The notes below the pieces were generated by a model that saw nothing but the letters and a program-made list of their open reading frames with translations, was not told where the DNA came from and did no database searches. Below, in pieces: positions 1 to 64,000 of a stretch of 64,000 nt of DNA. The first letter of the stretch is position 1, and every line of letters begins with the position of its first letter. The position numbers and the translations under genes were made by a program. This stretch comes from Prolixibacteraceae bacterium (lineage in GTDB: Bacteria > Bacteroidota > Bacteroidia > Bacteroidales > Prolixibacteraceae), in NCBI GenBank assembly GCA_029975525.1, contig JARKOX010000149.1:1-64000 (forward strand), in the 5' to 3' direction.

Positions 1-1
1 A

Positions 2-655
2 GCTGCTGGGCACCGGAACGATGCTGGCGATTACTCTTACCGTATTGAACTGGACTGGAAGTCGTATCTCTACTTTGGACTGAAAGCCGGATTTACCAAC
101 TACGTCAACAATCTGAACGATTACACCATTTACGACCCCGACCACCCGGTCGACCCCGTTTTCCAGGGAGTGATTCACCGTTATTTTGTCCCAAATTTTG
201 GTGTCGGTGTTTTACTCCAGTCCGAAATCTGGCAGGTCGGCATATCGGTTCCCAAAATCATCCAGCTGGAGTATGACAGCAACGTCACCGACGTGAACTC
301 CTACTCCGAGCTGCGCCATTTCTTCTTTTCGGGCAGTTATATTTTCGACCTGAAACATGGCTATTTCCTGAAACCATCACTTCAGCTTCTGGTGGTTAAA
401 GGCGCCCCGCTCGAACTGGGCGCTTCGCTCGACCTGCTCTTTTTCAAAAGAATGTGGCTGGGAGGTTTTTACCGCTACAACGAAACGGCCGGTGTAACCG
501 CCCAGTGGATCTTCAGCAAAAAGATGCGTTTTGGTTACTCCTACGAATTCCCGGTGACCGACCTGGCCCGTTACCAGTTCGGCACCCACGAGGTGATGTT
601 CAGTTACGAACTCAACTTTACCCGGAACAACCGGTACAACTTCCGTTTTTTCTGA
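2..655 (+). CDS. PorP/SprF family type IX secretion system membrane protein (5' truncated by window edge)
   Basis: Open frame runs from base 2 to the stop at 655. Beta-barrel-like C-terminal sequence (GYFLKPSLQLL, FGYSYEFPVTDLARYQFGTHEVMFSYEL) is typical of PorP/SprF. Confidence 0.85.
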   Translation, partial: AAGHRNDAGDYSYRIELDWKSYLYFGLKAGFTNYVNNLNDYTIYDPDHPVDPVFQGVIHRYFVPNFGVGVLLQSEIWQVGISVPKIIQLEYDSNVTDVNSYSELRHFFFSGSYIFDLKHGYFLKPSLQLLVVKGAPLELGASLDLLFFKRMWLGGFYRYNETAGVTAQWIFSKKMRFGYSYEFPVTDLARYQFGTHEVMFSYELNFTRNNRYNFRFF

Positions 656-712
656 CCTAAACCCAAAACGATTTTCAGCTGTTCTATTGACATTTCATCA
701 AAACCATCAATT

Positions 713-1477
713 ATGCTACTGACAATTTCGCCTGCCAAAACTCTCGATTTTACCACAACGCCGGTCACCCGGCACGCCAGCGAACCGGTATTTATGACAC
801 AAACCCGGAAGCTGGTTTCGGAACTCCGGAAACGCAAAGCTTCCGAACTGGAGGCCATCATGAATATTTCGCCCAAACTGGCCCTGCTGAACTACGAACG
901 GTTCCAGACCTGGAAACCGGTCCCCGAACTGTCGAAACAGGCGGTGCTGGCGTTCAACGGTGATGTTTATGCCGGACTGGATGCCCCGAGGCTGCACGAA
1001 GAGGAGTTGCTGCTGGCACAAAAACAGCTGCGGATTTTGTCGGGATTGTATGGGGTATTGCGGCCGCTCGATCTCATCCAGCCCCATCGTCTCGAAATGG
1101 GAACCCGCCTGGAGATAGCCGGCAAGCCGGATTTGTATGAATTCTGGAGAGAAAAGGTGGTTGCCGAAATCAACCGGGCCGTAAAAGAGAGCGGCAGCCC
1201 GGTGTTGATCAATCTGGCTTCGGCAGAATATTTTAAGAGCATCAACCTTTCAAAGCTGCAGGCCGAAGTGGTCACCGCCGAATTTAAAGAGTTGAAAGCG
1301 GGGAAATACCGGATGGTCTCCTTCTTTGCCAAAAGAGCCCGCGGGCTGATGACCCGTTTTGTTTTGCAGAACCGGCTGTCCGATCCGGAGGAGCTGAAAG
1401 CTTTCGACAGCGAAGGCTACCATTTCAATCCGCACCTCAGCCAAAACAACACGCTGGTTTTCACCCGCGAACGCTGA
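713..1477 (+). CDS. yaaA: Peroxide stress protein YaaA (UPF0246)
   Basis: MLLTISPAKTLDF start, FNGDVYAGLDA, SGLYGVLRPLDLIQPHRLEMGT motifs. Confidence 0.95.
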   Translation: MLLTISPAKTLDFTTTPVTRHASEPVFMTQTRKLVSELRKRKASELEAIMNISPKLALLNYERFQTWKPVPELSKQAVLAFNGDVYAGLDAPRLHEEELLLAQKQLRILSGLYGVLRPLDLIQPHRLEMGTRLEIAGKPDLYEFWREKVVAEINRAVKESGSPVLINLASAEYFKSINLSKLQAEVVTAEFKELKAGKYRMVSFFAKRARGLMTRFVLQNRLSDPEELKAFDSEGYHFNPHLSQNNTLVFTRER

Positions 1478-1483
1478 CCTGCG

Positions 1484-1855
1484 CTAAAACGGCAGGTCGT
1501 CACTGCCTTCGTCAGCCCGCTCGGGCGGGATATCGCCAATTTCGAACGGCGGCGGTGGCGGCACGCTGTTACCGCGGGAGCCTGCTCCGTCAATCTTCCA
1601 GGCATTGATGTCACTGAACCATCTCCCGTTGTATTCGCGCGACTCCAGGTTAAAGGCAACTTCAAGCTCTTCTCCCGGGGAGAAAGGTTCGAGTAACGCC
1701 ACCTTGTCGTTAAACAGGGTAAAGCAAACTTTTCGTGGAAACTGATCGTTGGTTTCTATCACAAACAGCTGTTTTTTCCAGCTGTTACCTGCCCGGCTGA
1801 CTCCCGATTCGACCGGCAGCACCTGATAGAGTTTTCCTTTTATGGTAAGGCTCAT
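1484..1855 (-). CDS. DUF3127 domain-containing protein
   Basis: MSLTIKGKLYQVLPVESGVSRAGNSWKKQLFVIET...KVCFTLFNDK, then an acidic C-terminal tail ending DDLPF (SSB-like tail). Confidence 0.85.
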   Translation of the reverse strand: MSLTIKGKLYQVLPVESGVSRAGNSWKKQLFVIETNDQFPRKVCFTLFNDKVALLEPFSPGEELEVAFNLESREYNGRWFSDINAWKIDGAGSRGNSVPPPPPFEIGDIPPERADEGSDDLPF

Positions 1856-1859
1856 TTCA

Positions 1860-1911
1860 AAAAAAATAAAAAGGTGTCACAAGCCGGATCAACTCCTGTT
1901 TGTGACACCTT
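1860..1911 (-). terminator. Rho-independent terminator downstream of the FKBP gene pair
   Basis: Inverted repeat AAGGTGTCACAA...TTGTGACACCTT, followed on the minus strand by TTTTTATTTTTTTT. Confidence 0.85.
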
Positions 1912-1926
1912 GGTATTAAAATCAGA

Positions 1927-2640
1927 TTATTGTTTGGCCTGCGGAACAATCTCCAGCAGTTCAACTTCAAATATCAAAGCGGCATTGGGTCCGATTACTC
2001 CGCCGGTGCCACGTTCGCCGTAAGCCAGATTAGCGGGGATGTAAACTTTCCATTTTGAACCAACCGGCATCAGCTGAAGCGCTTCCACCCATCCCGGAAT
2101 CACACGGTTAACCTGGAATTCGGCAGGTTCGCCGCGGTCAACCGAACTGTCGAAAACAGTCCCGTCGATCAGGGTACCGTGGTAGTGTACTTTTACCACA
2201 TCGTTTTCGGTCGGTTTCGGGCCGGTACCTTCTTTAATAACTTCATACTGCAGGCCGCTGTCGGTCGTTACCACGCCTTCGCGGCTTTTATTTTTTTCCA
2301 GGTAAGCGTTACCGGCTTCCAGGTTGTCCTGACTCATTTTGCCATACATTTTTTCAAAGAATTCAGAAACAATCTGGTTGGATTCAGCAGCGGAAAGCAA
2401 GGTAGAATCGCCTTTCATAAACTGGCGGAAAGATTCAGCCAGGATATCGATATTGATCTCTTTCCCGCCCGGTGCATTTTCCAGACTCTGTTTGTTGTTT
2501 TGTCCGATCAGGACCCCCAGTGCATAACTGGTTGAATCAATAGAAGTTTCAAGTTTTACCTTTCCACCTCCATTTTGCTGGCAACCGGCACCGATAAAAG
2601 CGACAACCGCTACCATCAGAAAAATTGACTTGATTTTCAT
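1927..2640 (-). CDS. FKBP-type peptidyl-prolyl cis-trans isomerase, lipoprotein
   Basis: Lipoprotein signal (FIGAGC), FkpA/Mip-type N-domain, FKBP domain VKVHYHGTLIDGTVFDSSVDRGEPAEF...AYGERGTGGVIGPNAALIFEVELLEI. Confidence 0.95.
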   Translation of the reverse strand: MKIKSIFLMVAVVAFIGAGCQQNGGGKVKLETSIDSTSYALGVLIGQNNKQSLENAPGGKEINIDILAESFRQFMKGDSTLLSAAESNQIVSEFFEKMYGKMSQDNLEAGNAYLEKNKSREGVVTTDSGLQYEVIKEGTGPKPTENDVVKVHYHGTLIDGTVFDSSVDRGEPAEFQVNRVIPGWVEALQLMPVGSKWKVYIPANLAYGERGTGGVIGPNAALIFEVELLEIVPQAKQ

Positions 2641-2664
2641 ATTCGTACGAATGATTAATATTTA

Positions 2665-3276
2665 TTAAACAATATTCAGCAATTCAACCTCGAAGATGAG
2701 CGTGGCGTTGGGGCCGATTACATTTCCGGCGCCGCGGTCGCCATAAGCCAGATCCGACGGGATAAAAAGTCTCCATTTCGAACCGACCGGCATGAGCTGC
2801 AACGCTTCGATCCATCCCTGAATAACGCCGTTAACAGGAAATTCGGCCGGTTGTCCGCGGTTGACAGAACTGTCGAAGACGGTCCCGTCGATCAGCGTTC
2901 CGTGGTAATGGCAACGAACACGGTCGCGCAGTGTGGGCAGCTTGCCCTCGCCCTGTTTCAGGATCAGGTACTGAAGGCCGCTGGGGAGCTCCACCACGCC
3001 TTTCTCCTGGCTGTTTTGGGCCAGAAAAGCCATTCCTTCTTCCAGGTTTTTGCGGGCATCGCCCGACGAGAGGCTTTCCATAAAATTCTCCAGGATCTGG
3101 TTGGCTTCTTCCGGGCTCAGGGCCGGTTTTTCGCCTTTAAAAGTATCGGTGAGGGCCTGGGTAAATGCGGCAATATCGAGTGTCTCAACTCCGGAGCGGA
3201 TCAGATTACTGACTACGCTCATTCCCAATGCATAGCTAAGTTTCTCGGCATCGCTCACAATTTGTTTTTTTACCAT
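2665..3276 (-). CDS. FKBP-type peptidyl-prolyl cis-trans isomerase, no signal peptide
   Basis: Same domain layout as its neighbour: RCHYHGTLIDGTVFDSSVNRGQPAEFPVNGVIQGW... Confidence 0.95.
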   Translation of the reverse strand: MVKKQIVSDAEKLSYALGMSVVSNLIRSGVETLDIAAFTQALTDTFKGEKPALSPEEANQILENFMESLSSGDARKNLEEGMAFLAQNSQEKGVVELPSGLQYLILKQGEGKLPTLRDRVRCHYHGTLIDGTVFDSSVNRGQPAEFPVNGVIQGWIEALQLMPVGSKWRLFIPSDLAYGDRGAGNVIGPNATLIFEVELLNIV

Positions 3277-3326
3277 CAGTATTATTATTAGAAATGGAAG
3301 CTGCGAAGATAATTCATTTTTTTGTT

Positions 3327-4043
3327 TTAACGGGGAGAGGCAATTTTAATTCCACGCAGCATCTCCTTTTTACCGGGCGGACCGGGCACTCTTTCAACCG
3401 AAAGCCCCAAGGCCTGCAAATTTCGTCTCACTTCGCCCTTGGCGCTGTAGGTAACAAAAACTCCGCCCGGCGCCAACGCCCCGGTCATTTTCGACAGAAC
3501 AGCCGGCTGCCACATCTCGGGCTGCTTGTCGGGGCCAAAGGCATCGAAATAGACCACATCGAAAGCGGGCAGTGCGGGAAGCGGGTCGGTCACCAGGTCG
3601 AGCCGGATTTTGGTCAACGCAAAAAAAGGGGTAACTTGCAGCTCCTCGTTCCACGGCGCACGATGCAGGGCCAAAAACAGGGCGGCCGCATCTTCTCCCA
3701 GCAGGTCGGGATAGTTTAGCCGGCCAGCCACCTCCGGGGCAAGCGGAAATTTTTCGAGCGACACATACCGCACCTCACGCCCGCTCCGGGCCGCTTCCAT
3801 CGCCGTCAGCAGGGCATTGAGCCCTGTTCCGAAGCCTGCTTCGAGCACGGCCACCTGCCTGCCGGCAACACTACAGAAGCCGTTGGCCAGAAAAACATGC
3901 TGCGATTCGGTGATGGCGCCGTTCACCGAGTGGTAATGTTCATTCAGTTCACGGTGGAAGAGGGTGTGCGAACGGTCAGCAGTAGCGATAATCTCAGGCG
4001 TTTTCACGAAAAAAGTGTTAGCGTTGCATGCTACAAACAGCAT
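3327..4043 (-). CDS. mnmD: tRNA (5-methylaminomethyl-2-thiouridine)(34)-methyltransferase MnmD
   Basis: YHSVNGAITESQHVFLANG, VLEAGFGTGLNALLT, YFDAFGPDKQPEMW motifs. Confidence 0.92.
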   Translation of the reverse strand: MLFVACNANTFFVKTPEIIATADRSHTLFHRELNEHYHSVNGAITESQHVFLANGFCSVAGRQVAVLEAGFGTGLNALLTAMEAARSGREVRYVSLEKFPLAPEVAGRLNYPDLLGEDAAALFLALHRAPWNEELQVTPFFALTKIRLDLVTDPLPALPAFDVVYFDAFGPDKQPEMWQPAVLSKMTGALAPGGVFVTYSAKGEVRRNLQALGLSVERVPGPPGKKEMLRGIKIASPR

Positions 4044-4118
4044 TCAACAGATTTGCAATAAAATAATCCGCATTAAAACTAAAATTATAATTTTAAGCGG
4101 CCAAAAACAGAAACAGAA

Positions 4119-4733
4119 ATGCTGATAAAATTATTCAATGAAAATCCCAATCCCAAGGATATCCGCAAAGTGGTGGAAGTGCTGCGGGAGGGCGGGATCA
4201 TTATTTATCCAACCGACACGGTTTACGGACTGGGCTGCGACATTACCAATGTGAAAGCCGTGGCGAAGATCGCGCGGCTGAAAGGCGTTGACATCGAACG
4301 GTCCAACTTTTCATTCATCTGCAGCGACCTGAGCCATCTGTCAGACTACACCCGGCCGATTTCGAACCAGGTTTTTAAGGTGATGAAAAAAAACCTGCCG
4401 GGCCCATTCACCTTCATTCTGGAAGCCAACAACCAGGTCCCGAAATATTTCAAGGGGAAGAAAAAAACCGTCGGTATCCGGGTTCCTGCCAACAACATCA
4501 TCCGGGAGATCATCAAGGAGCTGGGGAACCCGATTCTTTCCACCTCCATCCGCGACGACGACGAAATTCTGGAGTACACCACCGACCCGGAACTGATCTA
4601 CGAAAAATTCCGCGACATCGTCGATTTGGTGATTGACGGCGGATACGGCGAGCTGGTGCCCTCGACCGTGGTCGACTACACCGGAGAGAGCCCGGTAATC
4701 ATCCGACAGGGAAAAGGGGAGTTGTTGTTGTAA
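4119..4733 (+). CDS. L-threonylcarbamoyladenylate synthase (Sua5/YciO/YrdC family)
   Basis: [49 protein letters not shown]. Confidence 0.95.
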
Positions 4734-4738
4734 TTTGC

Positions 4739-6184
4739 TTATTCTTTCCAGAAAGCAGGGGTGAAAAGTACCAGCACGGTAAACAGCTCGAGCCTGCCAA
4801 GAAGCATCAGAAACGAGAGAAACCACTTCCCTACCGGGGCAACATGGTCAAAAGTTACGGCCGGTCCCAGGTTGCCCAGTCCCGGACCGATATTTCCGAG
4901 GCAGGTTGCCACTGCGCCCATCGCCGACTCCAGATCAGGATCGATAAAAACAAACAGGATGGTGCTGACGAAGAAGACAAGCAGGTAAAACATAAAAAAG
5001 GCCAGCACGTTGGTAATGATTTTGGCATCGACAGAATGTTTGTTGAACCTGACCGGGATAACCGCATTGGGATGAATAATCCGGCGAAGTTCATAATAGC
5101 TATTTTTGAGCAGCATCACAATCCGCACAATCTTGATCCCGCCCCCCGTGGAGCCGGCCGACCCACCGAAGAAAAAGAGGGCAAAAAGCAAAACATACAG
5201 CACCGGTTTCCACACCAAGTAGTCTGTTGTAGCAAAGCCGGTGGTGGTAATGACCGAAACCACCTGAAAGAGTGCATCCCGGAACGCCTGCTCCACGCCC
5301 AGCGTGGTGGTAATGAGCAGCCCGCTGAAAATAATAATGGTGAAACCCAGTACAAAAAGCAGGTAATATTTGAACTCTTCATCGTGGAAAAGCCGTTTGA
5401 GATTGCCTTTGAGCGCCACATACAAAAGCGAAAAATTGGTGCCGGCCAAAAACATGAAGAAAATGATGACATACTGAATGAAGGGCGACGGCCAGAAAGC
5501 AACACTGGCCTGTTTGGTTGAAAACCCTCCGGTAGCCATGGTAGCAAAAGCATGACAAACCCCGTCGAAAAGCGACATTCCGCCCATCCAGAGCAGCAGC
5601 GCTTCGATTGCGGTAAACAGGATGTAAATTCCCCACAACCGGATGGCGGTTTGCTGAATTTTGGGGCTCAGTTTGTCGGGAGTCGGGCCGGGCACTTCCG
5701 CCAAAAACAGCTGGATGCCGCCAATGCCAAAAAGGGGAAGAAAAGCCAGCGACAGCACGATGATTCCCATTCCACCCAACCAGTGGGTAAGACTTCGCCA
5801 GAAAAGTATTCCGTTGGGGAGCGCTTCAATATCGTTTAAGATGGTGGAGCCGGTGGTGGTAAACCCCGACATGGTTTCGAAGAAAGCGTTGGTTAAATTG
5901 GGAATCGATCCGCTCACCAGGTAAGGCAGCGTGCCAAAAAACGAAAACACGACCCACACCAGGGTGACGATCACAAAACCTTCGCGTTTGGTGATTTGCC
6001 TGGGTGAATGAGAAGTGGTCAGCACCGCGATGGTCCCGATAAAAAGGGAAAGCAGCGACGAAAAAACAAAAGCCGGCACATCGCTCCCGCCGTAAAACAG
6101 CGCCACCGCCAGGGCCAGGAGCATGGCAACCCCTTCCACAATCAATAAAAAACCGAGAATACGTATGATGATCCTGAAATTCAT
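4739..6184 (-). CDS. trkH: TrkH family potassium uptake protein
   Basis: Multi-TM; selectivity-filter-type repeats (MSGFTTTGSTIL, MATGGFSTKQ, ITTTGFATTDY, LGNIGPGLG). Confidence 0.95.
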   Translation of the reverse strand: MNFRIIIRILGFLLIVEGVAMLLALAVALFYGGSDVPAFVFSSLLSLFIGTIAVLTTSHSPRQITKREGFVIVTLVWVVFSFFGTLPYLVSGSIPNLTNAFFETMSGFTTTGSTILNDIEALPNGILFWRSLTHWLGGMGIIVLSLAFLPLFGIGGIQLFLAEVPGPTPDKLSPKIQQTAIRLWGIYILFTAIEALLLWMGGMSLFDGVCHAFATMATGGFSTKQASVAFWPSPFIQYVIIFFMFLAGTNFSLLYVALKGNLKRLFHDEEFKYYLLFVLGFTIIIFSGLLITTTLGVEQAFRDALFQVVSVITTTGFATTDYLVWKPVLYVLLFALFFFGGSAGSTGGGIKIVRIVMLLKNSYYELRRIIHPNAVIPVRFNKHSVDAKIITNVLAFFMFYLLVFFVSTILFVFIDPDLESAMGAVATCLGNIGPGLGNLGPAVTFDHVAPVGKWFLSFLMLLGRLELFTVLVLFTPAFWKE

Positions 6185-6207
6185 CGTCTGTTTTTACAGG
6201 GGAAACC

Positions 6208-7542
6208 CTATTTGAAGAACTTTTCCAATTTTTTTATTCCCGAAGGCAGGGTAAAAACAACCACTTTGTCCCCCTCCTGGATCTGGGTATTTCCGTCGGC
6301 AACATATCCCTGGTTATCGCGGATAACACCTCCGATTTTGGCCTCAGCCGGAAACTCCAGGTCCCTGATCGGCTTTTTGGTGATCCGGGTGTCGGGTTTG
6401 GCAATAAACTCAAACACCTCGGCTTCCGAAGTGGTCAGGCATTTGACATTCGAAATTTCGGCATCCAGCGTAAACCGGTAGATGTAGCTTGCGGCAATCA
6501 GTTTTTTGTTGATCAGCGTTCCAATGTCCATCCCTTCGGCAATCTCCATAAAGGCAAAGTTTTCAACCTCGGCAACAGTCCGCTTAAGGCCAAAGGTTTT
6601 AGCCAGGTGGCAGGCCATCATGTTGGTTTCAGAACTGCCGGTGGTGGCAATAAAGGCATCCATTTTTTCAAGCCCCTCTTCTCTCAGCAGCTCCATGTTA
6701 CGCCCGTCTCCGTTAATAACCAACACATTTTCAAACTCATCGGCTATTCTTTCGCAACGTTCACGGTCCTCTTCAATCACCTTGATCCGGTACTGGTCGC
6801 CCAGTTTTTCAATGGCTTTCTGTGCAATGCGGCTTCCGCCCAGGAACATGATATTCCGGACTTCGAAAAGCTCTTTCCCGCACAATTCAAAAACTTTGGG
6901 CTGGGTAACCTGGTTGGTGATAAAAAACACAATGTCCCCATTCCGGATATAATCTTTTCCCTGCGGAATGATGGTCTCCTTGCCACGCGTGATGGCAACG
7001 GCCAGAATATCTTTGCTGCGGTGCGAAAGCTCTTCCAGGGTGTGGTTTACGATCGGGGCATTCCCCCGTATCTTGATCCCCAGCAGGATGAGCTTTCCAT
7101 TCGAAAACTCGATAAGCTGCCGGGTTCCGGTAAGTTTAATGGAGGAGACAATCTCTTTGGCGGCCAGACTTTCAGGGTAAATCAACTCATGAATCCCCAT
7201 GTTGCGAAGCTTTTCCCGGTAACGTTCGATCAGATACTCCGAATTGTTGATCCGGGCCAGGGTACGACCAACCCCCAGATAACTGGCCATGGAGCAAGCC
7301 AGTACGTTACGCTCTTCAAAGGGAGTAACGGCAATAAACAGATCGGCTTTGCTCAAGCCGGTTTGTTTCAGATCGACAAAAGAATGGGCCGACCCCCTGA
7401 TCGTAAGCAAATCGACGTCGCGACTGATACGTGCCAACTTTTCCGGGTCATCATCCAAAAGAACGATGTCGTGGTTCTCCTTGCTCAGCATTTTTGCAAG
7501 ATGCGTCCCCACTTCACCGGCGCCTGCAATCACTACTCTCAT
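6208..7542 (-). CDS. trkA: Trk system potassium transporter TrkA (two RCK/TrkA-N domains)
   Basis: MRVVIAGAGEVGTHLAKMLSKENHDIVLLDDD, second Rossmann domain NIMFLGGSRIAQKAIEKLG. Internal ATG at 7542 preferred over the ORF-track start. Confidence 0.95.
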   Translation of the reverse strand: MRVVIAGAGEVGTHLAKMLSKENHDIVLLDDDPEKLARISRDVDLLTIRGSAHSFVDLKQTGLSKADLFIAVTPFEERNVLACSMASYLGVGRTLARINNSEYLIERYREKLRNMGIHELIYPESLAAKEIVSSIKLTGTRQLIEFSNGKLILLGIKIRGNAPIVNHTLEELSHRSKDILAVAITRGKETIIPQGKDYIRNGDIVFFITNQVTQPKVFELCGKELFEVRNIMFLGGSRIAQKAIEKLGDQYRIKVIEEDRERCERIADEFENVLVINGDGRNMELLREEGLEKMDAFIATTGSSETNMMACHLAKTFGLKRTVAEVENFAFMEIAEGMDIGTLINKKLIAASYIYRFTLDAEISNVKCLTTSEAEVFEFIAKPDTRITKKPIRDLEFPAEAKIGGVIRDNQGYVADGNTQIQEGDKVVVFTLPSGIKKLEKFFK

Positions 7543-7624
7543 ATTTCTGACTTGAATAAAGCAGCAACAAAGTAACACAATAAACCGTTACTTCTCCAAA
7601 ATTTTCAAGCTTTTTGAAGCCCTT

Positions 7625-9667
7625 TCAGAAAAGGAGAACAAAGGCCCCCTGTTGCCTGATATAATGAATATTGAGCGAATCGGAATGACCGCTCCGGAAA
7701 GCTTTCCAGCTCAAAACGACCGATTTTCCCGGGGCTTGTTCTGCCGGAAATTTACCGGTAAGGTCAACCACCAGATCGGTATGTTCCAAGGGCTCTCTCC
7801 CGCCAGCGCTGAAAAGCCAGAGGCGTTTTCCGCGAAACACCACGCCAGAGCCACTTTTCAACAGGTATCCATCGTTAAAATCCTCCTCAAAACTGACGGG
7901 CTGCGGCTTTTGCAGCCGCCGGCGTGAAACCACCGCCGCCACTTCGCGCCCCGGAAACTGCTCCTGCAGCGTTCGGGCCGATGCCAGCACATAATTTCTC
8001 CGTCCGGCAATCAGGTGAATTACCGGTTCGGACTGGTTATACACAATAATTTCATTCCGCCGGTTTTGACTGATTTTGATGCCCGCGCTGGTCGCAAAAA
8101 ACAATACCGACAGCCCCATAATCCCCAGAAAATAGTAGCTCTTGCGGCTTTCGACGAACAAAACCAGCAGCAAAATCCCCAAAACGGTAATGACCAGATG
8201 CACCGGCGTAAAAGTCATGTTGTGGAGTAAAGCGCCCGGCCACGAACCGATAAACTGAAGACTTTTGTAAACCCACCCAACCACGTAACCCGTGCCAGTA
8301 GCCAGAAATCCGGCCAGCAACCGGAAAGGGGAAAGCAGCAGCAACGCGACTCCTGAAAAAATAAAAGCGAACGACGCCGGAATCAGGATCAGATTACTTA
8401 ACAGGAAATAGACGGGAAACTGCCTGAAATAAAACGAGGTGATCGGAAAAGTGGCCAGCTGGGCGGCAATGCTGACATTTACCAAATCCCAGAAATAGCG
8501 CCCGAATTTCGCCTTCACCTCCAGCAGCGAAGCTATTTTGGGTTGAAAATAGATAATCCCCAACACCGCAAGGTAAGAGAGCTGGAAGCCGGCATCGAAA
8601 AGCAAAAACGGATTGACCATTACAATCAGACAGGCCGAGGCTGCCATCGTGTTGTAAATATTCATCGGACGGCTCATGTTTTCGCCCACCGACAACATAC
8701 TGAACATGAGCGCAGCACGCTGAACCGACGGCGAGAGGCCGGTCAGAAAAGCATATCCCCACAAGGCGGCAATAGTCAAAATCAGAAATGTCAGCCTGCC
8801 GATTCTTCCCCGGCGAAGAAATCCAAGCAAAAAATTGAGCGCCACGTAGATAATGGCGACATGCATTCCCGAAACAGCCAAAACATGCATGGTCCCGGTT
8901 GAAACAAAAACCTGGGTTACTTCAGGATCGAGCGATTTTTTGTAGCCCAGCGTAAGCGCCGAGAGAATCGCCAGTTCGTCGCCCGACAAACCATTTTCTT
9001 CGTAGATTCCGATCAGCCGGTCGCGGATTTTTTCAGCAACCACTGTCGGGCGAAACGAGTGGTCGCTTCCGCTTCTTTCCCAGCTTCCTTCCGGCAGGTA
9101 CACCTGCCGCCCGATCCCTTTCCGGGAAAGAAATTTCCGGTAGTCAAACTCGCCAGGATTTCCGCCGTTCTGTACCTGTTGCGGCATCCGTTTAAACACA
9201 ATCCGGTCTCCGGCCAAAAGGAGTGCTGCAGAATCATTTTTCTCAAAATAGACCAGTACCTTTTCGGAAACCGTTTTCAACAAACCGTCCTGTTCGACAT
9301 GGGTCATCAAAACTTCGGCACGGTAACTTTTGGGTTTCTCCTGTGGCGTTTCGAGCAGTACTGCAACATAACTATCTCCCAGAACAGCCGGCTGAGCCCG
9401 GTTGTGATAGAGCAGGCAGCCGGCGCCGGCAACAAACCAAAAGAGGGTCAAAACCAGGCCGGAAACCTGGTTGCGGTAATATCCAGGCCGTGCAATCAGC
9501 CAACCAGCGGGTAAAAGCAAAATTGCTGCAGCAATCAAAAAAGGAACAGCTGCCAGTCCGGGACTAACAGAAGCCAGAACTACACCCGCTGCGAAAGGGA
9601 GAAAAATTCTGAGGAAAGGTATTTTTCGGAGATACTCTTCCAACATTTCACGTAAAGAAATCAACAA
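7625..9667 (-). CDS. ComEC/Rec2-family competence protein
   Basis: ILSALTLGYKKSLDPEVTQVFVSTGTMHVLAVSGMHVAI, SPSVQRAALMFSM, N-terminal DUF4131-like region; hydrophobic. Confidence 0.93.
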   Translation of the reverse strand: MLISLREMLEEYLRKIPFLRIFLPFAAGVVLASVSPGLAAVPFLIAAAILLLPAGWLIARPGYYRNQVSGLVLTLFWFVAGAGCLLYHNRAQPAVLGDSYVAVLLETPQEKPKSYRAEVLMTHVEQDGLLKTVSEKVLVYFEKNDSAALLLAGDRIVFKRMPQQVQNGGNPGEFDYRKFLSRKGIGRQVYLPEGSWERSGSDHSFRPTVVAEKIRDRLIGIYEENGLSGDELAILSALTLGYKKSLDPEVTQVFVSTGTMHVLAVSGMHVAIIYVALNFLLGFLRRGRIGRLTFLILTIAALWGYAFLTGLSPSVQRAALMFSMLSVGENMSRPMNIYNTMAASACLIVMVNPFLLFDAGFQLSYLAVLGIIYFQPKIASLLEVKAKFGRYFWDLVNVSIAAQLATFPITSFYFRQFPVYFLLSNLILIPASFAFIFSGVALLLLSPFRLLAGFLATGTGYVVGWVYKSLQFIGSWPGALLHNMTFTPVHLVITVLGILLLVLFVESRKSYYFLGIMGLSVLFFATSAGIKISQNRRNEIIVYNQSEPVIHLIAGRRNYVLASARTLQEQFPGREVAAVVSRRRLQKPQPVSFEEDFNDGYLLKSGSGVVFRGKRLWLFSAGGREPLEHTDLVVDLTGKFPAEQAPGKSVVLSWKAFRSGHSDSLNIHYIRQQGAFVLLF

Positions 9668-9705
9668 CTCTCTTAACGTGAAAAGGTTGCAAGGGTTACA
9701 ACAAA

Positions 9706-10263
9706 CTATCGGGATGGAATCACGATGCGGTAGTTCGGATTAATTTTCCCTTTGGTGATATTTCCCAGCCTTCCGCGCAGCAGCTTCCGGCGCAATGGCG
9801 ACAAATAATCGATAAACAGCTTGCCCTCCAGGTGGTCATATTCATGCTGGATCACGCGGGCGGCAAAACCGCCGTAAGTTTCGTCGTGTTCCTGAAACTG
9901 CTCATCGAAATACCGGATCCGGACCACTTCGGGACGGGTGATATCCTCCCTGATTTCGGGAAGGCTCAGACACCCCTCCTCCAGCGCCCACGGTTCGCCT
10001 GAAGTTTCAAGAATCTGCGGATTTATAAACGTTTTTTTGAAGTCTTTCAATTCGGGTTCTTCGTCGGCTCCCGCGCTGGCATCAATCACAAAAATGCGGA
10101 TCGACCGGCCTACCTGTGGGGCAGCCAGTCCCACCCCGTCGGCATGGTACATGGTTTCCCACATATTTTCCAGAAACTCCTTCAGGTCGGGGTAATCAGG
10201 TTGAATAGGCTGGGCTACTTTTCGTAAAATCGGGTCGCCGTAAACTGTAACCGGGTATATCAT
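9706..10263 (-). CDS. def: Peptide deformylase
   Basis: Motifs GVGLAAPQVG, EEGCLSLP, QHEYDHLEGKLF. Confidence 0.98.
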   Translation of the reverse strand: MIYPVTVYGDPILRKVAQPIQPDYPDLKEFLENMWETMYHADGVGLAAPQVGRSIRIFVIDASAGADEEPELKDFKKTFINPQILETSGEPWALEEGCLSLPEIREDITRPEVVRIRYFDEQFQEHDETYGGFAARVIQHEYDHLEGKLFIDYLSPLRRKLLRGRLGNITKGKINPNYRIVIPSR

Positions 10264-10682
10264 TTTTTATATTTTTTTTGTTCGAGATAAGATTGCAGGA
10301 TGATGGTGGCGCTCACCCCATCGATGAGCCCCTTGTTCCGCCGATCGCTTTTTTTCAATCCGCTGTCGATCATTGCCTGAAAAGCCAGTTTCGAGGTAAA
10401 CCGCTCGTCAACCTGTTCGATTGGCATAGCCGGAAACTTCTTCTGAAAAGTTTTCAAAAACGGATTGATGTACTCAACAGCCTCCGAAGCCTGATTGTTC
10501 AGCTGGAGCGGATACCCCACCACCACGCGTTCAACCGTTTCGGTCTGAAAATAGCGTTCCAGGGAGCTCCAGATTTCGGATGTTGCAACAGTCTCCAGAC
10601 GCGTGGCAATCATCTGAAGGGGATCGGTCACTGCCAGTCCCACCCTTTTTTTCCCGTAATCAATGGCCAATATTCTTCCCAC
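10260..10682 (-). CDS. ruvX: Holliday junction resolvase RuvX (YqgF)
   Basis: MGRILAIDYGKKRVGLAVTDPLQMIA, VVGYPLQLNN, DERFTS. Overlaps def by 4 nt. Confidence 0.97.
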   Translation of the reverse strand: MGRILAIDYGKKRVGLAVTDPLQMIATRLETVATSEIWSSLERYFQTETVERVVVGYPLQLNNQASEAVEYINPFLKTFQKKFPAMPIEQVDERFTSKLAFQAMIDSGLKKSDRRNKGLIDGVSATIILQSYLEQKKYKK

Positions 10683-10884
10683 AACAGGTTTTTAAAAATA
10701 AGCCTCAAAAATAATCAGTTTTCCTCATTTCCCGAAACAAAAAATCATCACTGACAGCCAGCACGTTAGAAAACCAACCCATAACCAAACTGGTTTTGGC
10801 ACGCACTTTGCAAACTTCAGGGTAAGTTCACAAAACAAGGCGCCGATCATCAACAAGGATTGTTTAACTTAAAAACTCGAAGCC

Positions 10885-11535
10885 ATGAAAACAACTATTT
10901 TCAAACTGTTCGTTACGACGTTTACGCTGGCGACAGTAATCGGTACCTCGGCATCCAGCGCACTGGCACAAAGGGGGAAAGGACACGATAACAAAGAAGA
11001 GAAGAAAAATTATCAATTTGAGAAAAAAGCGCATCCGCAAACCCGGCAGAAAGAAACTTACGACCGTCGCGAGGCCACCCGCCGCGATTATCGGTACGAT
11101 AACCACCGGTACGACAACCGCCGCGATGTGCGGAGTCACCCGGATTACCGTTCGGACCGCGACCGGTACACCCACCGCGTTCCGGAACCGTTTGTTAAAA
11201 ACAGATACTACCACTACCACCCGAAATATGGCCACGTAGTTTCCCGTTTTGCCCACAGCCCCAAGGTTTTCCACAGCCGGTCGGGTAAATACTACTACTG
11301 CGATGGGTATTTTTACCGCCACCAACCGGGAATTGGGTACATCTGGGTCGAAAGTCCCCGCAACCTGGTATTCGAAAGGATTCCGAGTGGAGCGGTCCAG
11401 GTTTGGATCAACGGACATGCCTATTTTCGAATTGGCAACATTTATCTGGCATCCGGTCCGTTCGGCTACGAAGTGGTGACGCTTCCCGCCCGGTACTATC
11501 CGACACCCGGTATCCACATCTCGGCGCACTTTTAA
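10885..11535 (+). CDS. Secreted, highly basic Tyr/Arg/His-rich protein (DUF6515-like)
   Basis: Signal peptide (MKTTIFKLFVTTFTLATVIGTSASSALAQ), RYDNHRYDNRRD repeat region, C-terminal KYYYCDGYFYRHQPG... Confidence 0.7.
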   Translation: MKTTIFKLFVTTFTLATVIGTSASSALAQRGKGHDNKEEKKNYQFEKKAHPQTRQKETYDRREATRRDYRYDNHRYDNRRDVRSHPDYRSDRDRYTHRVPEPFVKNRYYHYHPKYGHVVSRFAHSPKVFHSRSGKYYYCDGYFYRHQPGIGYIWVESPRNLVFERIPSGAVQVWINGHAYFRIGNIYLASGPFGYEVVTLPARYYPTPGIHISAHF

Positions 11536-11612
11536 AAGTGGCCGCTTCAACAGCTAAACAAATCCAGGGTTAAATCTGAAAGTCTGGCTTCAATTAAAAT
11601 AAAAACATAAAA

Positions 11613-11652
11613 AAGAAAACCGTCTCAGCTACTGCCGGGACGGTTTCTTTTT
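11613..11652. terminator. Bidirectional terminator between convergent genes
   Basis: AAACCGTC...GACGGTTT stem flanked by A-rich and T-rich tracts on both sides. Confidence 0.75.
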
Positions 11653-11665
11653 TGAATATATGAAC

Positions 11666-13321
11666 TTATTGTTGCTCTAACTGCAAAGTTTTGGTTGGCT
11701 GGTCGCAAACCGAAGAAGGTCCGAAATACTGGATTGGACCGGGATAGATGAAGCTGGTTTTAACCGCCCATTCGTCGCGGTTTGCGGCAAAGTAGCGGAA
11801 CGGAGCGGCATCGAGTTTAACCAACGCCTTCTGGATTACCGGTTTCAGGTGGCCGTGGCGACGCTCCATGTTCATCATCATGGTTACCGGAACTCCGCCG
11901 GCAATCCACTCTTCGGCAGGCGCCGTCAGGTTGCGTACCGACGACATGTACCCGGTTTTTCCGGCGCCAATCAGTACCGAGGCGGTATATCCCAGCGAAT
12001 AGCAGTAATCTGCATCGAAATTGGACGGAGCAGCGCAACGCCCTTCATAGCCGAAGAAGTGGTACTGGGTACCAAATTTTCCTTTGAAAGCTCCGGCTTT
12101 TTTCATGGCCGACAAACGTTTTTTCACCATTTCGCCGAGCAATTTTTCAGTTTCGATCAGCGAAACCTGAACGTTTCCGTGCGGGTCACGGTCGAGTGTC
12201 AGCTGATTGGCAATTCCGGCAGGCAGTGAGGTGAAAACTTTCGAAGACTCTTTCGACAGTTTTCCGGCAACATATCCGCGGCGGGCAGCTTCGTCGGCAA
12301 TGGCTTTAAATTCGGCTTCGCTTGCAGAACCTTCAGCCAGGATGTCGTTCAGTTCGGCAATCAGTTTTTTCATTTCGGGCACAAACTCGATCAAACCTTC
12401 GGGAATAAGCGCTACGCCGAATGTTTCGCCATTGGCGGCACGTTTGGCCACAATGCCGGCCATGTAATCCACAATCTCCTCGAGGGTCTGATTTTTTTCG
12501 GCAATTTCTTCCGAAATCAGACAGATATTCGGCTGGGTTTGCAGGGCACATTCAAGGCCGATATGCGAAGCCGAGCGTCCCATCAACTTAATAAAGTGCC
12601 AGTATTTTTTGGCAGAGTTGGCATCACGCTCAATGTTTCCGATCAGTTCGGAATAGACTTTGGTAGCGGTGTCGAAACCAAAAGAAGTTTCGATCACTTC
12701 GTTTTTCAGGTCGCCATCGATGGTTTTCGGGCAGCCGATCACCTGAACGCCGGCGTTGCGGGCAGCATAATATTCGGCCAGCACACAGGCATTGGTGTTG
12801 CTGTCGTCGCCGCCAATAATCACCAGCGCTTTAATATCCAGTTTTTTCAGAATTTCAAGCCCTTTGTCGAACTGAGCCTCTTCTTCCAGTTTTGTCCGAC
12901 CCGAGCCAATAATGTCGAAACCGCCGGTATTACGGAAACCGTCGAGGTATTCTGCGGTAATTTCAATGTATTTGTGATCGACCAAACCGCCGGGACCACC
13001 CAGGAAACCGTAAAGTTTGCTGGCCGGATTCAGCTTTTTGATGCCGTCAAAAATTCCGGAGATCACGTTGTGGCCACCAGGAGCCTGTCCGCCCGAAAGG
13101 ATTACCCCCACATTCACTGCCGCATGATCCTGTGCTTCCGAAGCTTCCTCGAAAGTAATCAACGGCATCCCGTAAGTGTTGGGAAATAATTTCAGGATCT
13201 CTTCCTGGTCGGCAACCGACTGGGTTTTGGCACCTTCCACTAATTTAACGGCGCCTTTCAACGATTTCGGAAGTTTGGGTTGGTAGCGAGCCCGCTCCTG
13301 CTGCAATGCACTGATAATCAT
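11666..13321 (-). CDS. Diphosphate--fructose-6-phosphate 1-phosphotransferase (PPi-PFK)
   Basis: [70 protein letters not shown]. Confidence 0.97.
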
Positions 13322-13453
13322 ATCGGATAATTTTTTAAATAAAGTTTCGGAAAATTCGGATGCTAAAATACACCAATTTTATGCCCAGCGAGCTATTTAA
13401 CCTAAACGCTTCAAAGAATTTAAGGAAAAATTAAAGCCCGTTTCAAAACAAAA

Positions 13454-13480
13454 GGCCGGACTAATCAATATCGTCCGGCC
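13454..13480 (-). terminator. Terminator downstream of the zinc-ribbon gene
   Basis: GGCCGGAC-TAATCAATATC-GTCCGGCC stem, followed on the minus strand by TTTTGTTTTG. Confidence 0.75.
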
Positions 13481-13504
13481 ATCCACAGTTTGGAGCAATA
13501 ATTT

Positions 13505-13714
13505 TCAACCGGTCATAAAATCGAGCACATTCCCGACGGCACCTGAAACGGTGCGGTAAAACTCGGTGTATCCGCACCTGCTGCAGGAGACAGCGGTAAA
13601 CTTCCGGTTCTGAACATTAAAAAAACGGCTGAACCCCTGGCCGGTGGTCCGGATGGTATCGACATCGGCCTTTCGGTTGCCACACTTCGGGCATACGTAA
13701 CTTTTCTGATTCAT
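13505..13714 (-). CDS. Small zinc-ribbon protein
   Basis: YVCPKCGNRKAD...CSRCGYTEFY; two CxxC pairs. Confidence 0.85.
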   Translation of the reverse strand: MNQKSYVCPKCGNRKADVDTIRTTGQGFSRFFNVQNRKFTAVSCSRCGYTEFYRTVSGAVGNVLDFMTG

Positions 13715-13729
13715 GGCTTTGAGACGTAT

Positions 13730-15130
13730 TTATCGGGTATTCGATTTTATCCAGTCTGCGATCATTTTTAATACTCCCGGAGAGAAAGTTTGTTCAATTT
13801 CCGTGTATTCGCCGGGCGAACCGGTTTTGCACTCCTGAAACAGGTGGTTCACCCCCGGTAAGGCGATGGTTTTTACCTTCGGGTTTCCACCTTTTTCCAG
13901 CCCCTCTTTGATTGCCGCCAAGTTTTCGGTTGCCGGAACCTGCAGGTCTTTTTCACCATTCAGCGCCAAAACCGGACATTTCACCTTGCTGAGTATCGGA
14001 TAGGGATTGTAGGTAATAAAAAACCGCATCCAGGGATTAGCCAACTGCCCGGCCAGTCGGGCGACCAACTGGGCGTCCTCCATTCCCGCCGGCTTTTGCG
14101 AGGCCGGAAAATTGGGTAACTGCTGCCGGAAATAGTCTTTCAACTCCTCGTCCAGCGTGGCCGGATCATCATTCCGGGCAACCAGTTCGTAAGCGCCGGC
14201 GTTAATTGTCCGAGACTGAGCCAGCTCCGTTTCGCTGACTCCAAGAACCTGGCCGATGAGCTTTTGCTGCATCAGCAAAAGTTCGCCTCCGGGAATACCG
14301 GTTCCGGCCAGCAAAACCAGGAAAGCGATATCCTGCTGATTGGCGGCAACAATCGGGGCAATAATTCCTCCCTCGCTGTGCCCAATCAAACCGATCTTCG
14401 CGGCGTCAATCTCCTTTCGGCTTTTCAGCAACCGGACAGCTGCTTCCGCATCTCTTGCAAAATCGAGCGTGGTAGCTTCCTTAAAATTGCCGGTTGACTG
14501 GGCAACGCCACGGTCGTCGAACCTTAAAACGGCAATTCCGTTGCGGGTTAGATAATCAGCAAGAACCAAAAAAGGTTTGTGCCCAAACACTTCCTCGTCG
14601 CGGTTCTGCGGCCCGCTTCCGGTGATGAGGACCACTGCCGGAAAACGGCCTTCCCGGGCGGGCAGGGTCAATGTTCCGGCCAACACAACCTGGTCGGCGC
14701 TGTTTTCAAACTTTACCTCCTCGCTGTAGTAGGGGTAGGGTAAAACCGGCTCCTGTGGCCGCGCCGGCTTTTGTAGCTCAACCGGCTTCTTCGACAGGTC
14801 GAGCGGGAACGACATGCCGGCCTGGGTAAACGTACCGCGGATCACCTCTCCTCCCTCATAAATCCCGGTAAACTCAGCCTTTAACGGTTCAATCAAAAGC
14901 TTCAGAACCGATTTTTCAAAAGTGGTTGAGGTAACCGGAATCCCCAAAGCATGCTGGTCCGGACTGTCCATCGTAGAAGAGTAACCATCGCCGGCCCGAT
15001 CGATATGAAAAACCAATCGCAGCTGAGCGCCCGACACTTTGAGTATCCCGTTCCACTGCCCGGTGATCTCCTGTCCGGATACGGCGAAGAGCAACAAAAC
15101 TGAAAAAATCAGTAAAATCGTTTTCTTCAT
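13730..15130 (-). CDS. Alpha/beta hydrolase family protein, secreted
   Basis: Signal peptide, PAVVLITGSGPQNRDEE, GLIGHSEGGIIAPIVA nucleophile elbow, C-terminal GVNHLFQ. Confidence 0.9.
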   Translation of the reverse strand: MKKTILLIFSVLLLFAVSGQEITGQWNGILKVSGAQLRLVFHIDRAGDGYSSTMDSPDQHALGIPVTSTTFEKSVLKLLIEPLKAEFTGIYEGGEVIRGTFTQAGMSFPLDLSKKPVELQKPARPQEPVLPYPYYSEEVKFENSADQVVLAGTLTLPAREGRFPAVVLITGSGPQNRDEEVFGHKPFLVLADYLTRNGIAVLRFDDRGVAQSTGNFKEATTLDFARDAEAAVRLLKSRKEIDAAKIGLIGHSEGGIIAPIVAANQQDIAFLVLLAGTGIPGGELLLMQQKLIGQVLGVSETELAQSRTINAGAYELVARNDDPATLDEELKDYFRQQLPNFPASQKPAGMEDAQLVARLAGQLANPWMRFFITYNPYPILSKVKCPVLALNGEKDLQVPATENLAAIKEGLEKGGNPKVKTIALPGVNHLFQECKTGSPGEYTEIEQTFSPGVLKMIADWIKSNTR

Positions 15131-15193
15131 TTTGATTCGTTATTACTTTCTTCAAAAAAATAAATCCTTTCATAAACATTGCCCCGCAAACGC

Positions 15194-15370
15194 TCACCCT
15201 TTCTCTTCTTCAGCATCCTGATCGGGTTTGAGCCGTTTGGCCTCTTTTAATGCTTTATTGATGATCCACTCCAGCTGACCGTTGACGCTCCTGAACTCAT
15301 CAGCAGCCCATTTTTCCAAGGCAGCCATTGTTTTAGGATCAATTCTCAGTGCAAATGTTTTTTTTGCCAT
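15194..15370 (-). CDS. Arc-type ribbon-helix-helix small protein (58 aa); not in the supplied ORF track
   Basis: Manual translation of the minus strand from ATG at 15370 to TGA at 15194: MAKKTFALRIDPKTMAALEKWAADEFRSVNGQLEWIINKALKEAKRLKPDQDAEEEKG. Beta-strand then two helices matches the RHH fold of the Arc family. Confidence 0.85.
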   Translation of the reverse strand: MAKKTFALRIDPKTMAALEKWAADEFRSVNGQLEWIINKALKEAKRLKPDQDAEEEKG

Positions 15371-15411
15371 AACTCCAACTCCTTCTTCACCCTCCGTCCG
15401 GCAACTGCTGA

Positions 15412-15954
15412 TTATAAAATTTCACGACTGCCGGTCATCATTTTTTCCATCGAATAGGCCATTGCCTCTTTTCGTTGTGTTCCTAACAAAATCACTTTCC
15501 CATTTTTCAGGTGCAACCGAAGTCCGATATTGCCACTCACATTGTAGGCTTTTCCCGACTTTCGCGATCCTTTTTTGATTCCCCAGCCCCCGTATTCACT
15601 GATCGGCCGGTAATGCAGCACTTCAAACCGCTCGATTTCTTCTTTCCGGATGGTTCTCCACTTGCGGATAAGCGGCGGAAAACGGAACCAAACGCCATCG
15701 ACCCGAATCTCGGTTTGCAGTTTCATCCGGAAAAAAAGCCACAAAACAGCTCCCAGCAGCAGAAACACAAAAACGGCATTCAGCACCAACATCCAATCGG
15801 GGCCGGGATTGTTTCCCCACGGCTTTCCCAAAATCAGCTGGGTATAGAGTCCATTCACGAGCGGAATCACTGAAACCACCACCATCAACAGCAGGATCAG
15901 CCAAATCCACCATTGGTTAAAGCGCTGCTCTTCCCTGAAAAACACCTTCTCCAT
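15412..15954 (-). CDS. DUF6141-like membrane protein (PH-like)
   Basis: Two N-terminal TM segments, then EIRVDGVWFRFPPLIRKWRTIRKEEIERFEV...GLRLHLKNGKVILLGTQRKEA. ATG at 15954 avoids overlap with the SPFH gene. Confidence 0.7.
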   Translation of the reverse strand: MEKVFFREEQRFNQWWIWLILLLMVVVSVIPLVNGLYTQLILGKPWGNNPGPDWMLVLNAVFVFLLLGAVLWLFFRMKLQTEIRVDGVWFRFPPLIRKWRTIRKEEIERFEVLHYRPISEYGGWGIKKGSRKSGKAYNVSGNIGLRLHLKNGKVILLGTQRKEAMAYSMEKMMTGSREIL

Positions 15955-15958
15955 GATC

Positions 15959-16804
15959 TCAATACAAGGTTCCGGTGTTAACAATCGGTGTGGTCTCCTT
16001 GTCGCCGCACAAAACCACCATCAGGTTACTGACCATGGCAGCTTTCCGCTCTTCATCCAGCTCCACAATTCGTTTCTGGCTGAGTTGCTCGAGCGCCATT
16101 TCAACCATACTAACCGCGCCTTCCACAATTTTGTAACGGGCCGCAACAATGGCAGCAGCCTGCTGTCGTTTCAGCATCGCCTGGGCGATCTCCTGAGCAT
16201 AAGCCAGGTAATTGATACGGGCCTCCATCACCTCCACACCAGCAATACTGAGTCGTTCCGTCAACTCTTTTTCGAGCTCGTCGTTAACCTCTTCCCCGCC
16301 GCTACGTAGGGTCACTTCGGCTTTTTCATCCTCAAAATTGTCGTACGGATAGAGACCGGCCAGCTTCCGAATAGCGGCTTCGGTTTGGATATTCACAAAG
16401 TGCTCGTAGTCGTTAACCTGGAAAGCCGCTTTGTAGGTCTCCTGAACCCTCCACACCAAAACCACCCCGATCATCACCGGGTTCCCGATTTTGTCGTTTA
16501 CCTTAATCGGCTCCGAATCGAAGTTCCTCGCCCGAAGCGAAATTTTCTTTTTGCTGAGAAAGGGATTTACCCAATAAAATCCATTGGTTTTTACCGTCCC
16601 TTTGTAGGCGCCAAACAACACCAGCACCGAACTTTCATTGGGATCAACAATTAAAAAACCGATAGAAAGCAACAAAAACACCGGAATCAACACAACAGCA
16701 GGCACTACCATTCCCCGCAAAAAGCTGACAACAATCAAAAACAGCAAAACCAGTTCGATCAACACGAACAGGTAGCCAGACAAAGGAGCGTATTTTTTTT
16801 CCAT
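15959..16804 (-). CDS. SPFH (band 7/stomatin-like) domain protein
   Basis: N-terminal TM hairpin, then VDPNESSVLVLFGAYKGTVKTNGFYWVNPF, GVEVMEARINYLAYAQEIAQAMLKRQQAAAIVAARYKIVEGAV. Confidence 0.92.
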   Translation of the reverse strand: MEKKYAPLSGYLFVLIELVLLFLIVVSFLRGMVVPAVVLIPVFLLLSIGFLIVDPNESSVLVLFGAYKGTVKTNGFYWVNPFLSKKKISLRARNFDSEPIKVNDKIGNPVMIGVVLVWRVQETYKAAFQVNDYEHFVNIQTEAAIRKLAGLYPYDNFEDEKAEVTLRSGGEEVNDELEKELTERLSIAGVEVMEARINYLAYAQEIAQAMLKRQQAAAIVAARYKIVEGAVSMVEMALEQLSQKRIVELDEERKAAMVSNLMVVLCGDKETTPIVNTGTLY

Positions 16805-17035
16805 AGCTTTAAATATTTAATTTGATATTAAAATGATATCACGAATATATCAAAACAAATCTTCCAAATTAAGAAAATGATAAAAAAAATTCGAGACGCT
16901 CATTTTCGGCCAATGCCACTAAAAAAATTTTCCTGATTTGATTTAAATTGCGCTACAACTACTGCTGGCTAATCCGGATTTTCAATAAACAGGCGCGTTT
17001 TGCCCAATTGCAAATCACTAAAAAAGGGACCGTAA

Positions 17036-18340
17036 ATGAGATTTATTAAAGAACCGATTAATCAGTTTATCAGGTTAGAAACTTCTGCCAGCATTGTACT
17101 CTTTCTGGCAACCGTCTTGGCTTTGGCTTTGGCCAACAGTCCGCTAAATGAGGCATTCCGGGATTTTTGGCAAAATCCGCTCACCGTCGGAACCCCGGGA
17201 TTTATGTTGTCAAAGCCGCTGGTACTCTGGGTAAATGATGGATTGATGGCCATTTTCTTTTTCCTGATCGGCCTCGAACTCAAACGCGAACTGCTGACCG
17301 GCGAACTAAGCAGTTTTAAAAAAGCCTCCCTGCCCGTTATTGCAGCCATCGGCGGGATGGTCGTTCCGGCGCTGCTATTCACCTTTTTTAACCACAACAA
17401 GCCAGGCGCCGACGGCTGGGGAATTCCGATGGCCGCCGACATCGCCTTTTCATTGGGTATCCTGAAACTGCTGGGAAAACGGGTGCCAGCCGGACTGAAA
17501 ATTTTCCTTACCGCTTTTGCCATTGTCGACGACCTGGGTGCAGTGCTGGTCATCGCCCTGTTTTACAGCGATGACATCCTGTGGAAATATATCCTTTACG
17601 CTTTGCTGATTGTAACCTTTCTGCTGCTTATGACACACCAAAACCGTTACTCCAAATACTTTTACTTTGTGAGCGGAGTCGCAGTGTGGTTTCTGTTTCT
17701 GAAATCAGGCATTCATCCGACGGTAGCCGGTGTATTGATGGCGCTCACCATTCCGCTGGCCCGCGAAGAGGAGACGCTCTCCTTTTACAACGGAACCCAA
17801 GAGGCCCTGGACGATTTCCTGAAAGAGTGTAAACCCGGCCAAACCAAAGCCATTTTAACTGAAAACCAACTCGGATCACTGGAAGCCATCGGAATCCTGA
17901 CCGAAAAAGCCACGCCACCGCTTCAATATCTCGAACATAAACTACACGGATGGGTATCGTATCTTATTATGCCGGTTTTTGCCCTGGCCAACGCCGGCGT
18001 CGCCATCTCCCTCTCCGGAAACCTGGACCTCAACCTGGCCATCACACTGGCGATCAGCATGTTCGTTGGAAACATCGTCGGAATTGCCACTTTTTCACTC
18101 CTGGCGATCAAACTAAAAATTGCTGAATTGCCCGAACAGGTCACCCCTGCTCAAATTGTAGGCGTAAGTTTTCTGGGAGGATTGGGATTTACCATGGCGT
18201 TGTTTATCAGCAACCTGGCCTATACCGATTCCGTATTGGCCGATTCATCGAAGGCCGGAATCTTGCTGGGATCTTTTTTTGCGGGATTAATCGGCTTTTT
18301 TGTCCTGCGATGGATATTGCGCAGCAAAAAAGAATCCTGA
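17036..18340 (+). CDS. nhaA: Na+/H+ antiporter NhaA
   Basis: NDGLMAIFFFLIGLELKRE, GIPMAADIAFSLG, FAIVDDLGAVLVIALFY. Confidence 0.98.
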   Translation: MRFIKEPINQFIRLETSASIVLFLATVLALALANSPLNEAFRDFWQNPLTVGTPGFMLSKPLVLWVNDGLMAIFFFLIGLELKRELLTGELSSFKKASLPVIAAIGGMVVPALLFTFFNHNKPGADGWGIPMAADIAFSLGILKLLGKRVPAGLKIFLTAFAIVDDLGAVLVIALFYSDDILWKYILYALLIVTFLLLMTHQNRYSKYFYFVSGVAVWFLFLKSGIHPTVAGVLMALTIPLAREEETLSFYNGTQEALDDFLKECKPGQTKAILTENQLGSLEAIGILTEKATPPLQYLEHKLHGWVSYLIMPVFALANAGVAISLSGNLDLNLAITLAISMFVGNIVGIATFSLLAIKLKIAELPEQVTPAQIVGVSFLGGLGFTMALFISNLAYTDSVLADSSKAGILLGSFFAGLIGFFVLRWILRSKKES

Positions 18341-18365
18341 AGTTCAACTTCAGGATTCTTTTTAA
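18330..18365 (+). terminator. nhaA terminator; stem includes the nhaA stop codon
   Basis: AAGAATCCTGAAG-TTCAA-CTTCAGGATTCTT followed by TTT. Confidence 0.85.
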
Positions 18366-18586
18366 TTCAGGTTCCACTCAATGTACTCGATGTACTTTGA
18401 CGCGCAGGCATCATAAGATCGGGCAAAGTTCAGAATCGTCTCAACCGTTCGTTCCGAAGGGCCGTAAACATTATCTCTGCCTTTTTTCGATGAATCCTCC
18501 TGCATCCCCGACAACACTAACCTCTCTCTCCTCATCATGTCGGATTCAATTTTATCAACAAAAAACTTCAAGGTAAAATTTTTCAT
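18362..18586 (-). CDS. Small protein encoded directly downstream of an ECF sigma factor
   Basis: MKNFTLKFFVDKIESDMMRRERLVLSG...GPSERTVETILNFARSYDACASKYIEYIEWNLN; co-directional with the sigma gene. Confidence 0.65.
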   Translation of the reverse strand: MKNFTLKFFVDKIESDMMRRERLVLSGMQEDSSKKGRDNVYGPSERTVETILNFARSYDACASKYIEYIEWNLN

Positions 18587-18654
18587 AGGCACCATCTCCG
18601 CATAAAAATTTCATTTAAAACGGCCTATGAAATTTAATATTGTGTTAAGGAAAG

Positions 18655-19248
18655 TTAAATCCGGGTTAGTGATAATTTTTTCTTTTCGATTAATTTCCTG
18701 AGATTTATGAGGGCATAACGCATCCGTCCCAAGGCCGTATTGATGCTCACATCGGTCAGTTCGGCAATTTCTTTAAAGCTCATTCCCTGGTAGTGCCGCA
18801 GGTAAATCACCTGCTGCTGGTCTTCCGGAAGTTCACGTACCAACTCTTTAACCTCGAACAGGATCTGGTTCATCACCATCTGGTCTTCCACATTCTCATC
18901 GGAAAACCGCTGTGAATTGAAAATATCCACTTCGCAACTGTCGTTCGAGATGGTGCCATTCAGCTTCTCCCGCCTGAAATGGTCGATGATCAGGTTGTGA
19001 GAAATCCGCAACACCCAGGAGACAAATTTGCCGTTTTCGGTATAACGTCCCAGCTTTAGCGAACGAATCACCTTGATGAAGGTTTCCTGGAAAATATCTT
19101 CTGCCAGGTCCTGCTTCTTCACAACCAGTAAAATATAGGAAAAAACCCTGTTTTTATGGCGGTTAATCAATACCTCGATGGAATTGTGGTCGCCATTGAT
19201 AAAACGTTGAACGAGTTCATTGTCGTTCAGATCCTCTGTCTTGAACAT
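18655..19248 (-). CDS. Sigma-70 family (ECF-type) RNA polymerase sigma factor
   Basis: Region 2 (DLAEDIFQETFIKVIRSL, FVSWVLRISHNLIIDHFRREK) and region 4 (LPEDQQQVIYLRHYQGMSFKEIAELTDVSINTALGRMRYALINLRK). Confidence 0.95.
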   Translation of the reverse strand: MFKTEDLNDNELVQRFINGDHNSIEVLINRHKNRVFSYILLVVKKQDLAEDIFQETFIKVIRSLKLGRYTENGKFVSWVLRISHNLIIDHFRREKLNGTISNDSCEVDIFNSQRFSDENVEDQMVMNQILFEVKELVRELPEDQQQVIYLRHYQGMSFKEIAELTDVSINTALGRMRYALINLRKLIEKKKLSLTRI

Positions 19249-19399
19249 TACTTTCTATTTTTCAAACAAAAAGTAAAGTTTTATCAATAGGCAGTCATTT
19301 TAAAGGAGTAAAACAATTTGTTAATTTTGCGTGGTGTAAATTTGAAACATTTTACGCTAAAAAGCAAATTTTTTTTCATTCCATAAGCATTCCGTTTAA

Positions 19400-22207
19400 A
19401 TGGCATCAACATTATCTTCAAAAGATATTGAAATACAGGGAGCACGTGTTCACAACCTGAAAAACATCGGACTCAAAATCCCCCGGAACCAACTGGTTGT
19501 GGTCACGGGGGTCTCCGGGTCCGGGAAATCATCGCTGGCTTTCGACACCCTTTTTGCCGAAGGACAACGGCGTTACGTTGAAAGCCTATCGGCCTATGCA
19601 CGCCAGTTTCTGGGGCGCATCGACAAGCCGGAGGTCGACTTTATCAAAGGAATTCCGCCGGCAATTGCCATCGAACAGAAGGTGAACACGCGCAATCCGC
19701 GGTCAACCGTGGGAACTTCCACCGAAATTTACGACTACCTGAAGCTGTTGTTTGCCCGCATAGGGAAGACCATCTCTCCGGTGTCGGGTGAAGAGGTGAC
19801 CCGCCATTCGGTAACCGACGTGGTGGATTTCCTGCTCTCGTTTCCCGACAACACCCGGGCGTTGATTGCCTCCCCGCTGCGCCCCAAAAACGGGAGGTCG
19901 CTACTGCAGGAGGCCGAACTTTTGCTGCAGCAGGGATTTACCCGGCTCGAATCGGAGAACGAAATCTACCAGATCGACCAGTTGCTGGCGCAGCAGGAGC
20001 ACAACTTCTGTTCGGGTAACTGCAACGTGGTGGTTGACCGGGTCAGTGTCCACCGCGACGAAGACACCCAAAACCGCCTCGGCGACTCGGTTCAGACAGC
20101 CTTCTTTGAAGGGCAGGGCGAATGCACCGTGAAAATCTATACCACCGACGAAGTGATCGTCCGTCATTTCTCTAACCGTTTTGAGGCCGACGGAATCGAG
20201 TTCGAAGAGCCGTCGGTGCACATGTTCAGCTTCAACAACCCGCTGGGCGCCTGCCCCTCCTGCGAAGGATACGGAAAAGTGATCGGCATCGACGAAGACC
20301 TGGTGATTCCCAACAAATCACTTTCGGTTTACCAGGATGCCGTTGCCTGCTGGAAAGGCGAAAAAATGAAAGAGTGGAAAGAGCAACTGATTTATGCTGC
20401 CGACAAGTTCAACTTCCCAATCCACAAACCTTATTACCAGCTCAGCGAAGAGCAACGACACCTGCTTTGGACCGGAAATCGCCACTTCGACGGGCTCAAT
20501 GACTTTTTCAAATACCTCGAAGACAAAAGTTATAAAATTCAGTACCGGGTCATGCTTTCCCGCTACCGCGGAAAGACCACCTGCCCCGAATGCCGCGGCA
20601 CCCGCCTGAAAAAAGAGGCCGGATATGTAAAAATTGCGGGCAAATCAATCCAGGACCTGGCTTTAATGCCTGTTTCAGAACTGTACAACTTCTTCATTTC
20701 GCTCGACCTTACCCGCCACGAACAGGAGATTGCCAAGCGAATTCTGATTGAAGTCCGGAACCGGCTGACTTTTCTGAATGATGTGGGGCTCGGTTATCTT
20801 ACGCTGAACCGGCTCTCCTCCACCCTTTCCGGCGGCGAGTCACAACGGATCAACCTAGCCACTTCGCTGGGCAGCAGCCTGGTCGGCTCGCTCTACATCC
20901 TCGACGAACCCAGCATCGGATTACATCCGCGCGACACCATGCGGCTGATCGGTGTGCTGAAAAAGCTGCGCCAGCTCGGAAATACGGTACTGATCGTCGA
21001 ACACGACGAAGATATTATGCGGGCGGCCAGCCAGATTATCGACATCGGCCCGCTGGCTGGGCTGCATGGCGGAGAAGTGGTTTTCCAGGGGAACCACAGC
21101 GAACTCAAACAACATCCCGAGAGCCTGACAGCCCGCTACCTCACCGGCCTCGAGACGATTGCCGTGCCGGCGCAGCGGCGCAAATGGCGCAATTACATCG
21201 AAATCAAAGGCGCCCGGGAAAACAACCTGAAAAACCTCGACGTCAAATTCCCGCTCAATATGCTCACGGTGGTTACCGGTGTCAGCGGCTCCGGAAAATC
21301 ATCGCTGGTGAGTAAAATCCTCTACCCGGCGCTGGCCAAAATGCTGGGCGGATACGGTGAACGCACCGGCTACCACGATGCTATCCTGGGGGATACCCAC
21401 CTGATTTCCGGAATCGAATTTGTCGACCAGAATCCGATCGGAAAATCGTCGCGCTCCAATCCGGTTACCTACCTGAAAGCTTACGACGAAATCCGCAAAT
21501 TGATGTCGGAACAGCAGGCTGCCAAATACCAAGGGCTGACGCCGTCTCATTTCTCTTTCAATGTGGATGGCGGCCGCTGCGACGAATGTCAGGGAGAAGG
21601 AACCATTAAAGTGGAGATGCAGTTTCTGGCCGACGTTTTCCTGGTTTGTGAGAGCTGCGGCGGAAAACGCTTCAAAGAAGAGGTGCTGGAGGTAAAATAC
21701 AAAGAGAAAAATATCGACGATATACTCAACCTTTCGGTAGACCAGGCCATCGAACTATTTGGAAAAGGAAAAACTTCCACCGAAAAAAAGATTGTAAAAA
21801 GGTTGAAACCGTTACAGGATGTTGGACTGGGATACATCAAGCTGGGGCAGTCATCGAGTACGCTGTCGGGCGGCGAAAGCCAGCGCGTAAAACTGGCTTC
21901 ATTCCTGGCTCATGAGAAAGACACCCCTACCCTGTTTGTTTTCGACGAGCCCACCACCGGCCTCCATTTTCACGACATCCGCAAGCTGCTCGATTCATTC
22001 AATGCACTGCTGGAGCGGGGGCACTCCATTATTGTGATTGAACACAACCTGGAGATAATCAAATCGGCCGACTGGGTGATCGACCTCGGCCCCGAAGGAG
22101 GCGACAGTGGCGGGAATATTGTCTTTGAGGGAGTTCCCGAGGATTTGATCAAGCAGGAAAACTCTTACACCGGAAAAGCGTTGCGCGACAAACTGCCGCC
22201 ACACTAA
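19400..22207 (+). CDS. uvrA: Excinuclease ABC subunit UvrA
   Basis: Two ATPase halves ([60 protein letters not shown]), zinc-finger CxxC motifs, duplicated LSGGESQR. Confidence 0.98.
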
Positions 22208-22257
22208 TTTCCGGCAAACCCAACGTTCCATTCTCCCGGAATCCGGGAGAGAAAAAG

Positions 22258-23583
22258 CTACTGCATACCGTTTTCAACCGACAGTAGCCCGGCAATTCTG
22301 CAGAGTTCGGTTTCAGCGGTTTTACAGCGGAATTTGCTGGTCAGCAGCCGGTTTTCAGCTTCCATCAGTTTCACCTGGGTTTCGCGCAGCTCCACATCGG
22401 TAAGACTGCCCAGCCGGTATTTTTCTTCGGCAACGGCAAAATTCTGGCGGGCCAGGTCCAGACTTTCGGTTTCAAACTTCACCAGCCGGAGGTTGGTAAC
22501 ATAATCGTTATAAGTTTGCTGCAAATTGGCCTGCAGCTGCAACTGCAACTGTTCGGCTTCGGTTTGCGCCGACTCTTCGCGGATGCGGGCCTGGGCGATC
22601 TGCTGCCGGGTGGTAAATCCGTCAAAAATATTGTAAGCCAGCGATACGCCAACAGTAAATCCATAGTTTCGGTTTGAAGTCATCAGTCCGACATCCGACT
22701 TCGATTTGCTGAAATTGTAGCCCGAATTAAGGCTGAGCCGCGGCAATTGCTGCGAACGCAGCTCTTTGACAGTCAGCGTGGCCACTCCCACAGCGTTGCG
22801 GGCCCGTTGCAGATCGGGGTTCTCTTGTTGGGCGCGAACCCAAAGTTCCTCCTGCCGGAGGTCGTATTTCAGCGGAATGTCGGTGTCCACTTCAAACGGC
22901 TCGGTGAGGTTGCGGCAAAGCAGCAAGTTGAGGTCCGACTTGAGGTTCTCGACCACGGCCAGCTGGCGGAGATAGTTGGCACTGTCGGCATTCATATCGA
23001 CGGTAGCCTGCAAAACAGCCAGTTCCGATCCGCTCCCCACATCGGCCCGCGCCTTCGCAAAAAGGCGCCGTTCGGCCGAATTCCGGAGCGCTTCCCTGTA
23101 AACATTGGCCAGTGCCTGCTGGGCTGCGATATTGTAATAAACCTCTACCACGGCGGCCACGGTTCCCTCAATCACCGACCGCAACTGCAGGGCGCTCAGT
23201 TTTTCCAGTTCATTCAGTTTGTCTTTCTGGATAAACATATTAAAGCCGTCAAAAAAAGTCCAGTTCAGCTGTAAACCGGCACTCTGGTTGTTGGTTTTGG
23301 CATCTTTCCCTTCGCGGGTACGTCCGTCGTAATAAATCTGTTTTGAATTATTGATGGCCAGCGAACGGGAGCCGGTTAGCCCCAAAACAGGCAACATGCC
23401 TGCATTTCCGAGGGAATTGCCGGTTTCGGCAATCTTCAAATTGTTTTCGGCCAGCGAAATGCTGAAATTATTTTCAAGCGCCAGCACCACGGCATCGGCC
23501 AGGCGAAGCGTGTCGGCAGCTTTTCCGGCCGCTGGCACCAAAAGGGTTGAAATGAAAAATATGATCAAACAAAACTGTTTCAT
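22258..23583 (-). CDS. TolC family outer membrane efflux protein
   Basis: Signal peptide; TolC-type coiled repeats (LADAVVLALENNFSISLAENNLKIAE...); 4-nt overlap with the RND gene. Confidence 0.93.
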   Translation of the reverse strand: MKQFCLIIFFISTLLVPAAGKAADTLRLADAVVLALENNFSISLAENNLKIAETGNSLGNAGMLPVLGLTGSRSLAINNSKQIYYDGRTREGKDAKTNNQSAGLQLNWTFFDGFNMFIQKDKLNELEKLSALQLRSVIEGTVAAVVEVYYNIAAQQALANVYREALRNSAERRLFAKARADVGSGSELAVLQATVDMNADSANYLRQLAVVENLKSDLNLLLCRNLTEPFEVDTDIPLKYDLRQEELWVRAQQENPDLQRARNAVGVATLTVKELRSQQLPRLSLNSGYNFSKSKSDVGLMTSNRNYGFTVGVSLAYNIFDGFTTRQQIAQARIREESAQTEAEQLQLQLQANLQQTYNDYVTNLRLVKFETESLDLARQNFAVAEEKYRLGSLTDVELRETQVKLMEAENRLLTSKFRCKTAETELCRIAGLLSVENGMQ

Positions 23584-26500
23584 GATTCACTGATTTCGTA
23601 ATTCTTCTTTTTACTGCTTGAAATATAGGTATAGAGGGCAGGAATCACGTAAAGGGTGAGCACCAGCGAAAAGAGCAGGCCGCCAATAATGACAATCCCC
23701 ATGGAAACACGGCTTTTGGCGCCGGCGCCCAGCGCCAGGGCAATCGGAACAGCGCCCAGTACCGTGGCCAGACTGGTCATCAGAATTGGACGGAACCTTT
23801 GGGTAGCCGCTTCGAGCACGGCACTCCGGATGGTTTTTCCGGCCGCCTTTTTCTGGTTGGCAAATTCCACGATCAGAATGCCGTTTTTGGTTACGATCCC
23901 GATCAGCATAATCATCCCAATCTGGCTGAAAATATTGATCGTCTGCCCGAAAATGATCAGTGAGAGCAATGCCCCGGCAATGGCCAGCGGCACGGTAAAC
24001 ATGATCACCAGCGGGTCACGGAAACTTTCGAACTGCGCCGAAAGGATCAGGTAGATCAGTATCAGCGCCAGCATAAATGCAAAAAGCAAGGTATTGGAGC
24101 TTTCGGCGTAGTCGCGCGACGGGCCGGAAAGGCTTGTGACAAAAGTATCGTCGAGCACCTCTTGGGCAATGCGGTCCATGGCTTCAATCCCCTGTCCAAG
24201 CGTGTAGCCCGGCGACGGGTTGGCCGAAAAGGTTGCCGAGATGTAACGATTAAACCGGTAGATCTGCGGCAGGCTGCTGTTGTACTGTACCTGGATCAGA
24301 TTATCGAGCTGCACCAGCTCGTTGCGGCGGTTGCGCACATACACCGTACTGAGGTCGACCGGGTCGTCGCGGAAAGGCCGGTCGGCCTGGCCAATCACCT
24401 GGTACTGTTTCCCGTTGTAGATGAAATACCCCATCCGCTGCCCGCTGAAAAAGAGCTGCAGCGTTTCGGCAATATCACGAATGGTAACTCCCATGGTACG
24501 GGCGCGGTCGCGATCGATGGTCAGCGTCATCTCCGGCTTGTTGAATTTCAGGTTGAGGTCGACTACCTGAAAGGCCGGATCTTCCTGTGCCCGTTTCAAA
24601 AACGCAGGCAGCACCTCCTTGAGTTTATCGATATTCTGGGCCTGGATTACATATTGAACAGGCATTCCGCCGCCTCTTCCCACCTGAATCGTTTGCTCCT
24701 GACTGACAATAACGCGGGCGAAAGTCATCGGGCGGAAACGGGCGGTCAACTCATCGGCAATCTCCTGCTGCGAACGTTCACGATCGCCGGGCGGGGTCAG
24801 CGTCATCCGGATAAAACCGGAGTTGGTTGCACCCGAACTTCCGAATCCCGGCGAGGTCAATCCGATGAAAGCCTCTTTTTCGGGCAGGGAGTCGACGATG
24901 GCGATCAGCTGCTTCATGTATTCATCCATCTTCTCATAAGAGACCCCTTCGGGAGCCGTAGCCGAAATCATCAAACGGCTTTTGTCCTGCATCGGGGCCA
25001 GTTCCCCCGGAATAGAGAACCACAATCCCCCAACCATCAGAATGGCTACCGCCATTACCGCGAAGGCCACCCACCGGTGTTTTAAAAAGTGGTCCAGCGA
25101 ACGGTTGTACCGGCCAATCAGGGCAACGAAGAACCGCTCGGTACGCTCGTAAAAGCGGCTGTGGTGTTCGTTGTGTTTCAGCCAGTGGGCGCTCATCATC
25201 GGGGTTAGGGTCAACGACACCACGGCAGAAATGATAACCGCCCCGGCCATCACAATGGCAAACTCGCGGAACAGCTGGCCGGTTAATCCCTGCAGAAAAA
25301 TAATCGGCAGAAATACCGCCGCCAGCGTGATGGTGGTGGAGACAATGGCAAAGAAAATCTCTTTGGAACCTTTGAATCCGGCCTCCAGCGGCGACATTCC
25401 CTCCTCGATTTTACGGTAGATATTTTCGAGAACCACAATCGCATCATCCACCACCAGGCCGGTAGCCAGCACAATACTGAGCAACGTCAGAATGTTAATG
25501 GTGTAGCCGGCCAGGTACATCACAAAGAAAGAGCCGATCAGCGAAATCGGGATGGCAAAAACCGGGATGAGGGTGGTACGCCATTCGCGCAGGAAAAAGA
25601 AGATAACCAATACCACCAGCGTAAAAGCGATCAGAATCGTCTCCTGTACCTCATCAATGGCATTTCGAATCGAGATGGTAGTATCCGACGACGTGCCGAT
25701 GCGTAAATCTTCGGGCATGTCTTTTTTGATCTGCTCAATGCGGCGCAGCACTTCGTCTACGATGGTAATGTGGTTGGCTCCCGGAAGCGGCGTAATCGCC
25801 AGGCCGATCATCGGGATGCCGCCGTTTCCGCGCATAATCGACTTTTCGTTTTCGGCCGTGAGCACCGCATTTCCGACATCCTTAAACTTCACCAGCATTC
25901 CGTCCGACTCGCGGATAATCATATCGTTAAACTCGGCCGCTGTCGTCATCCGGCCGTAAGTACGCACCGAAAGTTCCGTTCCGTACCCCTCAATCCGTCC
26001 GGTAGGAAGCTCAATATTTTCGCGGTTCAGCGCATCGCGCACGTCGAGCGGGGTAAGCCCGTAACCGGCCAGTTTCAGCGGGTCGATATACAATTTGATG
26101 GAGTAGCGTTTTTCCCCGTAAATCCGGATTTCACTGACTCCCGGAACGGTTTGCAGCTGCTCTTTGAAAAGATTGTTGCCAATTTCTGAAAGCTCCAGCA
26201 GGCTGCGTTTTTCGCTCTGCAGGGTCATCACATAAATGGGGTTCGAGTCGGCATCGGTTTTCACCACGATGGGCGGGTCGACATCGGGGGGAAGGTTGCG
26301 CCGGGCGCGCGACACCCGGTCGCGTACGTCATTGGCCGCCGCCTCCATTTCGGTACCCACATTAAATTCCACAGTAATGGAACTTGCCCCGTCACGCGAG
26401 ATCGAGGTGAGTGTCCGGATACCGGCAATCCCGTTGATACTCTCTTCCAAAGGCTCCGTTATCTGGCTTTCGATCACATCGGCATTGGCGCCCGGATAGC

Positions 26501-26648
26501 TGGTTGAAACATTGATGGTAGGCGGTTCGATGCTGGGGTATTCACGAACCCCCAAAAAAGTGTACCCGATGATCCCGAACAGTACGATCAGGATGGATAA
26601 CACCATCGACAATACCGGCCTTTTGATAAATATGGCAGAAAAATTCAT
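23580..26648 (-). CDS. Efflux RND transporter permease (HAE1/AcrB type)
   Basis: IFIKRPVLSMVLSILIVLFGIIGYTFLGVREYPSIEPPTINVSTSYPGANADVIE; GLVVDDAIVVLENI. Confidence 0.97.
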   Translation of the reverse strand: MNFSAIFIKRPVLSMVLSILIVLFGIIGYTFLGVREYPSIEPPTINVSTSYPGANADVIESQITEPLEESINGIAGIRTLTSISRDGASSITVEFNVGTEMEAAANDVRDRVSRARRNLPPDVDPPIVVKTDADSNPIYVMTLQSEKRSLLELSEIGNNLFKEQLQTVPGVSEIRIYGEKRYSIKLYIDPLKLAGYGLTPLDVRDALNRENIELPTGRIEGYGTELSVRTYGRMTTAAEFNDMIIRESDGMLVKFKDVGNAVLTAENEKSIMRGNGGIPMIGLAITPLPGANHITIVDEVLRRIEQIKKDMPEDLRIGTSSDTTISIRNAIDEVQETILIAFTLVVLVIFFFLREWRTTLIPVFAIPISLIGSFFVMYLAGYTINILTLLSIVLATGLVVDDAIVVLENIYRKIEEGMSPLEAGFKGSKEIFFAIVSTTITLAAVFLPIIFLQGLTGQLFREFAIVMAGAVIISAVVSLTLTPMMSAHWLKHNEHHSRFYERTERFFVALIGRYNRSLDHFLKHRWVAFAVMAVAILMVGGLWFSIPGELAPMQDKSRLMISATAPEGVSYEKMDEYMKQLIAIVDSLPEKEAFIGLTSPGFGSSGATNSGFIRMTLTPPGDRERSQQEIADELTARFRPMTFARVIVSQEQTIQVGRGGGMPVQYVIQAQNIDKLKEVLPAFLKRAQEDPAFQVVDLNLKFNKPEMTLTIDRDRARTMGVTIRDIAETLQLFFSGQRMGYFIYNGKQYQVIGQADRPFRDDPVDLSTVYVRNRRNELVQLDNLIQVQYNSSLPQIYRFNRYISATFSANPSPGYTLGQGIEAMDRIAQEVLDDTFVTSLSGPSRDYAESSNTLLFAFMLALILIYLILSAQFESFRDPLVIMFTVPLAIAGALLSLIIFGQTINIFSQIGMIMLIGIVTKNGILIVEFANQKKAAGKTIRSAVLEAATQRFRPILMTSLATVLGAVPIALALGAGAKSRVSMGIVIIGGLLFSLVLTLYVIPALYTYISSSKKKNYEISES

Positions 26649-26660
26649 ACGTGAGGCAAA

Positions 26661-27773
26661 TTAGTTTGGAGTTTGTGCTTGTGCTGCCCGGCCGGCTTCC
26701 TTAACCACCACCGGCGAACCATTGTTGATCTGGAGCAATCCCGAAACGATCAGGCTGTCGCCCGACTGAATTCCGCTTAAAATCTGTATTTCTGTCTCGG
26801 TGCGCAGGCCGGTCTGCACCTCCACCAGATTGGCCCGACCCGCTTTGCAGAGATAAACCGAACTCTTCGTCAGGTCAGAAATCAGCGCTTCCGAAGGGAT
26901 GGTCAAGGCATCGGGGAACGATTCGAGCACAATCGAAATGCGGGCAAAAGTTCCGGGGATCAGCTTTTGTCCGGTATTGGGACAGAGCGCCCGGACTTTC
27001 AGGCTGCGAGTTTCGGCCGTAATTCCTGCTTCGCTGGCAAAAATCCGTCCGGTGAAAACCGAATCTGAGTTTTCGATCTGAAAGGAAATCTCTTGTCCTT
27101 CGCGAATGAGGCTGCTGTATTTTTCGGGCACATCAAATTCAATTTTGACAGGGTTGAGCTGCTGCAAAGTGGCAACCACCGTGTTGCTGACCACAAAATT
27201 ACCGGGACTTACACTCCGCAACCCGATTTTACCGGAAAACGGGGCATACACTTCGGTTTTGGCAATCTGGGCCAGCAGCAACTGTTTGTCGGCCTGGGTG
27301 ATCTTCAGCTGATTGTAGGCGGCATCGTACTCCTCCTGGCTGATGGCTTTAATCTCGAGCAGCTTCCGTTTGCGATACTCCTCATCGGCCAGCAGTTTTT
27401 CCTGTGCCTGGTTGCGGCAGAGTTGCGCCTGCAAATCGGCATCGTTGATCTTCATCAACAGTTTGCCCTTCTCAACCAGCGAACCTTCCGTAAAATTGAT
27501 GCTGACCACCCGGCCGGAAACCTCCGGTTTTAACTCCACCTTTTCATTGGCCAGGATGGTTCCCGTAGCACTGATGCGGTTCTGTAAAAAACGGGGATGA
27601 ACCACCTGCGCTTCAACCGTGACAGGTCCTCCCCGGCGCCCGCCTCCCGCCTGAGCCGATTCCGGATTTTTTTTACTGCACCCGATCTGAAGAGAAAAAA
27701 GAGCTCCTGCAAGCAGAAATACGCTGGCGGAAGTCCGCACTACGTTACCGGTTAACAAATTGAAATTCGCCAT
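26661..27773 (-). CDS. Efflux RND transporter periplasmic adaptor subunit
   Basis: Lipoprotein-like SP (LQIGCSKK), GRVVSINFTEGSLVEKGKLLMKIND, YAPFSGKIGLRSVSPGNFV. Confidence 0.95.
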   Translation of the reverse strand: MANFNLLTGNVVRTSASVFLLAGALFSLQIGCSKKNPESAQAGGGRRGGPVTVEAQVVHPRFLQNRISATGTILANEKVELKPEVSGRVVSINFTEGSLVEKGKLLMKINDADLQAQLCRNQAQEKLLADEEYRKRKLLEIKAISQEEYDAAYNQLKITQADKQLLLAQIAKTEVYAPFSGKIGLRSVSPGNFVVSNTVVATLQQLNPVKIEFDVPEKYSSLIREGQEISFQIENSDSVFTGRIFASEAGITAETRSLKVRALCPNTGQKLIPGTFARISIVLESFPDALTIPSEALISDLTKSSVYLCKAGRANLVEVQTGLRTETEIQILSGIQSGDSLIVSGLLQINNGSPVVVKEAGRAAQAQTPN

Positions 27774-28251
27774 TTTAAATCATTAAGAAAGTGGTCAAAA
27801 ATAAGGCTTTGCCGCATGTAAAGCCTGAGACTAACAAATCTAACAAAATTTTAACCTGTTGCTGTTTGTGCCACTCCCTGCCCGATGCAGATCACGGTCA
27901 AAAACAACAAACCGGCTGATTTGATTGTCATCTGTCATTTTGGTTTAATCTGAAAAAAATTAAAAATTTCATAACCTTCACCACACGGATCCTGACCGTT
28001 TTTACCCACCCCAAAAAAACTTCGCCTGCTCGCCCGAAAAACCGTGATTGCCTTGCTACAAAAGGCTTTCAGGTTAAAAAATCATGAAAAAGATATTGTA
28101 CAACATATCCTGACGATAGCACCCTAATTATAAGAAAGTTGCAACTAAAGGCCCGCAGCGCAAAAAAACTTTAATTCCCTGTTTTTCTTGACATTCCACA
28201 AGCATCCCTCAAAGTGCCTGAGCCTCACCTTCCCGGCAAATAATCCGCAAC

Positions 28252-28281
28252 TTGGTTGTTAATAAATTATTACTATTTTTG
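28252..28281 (+). promoter_or_regulatory. Candidate Bacteroidota -33/-7 promoter for the EF-G paralog
   Basis: TTGG, 18 nt, then TATTTTTG (matches TAnnTTTG), 61 nt upstream of the ATG. Confidence 0.5.
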
Positions 28282-28341
28282 GTGGCCTTCGAGAATAATT
28301 TTTCGAAAACAAGATTTTTTATACTACAAAGCTAACATACC

Positions 28342-30498
28342 ATGAAAGTTTACAAAACGAACCAAATTCGGAACATTGCCTTAATTGGAAATGCCGGCAG
28401 TGGAAAAACCACCCTCGCAGAAGCCATGCTGCTGGAGGGTGGAGTAATTAATCGTCGGGGCGAAGTCACGGCCAAAAATACGGTTTCAGACTACCAGCCG
28501 ATCGAACAGGAATATGGCAACTCGGTATTCTCTTCTGTGTTATATGCCGAGTACAACGATTACAAAATCAACATTCTTGACACGCCTGGTATGGACGATC
28601 TGAGTGGCGGCGTGGTTTCGTCGCTCGAAGTGGCCGATACGGGGCTGTTGATGGTAAACTCTTCAAACGGGGTGGAAGCTGGCACCGAAGCTGCGGCCCG
28701 TCACGCCGAAACCAAACACAAACCGCTGATTTTTGTCTTCAACCAGTTGGACCACGAAAACGCCAACTTCGACCAGACCCTCGACAAATGCAAATCGATC
28801 TTCGGAAATAAAGTTACGATCGTCCAATATCCGGTTGATGCCGGTCCCGGTTTCAGCTCCATCATCGATGTGCTGAAAATGAAACTGTACAAATACGGCA
28901 AAGATGGCGGCCAGCCGGAAGTGCTCGAAATCCCCGCTTCGGAAAAAGAGCGGGCCGAAGAGCTGCACAACGAACTGATCGAAATGGCTGCCGAAAACGA
29001 AGAATCGCTGATGGAACTCTACTTCGAACAGGGGTCACTCAGCGAAGACGAGATGCGCAAAGGCATGAAAATGGGAATCCTGCAACGCGACCTTTTCCCC
29101 GTATTCTGCGTTTGTGCCAAGAAAAATATTGGGGTGAACCGTTTGCTGGAATTCATCGGAAACGTAGCCCCGGCGCCCAACGAATTGCCCATGCGCAAAA
29201 TCGAAAGCGGCAAAGAGGTGACCATGAGCGAAACCGAACAACCCAGCCTGTTTGTTTTCAAAACAGCCATTGAATCGCACGTGGGCGAAATCACCTATTT
29301 CAAGGTTATGTCGGGAAAAATCACCGAAAGCATCGACCTGACCAACGCCACCAACGGTGCAAAAGAACGGTTGTCGCAAATTTTTGTATCGGCCGGTAAA
29401 AGCCGCACCAAAGTACCCGAAATGGTGGCCGGCGACATTGGCTGCACCGTTAAGCTGAAAGAGACCAAATATAGCCAGACCCTTTCTACCAAAGAGTCCG
29501 GGACCAAATTTATCCCCCTGCAGTTTCCGGCTCCCCGTCACCGCGTGGCCGTGAAAGCAGTCAGCGAAACCGACGACGAAAAGGTAGGCGAAATCCTGAA
29601 CCGGATCAAATACGAAGACCCAACCTTTGTTATTGAATACTCCAAGGAGCTTCGCCAGCTGATCGTACACAGCCAGGGCGAATACCACATGAACATGCTG
29701 AAGTGGTTCTTCGACTCGGTGCATAAAATTGAGATCGAATTCAAAGAGCCGCGCATTCCCTACCGCGAAACCATTACCAAAGCGGCACAGGCCGATTACC
29801 GCCACAAAAAGCAGTCGGGCGGCGCCGGACAGTTTGGCGAGGTTCACATGATTATTGAACCGTTTGAAGAAGGCAGCACCCCGAAAAGTGTTTTCATTTT
29901 CGACGGAAAAGAACAGAAAATTTCGGTTCGCGACGTGCAGGAACACCAACTGTCGTGGGGCGGCAAACTGATCTTCTGCAACTGTATTGTGGGCGGCTCG
30001 ATCGACGCCCGTTTTATGCCGGCAATCCTGAAAGGGATCATGGAAAAAATGGAGCAGGGCCCGCTCACCGGCTCTTATGCCCGCGACATCATCGTGTATG
30101 TGTACGATGGTAAAATGCACCCGGTCGATTCCAATGAGATTTCGTTCAAACTGGCGGGCCGCAACGCTTTCAGCATGGCTTTCAAAAAAGCCAACCCGAA
30201 AATTCTGGAGCCGATCTACGACCTGGAAGTGTGGGTACCCAGCGACCGCATGGGCGACGTGATGAGCGACCTCCAGGGACGCCGCGCCCTCATCATGGGA
30301 ATGGGTTCCGAAAAAGGGTATGAAAAGATCTCGGCCCGCGTTCCGCTGAAAGAGATGAACAAATACGCCACCTCGCTGAGTTCGATCACCGGAGGCCGCG
30401 GACAGTTCAAAATCAGTTTCAATGCCTATGAAAAAGTACCTGCCGACGTTCAGGATGAGCTCCTCAAAGCTTACGAAGCCGAGCAGGAAGAAGAATAA
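28342..30498 (+). CDS. Elongation factor G paralog (EF-G2 type, 718 aa)
   Basis: EF-G architecture with divergent G motifs: GNAGSGKTT, DTPGMDD (His to Met), NQLD. C-terminal GGRGQFKISFNAYEKVPADVQDELLKAYEAE. Confidence 0.92.
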   Translation: MKVYKTNQIRNIALIGNAGSGKTTLAEAMLLEGGVINRRGEVTAKNTVSDYQPIEQEYGNSVFSSVLYAEYNDYKINILDTPGMDDLSGGVVSSLEVADTGLLMVNSSNGVEAGTEAAARHAETKHKPLIFVFNQLDHENANFDQTLDKCKSIFGNKVTIVQYPVDAGPGFSSIIDVLKMKLYKYGKDGGQPEVLEIPASEKERAEELHNELIEMAAENEESLMELYFEQGSLSEDEMRKGMKMGILQRDLFPVFCVCAKKNIGVNRLLEFIGNVAPAPNELPMRKIESGKEVTMSETEQPSLFVFKTAIESHVGEITYFKVMSGKITESIDLTNATNGAKERLSQIFVSAGKSRTKVPEMVAGDIGCTVKLKETKYSQTLSTKESGTKFIPLQFPAPRHRVAVKAVSETDDEKVGEILNRIKYEDPTFVIEYSKELRQLIVHSQGEYHMNMLKWFFDSVHKIEIEFKEPRIPYRETITKAAQADYRHKKQSGGAGQFGEVHMIIEPFEEGSTPKSVFIFDGKEQKISVRDVQEHQLSWGGKLIFCNCIVGGSIDARFMPAILKGIMEKMEQGPLTGSYARDIIVYVYDGKMHPVDSNEISFKLAGRNAFSMAFKKANPKILEPIYDLEVWVPSDRMGDVMSDLQGRRALIMGMGSEKGYEKISARVPLKEMNKYATSLSSITGGRGQFKISFNAYEKVPADVQDELLKAYEAEQEEE

Positions 30499-30544
30499 CA
30501 GACCATTTTCTAATCCATTTTCTATAAAACTAAACTAATGGAAG

Positions 30545-30576
30545 CCCTGGTCCGTGAGGCCCGGGGTTTTCTTTTT
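30545..30576 (+). terminator. Terminator downstream of the EF-G paralog
   Basis: CCCTGGTCC-GTGA-GGCCCGGGG imperfect stem followed by TTTTCTTTTTT. Confidence 0.8.
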
Positions 30577-31673
30577 TATTGCCCCGCCAAAATAGTGATC
30601 AGCTCCTCATTGCGACTCCCGTCGCCATTCACCAGCCCGAAGTTGTTACTTTTGTAATTCCAGTTGGCAAAAGCAATCCCATTTTCACGGAAAAGCACCA
30701 GCATGTCGCGGTACCAGCTGAGCCGTTCAGCGGCAGGCGCATCGGCAACAATTCCGAATTCGCCGCAATAGAGCGGTAACCCGAGCGACCTGGCTTTTCG
30801 TAAGGGTTCCTGAAACATCTCCAGCAACACGGTTTGGTCAAATTGCCTGCCCACCCAGTTTTGAACGGCAGGCCGGATGCTGTCGGGAAGCTGGCTGAAC
30901 TCTTCAGCCGTCAGGATGGTCCCGGGATAATGCACCGGTCCGTTGTAATTTTTGAGGCTGGTCCAGCCGGCCTGGTAATGGCTCAACAAAAACGGCTCGT
31001 AAAAATGAAAACTGAGGATCAGGTTGGAGTCATTTTCCGGAACTTTCAGTTCATCGAAAGTGGCGTACGACTGCCAGCGGTTTGATCCCAGCACGATGGT
31101 GCGGCCGGGCTCCAGTTCGCGGATAACAGCGATAGCCCGGGCAGCCAGCTGGTTCCACTGCTCCGGATCGTCGGCAACGGCCTCATTCATCAGCTCGTAA
31201 GCCACGGCATGGTTGGGGTAACTTTTCAGCGCCGCCGACAAGTCGCGCCAGAGGTTGTAAAATTTCTCCTGCTCGGCCGGATCGGTCCAAAGCGGTTTTT
31301 CGGCAGCATTAAAATAGTGTGAACGCAAAATGTGGAGGTCGACAATCACGCGCAAGTTGGCCCGCAGGCACCAATCGATGCAGGAGGTCAGCAGCCGGAA
31401 CGCCTCCGGGTGACGGGCGCCCGACTCACCCCACATTTGCTCCTCGTCGATGGGCAGGCGGATATGGTCAAATCCCATCTGCGCAATAGCCTGCACATCG
31501 GCCTCCGTAAAAAAAGCTTCGCGTTCAACCCCGCGCCGGCTGCTTTGCGAAAGCCAATGGGCCACATTGGTTCCCGATTTTACCTCAAACTTCCCGGAAG
31601 TTCCGGAACTCTCCCGGAAATTGCAACTGCCCAGAAAAATGAGCGTTGAAATTGCGAAAACAAAAATTCTCAT
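30576..31673 (-). CDS. Glycoside hydrolase family 5-like cellulase-fold lipoprotein
   Basis: Lipobox LGSC; GVNVAHWLSQ-like start, GFDHIRLPIDEEQMW, AYELMNEAVADD (acid/base Glu), LPLYCGEFGIVA (nucleophile Glu). Confidence 0.9.
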   Translation of the reverse strand: MRIFVFAISTLIFLGSCNFRESSGTSGKFEVKSGTNVAHWLSQSSRRGVEREAFFTEADVQAIAQMGFDHIRLPIDEEQMWGESGARHPEAFRLLTSCIDWCLRANLRVIVDLHILRSHYFNAAEKPLWTDPAEQEKFYNLWRDLSAALKSYPNHAVAYELMNEAVADDPEQWNQLAARAIAVIRELEPGRTIVLGSNRWQSYATFDELKVPENDSNLILSFHFYEPFLLSHYQAGWTSLKNYNGPVHYPGTILTAEEFSQLPDSIRPAVQNWVGRQFDQTVLLEMFQEPLRKARSLGLPLYCGEFGIVADAPAAERLSWYRDMLVLFRENGIAFANWNYKSNNFGLVNGDGSRNEELITILAGQ

Positions 31674-32175
31674 ATTGGTTTAGTTTTTTGTGACGATTAA
31701 AAATAGCTCAAAAATGAATCACTTCCGGAAATAACATTTTTTTGTCTGTTGATGAACAAAAGCAAAGTGGTTTTATGTTGCATCGCGGTATTCTTACCCT
31801 TTTCCGATCAGCTTTCGGATCATCTATACATAAAAAAACTGTTTTGCAACCGGCATTTCGAACATAAAAATATCTCTTCTGGAACCATGCAACATAAACC
31901 TGATTTTGAAAAGATCCCGAAAAACATAAAGCCTACAAAAACAACATCTTACAATTTTCTCTTTAACATTTTTCAAACAGTGCAACGCTCTGAAAAATAA
32001 AATCAATATATTGGGAAGCTGAAAAGCGTGTTGGTAAATTAATGCGTTATTGAATATGGACCTCAATAGCGTGACTTTCAACCAGAACCTGCTATTGTAC
32101 AAAACAAACCCTTGTGAGCGGCGGCGTTCGTGGCGTTGTGATATTAATATCAACACCAGCCTAAAACAAAACCAA

Positions 32176-34428
32176 ATGAATGAGATCGCTGCTATTTTGA
32201 GAAATGACAGCCCGGCTACAGAATTATTACAAACGATTCAGATGTCTGTTTCGGACACTCCTATCCGTGCGTTTGAATCCGGTTGGCGTTTTATAGAATT
32301 TTTTGCTGCCCAACCTCCTGCCCTGCTGTTACTCGACGCTGCATTTCCAGAAGCAGCCGAACTACTTTCAAAGATCAGAAAGATCCCCGACCTGCAACCG
32401 GTCCCGGCAGTGGCGGTCACCACCTCCGAAACCGGGGCGGAGACCAAAAAAGCGCTCCTGAACGCCGGACTCCAGGCATTCTTATCAACCGATGCCGACG
32501 AAGCCGAAGTGTCGGCACTGATCCCCACTTTAATCGCCAGCGGCCGGTTCGCACCTTCGTGGAAGCCAGATACTCGGGCGATCAACAAAGAACTTTTGAA
32601 TACGGTTCACTCCAATACAGTCGACGACGTCATCACCCCCAATTCTTCGGGACATAGAATCCGAAGAAATCCGGAAGCCGAAATACTTTCCGGCAGGAAA
32701 GAGCCGGAAGCCCGCAAGAAAAATTCCGAAAAAAATTTCCGGCTGTCCCAATCATCTCCTTTGAAGAAGATTCAGGTTTCTGAAACCAGCCGCCCGGTCA
32801 AAAACGGAAAAATATTTCCTGTTGAAAAAAACTCCAGACTGATAACTTATCCGGAAGAAAAAGCACATCCGAATTTTGTGCGGGACCTTTCGGCATGCGA
32901 CCAGACCGAAAATGCCCTGCACGAAAGTGAAGCAAAATTCAGGGCAGTGGCCGAATCCTCCATCGCCGGCATAAGCATTACCGATATGGAGGAGAACTTC
33001 ACCTACGTCAATGATGCATTTGCCGCCATGCTGGGATACGAAAAAGATGAACTGATCGGGAGAAACCTTTCGATGCTGACCTCCGTCGATGAGCTGTTGT
33101 ATTACAGAAAAAAAACGGAAAACCGCAAACAGGGCTTCAGCGAAAAATATGAGATACAGCTTCAAACCAAAAGCGGCGAAACCAGATCTTTCCTGCTATC
33201 GGCCTCCCCGCTGATTTCAGGTGAAGGAGAGGTCACCGAAATACTTGGCGTGACCATTGACATTACCGAACGAAAAAAAGCTCTGGAGACCCTCAAAAAG
33301 AGCGAAGACCGGTTCAGAAGTTATTTTGAATTGTCGATTGCCGGGGTGGCCATCACCTCGCCTGATGCCGGATGGATGGAGGTAAACGACCACCTCTGCC
33401 AGCTGCTTGGATATACCAAAGAAGAACTTCGCCAGAAAACCTGGATCGAAGTGACCCATCCCGACGACCGGCAACCCGACCTGCAACACTTTCAGCAAGT
33501 GCTGAACGGCGAAAAGGAAGGCTACTCCATTTACAAACGGTTTCTCCGGAAAGACCAGCAAATCATCTGGACCCACCTGTCGGTCAAATGTATCAGACAT
33601 GTCGGCGGCAATGTCGACTATTTCGTTGCCGTTCTTTTCGACATCTCGGAACGCATGCAGGCCGAGGAGGAAATCTGGCACCTCAACGAAACACTGGAGA
33701 AAAAGGTAGAAGAGCGGACCGCCCAACTGAAAGCCCTGAACCAGGAGATGGAGGCTTTTGCCTACACCGTGTCGCACGACCTGCGCGCCCCGCTCCGCGC
33801 GATCGACGGCTTCACCCGCATCCTGATCGAAGATTATGCGCCTCAACTGGATGCCGAAGCCTGGCGCATCTGTTCCGTCATCCAGGATAATGCCCAAAAG
33901 ATGAACGAACTGATCGACGACCTGCTCTCTTTCTCCAGAATGGGACGGGCCCAGATGCACCTGTTCGAAACAGAGATGGACCCGATGGTGCAAGCTATTT
34001 TTAACGAACTCACAACACGTGCCATGCAGGAGCAGATCGATTTTCGCCCCGACCCGCTGCTGCCGGCGCCGGCCGACTCGCACCTCATCAAACAGGTGTG
34101 GATGAACCTGCTCTCCAATGCCATCAAATACTCCTCAAAAAACGAACATCCGGTCATCAGGGTCAGTTGCCGGCAGGAGGAAGAGACCATCATCTATTCG
34201 GTGAGCGACAACGGCGTAGGCTTTAACATGCAGCAGGCGGGCCGGCTCTTCGAAGTCTTTCAGCGGCTGCACAGCGCCGATGAATATGAAGGAACCGGCG
34301 TGGGACTGGCCATCGTCAAACGGATTGTAAACCGGCATGGCGGAGAGGTGTGGGCCGAAGCGGAAGTAAACCAGGGAGCCACCTTCTGTTTTTCGCTACC
34401 CGCCCACCTGCCGGAGCACCAAAGCTAA
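32176..34428 (+). CDS. PAS-domain sensor histidine kinase with degenerate N-terminal receiver-like domain
   Basis: Receiver-like ALLLLDAAFP; two PAS/PAC segments; HisKA FAYTVSHDLRAPLRAIDGF; HATPase_c NLLSNAIKYS, DNGVGF, GTGVGLAIVKRIVNRHGG. ATG at 32176 preferred; the ORF track begins at 32050. Confidence 0.9.
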   Translation: MNEIAAILRNDSPATELLQTIQMSVSDTPIRAFESGWRFIEFFAAQPPALLLLDAAFPEAAELLSKIRKIPDLQPVPAVAVTTSETGAETKKALLNAGLQAFLSTDADEAEVSALIPTLIASGRFAPSWKPDTRAINKELLNTVHSNTVDDVITPNSSGHRIRRNPEAEILSGRKEPEARKKNSEKNFRLSQSSPLKKIQVSETSRPVKNGKIFPVEKNSRLITYPEEKAHPNFVRDLSACDQTENALHESEAKFRAVAESSIAGISITDMEENFTYVNDAFAAMLGYEKDELIGRNLSMLTSVDELLYYRKKTENRKQGFSEKYEIQLQTKSGETRSFLLSASPLISGEGEVTEILGVTIDITERKKALETLKKSEDRFRSYFELSIAGVAITSPDAGWMEVNDHLCQLLGYTKEELRQKTWIEVTHPDDRQPDLQHFQQVLNGEKEGYSIYKRFLRKDQQIIWTHLSVKCIRHVGGNVDYFVAVLFDISERMQAEEEIWHLNETLEKKVEERTAQLKALNQEMEAFAYTVSHDLRAPLRAIDGFTRILIEDYAPQLDAEAWRICSVIQDNAQKMNELIDDLLSFSRMGRAQMHLFETEMDPMVQAIFNELTTRAMQEQIDFRPDPLLPAPADSHLIKQVWMNLLSNAIKYSSKNEHPVIRVSCRQEEETIIYSVSDNGVGFNMQQAGRLFEVFQRLHSADEYEGTGVGLAIVKRIVNRHGGEVWAEAEVNQGATFCFSLPAHLPEHQS

Positions 34429-34582
34429 AAAATCCCGCCCGGTCACCTGTCGGGCAACTTTATTGTAGTTTTATTCCCGGGAGAACATGCTCCTGTTTCA
34501 GAAAACGCTCTCCCGGAAACGCTGAAAAAGAGAGGCCTTCTCGCAATTTCAGAGAACCCTTTTCAGAAAGTTTTCCGAAGGG

Positions 34583-36058
34583 TCAGGATTTCACAACGGT
34601 TTTAAACCGACGGTAGGCTTCGTCCCAGTTGAGGAGGCGCGACGGCAGAAACTGCAGCACTTCGGAAGACCGGGCAACAATGTGGCGCATCTCCTTCAAT
34701 GATTCGACGTACCCCAGGGCGCGGGCCTGCATCAGAATATTGCCGATGGCCGTTGCTTCGGTTGGTCCGGCAGCTACCAGCAAACCGGTGGCGTCGGCGG
34801 TGAGCTGGCACAAAAACCGGTTGTTGGCGCCGCCCCCGATCACATGGATCTTTTCGATCCGCCTGCCCAGGACCGTTTCAATTTGCTCCAGCGTGTACTT
34901 GTATTTCAGCGCCAGGCTGTCGTAGATGCAGCGGGCAATCTCTGCTTTGGTGGCCGGAGCCTCCTGTCCGGTGCGCCGGCAAAAAGCGACAATTGCCTCG
35001 GGCATGTCGGGCGGATTCAGGAAAGCGTCGTCGTCCGGATCGATGAGAAAAGCAAATGGTTTGGCGCTGCGGCTCATCTCCACTATTTCGTTCCACGATA
35101 AAGTTTCCTCCTGGTCCCACCGTTTTTTGCACTCCTGGATTAACCACATCCCCATAATATTCTTCAGAAAGCGGGTGGTGTCATCCACCCCTCCTTCGTT
35201 GGTGAAGTTCATTTCCAGGGTCTGTTCAGACACCAGCGGCACGGGCGACTCCACTCCCATCAGCGACCAGGTGCCCGAACTGATATAAGCCCAGTTCTCC
35301 CCTTCGGCCGGGACGGAAGCGATGGCCGAAGCGGTGTCGTGCGATGCCACGGCAATACAGGGAATCCGGTCGCTGCCGGTTTCGCGGCACACTTCCGGGG
35401 TAATGGGGCCCAACACGGTTCCGGGCAAAACCACCTCCTCCATCAGCTCCACCGGAATTCCGGCGGCTTTGAACAGACGCAGCTCCCACGCCGGCTGGCC
35501 GGGCTTCAGCAGCTGCGAGGTACTGGCAATGGTGTACTCATTTTTGCGGATACCGGTAAACAGATAGTTCAGCGTGTCGGGTGTGAAGAGCACACTGCGG
35601 GCAATTTTCAGATAGGAGTGGTTTTCAGCAACCGAGGAGAAAAGCTGGAACAGCGTATTAAACTGCATAAACTGGATCCCCGAAAGCAGGTAGGTCTCCT
35701 TTTTGGAGAGGCGTTTGAAGAAATTTTCCATTGCCGAATTGGTCCGCGGGTCGCGGTAGGCATACGGAAGCCCGGCCAGGTTTCCTTCACGGGTGATCAA
35801 CGCATAATCGACCCCCCAGGTGTCAATCCCGATCGATTCGGGCTGGATACCCAGTTCGCGCACACACTTCGAAAGGCCGGTTTTCAGCTCGTCGAACAGG
35901 CTGAAAATATTCCAGTAAAAATGGCCGTGGAGTTGCAACATCTGGTTCTGGAAACGATGTACTTCGGTCAGCTCGAGCGTTTCGCGGTGCAGCGCCCCCA
36001 GCATGGCCCTCCCGCTGGATGCCCCCAAATCAAAAGCAAGGAAATAATGTTTTTTCAT
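34583..36058 (-). CDS. rhaB: Rhamnulokinase (FGGY family)
   Basis: FLAFDLGASSGRAMLG, GIDTWGVDYALI, PVPLVSEQTLEMNFTNEGGV, HVIGGGANNRFLCQLTADATG. Confidence 0.93.
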   Translation of the reverse strand: MKKHYFLAFDLGASSGRAMLGALHRETLELTEVHRFQNQMLQLHGHFYWNIFSLFDELKTGLSKCVRELGIQPESIGIDTWGVDYALITREGNLAGLPYAYRDPRTNSAMENFFKRLSKKETYLLSGIQFMQFNTLFQLFSSVAENHSYLKIARSVLFTPDTLNYLFTGIRKNEYTIASTSQLLKPGQPAWELRLFKAAGIPVELMEEVVLPGTVLGPITPEVCRETGSDRIPCIAVASHDTASAIASVPAEGENWAYISSGTWSLMGVESPVPLVSEQTLEMNFTNEGGVDDTTRFLKNIMGMWLIQECKKRWDQEETLSWNEIVEMSRSAKPFAFLIDPDDDAFLNPPDMPEAIVAFCRRTGQEAPATKAEIARCIYDSLALKYKYTLEQIETVLGRRIEKIHVIGGGANNRFLCQLTADATGLLVAAGPTEATAIGNILMQARALGYVESLKEMRHIVARSSEVLQFLPSRLLNWDEAYRRFKTVVKS

Positions 36059-36263
36059 AAATAAATTCAGAATAGTTCTTCAAAAATACAAAACCGGCGG
36101 CTTATGGGCGTCCTGCTCCCTCCTGAAAATTTCCGGCGGTAAATCCGGGATAAACTTTCCCGTTTTCTGAGCTGTTTATTGTAAATTGTAGAGACGATTT
36201 CAACGGATACACCCACGAAAACGTACGTTGACCATCTTGTTTAACCAATGTAAAATCACAAAA

Positions 36264-37247
36264 ATGAAGGACATGAAACTAATCTTAAGAACCGGGATGC
36301 TGCTCTCTTTCTGCTTCCTGCTGGCGTACCCGGCCGATGCACAAAAGATGCTCGAAAGGATTGCCAACAAGGCCAAAGAAAAAGCAGGCAACGTTTTGGA
36401 ACGCAAAACCGAAGAAAAGGTAGACGAAAAGATTGACCAGGCTTTTGACCAGGCAGAAGAAGCTGTTTCCAAAAAAACCGAAGACAGTATCTCCGGGAAG
36501 AGCACAGAGAACCAGCAGCAGCGGATGCAGGGTATCCTGAAGGGGCTGGGGATGTCGGGCGAACCGGTGCCGGTAGCCGACAGTTATACTTTCCCGGTAA
36601 AAATACAAATGCACCTTGAATCGTGGGACGGCCAGGGGAAGAAAATGAACGACGGCGATTTTATCACTTACCTGTCGCCCGGCGAGGCCAACTTTGCCTA
36701 CGAGGCCATTTCGGGCGATGTGGGTCAGAAAGGGAAAGGAATTTTTATCCTCGACTTTAAAAACAAAGCTTCGATCATGCTTTCCGAAGAGGAAGGGAAA
36801 AAAACCGGGGTTGTTTTTGGCCTCAACTCGCTGCTGAATGGCGAGCTTCCGAAAGAAGAGGCACAACCAGCCGACGCCGGCGCCACCGCTTCGCCCCTGT
36901 TAAATCCGCACCTGAGCAAAACCGGCCGTTCCAAAAAAATACTGGGATACAATTGCGAGGAGTATCACTATGACAATCCCGAAGAAAGTTCGGAAGGCAA
37001 CTTTTGGATCACCAATGAACTGGAGGTAAAAACCGGCGATTTTATGGGCACCCTCTTCAAAACAGCCTCTTTCTCTTCCGGTCTCGGCTGGGGGTATCTG
37101 ATGGAATCGGAAACGGTTGACAAAAAAACCAAAGAACGTTCGCTGATGCAGGTGACCGACATCGATACCAAAGTCAACAAAAATTTCAACCTGAAACAAT
37201 ACCAAATCACCAACATGGGGGCTGTCAACCTCCCCTCCGGACAATAA
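36264..37247 (+). CDS. Secreted DUF4412-like protein
   Basis: Signal peptide ending AYPADAQ, Lys/Glu-rich helix, then HLSKTGRSKKILGYNCEEYHYDNPEESSEGNFWITNEL. Confidence 0.75.
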   Translation: MKDMKLILRTGMLLSFCFLLAYPADAQKMLERIANKAKEKAGNVLERKTEEKVDEKIDQAFDQAEEAVSKKTEDSISGKSTENQQQRMQGILKGLGMSGEPVPVADSYTFPVKIQMHLESWDGQGKKMNDGDFITYLSPGEANFAYEAISGDVGQKGKGIFILDFKNKASIMLSEEEGKKTGVVFGLNSLLNGELPKEEAQPADAGATASPLLNPHLSKTGRSKKILGYNCEEYHYDNPEESSEGNFWITNELEVKTGDFMGTLFKTASFSSGLGWGYLMESETVDKKTKERSLMQVTDIDTKVNKNFNLKQYQITNMGAVNLPSGQ

Positions 37248-37310
37248 CCTATCCCCAAACGACAGCCCGATTCTTTTCCGGAGATTCTTCACCTTCTCCA
37301 TCAATGGATA

Positions 37311-37356
37311 AAAGATGCCCAGCCTGGCCGATAAACATTCAGGTTGGGCATCTTTT
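37311..37356 (+). terminator. Terminator after the DUF4412-like gene
   Basis: AAAGATGCCCAGCCTG...CAGGTTGGGCATCTTT, 16-bp stem with one G-U pair, followed by T-rich sequence. Confidence 0.85.
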
Positions 37357-37463
37357 GTTTTGGCATTTATTCCGGAACCAAAATTCCCCGTCATCAAATT
37401 CCGTTTTTTACCGGAATGAAAAATTTGATACGCTCCCCTAAAAAAACAGAGAATATAAACCTG

Positions 37464-37489
37464 AAAACTATTTAAGTTTTTTAGTTTTG
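37464..37489 (+). promoter_or_regulatory. Inverted repeat overlapping a TAnnTTTG -7 element; candidate TetR operator/promoter
   Basis: AAAACTA-11nt-TAGTTTT; the right arm is part of TAGTTTTG (37482-37489), 23 nt upstream of the TetR ATG. Confidence 0.5.
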
Positions 37490-37512
37490 CGTCCTATCCG
37501 ATTGATATCATT

Positions 37513-38130
37513 ATGGACACCAAAGAAAAGATACTCAAAAGGTCCGCCGAGCTGTTCCCGTTGATGGGCATCCGCAATGTGACCATGGACTATCAGGCTT
37601 TAGATCTGAACATTTCCAAACGGACGATTTACGAGTTGTTTGAAGACAAAAAAGATCTCGTCCTGCAATGTATCGGCGAAATGATCCTGAACAACAACAA
37701 GCTGCTGCTCCAAATTATTGAACAAACCGAAAACGTCATCCAGGCACTTTTCCTGATTATTCAGCAGGAAGAGGAACAACGCAGGGGGTTCAATCCCGTA
37801 TTTGTGGAAGATGTAAAAAAATACCTCCCGGAGCTGAACATCTCCTTTTTTGCCAATAAGGAGAAGATGAAAGAGTTTTCCGTATCCTTCATCATGCTGG
37901 AAAAGGGCATGCGCGAAGGAGTTTTCCGCGAAGACCTGCAAATTGAGGTTGTTGATAATTTTCTCTACGAAATGATCGGGATCATTCACAACAGCGAACG
38001 GCTCAGGCTACTGGACCCTGGCAAAGGCGAAATCCTGAACAATATTTTCCTGCCCTATTTCAGGGGGATTTGTACCCGCAAAGGCCTCGACCTGATGGAT
38101 AATTACTTTGAAAAACTGAATAAAGCTTAA
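37513..38130 (+). CDS. TetR/AcrR family transcriptional regulator
   Basis: KILKRSAELFPLMGIRNVTMDYQALDLNISKRTIYELFEDKKDLVLQ helix-turn-helix. Confidence 0.93.
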   Translation: MDTKEKILKRSAELFPLMGIRNVTMDYQALDLNISKRTIYELFEDKKDLVLQCIGEMILNNNKLLLQIIEQTENVIQALFLIIQQEEEQRRGFNPVFVEDVKKYLPELNISFFANKEKMKEFSVSFIMLEKGMREGVFREDLQIEVVDNFLYEMIGIIHNSERLRLLDPGKGEILNNIFLPYFRGICTRKGLDLMDNYFEKLNKA

Positions 38131-38143
38131 AAACAGATAAACC

Positions 38144-39451
38144 ATGAGAAGAAAACATTCGCTGCTGCTGATGCTGCTTTTTTTCAGTGCAGGGTTGCTG
38201 CACGCCCAGCAGAAGCTGACACTCGACCTGGAGGGTGCCGTGAAATACGCCCTGCAATACAACAAAACGATGAAAAACTCGGGCATGGCGGTCGACCAGG
38301 CCGGCGAAAAGCTGAAAGAAGCGATTGCCAACGGACTGCCCCAGCTAAATGCTGCCGTTGACTACTCCAATGCGCTGGGGGCCAAAATCAAAATCCGCTT
38401 TAACCCCGACATGCCGGCAAGCGAAATCCCCATCAAACCCACCAGCAACTTCAACCTGAACGTGGGGCAGCTTCTCTTCAGCGGAAGTTACCTGGTAGGG
38501 ATCCAATCGGCCAAACTCTTCAAAAGCCTCACGGAAAAGAGCCTTGAAAAAACCGAGCTGGAGATCATCAGCCAGGTAACCGAAGGATACCACCTGGTGC
38601 TGGTTTCGCAGGATCTGCTCAAAATTATGGAACAAAACAGGGCCAACCTGCAGGAGGTGTACCGCAAAACCGAACCCCTGGTCCGCGTGGGAATGATCGA
38701 AAAAACCGATCTCGACCAACTTTCGGTGCAGGTAACTTCCCTGCAAAATGCCGTCAACGCTTCCGAGCGGCAGCTGGAGCTGGCCACCAACATGCTGCGC
38801 CTCCAGCTGGGCGTTCCGGCCGAAACCGAAATAGAACTGACCGAAACACTCGCCCAGATGCTGGAAGAACCTGCTTTCGAAGCTCCGCTGCTTCAATCTT
38901 TCACCCTCGAACAAAATGTCGACTACCAGTTGATGAACTACCAGGAAAAAATGTCGGCAAAGATGGTCGACCTGCAGAAAACCCACTCCCTGCCTACCCT
39001 CAGCGGATTCTACTCGTTTACGCACAAACTGCTGAAACCCGACTTCGACATGTCGCCCGCCAATATCGTCGGCCTGAAGATGAACATTCCTGTTTTTTCC
39101 AGCGGACTCCGCAATGCCCAGCTGCGCCAGGCCCAGATCGACCTGGAAACGGCCCGCAACAACAAAGCGCTCCTGGCCGACCAGCTCCAGATCCAGGAAA
39201 AACAGCTGCGTTTCAACCTGACCAACGCCCTGGAAAACTACACCAACCAAAAAAACAACGTCGAAGTTTCGCGCCGGGTTTATGCCAGCCTGAACCTCAA
39301 ATACACGCAGGGGCTGATTTCGAGCCTCGACCTGATTACGGCCGACAACAACTATCTGCGCGCCGAAACCGATTACATCTCCTCGGTTTTGCAGGTTTTA
39401 CAGGCCCGCACCGAACTGGAAAAAATCTACGGAAGTTTAAAACAGCAATAA
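38144..39451 (+). CDS. TolC family outer membrane efflux protein
   Basis: Signal peptide; LDLEGAVKYALQYNKTMKNSG...; LISSLDLITADNNYLRAETDYISSVLQVLQARTELEKIYG. Confidence 0.94.
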   Translation: MRRKHSLLLMLLFFSAGLLHAQQKLTLDLEGAVKYALQYNKTMKNSGMAVDQAGEKLKEAIANGLPQLNAAVDYSNALGAKIKIRFNPDMPASEIPIKPTSNFNLNVGQLLFSGSYLVGIQSAKLFKSLTEKSLEKTELEIISQVTEGYHLVLVSQDLLKIMEQNRANLQEVYRKTEPLVRVGMIEKTDLDQLSVQVTSLQNAVNASERQLELATNMLRLQLGVPAETEIELTETLAQMLEEPAFEAPLLQSFTLEQNVDYQLMNYQEKMSAKMVDLQKTHSLPTLSGFYSFTHKLLKPDFDMSPANIVGLKMNIPVFSSGLRNAQLRQAQIDLETARNNKALLADQLQIQEKQLRFNLTNALENYTNQKNNVEVSRRVYASLNLKYTQGLISSLDLITADNNYLRAETDYISSVLQVLQARTELEKIYGSLKQQ

Positions 39452-39463
39452 AGGATATTTAAG

Positions 39464-40522
39464 ATGAAACGATTAAACATGTTTGTCTTTGTGCTGGCTG
39501 CATCACTGGCCACACTCACCTCCTGTTCGTCGGGAGAGCAAAAAAAGAGCAGCACGGTTGCCCGCGACGCTGAAAAAAAAGAGATGGTAAAAGTGATGGA
39601 ACTGGGGCGCAAACTGATTTCCCGCTCGGTGGAATACACCGCCACGCTGCAGGCGTTTGAAGAGGTTCACCTGGCGCCGGCCTCTCCTGGCCGCATCGAG
39701 GCCATTAATGTGGAGATCGGCAACCACGTGGGCAAAGGCGCTGTTTTGGTCCAGATGGACCGCACCCAGCTGCAGCAGGCCGAAATCCAGCTAAAAAACC
39801 TGGAAACCGATTTTAAACGGCTGGACACCCTGCAAAAAACCGGCAGCATTGCCCAGCAGCAATACGACCAGCTGAAAACCCAGTATGAAGTGGCCCGCTC
39901 GAGTGTAGCCTTTCTGACCGACAACACCAGGCTGAAAGCGCCTTTCAGCGGAATTATCTCTGGCAAATATTACGAACCCGGCGAAATGTACTCGGGAGCG
40001 CCCAACATCCCGGCCGGCAAAGCCGCCATCCTCTCCCTCGTGCAGATCGACCGGCTGAAAGCCATCGTCAGTATCTCCGAAAAATATTTCCCGCTCATTA
40101 AAACCGGCATGGAAACCGAAATCAGGTGCGACATCTACCCGGGCAAAACCTTCACCGGCCGGATTTTTCGCATCCATCCGACGATCGACCCCGCCAGCCG
40201 CTCGTTCAACGTGGAGATCAGCATCGACAACCGGGAAGGGATCCTGCGCCCGGGAATGTTCAGCCGGGTCACCCTCAACCTCGACCAGGTGGAAGCTATC
40301 GTTTTGCCGGCGCTGGCCGTTCTGAAAATGCAGGGTTCCAACGACCGTTATCTGTTTATCGACCACAACGGAACAGCCAAACGAATTGCCGTAACCATCG
40401 GAAAACGCTACGACGACAATGTGGAGGTGATCTCCGATGAACTGAAAGTTGGCGACAAAGTAATTATCAGCGGACAGGCCCGCCTGCTCGACGGAATGCC
40501 CATTCAGGTAACCGACAACTGA
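39464..40522 (+). CDS. Efflux RND transporter periplasmic adaptor subunit
   Basis: Lipobox (LTSC), GRIEAINVEIGNHVGKGAVLVQMDRTQ, LKAPFSGIISGKYYEPGEMYS. Confidence 0.95.
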   Translation: MKRLNMFVFVLAASLATLTSCSSGEQKKSSTVARDAEKKEMVKVMELGRKLISRSVEYTATLQAFEEVHLAPASPGRIEAINVEIGNHVGKGAVLVQMDRTQLQQAEIQLKNLETDFKRLDTLQKTGSIAQQQYDQLKTQYEVARSSVAFLTDNTRLKAPFSGIISGKYYEPGEMYSGAPNIPAGKAAILSLVQIDRLKAIVSISEKYFPLIKTGMETEIRCDIYPGKTFTGRIFRIHPTIDPASRSFNVEISIDNREGILRPGMFSRVTLNLDQVEAIVLPALAVLKMQGSNDRYLFIDHNGTAKRIAVTIGKRYDDNVEVISDELKVGDKVIISGQARLLDGMPIQVTDN

Positions 40523-40557
40523 GCTGAGACGGTTTATATCTTTTAAAGCAACCCGTT

Positions 40558-43500
40558 ATGAGTATTTATAAAAGTGCAGTAAATAAACCAATTACCTCCC
40601 TGATGGTTTTCACGGCCATCATCGTGATGGGGATTTATTCGCTCATTCAAATTCCGGTCGACCTTTATCCGGAAATTAACCCGCCGTATATTTCGGTGAT
40701 GACCACCTATGCCGGGGCCAATGCCGGCGATATTGAAACCAATGTCACCAAAAAGCTGGAGGATGCCTTCAATTCGGTGGATAAATTAAAGGAAGTTACC
40801 TCGATCTCTTACGACAACCTGTCGGTGATCAACCTCGAATTTGAATGGGAAGCCAACCTCGACGAGGCGACCAACGACATCCGCGATGTGATCGACCGCC
40901 TCTACGACTATCTTCCCGAAGGTTGCGAACGGCCAACCATCTTTAAGTTCAACACCAGCATGATGCCCATCGTCTTTTATGCCATCACGGCCAATGAAAG
41001 CTACCCGGGCCTCGAAAAGCTGATCGACGAAAAGATCATCAACCCGCTCAACCGCGTGGACGGCGTCGGCTCGATCGCCATGATCGGAGCGCCCCGCCGG
41101 GTTATCTATGTCGATGCCGATCCCCGCAAACTCGACGCCTACAACCTTACCATCGAACAGCTGGGAAATGTTATTGCCTCGGAAAACCTCAACCTTCCCT
41201 CCGGAAATGTAAAAATGGGGCTGATGGATTACCAGCTCCGCATCCAGGGTGAATTTGGGGAGAGCGAACGGATCAAAAACCTGGTGATTGGCAATGCCGG
41301 CGGCAAACCGATTTATCTCACCGACGTGGCCAGCGTGCGCGATACGCTGAAGGACATTTCGCTGGACGAAAAGATCAACGGGAAAACCGGGCTGCGGATG
41401 TTTGTGATGAAACAGTCGGGCGCCAACACGGTGAAGGTGGCCCGCGAAATCAACAAAAACCTGGAGGTCCTGAAAAAAGAGCTTCCGCCCGACGTAAAAG
41501 TTGACCTGATCCTCGACACCTCCGACTTTATCAAAGGATCGATCAGCAACCTCTCCGAAACGCTGATGTGGGCATTCTTTTTTGTGGTGCTGGTGGTGAT
41601 CTTTTTCCTGGGACGCTGGCGGGCCACCTTTATCATCATCCTGACCATCCCGATCTCGCTGATCGTGGCCTTCATCTATCTTTATCTCACCGGAAACTCC
41701 ATCAACGTCATTTCGCTCACCTCGCTCTCCATCGCCATCGGGATGGTGGTTGACGATGCCATTGTCGTACTGGAAAACATTACCCGCCACATTGAACGCG
41801 GCAGCAGTCCGCGCGAAGCGGCTATCTACGCTACCAACGAAGTGTGGCTGGCGGTTATCGTAACCACCCTGGTGGTGGTAGCGGTTTTCTTCCCGCTCAC
41901 CCTCGTTTCGGGCATGACCGGCGTTCTGTTCAACCAGCTGGGATGGATTGTCACCATCACCATTGTAACCTCCACCCTGGCCGCCATCACCCTCACCCCG
42001 ATGCTGGCTTCGAAATTACTGCGATTACAACCCAAACGGGCAAATGCATCGCTCTTCAGCTACGACCGCTCCATCCGGGTATTCCTGGACAACATGGACA
42101 GCTTCTATGAAAAAACCTTACGCTGGTCGCTGCACCACAAAAAAATTGTGGTGGGAGCCAGCGCTATAATCTTTTTCTCCTCCCTTTTGCTGATGAAATA
42201 CATCGGGACCGACTTTATGCCGGAAACCGACGAGAGCCGCATTTCAGCCTCCATCGAACTCCAGACCGGCACCCGGGTGGAAGAAACCGTCAAGATCACC
42301 CGCAAGCTGGAAAAAATTATCGGCGAACGTTATCCCGAAATCGAACTGCTCTCGGCCTCGTCGGGCGCCGACGATGAAGGAGGCATGTTTTCGCTTTTCA
42401 CCACCACCGGCTCCAACATGATCAACCTGATGATGCGCCTTTCGCCGGTTGGCGAACGCCAGCGCTCCGTCTGGGAGATTGCCGACGACCTGCGGCTGCA
42501 GATTGCACAGTTTCCGGAAGTGGTCAACGCCAATGTCTCTACGTCGGATCAGATGATGGGCGGCTCGTCCAACACCGTGGATGTGGAAATTTACGGTTTC
42601 GATTTTAATACGACCAACGCCGTTTCGGAGCAGATCCGCGAAAAGCTGAGCCGGATGCCAAAGGCAAAAGATATCCAGGTCAGCCGTAAAAAAGACAAAC
42701 CCGAGCTGCAGATCATCCTGGACAAGGACAAACTGTCGCTGCACGGACTGAACAGCGCCATGGTTTCCACCTACATCCGCAACCGGGTGAGCGGCCTGGT
42801 CGCTTCCCAGTACAAGGAAGAGGGCGACGAGTACGACATCCGGGTTCGCCTGGCGGAACCCTTCCGCAGTTCGATCACCGACCTGGAAGAGCTGACCATC
42901 GTCACTCCCGCCGGACAAAAGATCAAACTCAAAGAGCTGGGCAGTATCGAGGAATACTGGGGGCCGCCGAGCATTCAGCACAAACGCAAGGAGCGGATCG
43001 TAACGGTTTCGGCCAAACCCGACAAAATCTCGCTGGGCGAACTGGCCAGCCAAATCAAAGCTGAAATCGCCGATGTACCGGTTCCGCAGGAAGTGATGGT
43101 TATTGTGGGCGGCGCCTACGAAGATCAGCAGGAGTCGTTCATGGACCTGGGACTTTTGCTGGTACTGAGCCTCATCCTGGTATTTATTGTGATGGCATCG
43201 CAGTTTGAGTCGTTCACCATGCCGTTTGTGATTATGTTTTCCATACCTTTTGCCTTTACCGGAGTTATTTACGCGCTGTTCCTCACCGGAACCACCCTGA
43301 GCGTGGTTGCCGCCCTGGGGGCGGTACTGCTGGTGGGTATTGTGGTAAAAAACGGCATTGTGCTGATCGACTTTACCAACCTGATGCGCGACCGGGGATT
43401 TGAACTTTACGAGGCCATTGCCCTTTCGGGAAAATCGAGGTTGCGGCCGGTCCTGATGACGGCCATGACGACCATTCTGGGGATGCTGCCGCTGGCGCTG

Positions 43501-43677
43501 AGCCAGGGCGAAGGTTCGGAAATCTGGCGCCCGATGGGGATCACCGTTATCGGCGGGCTGGTCTTTTCCACCATTGTAACCATGGTGATCGTGCCGGTTA
43601 TGTACGGAATTTTTGCCCGCAAAGGTGAGCGCAACAAGCAGCTCAAAGTGCGAAAACAATTTCAGTTTATGGACTAA
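40558..43677 (+). CDS. Efflux RND transporter permease
   Basis: SIYKSAVNKPITSLMVFTAIIVMGIYSLIQIPVDLYPEINPPYISVMTTYAGANAGDIE; GMVVDDAIVVLENI. Confidence 0.97.
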   Translation: MSIYKSAVNKPITSLMVFTAIIVMGIYSLIQIPVDLYPEINPPYISVMTTYAGANAGDIETNVTKKLEDAFNSVDKLKEVTSISYDNLSVINLEFEWEANLDEATNDIRDVIDRLYDYLPEGCERPTIFKFNTSMMPIVFYAITANESYPGLEKLIDEKIINPLNRVDGVGSIAMIGAPRRVIYVDADPRKLDAYNLTIEQLGNVIASENLNLPSGNVKMGLMDYQLRIQGEFGESERIKNLVIGNAGGKPIYLTDVASVRDTLKDISLDEKINGKTGLRMFVMKQSGANTVKVAREINKNLEVLKKELPPDVKVDLILDTSDFIKGSISNLSETLMWAFFFVVLVVIFFLGRWRATFIIILTIPISLIVAFIYLYLTGNSINVISLTSLSIAIGMVVDDAIVVLENITRHIERGSSPREAAIYATNEVWLAVIVTTLVVVAVFFPLTLVSGMTGVLFNQLGWIVTITIVTSTLAAITLTPMLASKLLRLQPKRANASLFSYDRSIRVFLDNMDSFYEKTLRWSLHHKKIVVGASAIIFFSSLLLMKYIGTDFMPETDESRISASIELQTGTRVEETVKITRKLEKIIGERYPEIELLSASSGADDEGGMFSLFTTTGSNMINLMMRLSPVGERQRSVWEIADDLRLQIAQFPEVVNANVSTSDQMMGGSSNTVDVEIYGFDFNTTNAVSEQIREKLSRMPKAKDIQVSRKKDKPELQIILDKDKLSLHGLNSAMVSTYIRNRVSGLVASQYKEEGDEYDIRVRLAEPFRSSITDLEELTIVTPAGQKIKLKELGSIEEYWGPPSIQHKRKERIVTVSAKPDKISLGELASQIKAEIADVPVPQEVMVIVGGAYEDQQESFMDLGLLLVLSLILVFIVMASQFESFTMPFVIMFSIPFAFTGVIYALFLTGTTLSVVAALGAVLLVGIVVKNGIVLIDFTNLMRDRGFELYEAIALSGKSRLRPVLMTAMTTILGMLPLALSQGEGSEIWRPMGITVIGGLVFSTIVTMVIVPVMYGIFARKGERNKQLKVRKQFQFMD

Positions 43678-43691
43678 TTAAAACTGTGAAG

Positions 43692-43985
43692 ATGAAAGCT
43701 GTATTTATCGTATTTAATCAGGCCAATACCGAACGGGTTGAATTTATGCTCGACCGGCTGGGGATCAGGGGCTACACCTGGTGGAACGATGTAAAAGGGC
43801 GCGGGTCCCAAACCGGCGAACCACGCATGGGGACTCACACCTGGCCCGAAATGAACTCAGCAGCCCTCACCATCATTCCCGATGAACAGGTTGACGAACT
43901 GCTCGACAAGATCAAAAAAATGGACCAGATCAACCTGGAGGTTGGTGTTCGCGCTTTTGTGTGGGATATTCTGAAAACCATTTAA
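43692..43985 (+). CDS. PG0541-type transporter-associated small protein
   Basis: MKAVFIVFNQANTERVEFMLDRLGIRGYTWWNDVKGRGSQTGEPRMGTHTWPEMNSAALTIIPDEQVDELLDKIK; last gene of the RND operon. Confidence 0.85.
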   Translation: MKAVFIVFNQANTERVEFMLDRLGIRGYTWWNDVKGRGSQTGEPRMGTHTWPEMNSAALTIIPDEQVDELLDKIKKMDQINLEVGVRAFVWDILKTI

Positions 43986-44004
43986 AACAATCTACCTAAT
44001 ACCA

Positions 44005-44042
44005 AACAGGCTGTCCCGGCAATGGTGACAGCCTGTTTTTTT
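44005..44042 (+). terminator. RND operon terminator
   Basis: AACAGGCTGTC...GACAGCCTGTT followed by TTTTTTT. Confidence 0.88.
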
Positions 44043-44077
44043 ATTCTCCGAAATTTGATGCCAGCCGGAAGAGCCGG

Positions 44078-45013
44078 TTATTCGGCCTGATACAGGAGCG
44101 TCGACAGGTATCGTTCGCCGGTGTCGGGCAAAACAACCACAATGGTTTTACCCTGATTTTCGGGGCGACGCGCAACCTGGCGGGCAGCAAAAACAGCCGC
44201 CCCCGACGAGATGCCTACCAGCAACCCTTCGGTGCGGGCCAGCTCCCGGCCGGTTTCCAGCGCTTCGGTATTCTGCACCTGGATCACCTCGTCGAGAACA
44301 CCGGTATTCAAAACATCCGGAATAAAACCTGCCCCAATTCCCTGAATTTTGTGCGGCCCGGGTTTTCCTCCCGAGATCACGGGCGAATCGGCCGGTTCAA
44401 CCGCAACAATTTTCACCAAAGGGTTACGCGCTTTAAGTACCTCGCCCACGCCGGTAAGGGTTCCGCCGGTTCCCACCCCGCCGACAAAGATGTCAACCTT
44501 GCCGCCGGTGTCACGCCAGATCTCCTCGGCAGTTGTTTTCCGGTGAATTTCGGGGTTGGCCGGGTTTTTAAACTGCTGGGGCATGTAGGCGCCGGGAGTT
44601 TCGTCCCTGATCTCCCCGGCTTTTCGGATGGCTCCGCCCATCCCTTCCGGTCCGGGGGAGAGGACCAGCTCGGCGCCCAGCGCTTTCAACAGGTTACGCC
44701 GCTCCTGGCTCATGGTTTCGGGCATGGTCAAGATCAGGCGGTAACCTTTGGCCGCCGCCACAAAGGCCAGCGCAATGCCGGTATTTCCGCTGGTTGGCTC
44801 CACGATAACCGAACCGGGCGTCAGCAATCCCCGTTTTTCGGCATCTTCGATCATGGCATAACCGATGCGGTCTTTTACGCTGCCTGCCGGGTTAAAGTAC
44901 TCCAGCTTGGCCAGTATTGTTGCGGGGGTCTGGTGTTTCCGGCTGTAATTGGTCAATTCGAGCAAGGGGGTGTTCCCGATCAGGTCGGTCAATGATTTTG
45001 CAATCTTCGTCAT
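44078..45013 (-). CDS. cysK: Cysteine synthase A (O-acetylserine sulfhydrylase)
   Basis: [49 protein letters not shown]. Confidence 0.96.
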
Positions 45014-45056
45014 AACGCTTTTTTACGACAAAGATGCGGCCCCGGCCCAAAAGCTG

Positions 45057-45098
45057 AAATACCACGTTTGTGGTATTTTGATCCCGTTTTTGCGGGAT
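45057..45098 (-). repeat. Two tandem inverted repeats between the regulator gene and cysK
   Basis: AAATACCAC-GTTT-GTGGTATTT (45057-45078) and ATCCCG-TTTTTG-CGGGAT (45081-45098). Confidence 0.7.
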
Positions 45099-45099
45099 A

Positions 45100-45771
45100 T
45101 CAGATGTAATATTCGGGACTTTCGGTTAATCCGTTGCGGGAGGCAAAGAGCACCAGCTCCGAAACATGACTGATCCCCAGTTTGCGAAAGATGTTTTTCC
45201 GGTGCGAAACGACCGTGTGAAAACTGATGTGTTTGCGGCCGGCAATCTCTTTGGTGGTATATCCGTAGGCAATAAGCCGCACAATCTCCTTTTCGGTTTC
45301 GGTCAGTCGGTTGTGTTGAGGTTCATGCGAAACCGGTCCGCTGCCGGCAAGCAGCAGGTCGATAATCTCTTCGGAATAATATTTTTTTCCGGCACAGGCA
45401 GCCGAAACCGCTTCCAGGATCTCCTCTTTTCCGGCATTTTTCAGGATCACATTGCGGATTCCGGCTTTCGAATATGCTTTAACCAACCCTGGGGTAACCG
45501 TGTGGGTGAGCACCAGAATGGCCAGATCAGGCGAGGAATTCTTAAGGTCGGCCAGTTCATCTGCCCGGAGGTTGCCGCAGTTTTGCGGGTCGATGATGAT
45601 TAAAGCGTCCGGCTCGTGCCGGCACCATTTAACCACTTCCGCTTTACTCGCAGTAATCCCGGCCATACGAAAAAAACCTTCACCCTCCAGCAAGCGGCGG
45701 AGTGTTTCAGTTACCAAAAACTGGCTGTCGGCGAGGATCACCGGTCGTTTGTCCCGGGTGGTGCTGTTCAT
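45100..45771 (-). CDS. LuxR/NarL-type response regulator
   Basis: REC (VILADSQFLV, LIIIDPQN, VLTHTVT, ILKNAG) plus HTH LTETEKEIVRLIAYGYTTKEIAGRKHISFHTVVSHRKNIFRKLGI. Confidence 0.93.
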   Translation of the reverse strand: MNSTTRDKRPVILADSQFLVTETLRRLLEGEGFFRMAGITASKAEVVKWCRHEPDALIIIDPQNCGNLRADELADLKNSSPDLAILVLTHTVTPGLVKAYSKAGIRNVILKNAGKEEILEAVSAACAGKKYYSEEIIDLLLAGSGPVSHEPQHNRLTETEKEIVRLIAYGYTTKEIAGRKHISFHTVVSHRKNIFRKLGISHVSELVLFASRNGLTESPEYYI

Positions 45772-45852
45772 GTTTCAAAAATTTCCGGACAGGCGAGACC
45801 TGTTGGGAGGCAAAATACAACAAATCCTGAAAAAATGCCATGGGCAGTCGGG

Positions 45853-46785
45853 TCAGAACCACCTTCGCCGGCGAAAGAGCAACATCCCCAAAAAGGAGAG
45901 TCCGAGCGAGAAGATCAGAATTGCCGGGAATGCCCAGGTGTGGTTCTCGAGGGTGTTGGGAACATTCATTCCATACAAACTGGCAATAAGTGTCGGGATC
46001 ATCAAAAGGATGGAAATCGAAGTGAGTTGTTTCATCACCACGTTCAGGTTGTTGGAGATGACCGAAGCAAAGGCGTCCATCATGCCGGCCTGGATATCGG
46101 AGTAGATCTGTGCCATTTCCAGCGCCTGTTTGTTTTCGATGATGGCGTCTTCCATCAGGTCTTCGTTCAGTTCGCTGAGATCGAACCGCTTCGAATTTTT
46201 CAGCTTCGCCAGTACCAGTTCGTTGCCTTTCAGCGAGGTAATAAAATAAACCAGGCACTTTTCCATTTTCAGCAGGCGGTTCAGCTCTTCGTTCCGGATC
46301 GATTCTTCCAGGTCCTGTTCGATAATCGCCGTCTGCTGGTTGATCTGTTTCAGGTATTTCAGGTAAACGTTGGATGAACGCAAAAATAACTTCAGGATAA
46401 AATTGAGGACGTCGGTGACCTGTTGGTAGGAGTCGCGGTAAAGCGAAGGCTGTTCGTTGGGCAACACTTCGTTGGGTGAGGAACAGATGGTGACCGTATG
46501 GTTTTCGGTCATAAATATGCCTAACGGGACGGTAGAAAAGGGGACACCGTTATTGGGACTGGAAACCGGGATTCGCAAAATGACCAGCGTCCAGGTATCG
46601 TCAATTTCGATACGCGGCCGTTCGTCGGCGTCAAGAATGTCCTGGATAAGTTCTTCGGGAATGGAAAATGCATCGCGGATCTGCACAATTTCACCGGGAG
46701 TAGGATTGTTGACGTTAATCCAGCTACGTTTTTCAGCAACCGGCAGTTCAACATAGCCGCCCAGGCTTCTGAAGATTTTAATCAT
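45853..46785 (-). CDS. corA: CorA family divalent cation transporter
   Basis: C-terminal two TM segments with the signature YGMN (ASLYGMNVP); N-terminal cytosolic alpha/beta domain. Confidence 0.95.
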   Translation of the reverse strand: MIKIFRSLGGYVELPVAEKRSWINVNNPTPGEIVQIRDAFSIPEELIQDILDADERPRIEIDDTWTLVILRIPVSSPNNGVPFSTVPLGIFMTENHTVTICSSPNEVLPNEQPSLYRDSYQQVTDVLNFILKLFLRSSNVYLKYLKQINQQTAIIEQDLEESIRNEELNRLLKMEKCLVYFITSLKGNELVLAKLKNSKRFDLSELNEDLMEDAIIENKQALEMAQIYSDIQAGMMDAFASVISNNLNVVMKQLTSISILLMIPTLIASLYGMNVPNTLENHTWAFPAILIFSLGLSFLGMLLFRRRRWF

Positions 46786-46895
46786 GTTAGTGCCTCCTCT
46801 GCTTTACGGTCAGTGGAGACAACAAAAAGGCCCCCGCTAACCGATGGTTAGTACTCTTTGTCGCTTACTATGATACGGGCCTTCGTCCATATTTA
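46786..46895 (-). ncRNA. Candidate structured cis-regulatory RNA leader of corA (terminator-like stem plus SD-proximal hairpin)
   Basis: Minus strand: GGACGAAGGCCC...CTAACC-ATC-GGTTAG...GGGCCTTTTTGTTG-TGTCTCC...GGAGGCA...ATG. Stems read by eye. Confidence 0.5.
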
Positions 46896-47076
46896 ATTTA
46901 ACTTTTTTGATCGCGCAACAAAAGTAAGATTTTAATCGGGAGCTTATCCTGTTTGAAAAGCATTTTTAGCCGGTCAGTAAAAAAATTAAGGAAAAATTTC
47001 CTTCAGCGCCTCAACTATCCGACGCTTCCGGCACTAAAAACTATCAAAAAGATTATTCCGAAGGGAAGCAGTTCTG

Positions 47077-48006
47077 CTAATCAAGAACAAAACGATAGGT
47101 GATGGTACCGGTTTGGAAGGCCGGCGCATTGTTGTCGAGATTAAATTTGGCCTGAAGGGCAGCTTTCTGAGCGGCCGACAGCAGCTGGGTATTCATGGTT
47201 GTGGAGCCGCGGGCCCCGGGTTCGGCTTTGGTAACATTCCCGAACTTATCGACTGTAATCTGCACCACAACCACTCCCTCTTCGCTGCCGGGATAGTTGG
47301 GTTTGGGCAGTGACCGGGCCGACCGCCCGGCGAGGCTGTACGACGGACCGGTGCCCTGGTTGCCGCCTCCGCTGCCGCCAGGTCCGTAGTTACCGGCATT
47401 GGGATCGCCAGTGGGAACGCCCTGGTTACCGCCCGGGAAGGTAACTCCCTGACTTTGACCGGTGCCGCTGCCGGTACCGCCGCTGCCGGTGTTGCTCTTT
47501 CCAAAGGCGCCTTTGGTGCGGGAATTAATTTCACTGATGCGGCGCTGTTCCTCTTCCTGCTTCCGCCTGGCTTCGGCTTCAACACGCTGACGCTCCAGCT
47601 CGGCCAAACGCTGCCGTTCGATCTCCTGCTGGCGGATACGCTCCTCCTCCCGTTTCTTGCGGTTGGCAGCTTCAACAGCGGCCGACTCTTCAAAGTCCTG
47701 CGTCATCACCTCCTCTTTCACCGGTTTGGGCTGGGTCCGCACCGGCGTGGGCGGCGGTGTGGTAACCGGGACCACCTCTTCGCGCTGCGACTGAACCGTC
47801 GCAGGCGGATCGGCATCGCGGTTGGGAGATGGTTCTTCAAGGCCCAGCCCCGTTTCGCTGTCGCCAAAATTGACTAAAATACCTTCTTCTCCGGGAAGTG
47901 GCAATGGTGTAAAAAATCCCATCAAAAGCAAAAGAATCAGGATTGACGCATGAAAAACAACCGTCCCGATTAAACCTCTTTTATGTTCCCGGATGAATTC
48001 TTCCAT
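47077..48006 (-). CDS. TonB family energy transducer with TolA-like charged helical linker
   Basis: N-terminal TM, (R/E/Q)-rich helix RKKREEERIRQQEIERQRLAELERQRVEAEARRKQEEEQRR, C-terminal EEGVVVVQITVDKFGNVTKAEPGARGST. Confidence 0.9.
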   Translation of the reverse strand: MEEFIREHKRGLIGTVVFHASILILLLLMGFFTPLPLPGEEGILVNFGDSETGLGLEEPSPNRDADPPATVQSQREEVVPVTTPPPTPVRTQPKPVKEEVMTQDFEESAAVEAANRKKREEERIRQQEIERQRLAELERQRVEAEARRKQEEEQRRISEINSRTKGAFGKSNTGSGGTGSGTGQSQGVTFPGGNQGVPTGDPNAGNYGPGGSGGGNQGTGPSYSLAGRSARSLPKPNYPGSEEGVVVVQITVDKFGNVTKAEPGARGSTTMNTQLLSAAQKAALQAKFNLDNNAPAFQTGTITYRFVLD

Positions 48007-48008
48007 AT

Positions 48009-48416
48009 TTATTTTTCAGGCGCGGTGGCCAGAATCAATTTAAACTCGTGTTTGCGTGCTATGTTCATAATTTTGACAACCTCCTCAACCGGCACAGACT
48101 TGTCGGCATGAAGAGAGATGTAGCGCTCTTCGCTGCTTCCGAAACGCTGCTGGAGAAAAGGCTCAATCTCCTGGAAAGCAACCCGCTTAAGCGCCCCCTG
48201 ATCGTTGATGTAGTACCGCAGATCTTTGGTAATGGAGATGGTGGTGATCGCCTTGGCAGCCGTCTGGTTGTTGCTTTGCGGCAACAGCAGCTTCAGGGCG
48301 TTAGGCGCCACAAGCGTTGAGGTGATCATGAAAAAGATCAGCAGCAGGAACACGATGTCGGTCATCGAGGCCATGCTGAACTGAGCGCTGACGCTATTTC
48401 GTTTTTTTAATGCCAT
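48009..48416 (-). CDS. ExbD/TolR family biopolymer transport protein
   Basis: FSMASMTDIVFLLLIFFMITSTLVAPNALKLLLPQS. Confidence 0.96.
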   Translation of the reverse strand: MALKKRNSVSAQFSMASMTDIVFLLLIFFMITSTLVAPNALKLLLPQSNNQTAAKAITTISITKDLRYYINDQGALKRVAFQEIEPFLQQRFGSSEERYISLHADKSVPVEEVVKIMNIARKHEFKLILATAPEK

Positions 48417-48427
48417 GTTCCAATTCG

Positions 48428-49126
48428 TTAAGCTGGTTCATTGAGCAGGTCCATAAAATCGGAAGTTGTGGCTTCCATCTTAAAGACTACCTTTTCGACA
48501 CTGCTAACCAGAATATTATAGGCAAAAAATGCGGTAATCCCAACAATGAGACCGGCTACCGTGGTTACCATTGCCTGGTAAATTCCGGTTGAAAGCAGGG
48601 TAATGTCGATATTGTTACCGGCATTGGCCATGTCGTAGAAGGAACGGACCATTCCGAGAACGGTTCCGAGGAAGCCGAGCATGGGCGCCCCGCCGGCTAC
48701 CGAAGCCAGCACCGGAAGTCCCTTTTCGAGCTTCTGAATCTCGAGGTTACCTACATTTTCAATGGCGGTGGTAACATCGGCCAGCGGACGGCCAATGCGG
48801 CTGATCCCCTTCTCTACCATCCGGGCTGCGGGATTGTCATTGCTGCGGCAAAGTGCAACCGCTGCATCGATTTTTCCGGCCGTAATATACGATTTCACTT
48901 TCTCCATCAGGCTGGCATCGAACTTACCGGCACGTTTGATGGCAAAATAGCGGTCAATAAAAATATAAACCGCGATAAACGAAAGCAGGATGATCGGAAC
49001 CATGATCCAGCCTCCCTTTAAAGCCATATCGAAGAAGTTCATGGAAATGCCCTGCGGCTGTGCGGCCAGTCCTTCGGCTCCGCCTGCCGGCATATCAGTT
49101 TGGATGAAAAGAAGATAATTAATCAT
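48428..49126 (-). CDS. MotA/TolQ/ExbB proton channel family protein
   Basis: LEKGLPVLASVAGGAPMLGFLGTVLGMVRSF, IYQAMVTTVAGLIVGI. Confidence 0.96.
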   Translation of the reverse strand: MINYLLFIQTDMPAGGAEGLAAQPQGISMNFFDMALKGGWIMVPIILLSFIAVYIFIDRYFAIKRAGKFDASLMEKVKSYITAGKIDAAVALCRSNDNPAARMVEKGISRIGRPLADVTTAIENVGNLEIQKLEKGLPVLASVAGGAPMLGFLGTVLGMVRSFYDMANAGNNIDITLLSTGIYQAMVTTVAGLIVGITAFFAYNILVSSVEKVVFKMEATTSDFMDLLNEPA

Positions 49127-49154
49127 GCGTCACAAAGTTGTTTTATTCTACGAT

Positions 49155-49192
49155 TAAAAAAACGGGGTATAAAGTTATTTTATTATACCCCG
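49155..49192 (-). terminator. Terminator downstream of nhaD
   Basis: CGGGGTATAA...TTATACCCCG stem, followed on the minus strand by TTTTTTT. Confidence 0.85.
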
Positions 49193-49219
49193 CAAAAATA
49201 AGTATAATATTGTATGAAT

Positions 49220-50599
49220 CTAAAGCCCGAACATCAAATAGTAAACGGCCGCGCCCGATAAATAGCCAACCAGCGCCAGCAGGGAGATCCGCTTGAGGTA
49301 CCAGATGAAGTCGATTTTCTCCAGTCCCATGGCGGCCACCCCGGCTGCCGAACCAATGATGAGGATGCTGCCACCGGTTCCGGCCGTGTAGGCCAGAAAC
49401 TCCCAGAAGAGGCCATCCTGGGTAAAAAAGGCCTGGTAACCAACGGCTCCGGCTTCGGCAACCGGATACATCCCCATTGCCCCGGCCACCAGCGGCACGT
49501 TGTCGACCACGGCCGACAACAATCCGATGGCAATATTGATCAGGTAGATATTATTCAGATGCTCATCGAGGTATTTGGCCAGCTGGCCCAGGTGCCCGGC
49601 CGACTGTAACGCAGCCACTGCCGACAGGATTCCGAGGAAAAAAAGGACCGTAGGCACGTCAACGCGCTGTAAAATCGCCACCACCTTCAGCTTTTTCTTG
49701 ATCTCTTTCGGCTTGTTGCGGTGGATAATTTCTCCGGCGACCCACACAATCCCCAGCGACAGCAACATTCCCATATAGGGCGGCAAACCGGTCACCGTTT
49801 TAAATACCGGCACAAAGAGCAGACCGCCCACCCCCAACATCAGAAAAGTGGTGCGCTCTCCCGGTGCGGTGTATTCCATTTCCGACTCCTCCGCTTCCGG
49901 GCGCCTGACATTTCCTTTCATGGAAAACGAGAGGATAATCAGCGGCACGACCATGCAGGCAATGCTGGGCAGCAACACGCCCTGGATAATTTTGAGCGTT
50001 GTGATCTGTCCGCCAATCCAGAGCATAATGGTGGTGACATCGCCAATGGGCGACCAGGCGCCGCCGGCGTTGGCCGCCAACACCACCATGCTGGCAAAAA
50101 ACCAGCGCGTCTGCCGGTCGTCGATCAGTTTACGCAACAGGGCGATTATCACAATGGTGGTAGTCAGGTTGTCGAGAACAGCCGACATGAAGAACGTCAG
50201 GAAGCTGATTATCCAGAGCAGTTTGACTTTGTTGGTGGTTTTTATCTTGTCGGTAATTACTTTGAACCCCTCATGCTGATCAACCACCTCAACGATGGTC
50301 ATGGCGCCCAGCAGGAAAAAGAGGATTTCGGCAATTTCGCCGATGTGACGGATAATTTCGTAGTCGACTATAAATTCGTGAATGGCCTGTAACCCGTGGG
50401 CATCCGGATGTTGGGCCAGGTATTCGGTCCATGAAAGACTGTACCCCAGGTTCAGGATACCTTCGGCGCCCAGGATGTAGACCACCCAACATAAGGTTCC
50501 GATAATGAGGGCAGTGGCTGCCTTATCCACTTTTAACGGATGTTCGAGGGCAATAGCAACGTAGCCCAGAACAAAGACAATTACCATCAGGATAAACAT
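49220..50599 (-). CDS. nhaD: NhaD-type Na+/H+ antiporter
   Basis: LDNLTTTIVIIALLRKLI, AANAGGAWSPIGDVTTIMLWIGGQI, AVVDNVPLVAGAMGMY. Confidence 0.95.
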   Translation of the reverse strand: MFILMVIVFVLGYVAIALEHPLKVDKAATALIIGTLCWVVYILGAEGILNLGYSLSWTEYLAQHPDAHGLQAIHEFIVDYEIIRHIGEIAEILFFLLGAMTIVEVVDQHEGFKVITDKIKTTNKVKLLWIISFLTFFMSAVLDNLTTTIVIIALLRKLIDDRQTRWFFASMVVLAANAGGAWSPIGDVTTIMLWIGGQITTLKIIQGVLLPSIACMVVPLIILSFSMKGNVRRPEAEESEMEYTAPGERTTFLMLGVGGLLFVPVFKTVTGLPPYMGMLLSLGIVWVAGEIIHRNKPKEIKKKLKVVAILQRVDVPTVLFFLGILSAVAALQSAGHLGQLAKYLDEHLNNIYLINIAIGLLSAVVDNVPLVAGAMGMYPVAEAGAVGYQAFFTQDGLFWEFLAYTAGTGGSILIIGSAAGVAAMGLEKIDFIWYLKRISLLALVGYLSGAAVYYLMFGL

Positions 50600-50782
50600 A
50601 CGCTGTCGTTTTAGGTTATTCAGATTTAGGTTGAAACTTCTTTAAACTTCAATAATAAAAATATTTCGGACATTTTTGCCTGATCTTACTCCGAAAGCGG
50701 ATGAATTTAAAGAAAATCCAACAAAAAGTTTGAACGGAACCCTTTTGGGCGTCACAAAAAAATTGGTTTTAAATACAGGGAC

Positions 50783-53700
50783 TTACTCTTTGCGGGCTGA
50801 ACGGTTGGACTGCTTCGGCTCGCTTTTCTCTTTCCGGAAGAGGGAGACAAACTTCCGCCACAACTCATCAATGGTGTTGTAATCTTCTTTGTAGGTAAAG
50901 CCGATTCCCTGCGTGTAGGGAGCGGTTTCGTAAATCAGGTTGTTGTTCGAATGGTTGTAGGCTTTCAGTTGCAGCTTGCCGTTGCGGCTCAGTTTGACGT
51001 TGATATCGAAGTCGCCAACCAGCTCGCTGTTGTTGGTGCTGTTGGGATTGGCATTGTTGCCGACATTGCCGTTGATGGTAACCCGGTCGTTGAAGAGCTG
51101 GGTGCTGAGGGCCAGTTCGATTTCGTCATCGGTCATCTGGTTGCCCGGCCGGTAGTTGAAGCCGATGTCCCAGGCGCTGTTGATCTGCGACAACCAGTTG
51201 CTGAGCTGATTGGAAAACAGTTCGCTGGCAGTGGTACCAATCAGGTTTTGGTTACTGTTGGAGACTTCTATGGTACCGCGCATATATTCGGGAGTATAAA
51301 ATTTCCCCAGTACCAGCAACGACAGAATCTGCTTGTTCATCTCTTCGGGTGTGTTGAAGAACTGCTGCATGGCGTCCCTCAGCCGGTCTTCAACCGTGGG
51401 CAACACCACTTCAAAATTGATGGTGGGATTGCTCAGCTCGTCGGTGAGGTGAATTTTACAATCGACCGGAATCCGCTGGGTTTTATCAATCGTCCCCCCT
51501 TCGGATTCATCCAGCGGAAGATCGCGCAGGGAGGATTTCAGTTTATATACCGCTTTGAGATCGATAATGGCGTTGTAGGGATCGCCCGACCAGATGATGG
51601 AGCCGCCCTGCTCGATACTGAACCGCTTGTTGATAACATTCTGCAGGGTAAAAAGATAATCTCCCTGCGTAACATCGTAGTTTCCGGAAAGAAAGAGATT
51701 GCCTTCCGGATCCATCCGGAAGCGGAGAACCCCTTCGCCCTGCGCCCGGATCATATCGCCGATCTTCGAATTGTATATCAGCTGGGTACGGGCTTCGGGA
51801 GTTACGTTGACCGTCAGCACCAGGTCGACTCCCCCGGTTGCTGTCCGCAAGAGTGACTTTTCCGATGCCTCGGGTGTTGGGGACGCAAAACGGACAAAAT
51901 CGTACCGGGCAACCTCTTCCTCACTGCTGAGGGAGATATTAATGGCTGTTCCGGCCAGAGAGGTCGCCTCGCCGCTCAGCTTCACATTCTGTCCGCGGCC
52001 GGCGATGCGGAACGTTCCGCTGGCAACCGCTTTGCCGTAAAACTGCTCATTGTCGCGCGAAGTGGTGTTCATGGCCATTATTTTGGGCGAAGTAATGGTC
52101 ATGTTGTAATCCATGTTGCTAAAGTTATCGTGCCGGATGGATCCGTTGAAAACTCCCCGGTTGTTGAGTGCATCCCGGATTTCGATACGGTTGAAGATAA
52201 TGGAGTCGCGGGCAAGACGTATCGAATCGTTCAGGTGGTAACTAACCTGGAGAACATCGACGGTGAGGCCGGCATTTTCGCAGAAAACGGCGCCGTCCAT
52301 CCATATTTTGTCGGGAGTTCCGGAAATGACCACTTTCCCGGTCCCGTCGCCATGGAAATTCGAGAGCGTCTCCCGGATAACCGTTTCCAGGAATACCAGC
52401 GACAAATGGTCGAGGTTGGCTGTAAACCGCATATTTTTATTTTCGGGATTGAAATAGCCCTGTACCAGCAAACTGTTCCGGTTGTTCTGGGTAACTTTCA
52501 GCTCCGAATTGATCAGTCCGGCAGTGCGGTCCCATTTGTTGACCAGGCTTACATCGCCCAGCGGCTGCGCGCGGAATTCGAGCCCGGTAATCCGCAGGTC
52601 GGAATAGAAGAGGCGTTCGCGGTACAAATCGGCCAGCCCTACCGTCCCGTTGACCTTTCCTTTCAATCCCAGGTCCTGTTTCATGTAATATTCCAGCGTG
52701 GCCAGGTTGATGTCGTCAAATGCCACACTGAGCTGGTCGTTGGGATTTTTGGAAATCTTCCCGTTAACGGCAATTTGCTGCTGCCGGTTGTAAAAAACAA
52801 AGTTGCTGATCGCTACAGTTGAGGAGTCAAACCGGATCTCGGCAGGCTTCAGCTGCCAGAGCGAGTCGGCAATAAAAATTTTGGAAGGAAGAATACTGGT
52901 TACCACGCGCGGGGAGGAGCTGTTTTCGGGACGGCTGAAAACCGTTTTGGTTTCGATTTCGCCGCTGTAAGAGAGCGCATCGTAGTTGTTCCACACCATT
53001 CGTCCGGCCAGCTCATTGTTGTTGGCCTCCAACAGCAGGGCCAGGTTGTAAAGGCTGAATCCGCCCTGCGTCATCAGTTCGCCAAACCTGATTTTGGTAG
53101 AGAGCGCTTTTCGTCCCGGGAAGATATGAAAATCGAGGTCGCGGCAGGCCAGGTTGTTGTAACGCACAGTGGGAATCCCGCCCCAGATCTCAAGACTCCG
53201 CTTTTCCGAGTCGATATTTCCGCTCACATGAAAAGGGGCGCCAATGTGCAACCCGGGCAAAAACACCGCCGTAATTTTGTCCGTCTCCTTAACATCCAGC
53301 TCGATTCTGAACCGGTTGGTCAGCCGGGTTTCAGGAGCTTTGGCAGCGAGCGCCGGCAGGTAGTGGGTGGCCACATCGTAAAACGATTTCCAGAGGTTTT
53401 TGAAATTGTAGTCGCCCGTTACCGAAGCATCAAAAAAATCGGACCGGATGGTAAGCTGGTCCTGGTTATTCTGGTGGGCGGTGGTCAGCACCAGGCTGTC
53501 GAGCGCCAGCTCATCGTGCTGGTTGCGGTAGCGGGCGTTGGTCAGGCGAATGGCTCCGTCGAGGTTGTCGAGGTTGTTCCCCGAAAAGTTGGCATTCAGG
53601 CCGAGGGCAAGTTCCGAAACGGTATTGGCCGTATCGAGGTTCAGCGCCATCAGGTTGGCCTGACGCAGCTGCAGGTTGAAGTCGAAAACCGGGATTTTTT

Positions 53701-55222
53701 CGTTCAGATCGAGCGTCCCGATAAAATCGAGTTGCAAATTGGGGTCGTCCACCCGCACACTTCCGTCAAACTTCTTGTCGGTCAGCTGACCGTTCAGCAC
53801 AATATTGGAATAGTTGTACCGGTTGATGTACCAGCTGGAGATCAGCCCATCGAACTTCCCCTGCAGGGTTTCGCGGTATTTGTTGTAGCTGCCGTTCACC
53901 TTTCCGTTGAAAGAGATTTTGCCGGCCAGGTCACTTCGGTAAAGGGTGGCCAGGTCAAAATCGGTTGTTTGCAGCCGGCCGTTGTAGCGAATAACACCTC
54001 CGGCGCCCGGCACAAAAGAGAGGTCGGTTTTTATTTTCCCCATTTTCCCCGCCAGGGTTCCGTAGGCCACAAAGTCGGTCAGAAAGCCGGTAAAATTCCC
54101 CTGGTAAGTGAGGATGCCGGCTTTGTAAAACGTTTCGGGGAACTTCATGTAGCGCATCCGCGACCGGTTGGGAAGCCGGATCTGGCTGAGGTCGCGAAAG
54201 TCGGTCTGCGACCGGTGCAGGTCGAAGAAGATAAAAGCCTGTTCAAGGTCCGAAAGGTCGGAGGCCGAAAAATCACAATGCAGCAAGGTGTTCTGCCCGG
54301 TTTTCAGCAACAGGTTTTTTCCCTTCAGGTTCTGAAGGTTGCCGCTCACCTTCCCCGAGATCTCTATTTTCTGGTTCATCCCTTCGAGCGCCGGCACAAA
54401 AACCGCCAGGTCAGCCAGGCTCACCCCGGCCTGATCCAGCTCCACCTCCAGCCGGGGCTGCCGGCCGGCCGACAAACTGTCGGACACAGGAGGATAGAGA
54501 ACCGCTATCTGCGCCTTGCTGATCATCGAATTGGGCGTGGCAAATGAGAGGTTGTTGATCCGGACATCGGGTCCGGCAATTTTAATTCCGGCCGATAAAT
54601 CACTCACATAAAACCCTTTGCGGTCATTCAGGTTTAACGACGTCAGCTGAAACGTCACGCTGTCGGCAGCCAGCCGGAAACTGTCGATTTGCAGGTTGAT
54701 ATCGTCGATCCGCAACTCATCGGCCGAGGGGCGGTAGTTAAAAGTCGAATTTTTAAAACTGAAGCGGTTACAGTAGAAACGCCACTCCGAAGGAATGGTA
54801 TCCCGGGGCTGCTGTTTGCCGGCGGCCAGAAACTGAAAATTGAAAATGCCGGCCGTATCTTTTGAAATATTAATCCGGGTGTGATCAAACGTCAATCTGG
54901 AAACCTCCACCAGCTTGTGGTTGAGATTCAGTGAACTGATTTTGGCTTCGGCGCGGCGCACGTAAACGAGGGTGTCGGCATACTGGTCTTCCATCCACAC
55001 ATCTTCCAGGATGATCCGCCGGAAGAGCGCCACATCAACCCCGCCGATGTGAATAACGGTATTCAGCTGCCGCGACAGACGCTGGGCAAGCATCCGGGTA
55101 ACATAGGTCTGCACCACCCTGCTTTGCGAGGCGATATATATCCCGGTAATCCACAGTAAAATGACCGCCAGGATAATCAGCGGTATTTTCCAGCCTTTTT
55201 TGATAATTTTGCGTTTCGACAA
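50783..55222 (-). CDS. TamB domain (translocation/assembly module) protein
   Basis: 1479 aa; N-terminal TM, long beta-rich AsmA-like repeats; C-terminal FILQNV-like SGNYDVTQGDYLFTLQNVINKRFSIEQGGSIIWSGDPYNAIIDLKAVYKLKSSL. Confidence 0.93.
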   Translation of the reverse strand: MSKRKIIKKGWKIPLIILAVILLWITGIYIASQSRVVQTYVTRMLAQRLSRQLNTVIHIGGVDVALFRRIILEDVWMEDQYADTLVYVRRAEAKISSLNLNHKLVEVSRLTFDHTRINISKDTAGIFNFQFLAAGKQQPRDTIPSEWRFYCNRFSFKNSTFNYRPSADELRIDDINLQIDSFRLAADSVTFQLTSLNLNDRKGFYVSDLSAGIKIAGPDVRINNLSFATPNSMISKAQIAVLYPPVSDSLSAGRQPRLEVELDQAGVSLADLAVFVPALEGMNQKIEISGKVSGNLQNLKGKNLLLKTGQNTLLHCDFSASDLSDLEQAFIFFDLHRSQTDFRDLSQIRLPNRSRMRYMKFPETFYKAGILTYQGNFTGFLTDFVAYGTLAGKMGKIKTDLSFVPGAGGVIRYNGRLQTTDFDLATLYRSDLAGKISFNGKVNGSYNKYRETLQGKFDGLISSWYINRYNYSNIVLNGQLTDKKFDGSVRVDDPNLQLDFIGTLDLNEKIPVFDFNLQLRQANLMALNLDTANTVSELALGLNANFSGNNLDNLDGAIRLTNARYRNQHDELALDSLVLTTAHQNNQDQLTIRSDFFDASVTGDYNFKNLWKSFYDVATHYLPALAAKAPETRLTNRFRIELDVKETDKITAVFLPGLHIGAPFHVSGNIDSEKRSLEIWGGIPTVRYNNLACRDLDFHIFPGRKALSTKIRFGELMTQGGFSLYNLALLLEANNNELAGRMVWNNYDALSYSGEIETKTVFSRPENSSSPRVVTSILPSKIFIADSLWQLKPAEIRFDSSTVAISNFVFYNRQQQIAVNGKISKNPNDQLSVAFDDINLATLEYYMKQDLGLKGKVNGTVGLADLYRERLFYSDLRITGLEFRAQPLGDVSLVNKWDRTAGLINSELKVTQNNRNSLLVQGYFNPENKNMRFTANLDHLSLVFLETVIRETLSNFHGDGTGKVVISGTPDKIWMDGAVFCENAGLTVDVLQVSYHLNDSIRLARDSIIFNRIEIRDALNNRGVFNGSIRHDNFSNMDYNMTITSPKIMAMNTTSRDNEQFYGKAVASGTFRIAGRGQNVKLSGEATSLAGTAINISLSSEEEVARYDFVRFASPTPEASEKSLLRTATGGVDLVLTVNVTPEARTQLIYNSKIGDMIRAQGEGVLRFRMDPEGNLFLSGNYDVTQGDYLFTLQNVINKRFSIEQGGSIIWSGDPYNAIIDLKAVYKLKSSLRDLPLDESEGGTIDKTQRIPVDCKIHLTDELSNPTINFEVVLPTVEDRLRDAMQQFFNTPEEMNKQILSLLVLGKFYTPEYMRGTIEVSNSNQNLIGTTASELFSNQLSNWLSQINSAWDIGFNYRPGNQMTDDEIELALSTQLFNDRVTINGNVGNNANPNSTNNSELVGDFDINVKLSRNGKLQLKAYNHSNNNLIYETAPYTQGIGFTYKEDYNTIDELWRKFVSLFRKEKSEPKQSNRSARKE

Positions 55223-55289
55223 AAGTAAGTAAAAGCAGGCAACAAAACTTTCCTGAATAACGCGAAAACGTTACATATTGTGTATTTGT

Positions 55290-56327
55290 ATGGGTAAAAC
55301 AACAGACAAGCAGGTTATTATTTTGGGGATCGAATCGTCGTGCGACGATACTTCGGCGGCGGTAACCTGCAACGAAACCATTCTGGCCAACACAGTCGCC
55401 GGACAAAAAGTGCACGAAGCGTACGGCGGCGTAGTCCCCGAACTGGCTTCACGGGCGCATCAGCAAAACATTATCCCGGTGGTCGACCAGGCGTTGAAAC
55501 AGGCCGGCATCCGGAAGGATCAGCTTTCGGCAGTGGCATTTACCCGCGGCCCCGGGTTGCTGGGGTCGCTGCTGGTAGGAACTTCGTTTGCCAAAGGTTT
55601 TGCCCTGGCTTCGGGGATTCCGCTGATTGAGGTAAACCACCTGCAGGGGCATGTGCTGGCGCTCTTTATCCGCGAACCCGACCAGGAATACCATCCGCCG
55701 CGCTTCCCGTTCCTCTGCCTGCTGGTGTCGGGCGGAAACTCACAGATCATCCTGGTTCGCGACCACCTGCACATGGAGGTGATCGGGCAAACCATCGACG
55801 ATGCTGCCGGCGAAGCTTTCGACAAGTGCGCCAAAGTGATGGGGCTCCCCTACCCGGGCGGGCCGTTTATCGACAAGCTGGCCCGCGAAGGCGACCCGCT
55901 CCGCTTCCGCTTCTCGCGGCCCGAAATCAAAGACCTCGACTACAGCTTCAGCGGCCTGAAAACCAACTTCCTCTATTTCTTGCGCGACCAGCTGAAGGAA
56001 GATGAAAACTTCATCGAACAAAACAAAGCCGACCTGTGCGCTTCGCTGCAAAAAACCATCATCGACATTTTGCTGTACAAACTGGTAAAAGCCGCCCGCC
56101 AGACCGGCATCCGCGAAATCACCGTAGCCGGCGGCGTGTCGGCCAACTCGGGACTGCGCGCCGCCTTGCAGGAAGAGGCTGCCAAACGCAAATGGAACCT
56201 GCTGATCCCGAAAATTCAATACACCATGGACAACGCCGCAATGATTGCCATTACCGGCTATTACAAATTTCTGAAAGGAGAATTTACCAGCCAGGACATT
56301 GCCCCGTTTGCCCGAACCCAGCTGTAA
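55290..56327 (+). CDS. tsaD: tRNA N6-adenosine threonylcarbamoyltransferase TsaD
   Basis: ILGIESSCDDTSAAV, GGVVPELASRAHQQNI, NHLQGHVLA, LVSGGNSQI, GGVSANSGLR. Confidence 0.97.
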   Translation: MGKTTDKQVIILGIESSCDDTSAAVTCNETILANTVAGQKVHEAYGGVVPELASRAHQQNIIPVVDQALKQAGIRKDQLSAVAFTRGPGLLGSLLVGTSFAKGFALASGIPLIEVNHLQGHVLALFIREPDQEYHPPRFPFLCLLVSGGNSQIILVRDHLHMEVIGQTIDDAAGEAFDKCAKVMGLPYPGGPFIDKLAREGDPLRFRFSRPEIKDLDYSFSGLKTNFLYFLRDQLKEDENFIEQNKADLCASLQKTIIDILLYKLVKAARQTGIREITVAGGVSANSGLRAALQEEAAKRKWNLLIPKIQYTMDNAAMIAITGYYKFLKGEFTSQDIAPFARTQL

Positions 56328-56424
56328 AACGGTTTTTTACATCGGGCTTATTTTTGAGCCATCCTGTTTTTCCTGTCCCATTTCCGCTAATTTTGAGCGG
56401 ATGAACTAAAAATATCGTGTACGC

Positions 56425-57513
56425 ATGAACTCTTTTCGAATTGGTTTTCTGGGCGCCGGAGGTATCGCGCGGGCACATGCCTACGCCCTGCAGTCGTTAA
56501 AATTTTATTACAGCCACCCTCCAGTGGCCGGGTTGGTGTCGGTCAGTTCGGCGCGCCGGGAGAGCCGCGAGGCTTTTGCCGCCAACTACGGATTCCGGCA
56601 GGCACAATCTCTGGAAGATTTTTTTGAAAACCGGGATATCGACACCGTCTTTATTCTGGGGCCCAACAATGTTCACTTTGAACATTTTCAGAAAGCGCTG
56701 CAAATGCCGGAAGTTAAACGGATCTACCTGGAGAAACCGGTCTGTTCATCAGAAGCCGAAGAGCGCCAGATGGCCCAGCTGCTGGCCGGTTCCGACAAAA
56801 AAGTGCAGGTCGGTTTTCAGTACCTGCAAACACCGGCAGTCCGCGAAACATTGCGGTTCTGGCACTCAGGAATCCTGGGCCGGGCGCTCCATTTCGACCT
56901 AAAATATTACCACGGCGACTATCTGCAGCCGGCGTACCGCGCCCGGCGGCGAACCCGCCTCACCCCTGCCCCCGACGGCGGCGCGATGGCCGACTTAGGC
57001 TCGCACGGCATCAGCCTGCTAACGGCATTTCTGGGCAACGGCCTGCAAATGTTACATGCCGTTCAGGCGGGTCAGTTCGACGATGTGCCGGCCGGTTCCG
57101 ACCTGTTCAGCGCGGTCTCCCTCTATGATCCGCAAAGCGGTGCAGCCGGACATTTATCAGCCAGCCGCATCAGCTCCGGCTCCGGCGACCTGGTAGAGCT
57201 GGAGATTTATGCCGAAAAAGGGGTCTTGCGTTTTTCAAACCGCCAACCCGACCAGTTCAGCTACTTCCTAGAAGAGGACGGCCGCTGGGTAAACCAGCCG
57301 GTTGGCAGCAACTATGCCGGCATCACCACTTTCCCGTCGGGACACGTTCCGGCCGGCTGGCTCCGTTCGATGGTGCATGCCCACTACCTCTTCCTGGGAG
57401 GCGAAGATCCCGATGCCTTTATTCCGGACCTGGCACACGGACTTGAAGTTCAACGCCTGGTGCGCGAAACAGCCCACCATCTCGCCCAATTCAGAAACTC
57501 CGTCAAACTGTAA
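56425..57513 (+). CDS. Gfo/Idh/MocA family oxidoreductase
   Basis: RIGFLGAGGIARAHAYALQ, YLEKPVCSSEAEERQM, DGGAMADLGSHGISLL. Confidence 0.93.
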   Translation: MNSFRIGFLGAGGIARAHAYALQSLKFYYSHPPVAGLVSVSSARRESREAFAANYGFRQAQSLEDFFENRDIDTVFILGPNNVHFEHFQKALQMPEVKRIYLEKPVCSSEAEERQMAQLLAGSDKKVQVGFQYLQTPAVRETLRFWHSGILGRALHFDLKYYHGDYLQPAYRARRRTRLTPAPDGGAMADLGSHGISLLTAFLGNGLQMLHAVQAGQFDDVPAGSDLFSAVSLYDPQSGAAGHLSASRISSGSGDLVELEIYAEKGVLRFSNRQPDQFSYFLEEDGRWVNQPVGSNYAGITTFPSGHVPAGWLRSMVHAHYLFLGGEDPDAFIPDLAHGLEVQRLVRETAHHLAQFRNSVKL

Positions 57514-57525
57514 CCGACAATCTCC

Positions 57526-59007
57526 ATGAACAAGCGCAGCAGCGGCATTTTACTGCATGTAACCTCCCTCCCCGGTCGCGAAGGAATCGGGACGCTGGGA
57601 AATGAAGCTTTTGCCTGGATCGATCTTCTGCAGGAAACCGGTCAGCGCCTCTGGCAGATCCTGCCGCTGGGACCGGCCGGCTACGGAAACTCTCCCTACC
57701 AGTGTTACTCGGCCTTTGCCGGCAACCCGCTGCTGATTGACCTTTTTATGCTGCAGGAAGAGGGGTTGCTCGAAGAAGCCGATCTGCAGCGGATCCCGGC
57801 ATTTGACCAACGACAGGTAGAATTTGACAAAATAGAAAAGTGGAAATTCCCTTTGCTGCGGAAAGCTTTCCAGCAATTCATCGGCGAAACCGGAAAAAAA
57901 TTCAACCACGATTACGAGCGGTTTCTCGACGAGAACAACTGGTGGCTGGCCGACTACGCCTTGTTTGCCGCCGCAAAAGCTCACTTTAACACCGAATGGA
58001 TGCGGTGGCCTCACCCGTTAAAATTTCGTCAGCCCGATGCGCTGGTGCAGTACCGCACCGAACTCTCGGGCGAAATTGCCTTCCGGAAATTTCTGGAATT
58101 CTGCTTTTTCCGCCAGTGGAAAAGGGTGAAGGAGTATGCCGACAAACGGGGCGTGCACATTGTTGGCGACATCCCATTATATGTATCCACCGACAGCGCT
58201 GACGTGTGGGCCAATCCCTCTATCTTCCAGCTCGACGAAGAACTGAATCCCATCCGCGTGGGAGGCGTTCCTCCCGATTATTTCAGCAAAAGCGGACAAC
58301 TTTGGGGAAATCCGGTTTTTGACTGGGAGCGGCTAAAAGCAGACGACTACAGCTGGTGGATCGCCCGGATCCATTTCAACCTCCGCCTGTTCGACGTTGT
58401 CCGGATTGACCATTTCCGCGGACTGGAGTCGTTTTGGTCGGTACCGGCCGACGAAAAAACGGCAGAAAACGGAGCGTGGGTTCCCGCTCACGGCCGTGCA
58501 GTCCTGAAACTCCTCCGGAAACAGATCGGAAAACTTCCACTGGTTGCCGAAGATCTCGGCCTGATTACCCCGGAAGTGGAAAAACTGCGCGACGATTTTA
58601 ACCTGCCGGGGATGAAAGTGCTGCATTTTGCCTTCCTTTCCGACGAAAAAAACGAGCACCTACCCCACAATTACTCCAACAATTGTATTGTTTATACCGG
58701 CACCCACGACAACGACACCACCTGGGCCTGGCTGCATGCCGCCGAAAAAACAGAAAAAAAGAGGGCCGCAAGTTACCTGCAGCATTTCCACCGCAAACCG
58801 GCCTGGGGATTGATCGAAATGGCCTGGGCCTCAACGGCGGTGTGGGCGCTCACCCCGCTGCAAGACCTTTTGGAACTGGGAGCTGAAGCCCGCATGAATA
58901 TTCCCGGCCTGGCCAACGGAAACTGGGGATGGCGGTTCCGAACCAAACAACTTCAAAAGAAACAAAAACGGTTTCTTTCAGCAATTACAAAAAAATATAA
59001 CCGTTAA
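57526..59007 (+). CDS. malQ: 4-alpha-glucanotransferase (GH77)
   Basis: RSSGILLHVTSLPGREGIGTLG, WQILPLGPAGYGNSPYQCYSAFAGNPLLID, VRIDHFRGLESFWSVPA, YTGTHDNDTTWAW. Confidence 0.97.
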   Translation: MNKRSSGILLHVTSLPGREGIGTLGNEAFAWIDLLQETGQRLWQILPLGPAGYGNSPYQCYSAFAGNPLLIDLFMLQEEGLLEEADLQRIPAFDQRQVEFDKIEKWKFPLLRKAFQQFIGETGKKFNHDYERFLDENNWWLADYALFAAAKAHFNTEWMRWPHPLKFRQPDALVQYRTELSGEIAFRKFLEFCFFRQWKRVKEYADKRGVHIVGDIPLYVSTDSADVWANPSIFQLDEELNPIRVGGVPPDYFSKSGQLWGNPVFDWERLKADDYSWWIARIHFNLRLFDVVRIDHFRGLESFWSVPADEKTAENGAWVPAHGRAVLKLLRKQIGKLPLVAEDLGLITPEVEKLRDDFNLPGMKVLHFAFLSDEKNEHLPHNYSNNCIVYTGTHDNDTTWAWLHAAEKTEKKRAASYLQHFHRKPAWGLIEMAWASTAVWALTPLQDLLELGAEARMNIPGLANGNWGWRFRTKQLQKKQKRFLSAITKKYNR

Positions 59008-59035
59008 ACCAACCTGCGCTATCCCAAATCAGCCG

Positions 59036-59085
59036 CCGCACATCCCGTTTGTATAAAATCACAAACAGGATGTGCGGTTTTCTTT
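59036..59085 (+). terminator. malQ terminator
   Basis: CCGCACATCCCGTTTGT-ATAAAATC-ACAAACAGGATGTGCGG followed by TTTTCTTT. Confidence 0.88.
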
Positions 59086-59229
59086 ATGCTCTCCGGCCAC
59101 CTACCCCTACATTTTTTCCACACAATCTTCAATAGCCCGCGATCAATTGAAAACAATCAGCCGATCTTTTTTGTCTTCATAAGAAAAGGTATACACTTTT
59201 TAAAACTTGTTAAGATTTTTTATGAAACT

Positions 59230-59250
59230 ATTGTTTTTGTAAAAAACAAT
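59230..59250. promoter_or_regulatory. Perfect 9+3+9 palindrome upstream of the ROK regulator; candidate operator
   Basis: ATTGTTTTT-GTA-AAAAACAAT, 34 nt upstream of the ROK gene start. Confidence 0.5.
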
Positions 59251-59284
59251 TTCGTAACTTGGCTTAAGTTTAGTTAAGACAAAA

Positions 59285-60502
59285 ATGATTCTGGCCAACG
59301 AAACCAACGCTTTGAAGATGTCGGTAAACGAACGAAAGAAGTACCGGCAGAAAAAAAAGATACTCAGGTTGTTATACAACAACAGTACGCTTTCTGCGCC
59401 TGAGCTGAGCAAAATGATCGGGATCAGCATGCCCACCATGCTGCTGCTGTTAAACGACCTGATTGACTCCGGATTGATCGCGGTACGCGGCACCGGCGTT
59501 TCCACCGGCGGAAGAAAACCGCTGCTTTATGGACTTTCCGAAGAATCAAATTTTGTGATTGCCTGCGACATGGGCCGCTACACGGCCAAGATGACCATCC
59601 TGAACTGTCACAACGAACGTGTCACCCCCTTAAAATATATTGAAACAGATATCGACGACCCCCTGCTGGTTGACCGCCTTTATGAAGCTGCCGAAGAGCT
59701 GATCAGCGAATTTAACATTCCCGCCGACCGGATCGAAGCCCTGGGCGTTGACATGCCCGGCCTGATCGATGCCTCGGCCGGAATTAACTACACAATCAAA
59801 GACCCTTCGATGCAAAACGTAAAAGAGCGGCTCGAAGAACGTTTCAAAAAGATGGTTTATGTCGACAACGACGCCCGGATGCAGGCTTTTGGAGAATATG
59901 TTTTCGGGAAGGCCATGAACTGCAAAAACGCCATCGTAGTCAACTGGAGCTGGGGACTGGGACTGGGGATGATCCTGAACGGCCAGCTTTACGGGGGCAC
60001 TACCGGATTTGCCGGCGAGCTCTCCCATATCAAAATGGCCGAAGCCGGCGACCTCTGCATCTGCGGCAAACGGGGCTGTCTGGAAACCGTAGCGTCGGCC
60101 AATGCCCTGCTGGCAATGGCCCGCGAAGCAATTCAGCAAGAAAAAGTTTCGCAGCTTACCGAGAGGTTCCGCGACCATCTTGAAGAGATAACCACCGAAC
60201 ACATCATTACTGCTGCACGCTCGGGCGACGAGCTCTCCATCTCGATCCTGAACAAAATAGGGCTCGAATTGGGCAAGGGGCTGGCCGCGCTGATTCAACT
60301 GCTCAACCCGGAGGTAATTGTGCTGGGCGGCCCGATTTCAAAGGCCAACCAGTTCGTGCTGACTCCGATTCAGCAGTCTCTGAACAAATACTGTCTGGAA
60401 AAAATTCTTTCCGGCACAACGATCCTGATCTCGGAAACCGACGAACAGTCGGGCCTGCTGGGCTGCGCCGCCATGGTCTACCAGCAGCTCTTCAGCGAGT
60501 AG
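59285..60502 (+). CDS. ROK family transcriptional regulator (NagC/XylR-like)
   Basis: N-terminal wHTH (STLSAPELSKMIGISMPTMLLLLNDLIDSGLIAVRGTGVSTGGRKPLLYGL), ROK domain (VVNWSWGLGLGMILNGQLYGGTTGFAGELSHIKMAEAGDLCICGKRGCLETVAS). Confidence 0.95.
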   Translation: MILANETNALKMSVNERKKYRQKKKILRLLYNNSTLSAPELSKMIGISMPTMLLLLNDLIDSGLIAVRGTGVSTGGRKPLLYGLSEESNFVIACDMGRYTAKMTILNCHNERVTPLKYIETDIDDPLLVDRLYEAAEELISEFNIPADRIEALGVDMPGLIDASAGINYTIKDPSMQNVKERLEERFKKMVYVDNDARMQAFGEYVFGKAMNCKNAIVVNWSWGLGLGMILNGQLYGGTTGFAGELSHIKMAEAGDLCICGKRGCLETVASANALLAMAREAIQQEKVSQLTERFRDHLEEITTEHIITAARSGDELSISILNKIGLELGKGLAALIQLLNPEVIVLGGPISKANQFVLTPIQQSLNKYCLEKILSGTTILISETDEQSGLLGCAAMVYQQLFSE

Positions 60503-60571
60503 GTTTCCGCCTGTATGAAAAAAGATAAGTATAAGACATACTAATCTGATTAATCACTAATACTAAAATCT

Positions 60572-63500
60572 ATGCGAAAGGTTTTGTTTATTTTGATGAT
60601 GTGCCTGGCAATTTCAGGAAGCGCCTGGGCACAGTTGACTGTAACCGGAAGAGTTACAGGCACGGATGGAGCGGGAATACCAGGAGCCTCCATCCTTGAA
60701 AAGGGAACCACCAACGGGACCATTACCGATGTGGATGGGAAATATGTTTTACGTGCTTCCTCGTCAAACGCCACCCTGGTTTTCTCCTTTGTCGGGATGG
60801 AAACCCAGCAAATTCCGCTTAACGGGCGTGCGACAGTAGACGTAACACTGAAAACCAGCGAAATCGGAATTGGAGAAGTCGTGGTAACCGCCATGGGTGT
60901 TACCAAAGAAGCAAAAAAACTTGGTTATGCCGTCTCCCAGGTTGGAGGCGAAAAACTGGCAGAGTCAACCACCATTAACCCGGTGAATGCTTTGCAAGGC
61001 CGGGCTGCCGGGGTGGAAATCGCCCCCAGTGAAGGTGGGGTTTTCAGCGGATCCAAGATTACAATCCGTGGTAATTCCACCCTCAAAGGCAATAACATGC
61101 CCATTTTCGTAGTCGACGGCGTAATCATGGACAACAACACCTCTGGAGGTTCTCAGTGGGGCGGTGTTGACTGGGGTAATGAGCTGAAAAACCTGAATGC
61201 CGACGAATTCGAATCGGTCTCGGTACTGAAAGGGGCTGCCGCAACCGCTCTTTATGGTTCACGCGCACTTAACGGTGCAATTGTGATAACCACAAAAAAA
61301 GGGAAAGCCAGAAAAGATCTGGGAATAAAAATCTCGCAGCGTTTCAACGTAAAACATGTTTACGACGGACCTGCCTACCAGAATATTTATGGCGAAGGCC
61401 CCATGCCAGGTTACGACACCAGCTATCCCGATGTATTTGCCCCACAGCGCGATTTTAAAAAGAATGCCCAGGGAGAACCCATACTGGAAGGCTATTACGA
61501 CGGGTGGGCTCCTTACAGCTACGGACATAAAATGGACGGAACGCAGGTGCGCGACTGGGAAGGCAACTGGGTAAGCTATGACCCGCAGCCCAACAATGCG
61601 CTGGACGCTTACCAGAATGGTTACCAAACCAACACCAACATTACACTGGACGGAGGCGGTGACAACTCCACCTTCCTGATCTCGCTCTCCCACTTTGGCG
61701 AACAGGGAACCTATCCGGGGAACAACTTCACCCGTGAATCGGTTTATTCGAAGGTAACCCGTGATTTTGGCAAATTTCTCACCACCGAACTGGGGATTAG
61801 CTATGTCAACTCCGCTCCGAAAAATCCGCCGCAGGATTTGCTGAAATATTTCCTTGATCCCTGGCCCCGTAACTACAATACCTCGTACTGGCGCACGCGC
61901 TACAAAGCTGCCCACGGGGGTATTCCGCAGAGTAACTACAACGACCCGGGTATCAACATTCCTGGAGCAGGCATCTGGTTCAGCATTTACGAAAACAGCT
62001 ATACCCAGATTGAAGAGTCACTCCGTTTGACCGGTAAAATGACTTTCAAGATTACTCCCTGGTTTAATGCCGTAGCCGACGGTTATGTGAACAATTACTA
62101 CATCAAGGCAGAAACCAAAGAACTCGGACAGGGATATCGTAATGCAGGAGGTTATTATTCACTGGGACACACCCGCAAACAGCAGTATGACGGGAAACTG
62201 TGGCTCAACTTTTTCAAAAATTTCGACAATGGACTGGATGTCACCTTCTCGACCGTAGCCGAACACTGGGAATCGGGCGACAGTTACACCCGCGCATGGA
62301 CCAACGGAGGGTTGATCGTTCCCGGTCAGTATTCACTTTCTAACAGTAAAAACGAACCTGGACAGGAGGCATCAATCAGCAACACCCGGATTCTTCAATC
62401 CCTGATGTTCTTCTCCGATATCTCGTGGAAAGACCAACTCTTCCTCAGCATTACCGGACGTAATGACTGGTCGTCGACCCTGACCTATGCCAACGGAAGC
62501 GGAAACTTCAGCTACTTCTATCCCTCCGTCAGCTTGTCCTGGTTATTTACGGAAACTTTTGAAATGCCGGCCTGGTTTGAATACGGAAAACTACGCGCCT
62601 CCTGGGCTCATGTCGGTAACGACTATGCGCCTTACGCTATCAACCCGGGATTCAGCCGCACCGGAACCGTTCAAAGTTACAACGGCGACCTTCCGACCTA
62701 CAGCTTCAAAAACGAACAGATGCCCAATCTCAACATCAGGCCGGAAGACAAAAAATCGATTGAATTAGGGTTAGAAGCCAAATTCTTCAACAACCGCCTG
62801 GGGCTTGACTTTGCCTATTACAAAGACAACACCTACAACCAGATTTTGTCGATTCCGGAAAACTACTACACCGGCGTTTCAAGCCAGCTGATCAACGCTG
62901 GAAATATTCAAAACCAGGGAATTGAGATCATGCTGAATACCGTTCCGGTGAAAGTCAACGACTTCAGCTGGTTCTTCAATGTCAACTTTGCCCGTAACCG
63001 CAATACGATCATCGATCTTCACGAGGGAATTACCGAGTACAACCTCTATGAAAGCTGGAACTACGGAAATACCCGCATTGGTACACTGGCCATTGTAGGT
63101 GGCAACTGGGGAGAACTCTATTCCGACTCAGCTCCTGCCGTATGGAACAACGAAGATGATCCCAACGATCCCCGAAACGGGATGAAAATTCTGCGCTGGA
63201 ATGCTTCGCAGCGTGGCGGTTATTATATCCGCAGCTTTGAAAAACAGAAAGTGGGCGACATGAATGCCGATTTCACCGGAAGTGTGCTGACCGGCTTTGA
63301 ATACAAAAATTTCAGACTGGAAACCCTCTTCGACTTCAAAATTGGCGGTGAAATCTCTACTTACACGGGCAGATATGGTGTAGCTTATGGTTTGCTTGAA
63401 TCCACACTCGACAACCGCGACAAAGAGCACGGTGGGTTCGAATGGTCGACCAACTGGAACGGCAAATCTTACGACGACGGATTCATTCCGGAGGGAGTTT

Positions 63501-63931
63501 TCGAAAAAGGCACCAAAGTCCAGATGAAAGATGCAGCCGGCAATACCATTACAAATGATGTGAGCGGAATGACCTACCAGGAAGCTTACGACAAAGGGCT
63601 GGTTGATCCGGTTCACGGAGCCTGGTGGCATTTTAAAAACAACTCGTGGGGAGGTGGCGTCATCAACGAACACGTCTTACAGGAAAACTCCTATATCGGC
63701 ATCCGGCAAATGACGCTGACTTACAGAATTCCGCAGAAATTCTGCCAGAAGCTCAAACTCACCTCTGCCGACATCTCCCTCTTTGGCCGTGACCTGGGAT
63801 TCGTCTATAAAACACTGGAAAACAACCTCCATCCTTTCAGTGTAAGAAGCAATGAGGCAGGTTCTGCCCATGAATGGAACCAGATTCCGTACACCCGGAC
63901 GCTGGGCTTCAGTCTTAATCTTTCCTTGTAA
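60572..63931 (+). CDS. SusC/RagA family TonB-linked outer membrane protein
   Basis: Carboxypeptidase-like N-domain (VTGRVTGTDGAGIPGASILEKGTTNGTITDVDGKY), plug (NALQGRAAGVEIAPSEG...VDGVIMDN...VLKGAAATALYGSRALNGAIVITTKKGK). Confidence 0.97.
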   Translation: MRKVLFILMMCLAISGSAWAQLTVTGRVTGTDGAGIPGASILEKGTTNGTITDVDGKYVLRASSSNATLVFSFVGMETQQIPLNGRATVDVTLKTSEIGIGEVVVTAMGVTKEAKKLGYAVSQVGGEKLAESTTINPVNALQGRAAGVEIAPSEGGVFSGSKITIRGNSTLKGNNMPIFVVDGVIMDNNTSGGSQWGGVDWGNELKNLNADEFESVSVLKGAAATALYGSRALNGAIVITTKKGKARKDLGIKISQRFNVKHVYDGPAYQNIYGEGPMPGYDTSYPDVFAPQRDFKKNAQGEPILEGYYDGWAPYSYGHKMDGTQVRDWEGNWVSYDPQPNNALDAYQNGYQTNTNITLDGGGDNSTFLISLSHFGEQGTYPGNNFTRESVYSKVTRDFGKFLTTELGISYVNSAPKNPPQDLLKYFLDPWPRNYNTSYWRTRYKAAHGGIPQSNYNDPGINIPGAGIWFSIYENSYTQIEESLRLTGKMTFKITPWFNAVADGYVNNYYIKAETKELGQGYRNAGGYYSLGHTRKQQYDGKLWLNFFKNFDNGLDVTFSTVAEHWESGDSYTRAWTNGGLIVPGQYSLSNSKNEPGQEASISNTRILQSLMFFSDISWKDQLFLSITGRNDWSSTLTYANGSGNFSYFYPSVSLSWLFTETFEMPAWFEYGKLRASWAHVGNDYAPYAINPGFSRTGTVQSYNGDLPTYSFKNEQMPNLNIRPEDKKSIELGLEAKFFNNRLGLDFAYYKDNTYNQILSIPENYYTGVSSQLINAGNIQNQGIEIMLNTVPVKVNDFSWFFNVNFARNRNTIIDLHEGITEYNLYESWNYGNTRIGTLAIVGGNWGELYSDSAPAVWNNEDDPNDPRNGMKILRWNASQRGGYYIRSFEKQKVGDMNADFTGSVLTGFEYKNFRLETLFDFKIGGEISTYTGRYGVAYGLLESTLDNRDKEHGGFEWSTNWNGKSYDDGFIPEGVFEKGTKVQMKDAAGNTITNDVSGMTYQEAYDKGLVDPVHGAWWHFKNNSWGGGVINEHVLQENSYIGIRQMTLTYRIPQKFCQKLKLTSADISLFGRDLGFVYKTLENNLHPFSVRSNEAGSAHEWNQIPYTRTLGFSLNLSL

Positions 63932-63966
63932 CATGTGGCATACTTAGAATTATAAACAGGAGAAAT

Positions 63967-64000
63967 ATGAAAAACAGAATTTCCAAAATACTTACGGTAT
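63967..64000 (+). CDS. Start of the next gene, probably SusD/RagB family (truncated by window end)
   Basis: ATG at 63967 (MKNRISKILTV...), immediately downstream of susC; the SusD assignment rests on position only. Confidence 0.5.
   Translation, partial: MKNRISKILTV

Follow-up and report, generated by a model that had tools for sequence, protein, structure and literature searches.

A Bacteroidota EF-G2 orthologue in Prolixibacteraceae, with a histidine-less switch II that is ordinary for its family

Introduction

The closest described relative of the protein reported here is EF-G2 of Bacteroides thetaiotaomicron (BT EF-G2; BT2167, the product of fusA2), a paralogue of EF-G. According to papers that cite Han et al., this factor carries out translocation without GTP hydrolysis and supports translation. 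Published work further describes fusA2 as induced by Cur (BT4338) on carbon limitation, and as required for gut colonisation. Bacteroidota EF-G2 is an already known starvation-type translation factor.

A wider group, EFG II (Margus et al. 2011), includes EF-G-2 of Thermus (1wdt). In this subfamily the G2 consensus is xxxSx, Ser being the normal residue, with YGYSV as the Bacteroidetes variant (PMC3150367). For Thermus EF-G-2, both GTP binding and GTP hydrolysis have been reported, as well as activity in making poly(Phe) (PMC3150367). In EF-G of E. coli, substitutions of the switch II histidine, His91, gave GTP hydrolysis ranging from defective to wild-type (H91Q), and phosphate release was slow in all H91 mutants (PMC4532990).

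Results and Discussion

The gene analysed here lies in a stretch of 64,000 nucleotides of Prolixibacteraceae DNA, referred to below as the window; the coordinates of its features are collected in Table 1. Its product is an EF-G2 orthologue and belongs to the ancient EFG II subfamily. It matches the NCBIfam model NF058620 (EFG2_Bacteroid) with 1271 bits, where the cut-off is 1000, over profile positions 1-717 of 717, whereas its score of 493 bits for the canonical EF-G model TIGR00484 falls under the cut-off of 659. The alignment to BT2167 (718 aa, the chain of PDB 7uvp and 8dmf) is ungapped over 718/718 residues with 59.6% identity, the best-conserved part being the stretches of domain IV that flank an insertion (80-83%). 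The AlphaFold model has a mean pLDDT of 87, and its best structural match is 8dmf, ribosome-bound BT EF-G2 (TM 0.96, rmsd 2.2). In two trees the protein groups with BT2167 and separately from FusA, with 100% support for both separations; the root of the phylum tree fell near locus L148, a long branch, and this rooting is not trusted. All five EF-G domains were matched by Pfam. The preliminary description of this DNA, which had read the protein as EF-G-like from end to end and as a counterpart of the BT EF-G2 paralogue, is borne out on both points, and whereas it had named clustering with GTPase-active EF-G as counting against its own reading, the protein clusters with canonical FusA in neither tree.

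Table 1. Positions in the window of the EF-G2 gene, its motifs and the candidate upstream site
Feature	Position	Strand	Evidence
EF-G2 gene (fusA2 orthologue), 718 aa	28342..30498	+	NF058620, BT2167 identity, predicted fold
G1/P-loop GNAGSGKT (residues 16-23)	28387..28410	+	alignment
Switch I EQEYGNSVFSS (residues 55-65)	28504..28536	+	alignment
G3/switch II DTPGM (residues 80-84)	28579..28593	+	translation, alignment
G4 NQLD (residues 134-137)	28741..28752	+	translation, alignment
Domain IV insertion (residues 513-541), ~28 aa beyond canonical EF-G	29878..29964	+	alignment, tree set, model
Cur/BT4338-type candidate palindrome GATATTGTACAACATA	28092..28107		consensus match, 2 mismatches

A quite different identity, that of a ribosomal protection protein conferring tetracycline resistance, is suggested by the PDB, where the 7uvp chain is named 'Tetracycline resistance protein TetQ'. 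Yet the 7uvp sequence is identical to that of 8dmf, titled BT EF-G2, and the window protein scores only 97-235 bits for Tet(Q) and other tet models, against cut-offs of 775-1425 (235 against 775 for NF012153, tetracycline ribosomal protection). With such scores, far under the cut-offs, this identity was rejected for the window protein, and we hold the tetracycline reading to be most improbable. The 'TetQ' label on 7uvp is attached to a chain that is itself EF-G2.

The reading frame is intact. Comparison with five copies from the same genus revealed strong purifying selection (pN ~0.10-0.12, pS ~0.64-0.76), and codon 84 is ATG in 5/5 of these copies. The unusual residue of switch II, Met84 (ATG, 28591-28593), which takes the place of the conserved histidine within LDTPGMDD, therefore cannot be put down to a sequencing error or to gene decay. 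Translation and alignment verified this substitution as first described, and NQLD in place of NKxD was likewise seen. The P-loop retains GKT, with the Asp of canonical AHIDAGKT missing. In switch I, YGNSV replaces RGITI, and Ser61 occupies the position of the Mg-coordinating Thr. Because this pattern satisfies xxxSx, and EFG II proteins normally have Ser at that position, we regard G2 as altered rather than lost; the earlier statement that canonical RGITI is absent was correct as to the residues, but not as a sign of loss.

The absence of the switch II histidine is a trait of the whole family. Among 151 EF-G2 proteins drawn from across the phylum, none has His at residue 84 (0/151), the only His in the alignment being that of FusA from the window's own genome. 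The position is held by Met in 56, Tyr in 41, Leu in 22, Ser in 12, Thr in 8, Phe in 5, Ala in 4, Ile in 2 and Pro in 1, and in the tree Met has a single origin, within the Prolixibacteraceae group. Outside Bacteroidota we compared four EF-G2-type proteins from Fusobacteriota and Clostridia, plus Thermus EF-G-2: those of Ilyobacter, Fusobacterium and Monoglobus have DTPGY, that of Vescimonas DAPGN, and the Thermus protein, likewise lacking His, DAPGY. Since the residue is missing family-wide and Thermus EF-G-2 is reported to hydrolyse GTP, a missing His alone does not mean that hydrolysis is missing, and it was rejected as proof of an absent GTPase. A switch II without histidine has long been a feature of the family and is not evidence of an inactive GTPase, so that it does not support the degenerate GTPase centre of the preliminary description; the unusual GTPase motif is ordinary for this family. 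Nor is the missing His by itself diagnostic of EF-G2, for which the domain IV insertion is the better marker.

In the 511-543 interval that spans this insertion, 33 aligned residues are found in the Bacteroidales set, to which BT2167 and the window protein belong, compared with 24 in other Bacteroidota EF-G2s and 5 in canonical FusA. The length state changes only twice on the EF-G2 tree, and the insertion was absent from the EFG II proteins compared from Fusobacteriota and Clostridia. AlphaFold models it as three short beta strands in domain IV. We take the insertion to be the likely site of the 26-residue region that is specific to BT EF-G2. That region, as the 2023 work of Han et al. in EMBO J reportedly found, is required both for making protein and for release from the ribosome, and the missing GTPase activity is said to be due to it. 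The insertion, Bacteroidota-wide in EF-G2 and longer in Bacteroidales, is a candidate determinant of hydrolysis-free translocation.

The window protein shares with BT EF-G2 its length of 718 aa, the His-less switch II, the Ser in G2, NQLD, an insertion of equal length and the presence of a canonical fusA elsewhere in the genome. It differs in residue 84 (Ser in BT), in an insertion only 41% identical, and in its host, a member of Prolixibacteraceae that is probably environmental. With EFG II at large it has in common the relaxed G2 with Ser, a Tyr or other residue for the switch II His, and the constant presence of another EF-G; unlike it, the members examined from Fusobacteriota and Clostridia have no domain IV insertion, and the Thermus one is reported to hydrolyse GTP. 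With FusA of its own genome it shares the five-domain EF-G fold of a ribosomal translocase at 31.6% identity, whereas FusA has DTPGH, RGITI and NKMD, no insertion, and a place in the str operon.

With these comparisons in mind, we consider it rather probable that the window encodes a factor of the BT EF-G2 kind, which the genome retains in addition to one canonical fusA. According to this model, EF-G2 would most likely bind GTP and the ribosome and translocate tRNA and mRNA slowly, the ribosome stimulating hardly any GTP hydrolysis or none. Its exit from the ribosome would depend on the domain IV insertion that is specific to EF-G2, and it would probably be produced under carbon shortage. An energy-sparing function is proposed here because of the orthology to BT EF-G2 and the shared insertion, and not because of the motif. 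Judged in this way, hydrolysis-free translocation by the window protein is likely, and we infer that it may be induced on starvation; a role in gut colonisation is probably irrelevant in what is presumably an environmental host. Points against the model are that His is also absent from the Thermus factor, which is reported to hydrolyse GTP, that the insertion is only 41% identical to that of BT, that residue 84 is Met instead of Ser, and that the Cur-type candidate site upstream is weak and lacks conservation within the genus.

The first of these points leads to the possibility that this EFG II protein has retained GTP hydrolysis on the ribosome, as reported for Thermus EF-G-2, and serves as a spare or specialised translocase without sparing energy. 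The Thermus protein, with a switch II that likewise lacks His, is reported to make poly(Phe) (PMC3150367), and the window protein keeps GKT of the P-loop, Ser at G2, DxPG and NxxD. However, no GTPase-active member is as close to it as BT EF-G2 is, and it has the Bacteroidales-specific insertion that the Fusobacteriota and Clostridia proteins lack, which makes this alternative rather unlikely. It is still less probable that the factor binds ribosomes with no translocation, holding or protecting idle ones, as was proposed for some EFG II proteins such as EF-G2 of M. smegmatis: the part best conserved with BT EF-G2 is domain IV, which serves translocation, and the papers citing Han et al. have that orthologue supporting translation.

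The model of a BT-like EF-G2 beside a canonical EF-G agrees with the gene content of the genome (4.06 Mb in 304 contigs, 94.65% complete), which holds exactly two EF-G-type proteins, as judged by two EFG_III matches. The second is the canonical FusA, encoded on a separate contig (G000:C2:30638-32755); a second, canonical fusA elsewhere in the genome was what the preliminary description had proposed to look for. Together with 60 relatives, 55 of 61 genomes passed the EF-G2 cut-off, and three further genomes (G404, G428 and G440) contain pieces of the gene. In the remaining three (G399, which is 85% complete, G435 and G449) only FusA-like scores were found, and EF-G2 may have been lost there. 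In G404 (G404:C185:15298-17453) the frame seems to be broken into two pieces that overlap, the second of them with reported stops; a frameshift or an assembly error may be the cause. Across the phylum, 146 of 396 genomes gave a strong match. EF-G2 is near-universal in Prolixibacteraceae, and the notion of an isolated distant lineage that happens to carry it does not stand; a factor studied in gut Bacteroides is now extended to this family.

As to its control, the candidate Cur-type palindrome sits 235 bp upstream of the EF-G2 start codon and is the sole match with <=3 mismatches in the 64 kb, where 1.28 are expected by chance. In 85 upstream regions from Bacteroidales, sites with <=1 mismatch number 7 against 0.75 expected, but the species are related to one another. 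The genome-wide count of such sites was not above control, and the weak site upstream of EF-G2 did not recur consistently within the genus. Because of the control counts, the palindrome is only suggestive of Cur-type control; a Cur orthologue may be among the CRP-type regulators. A scan for a Bacteroidota-type -33/-7 promoter gave a single match, on the opposite strand and at chance level.

In the window's genome EF-G2 is separated from the rpsL-rpsG-fusA operon, and its neighbours are an RND-type efflux operon (22258-27773, - strand) and a GH5 cellulase (30576-31673, - strand). In relatives EF-G2 is found head-to-head with rpsL-rpsG-fusA-rpsJ, and str genes occur at 36 of the 64 loci whose upstream sequence extends for 5.9 kb or more. 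The rpsL start lies 355-772 bp from EF-G2, on the opposite strand, in 20 loci. At loci L055-L057, L059-L062, L065, L066, L068-L071, L074-L077, L083, L085, L086, L182 and L184, EF-G2 is divergently adjacent to rpsL-rpsG-fusA or a few genes away, so that many Bacteroidales show this arrangement. One may speculate, with considerable doubt, that the divergent EF-G2/fusA pair with its shared promoter region was an ancestral reciprocal switch between spending and sparing GTP, broken in the window's genome and in Bacteroides. If so, both would have exchanged a divergent-pair switch for remote control.

Copies from the same genus as the window have a C39-peptidase ABC exporter between EF-G2 and the str operon, and most of them have an HlyD-type gene there as well. 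Both genes have kept their place beside the str operon (L185:14043-17227, on contig C2) in the genome from which the window comes, but EF-G2 is gone, and a SusC/SusD-like locus, judged by eye, sits where EF-G2 would be.
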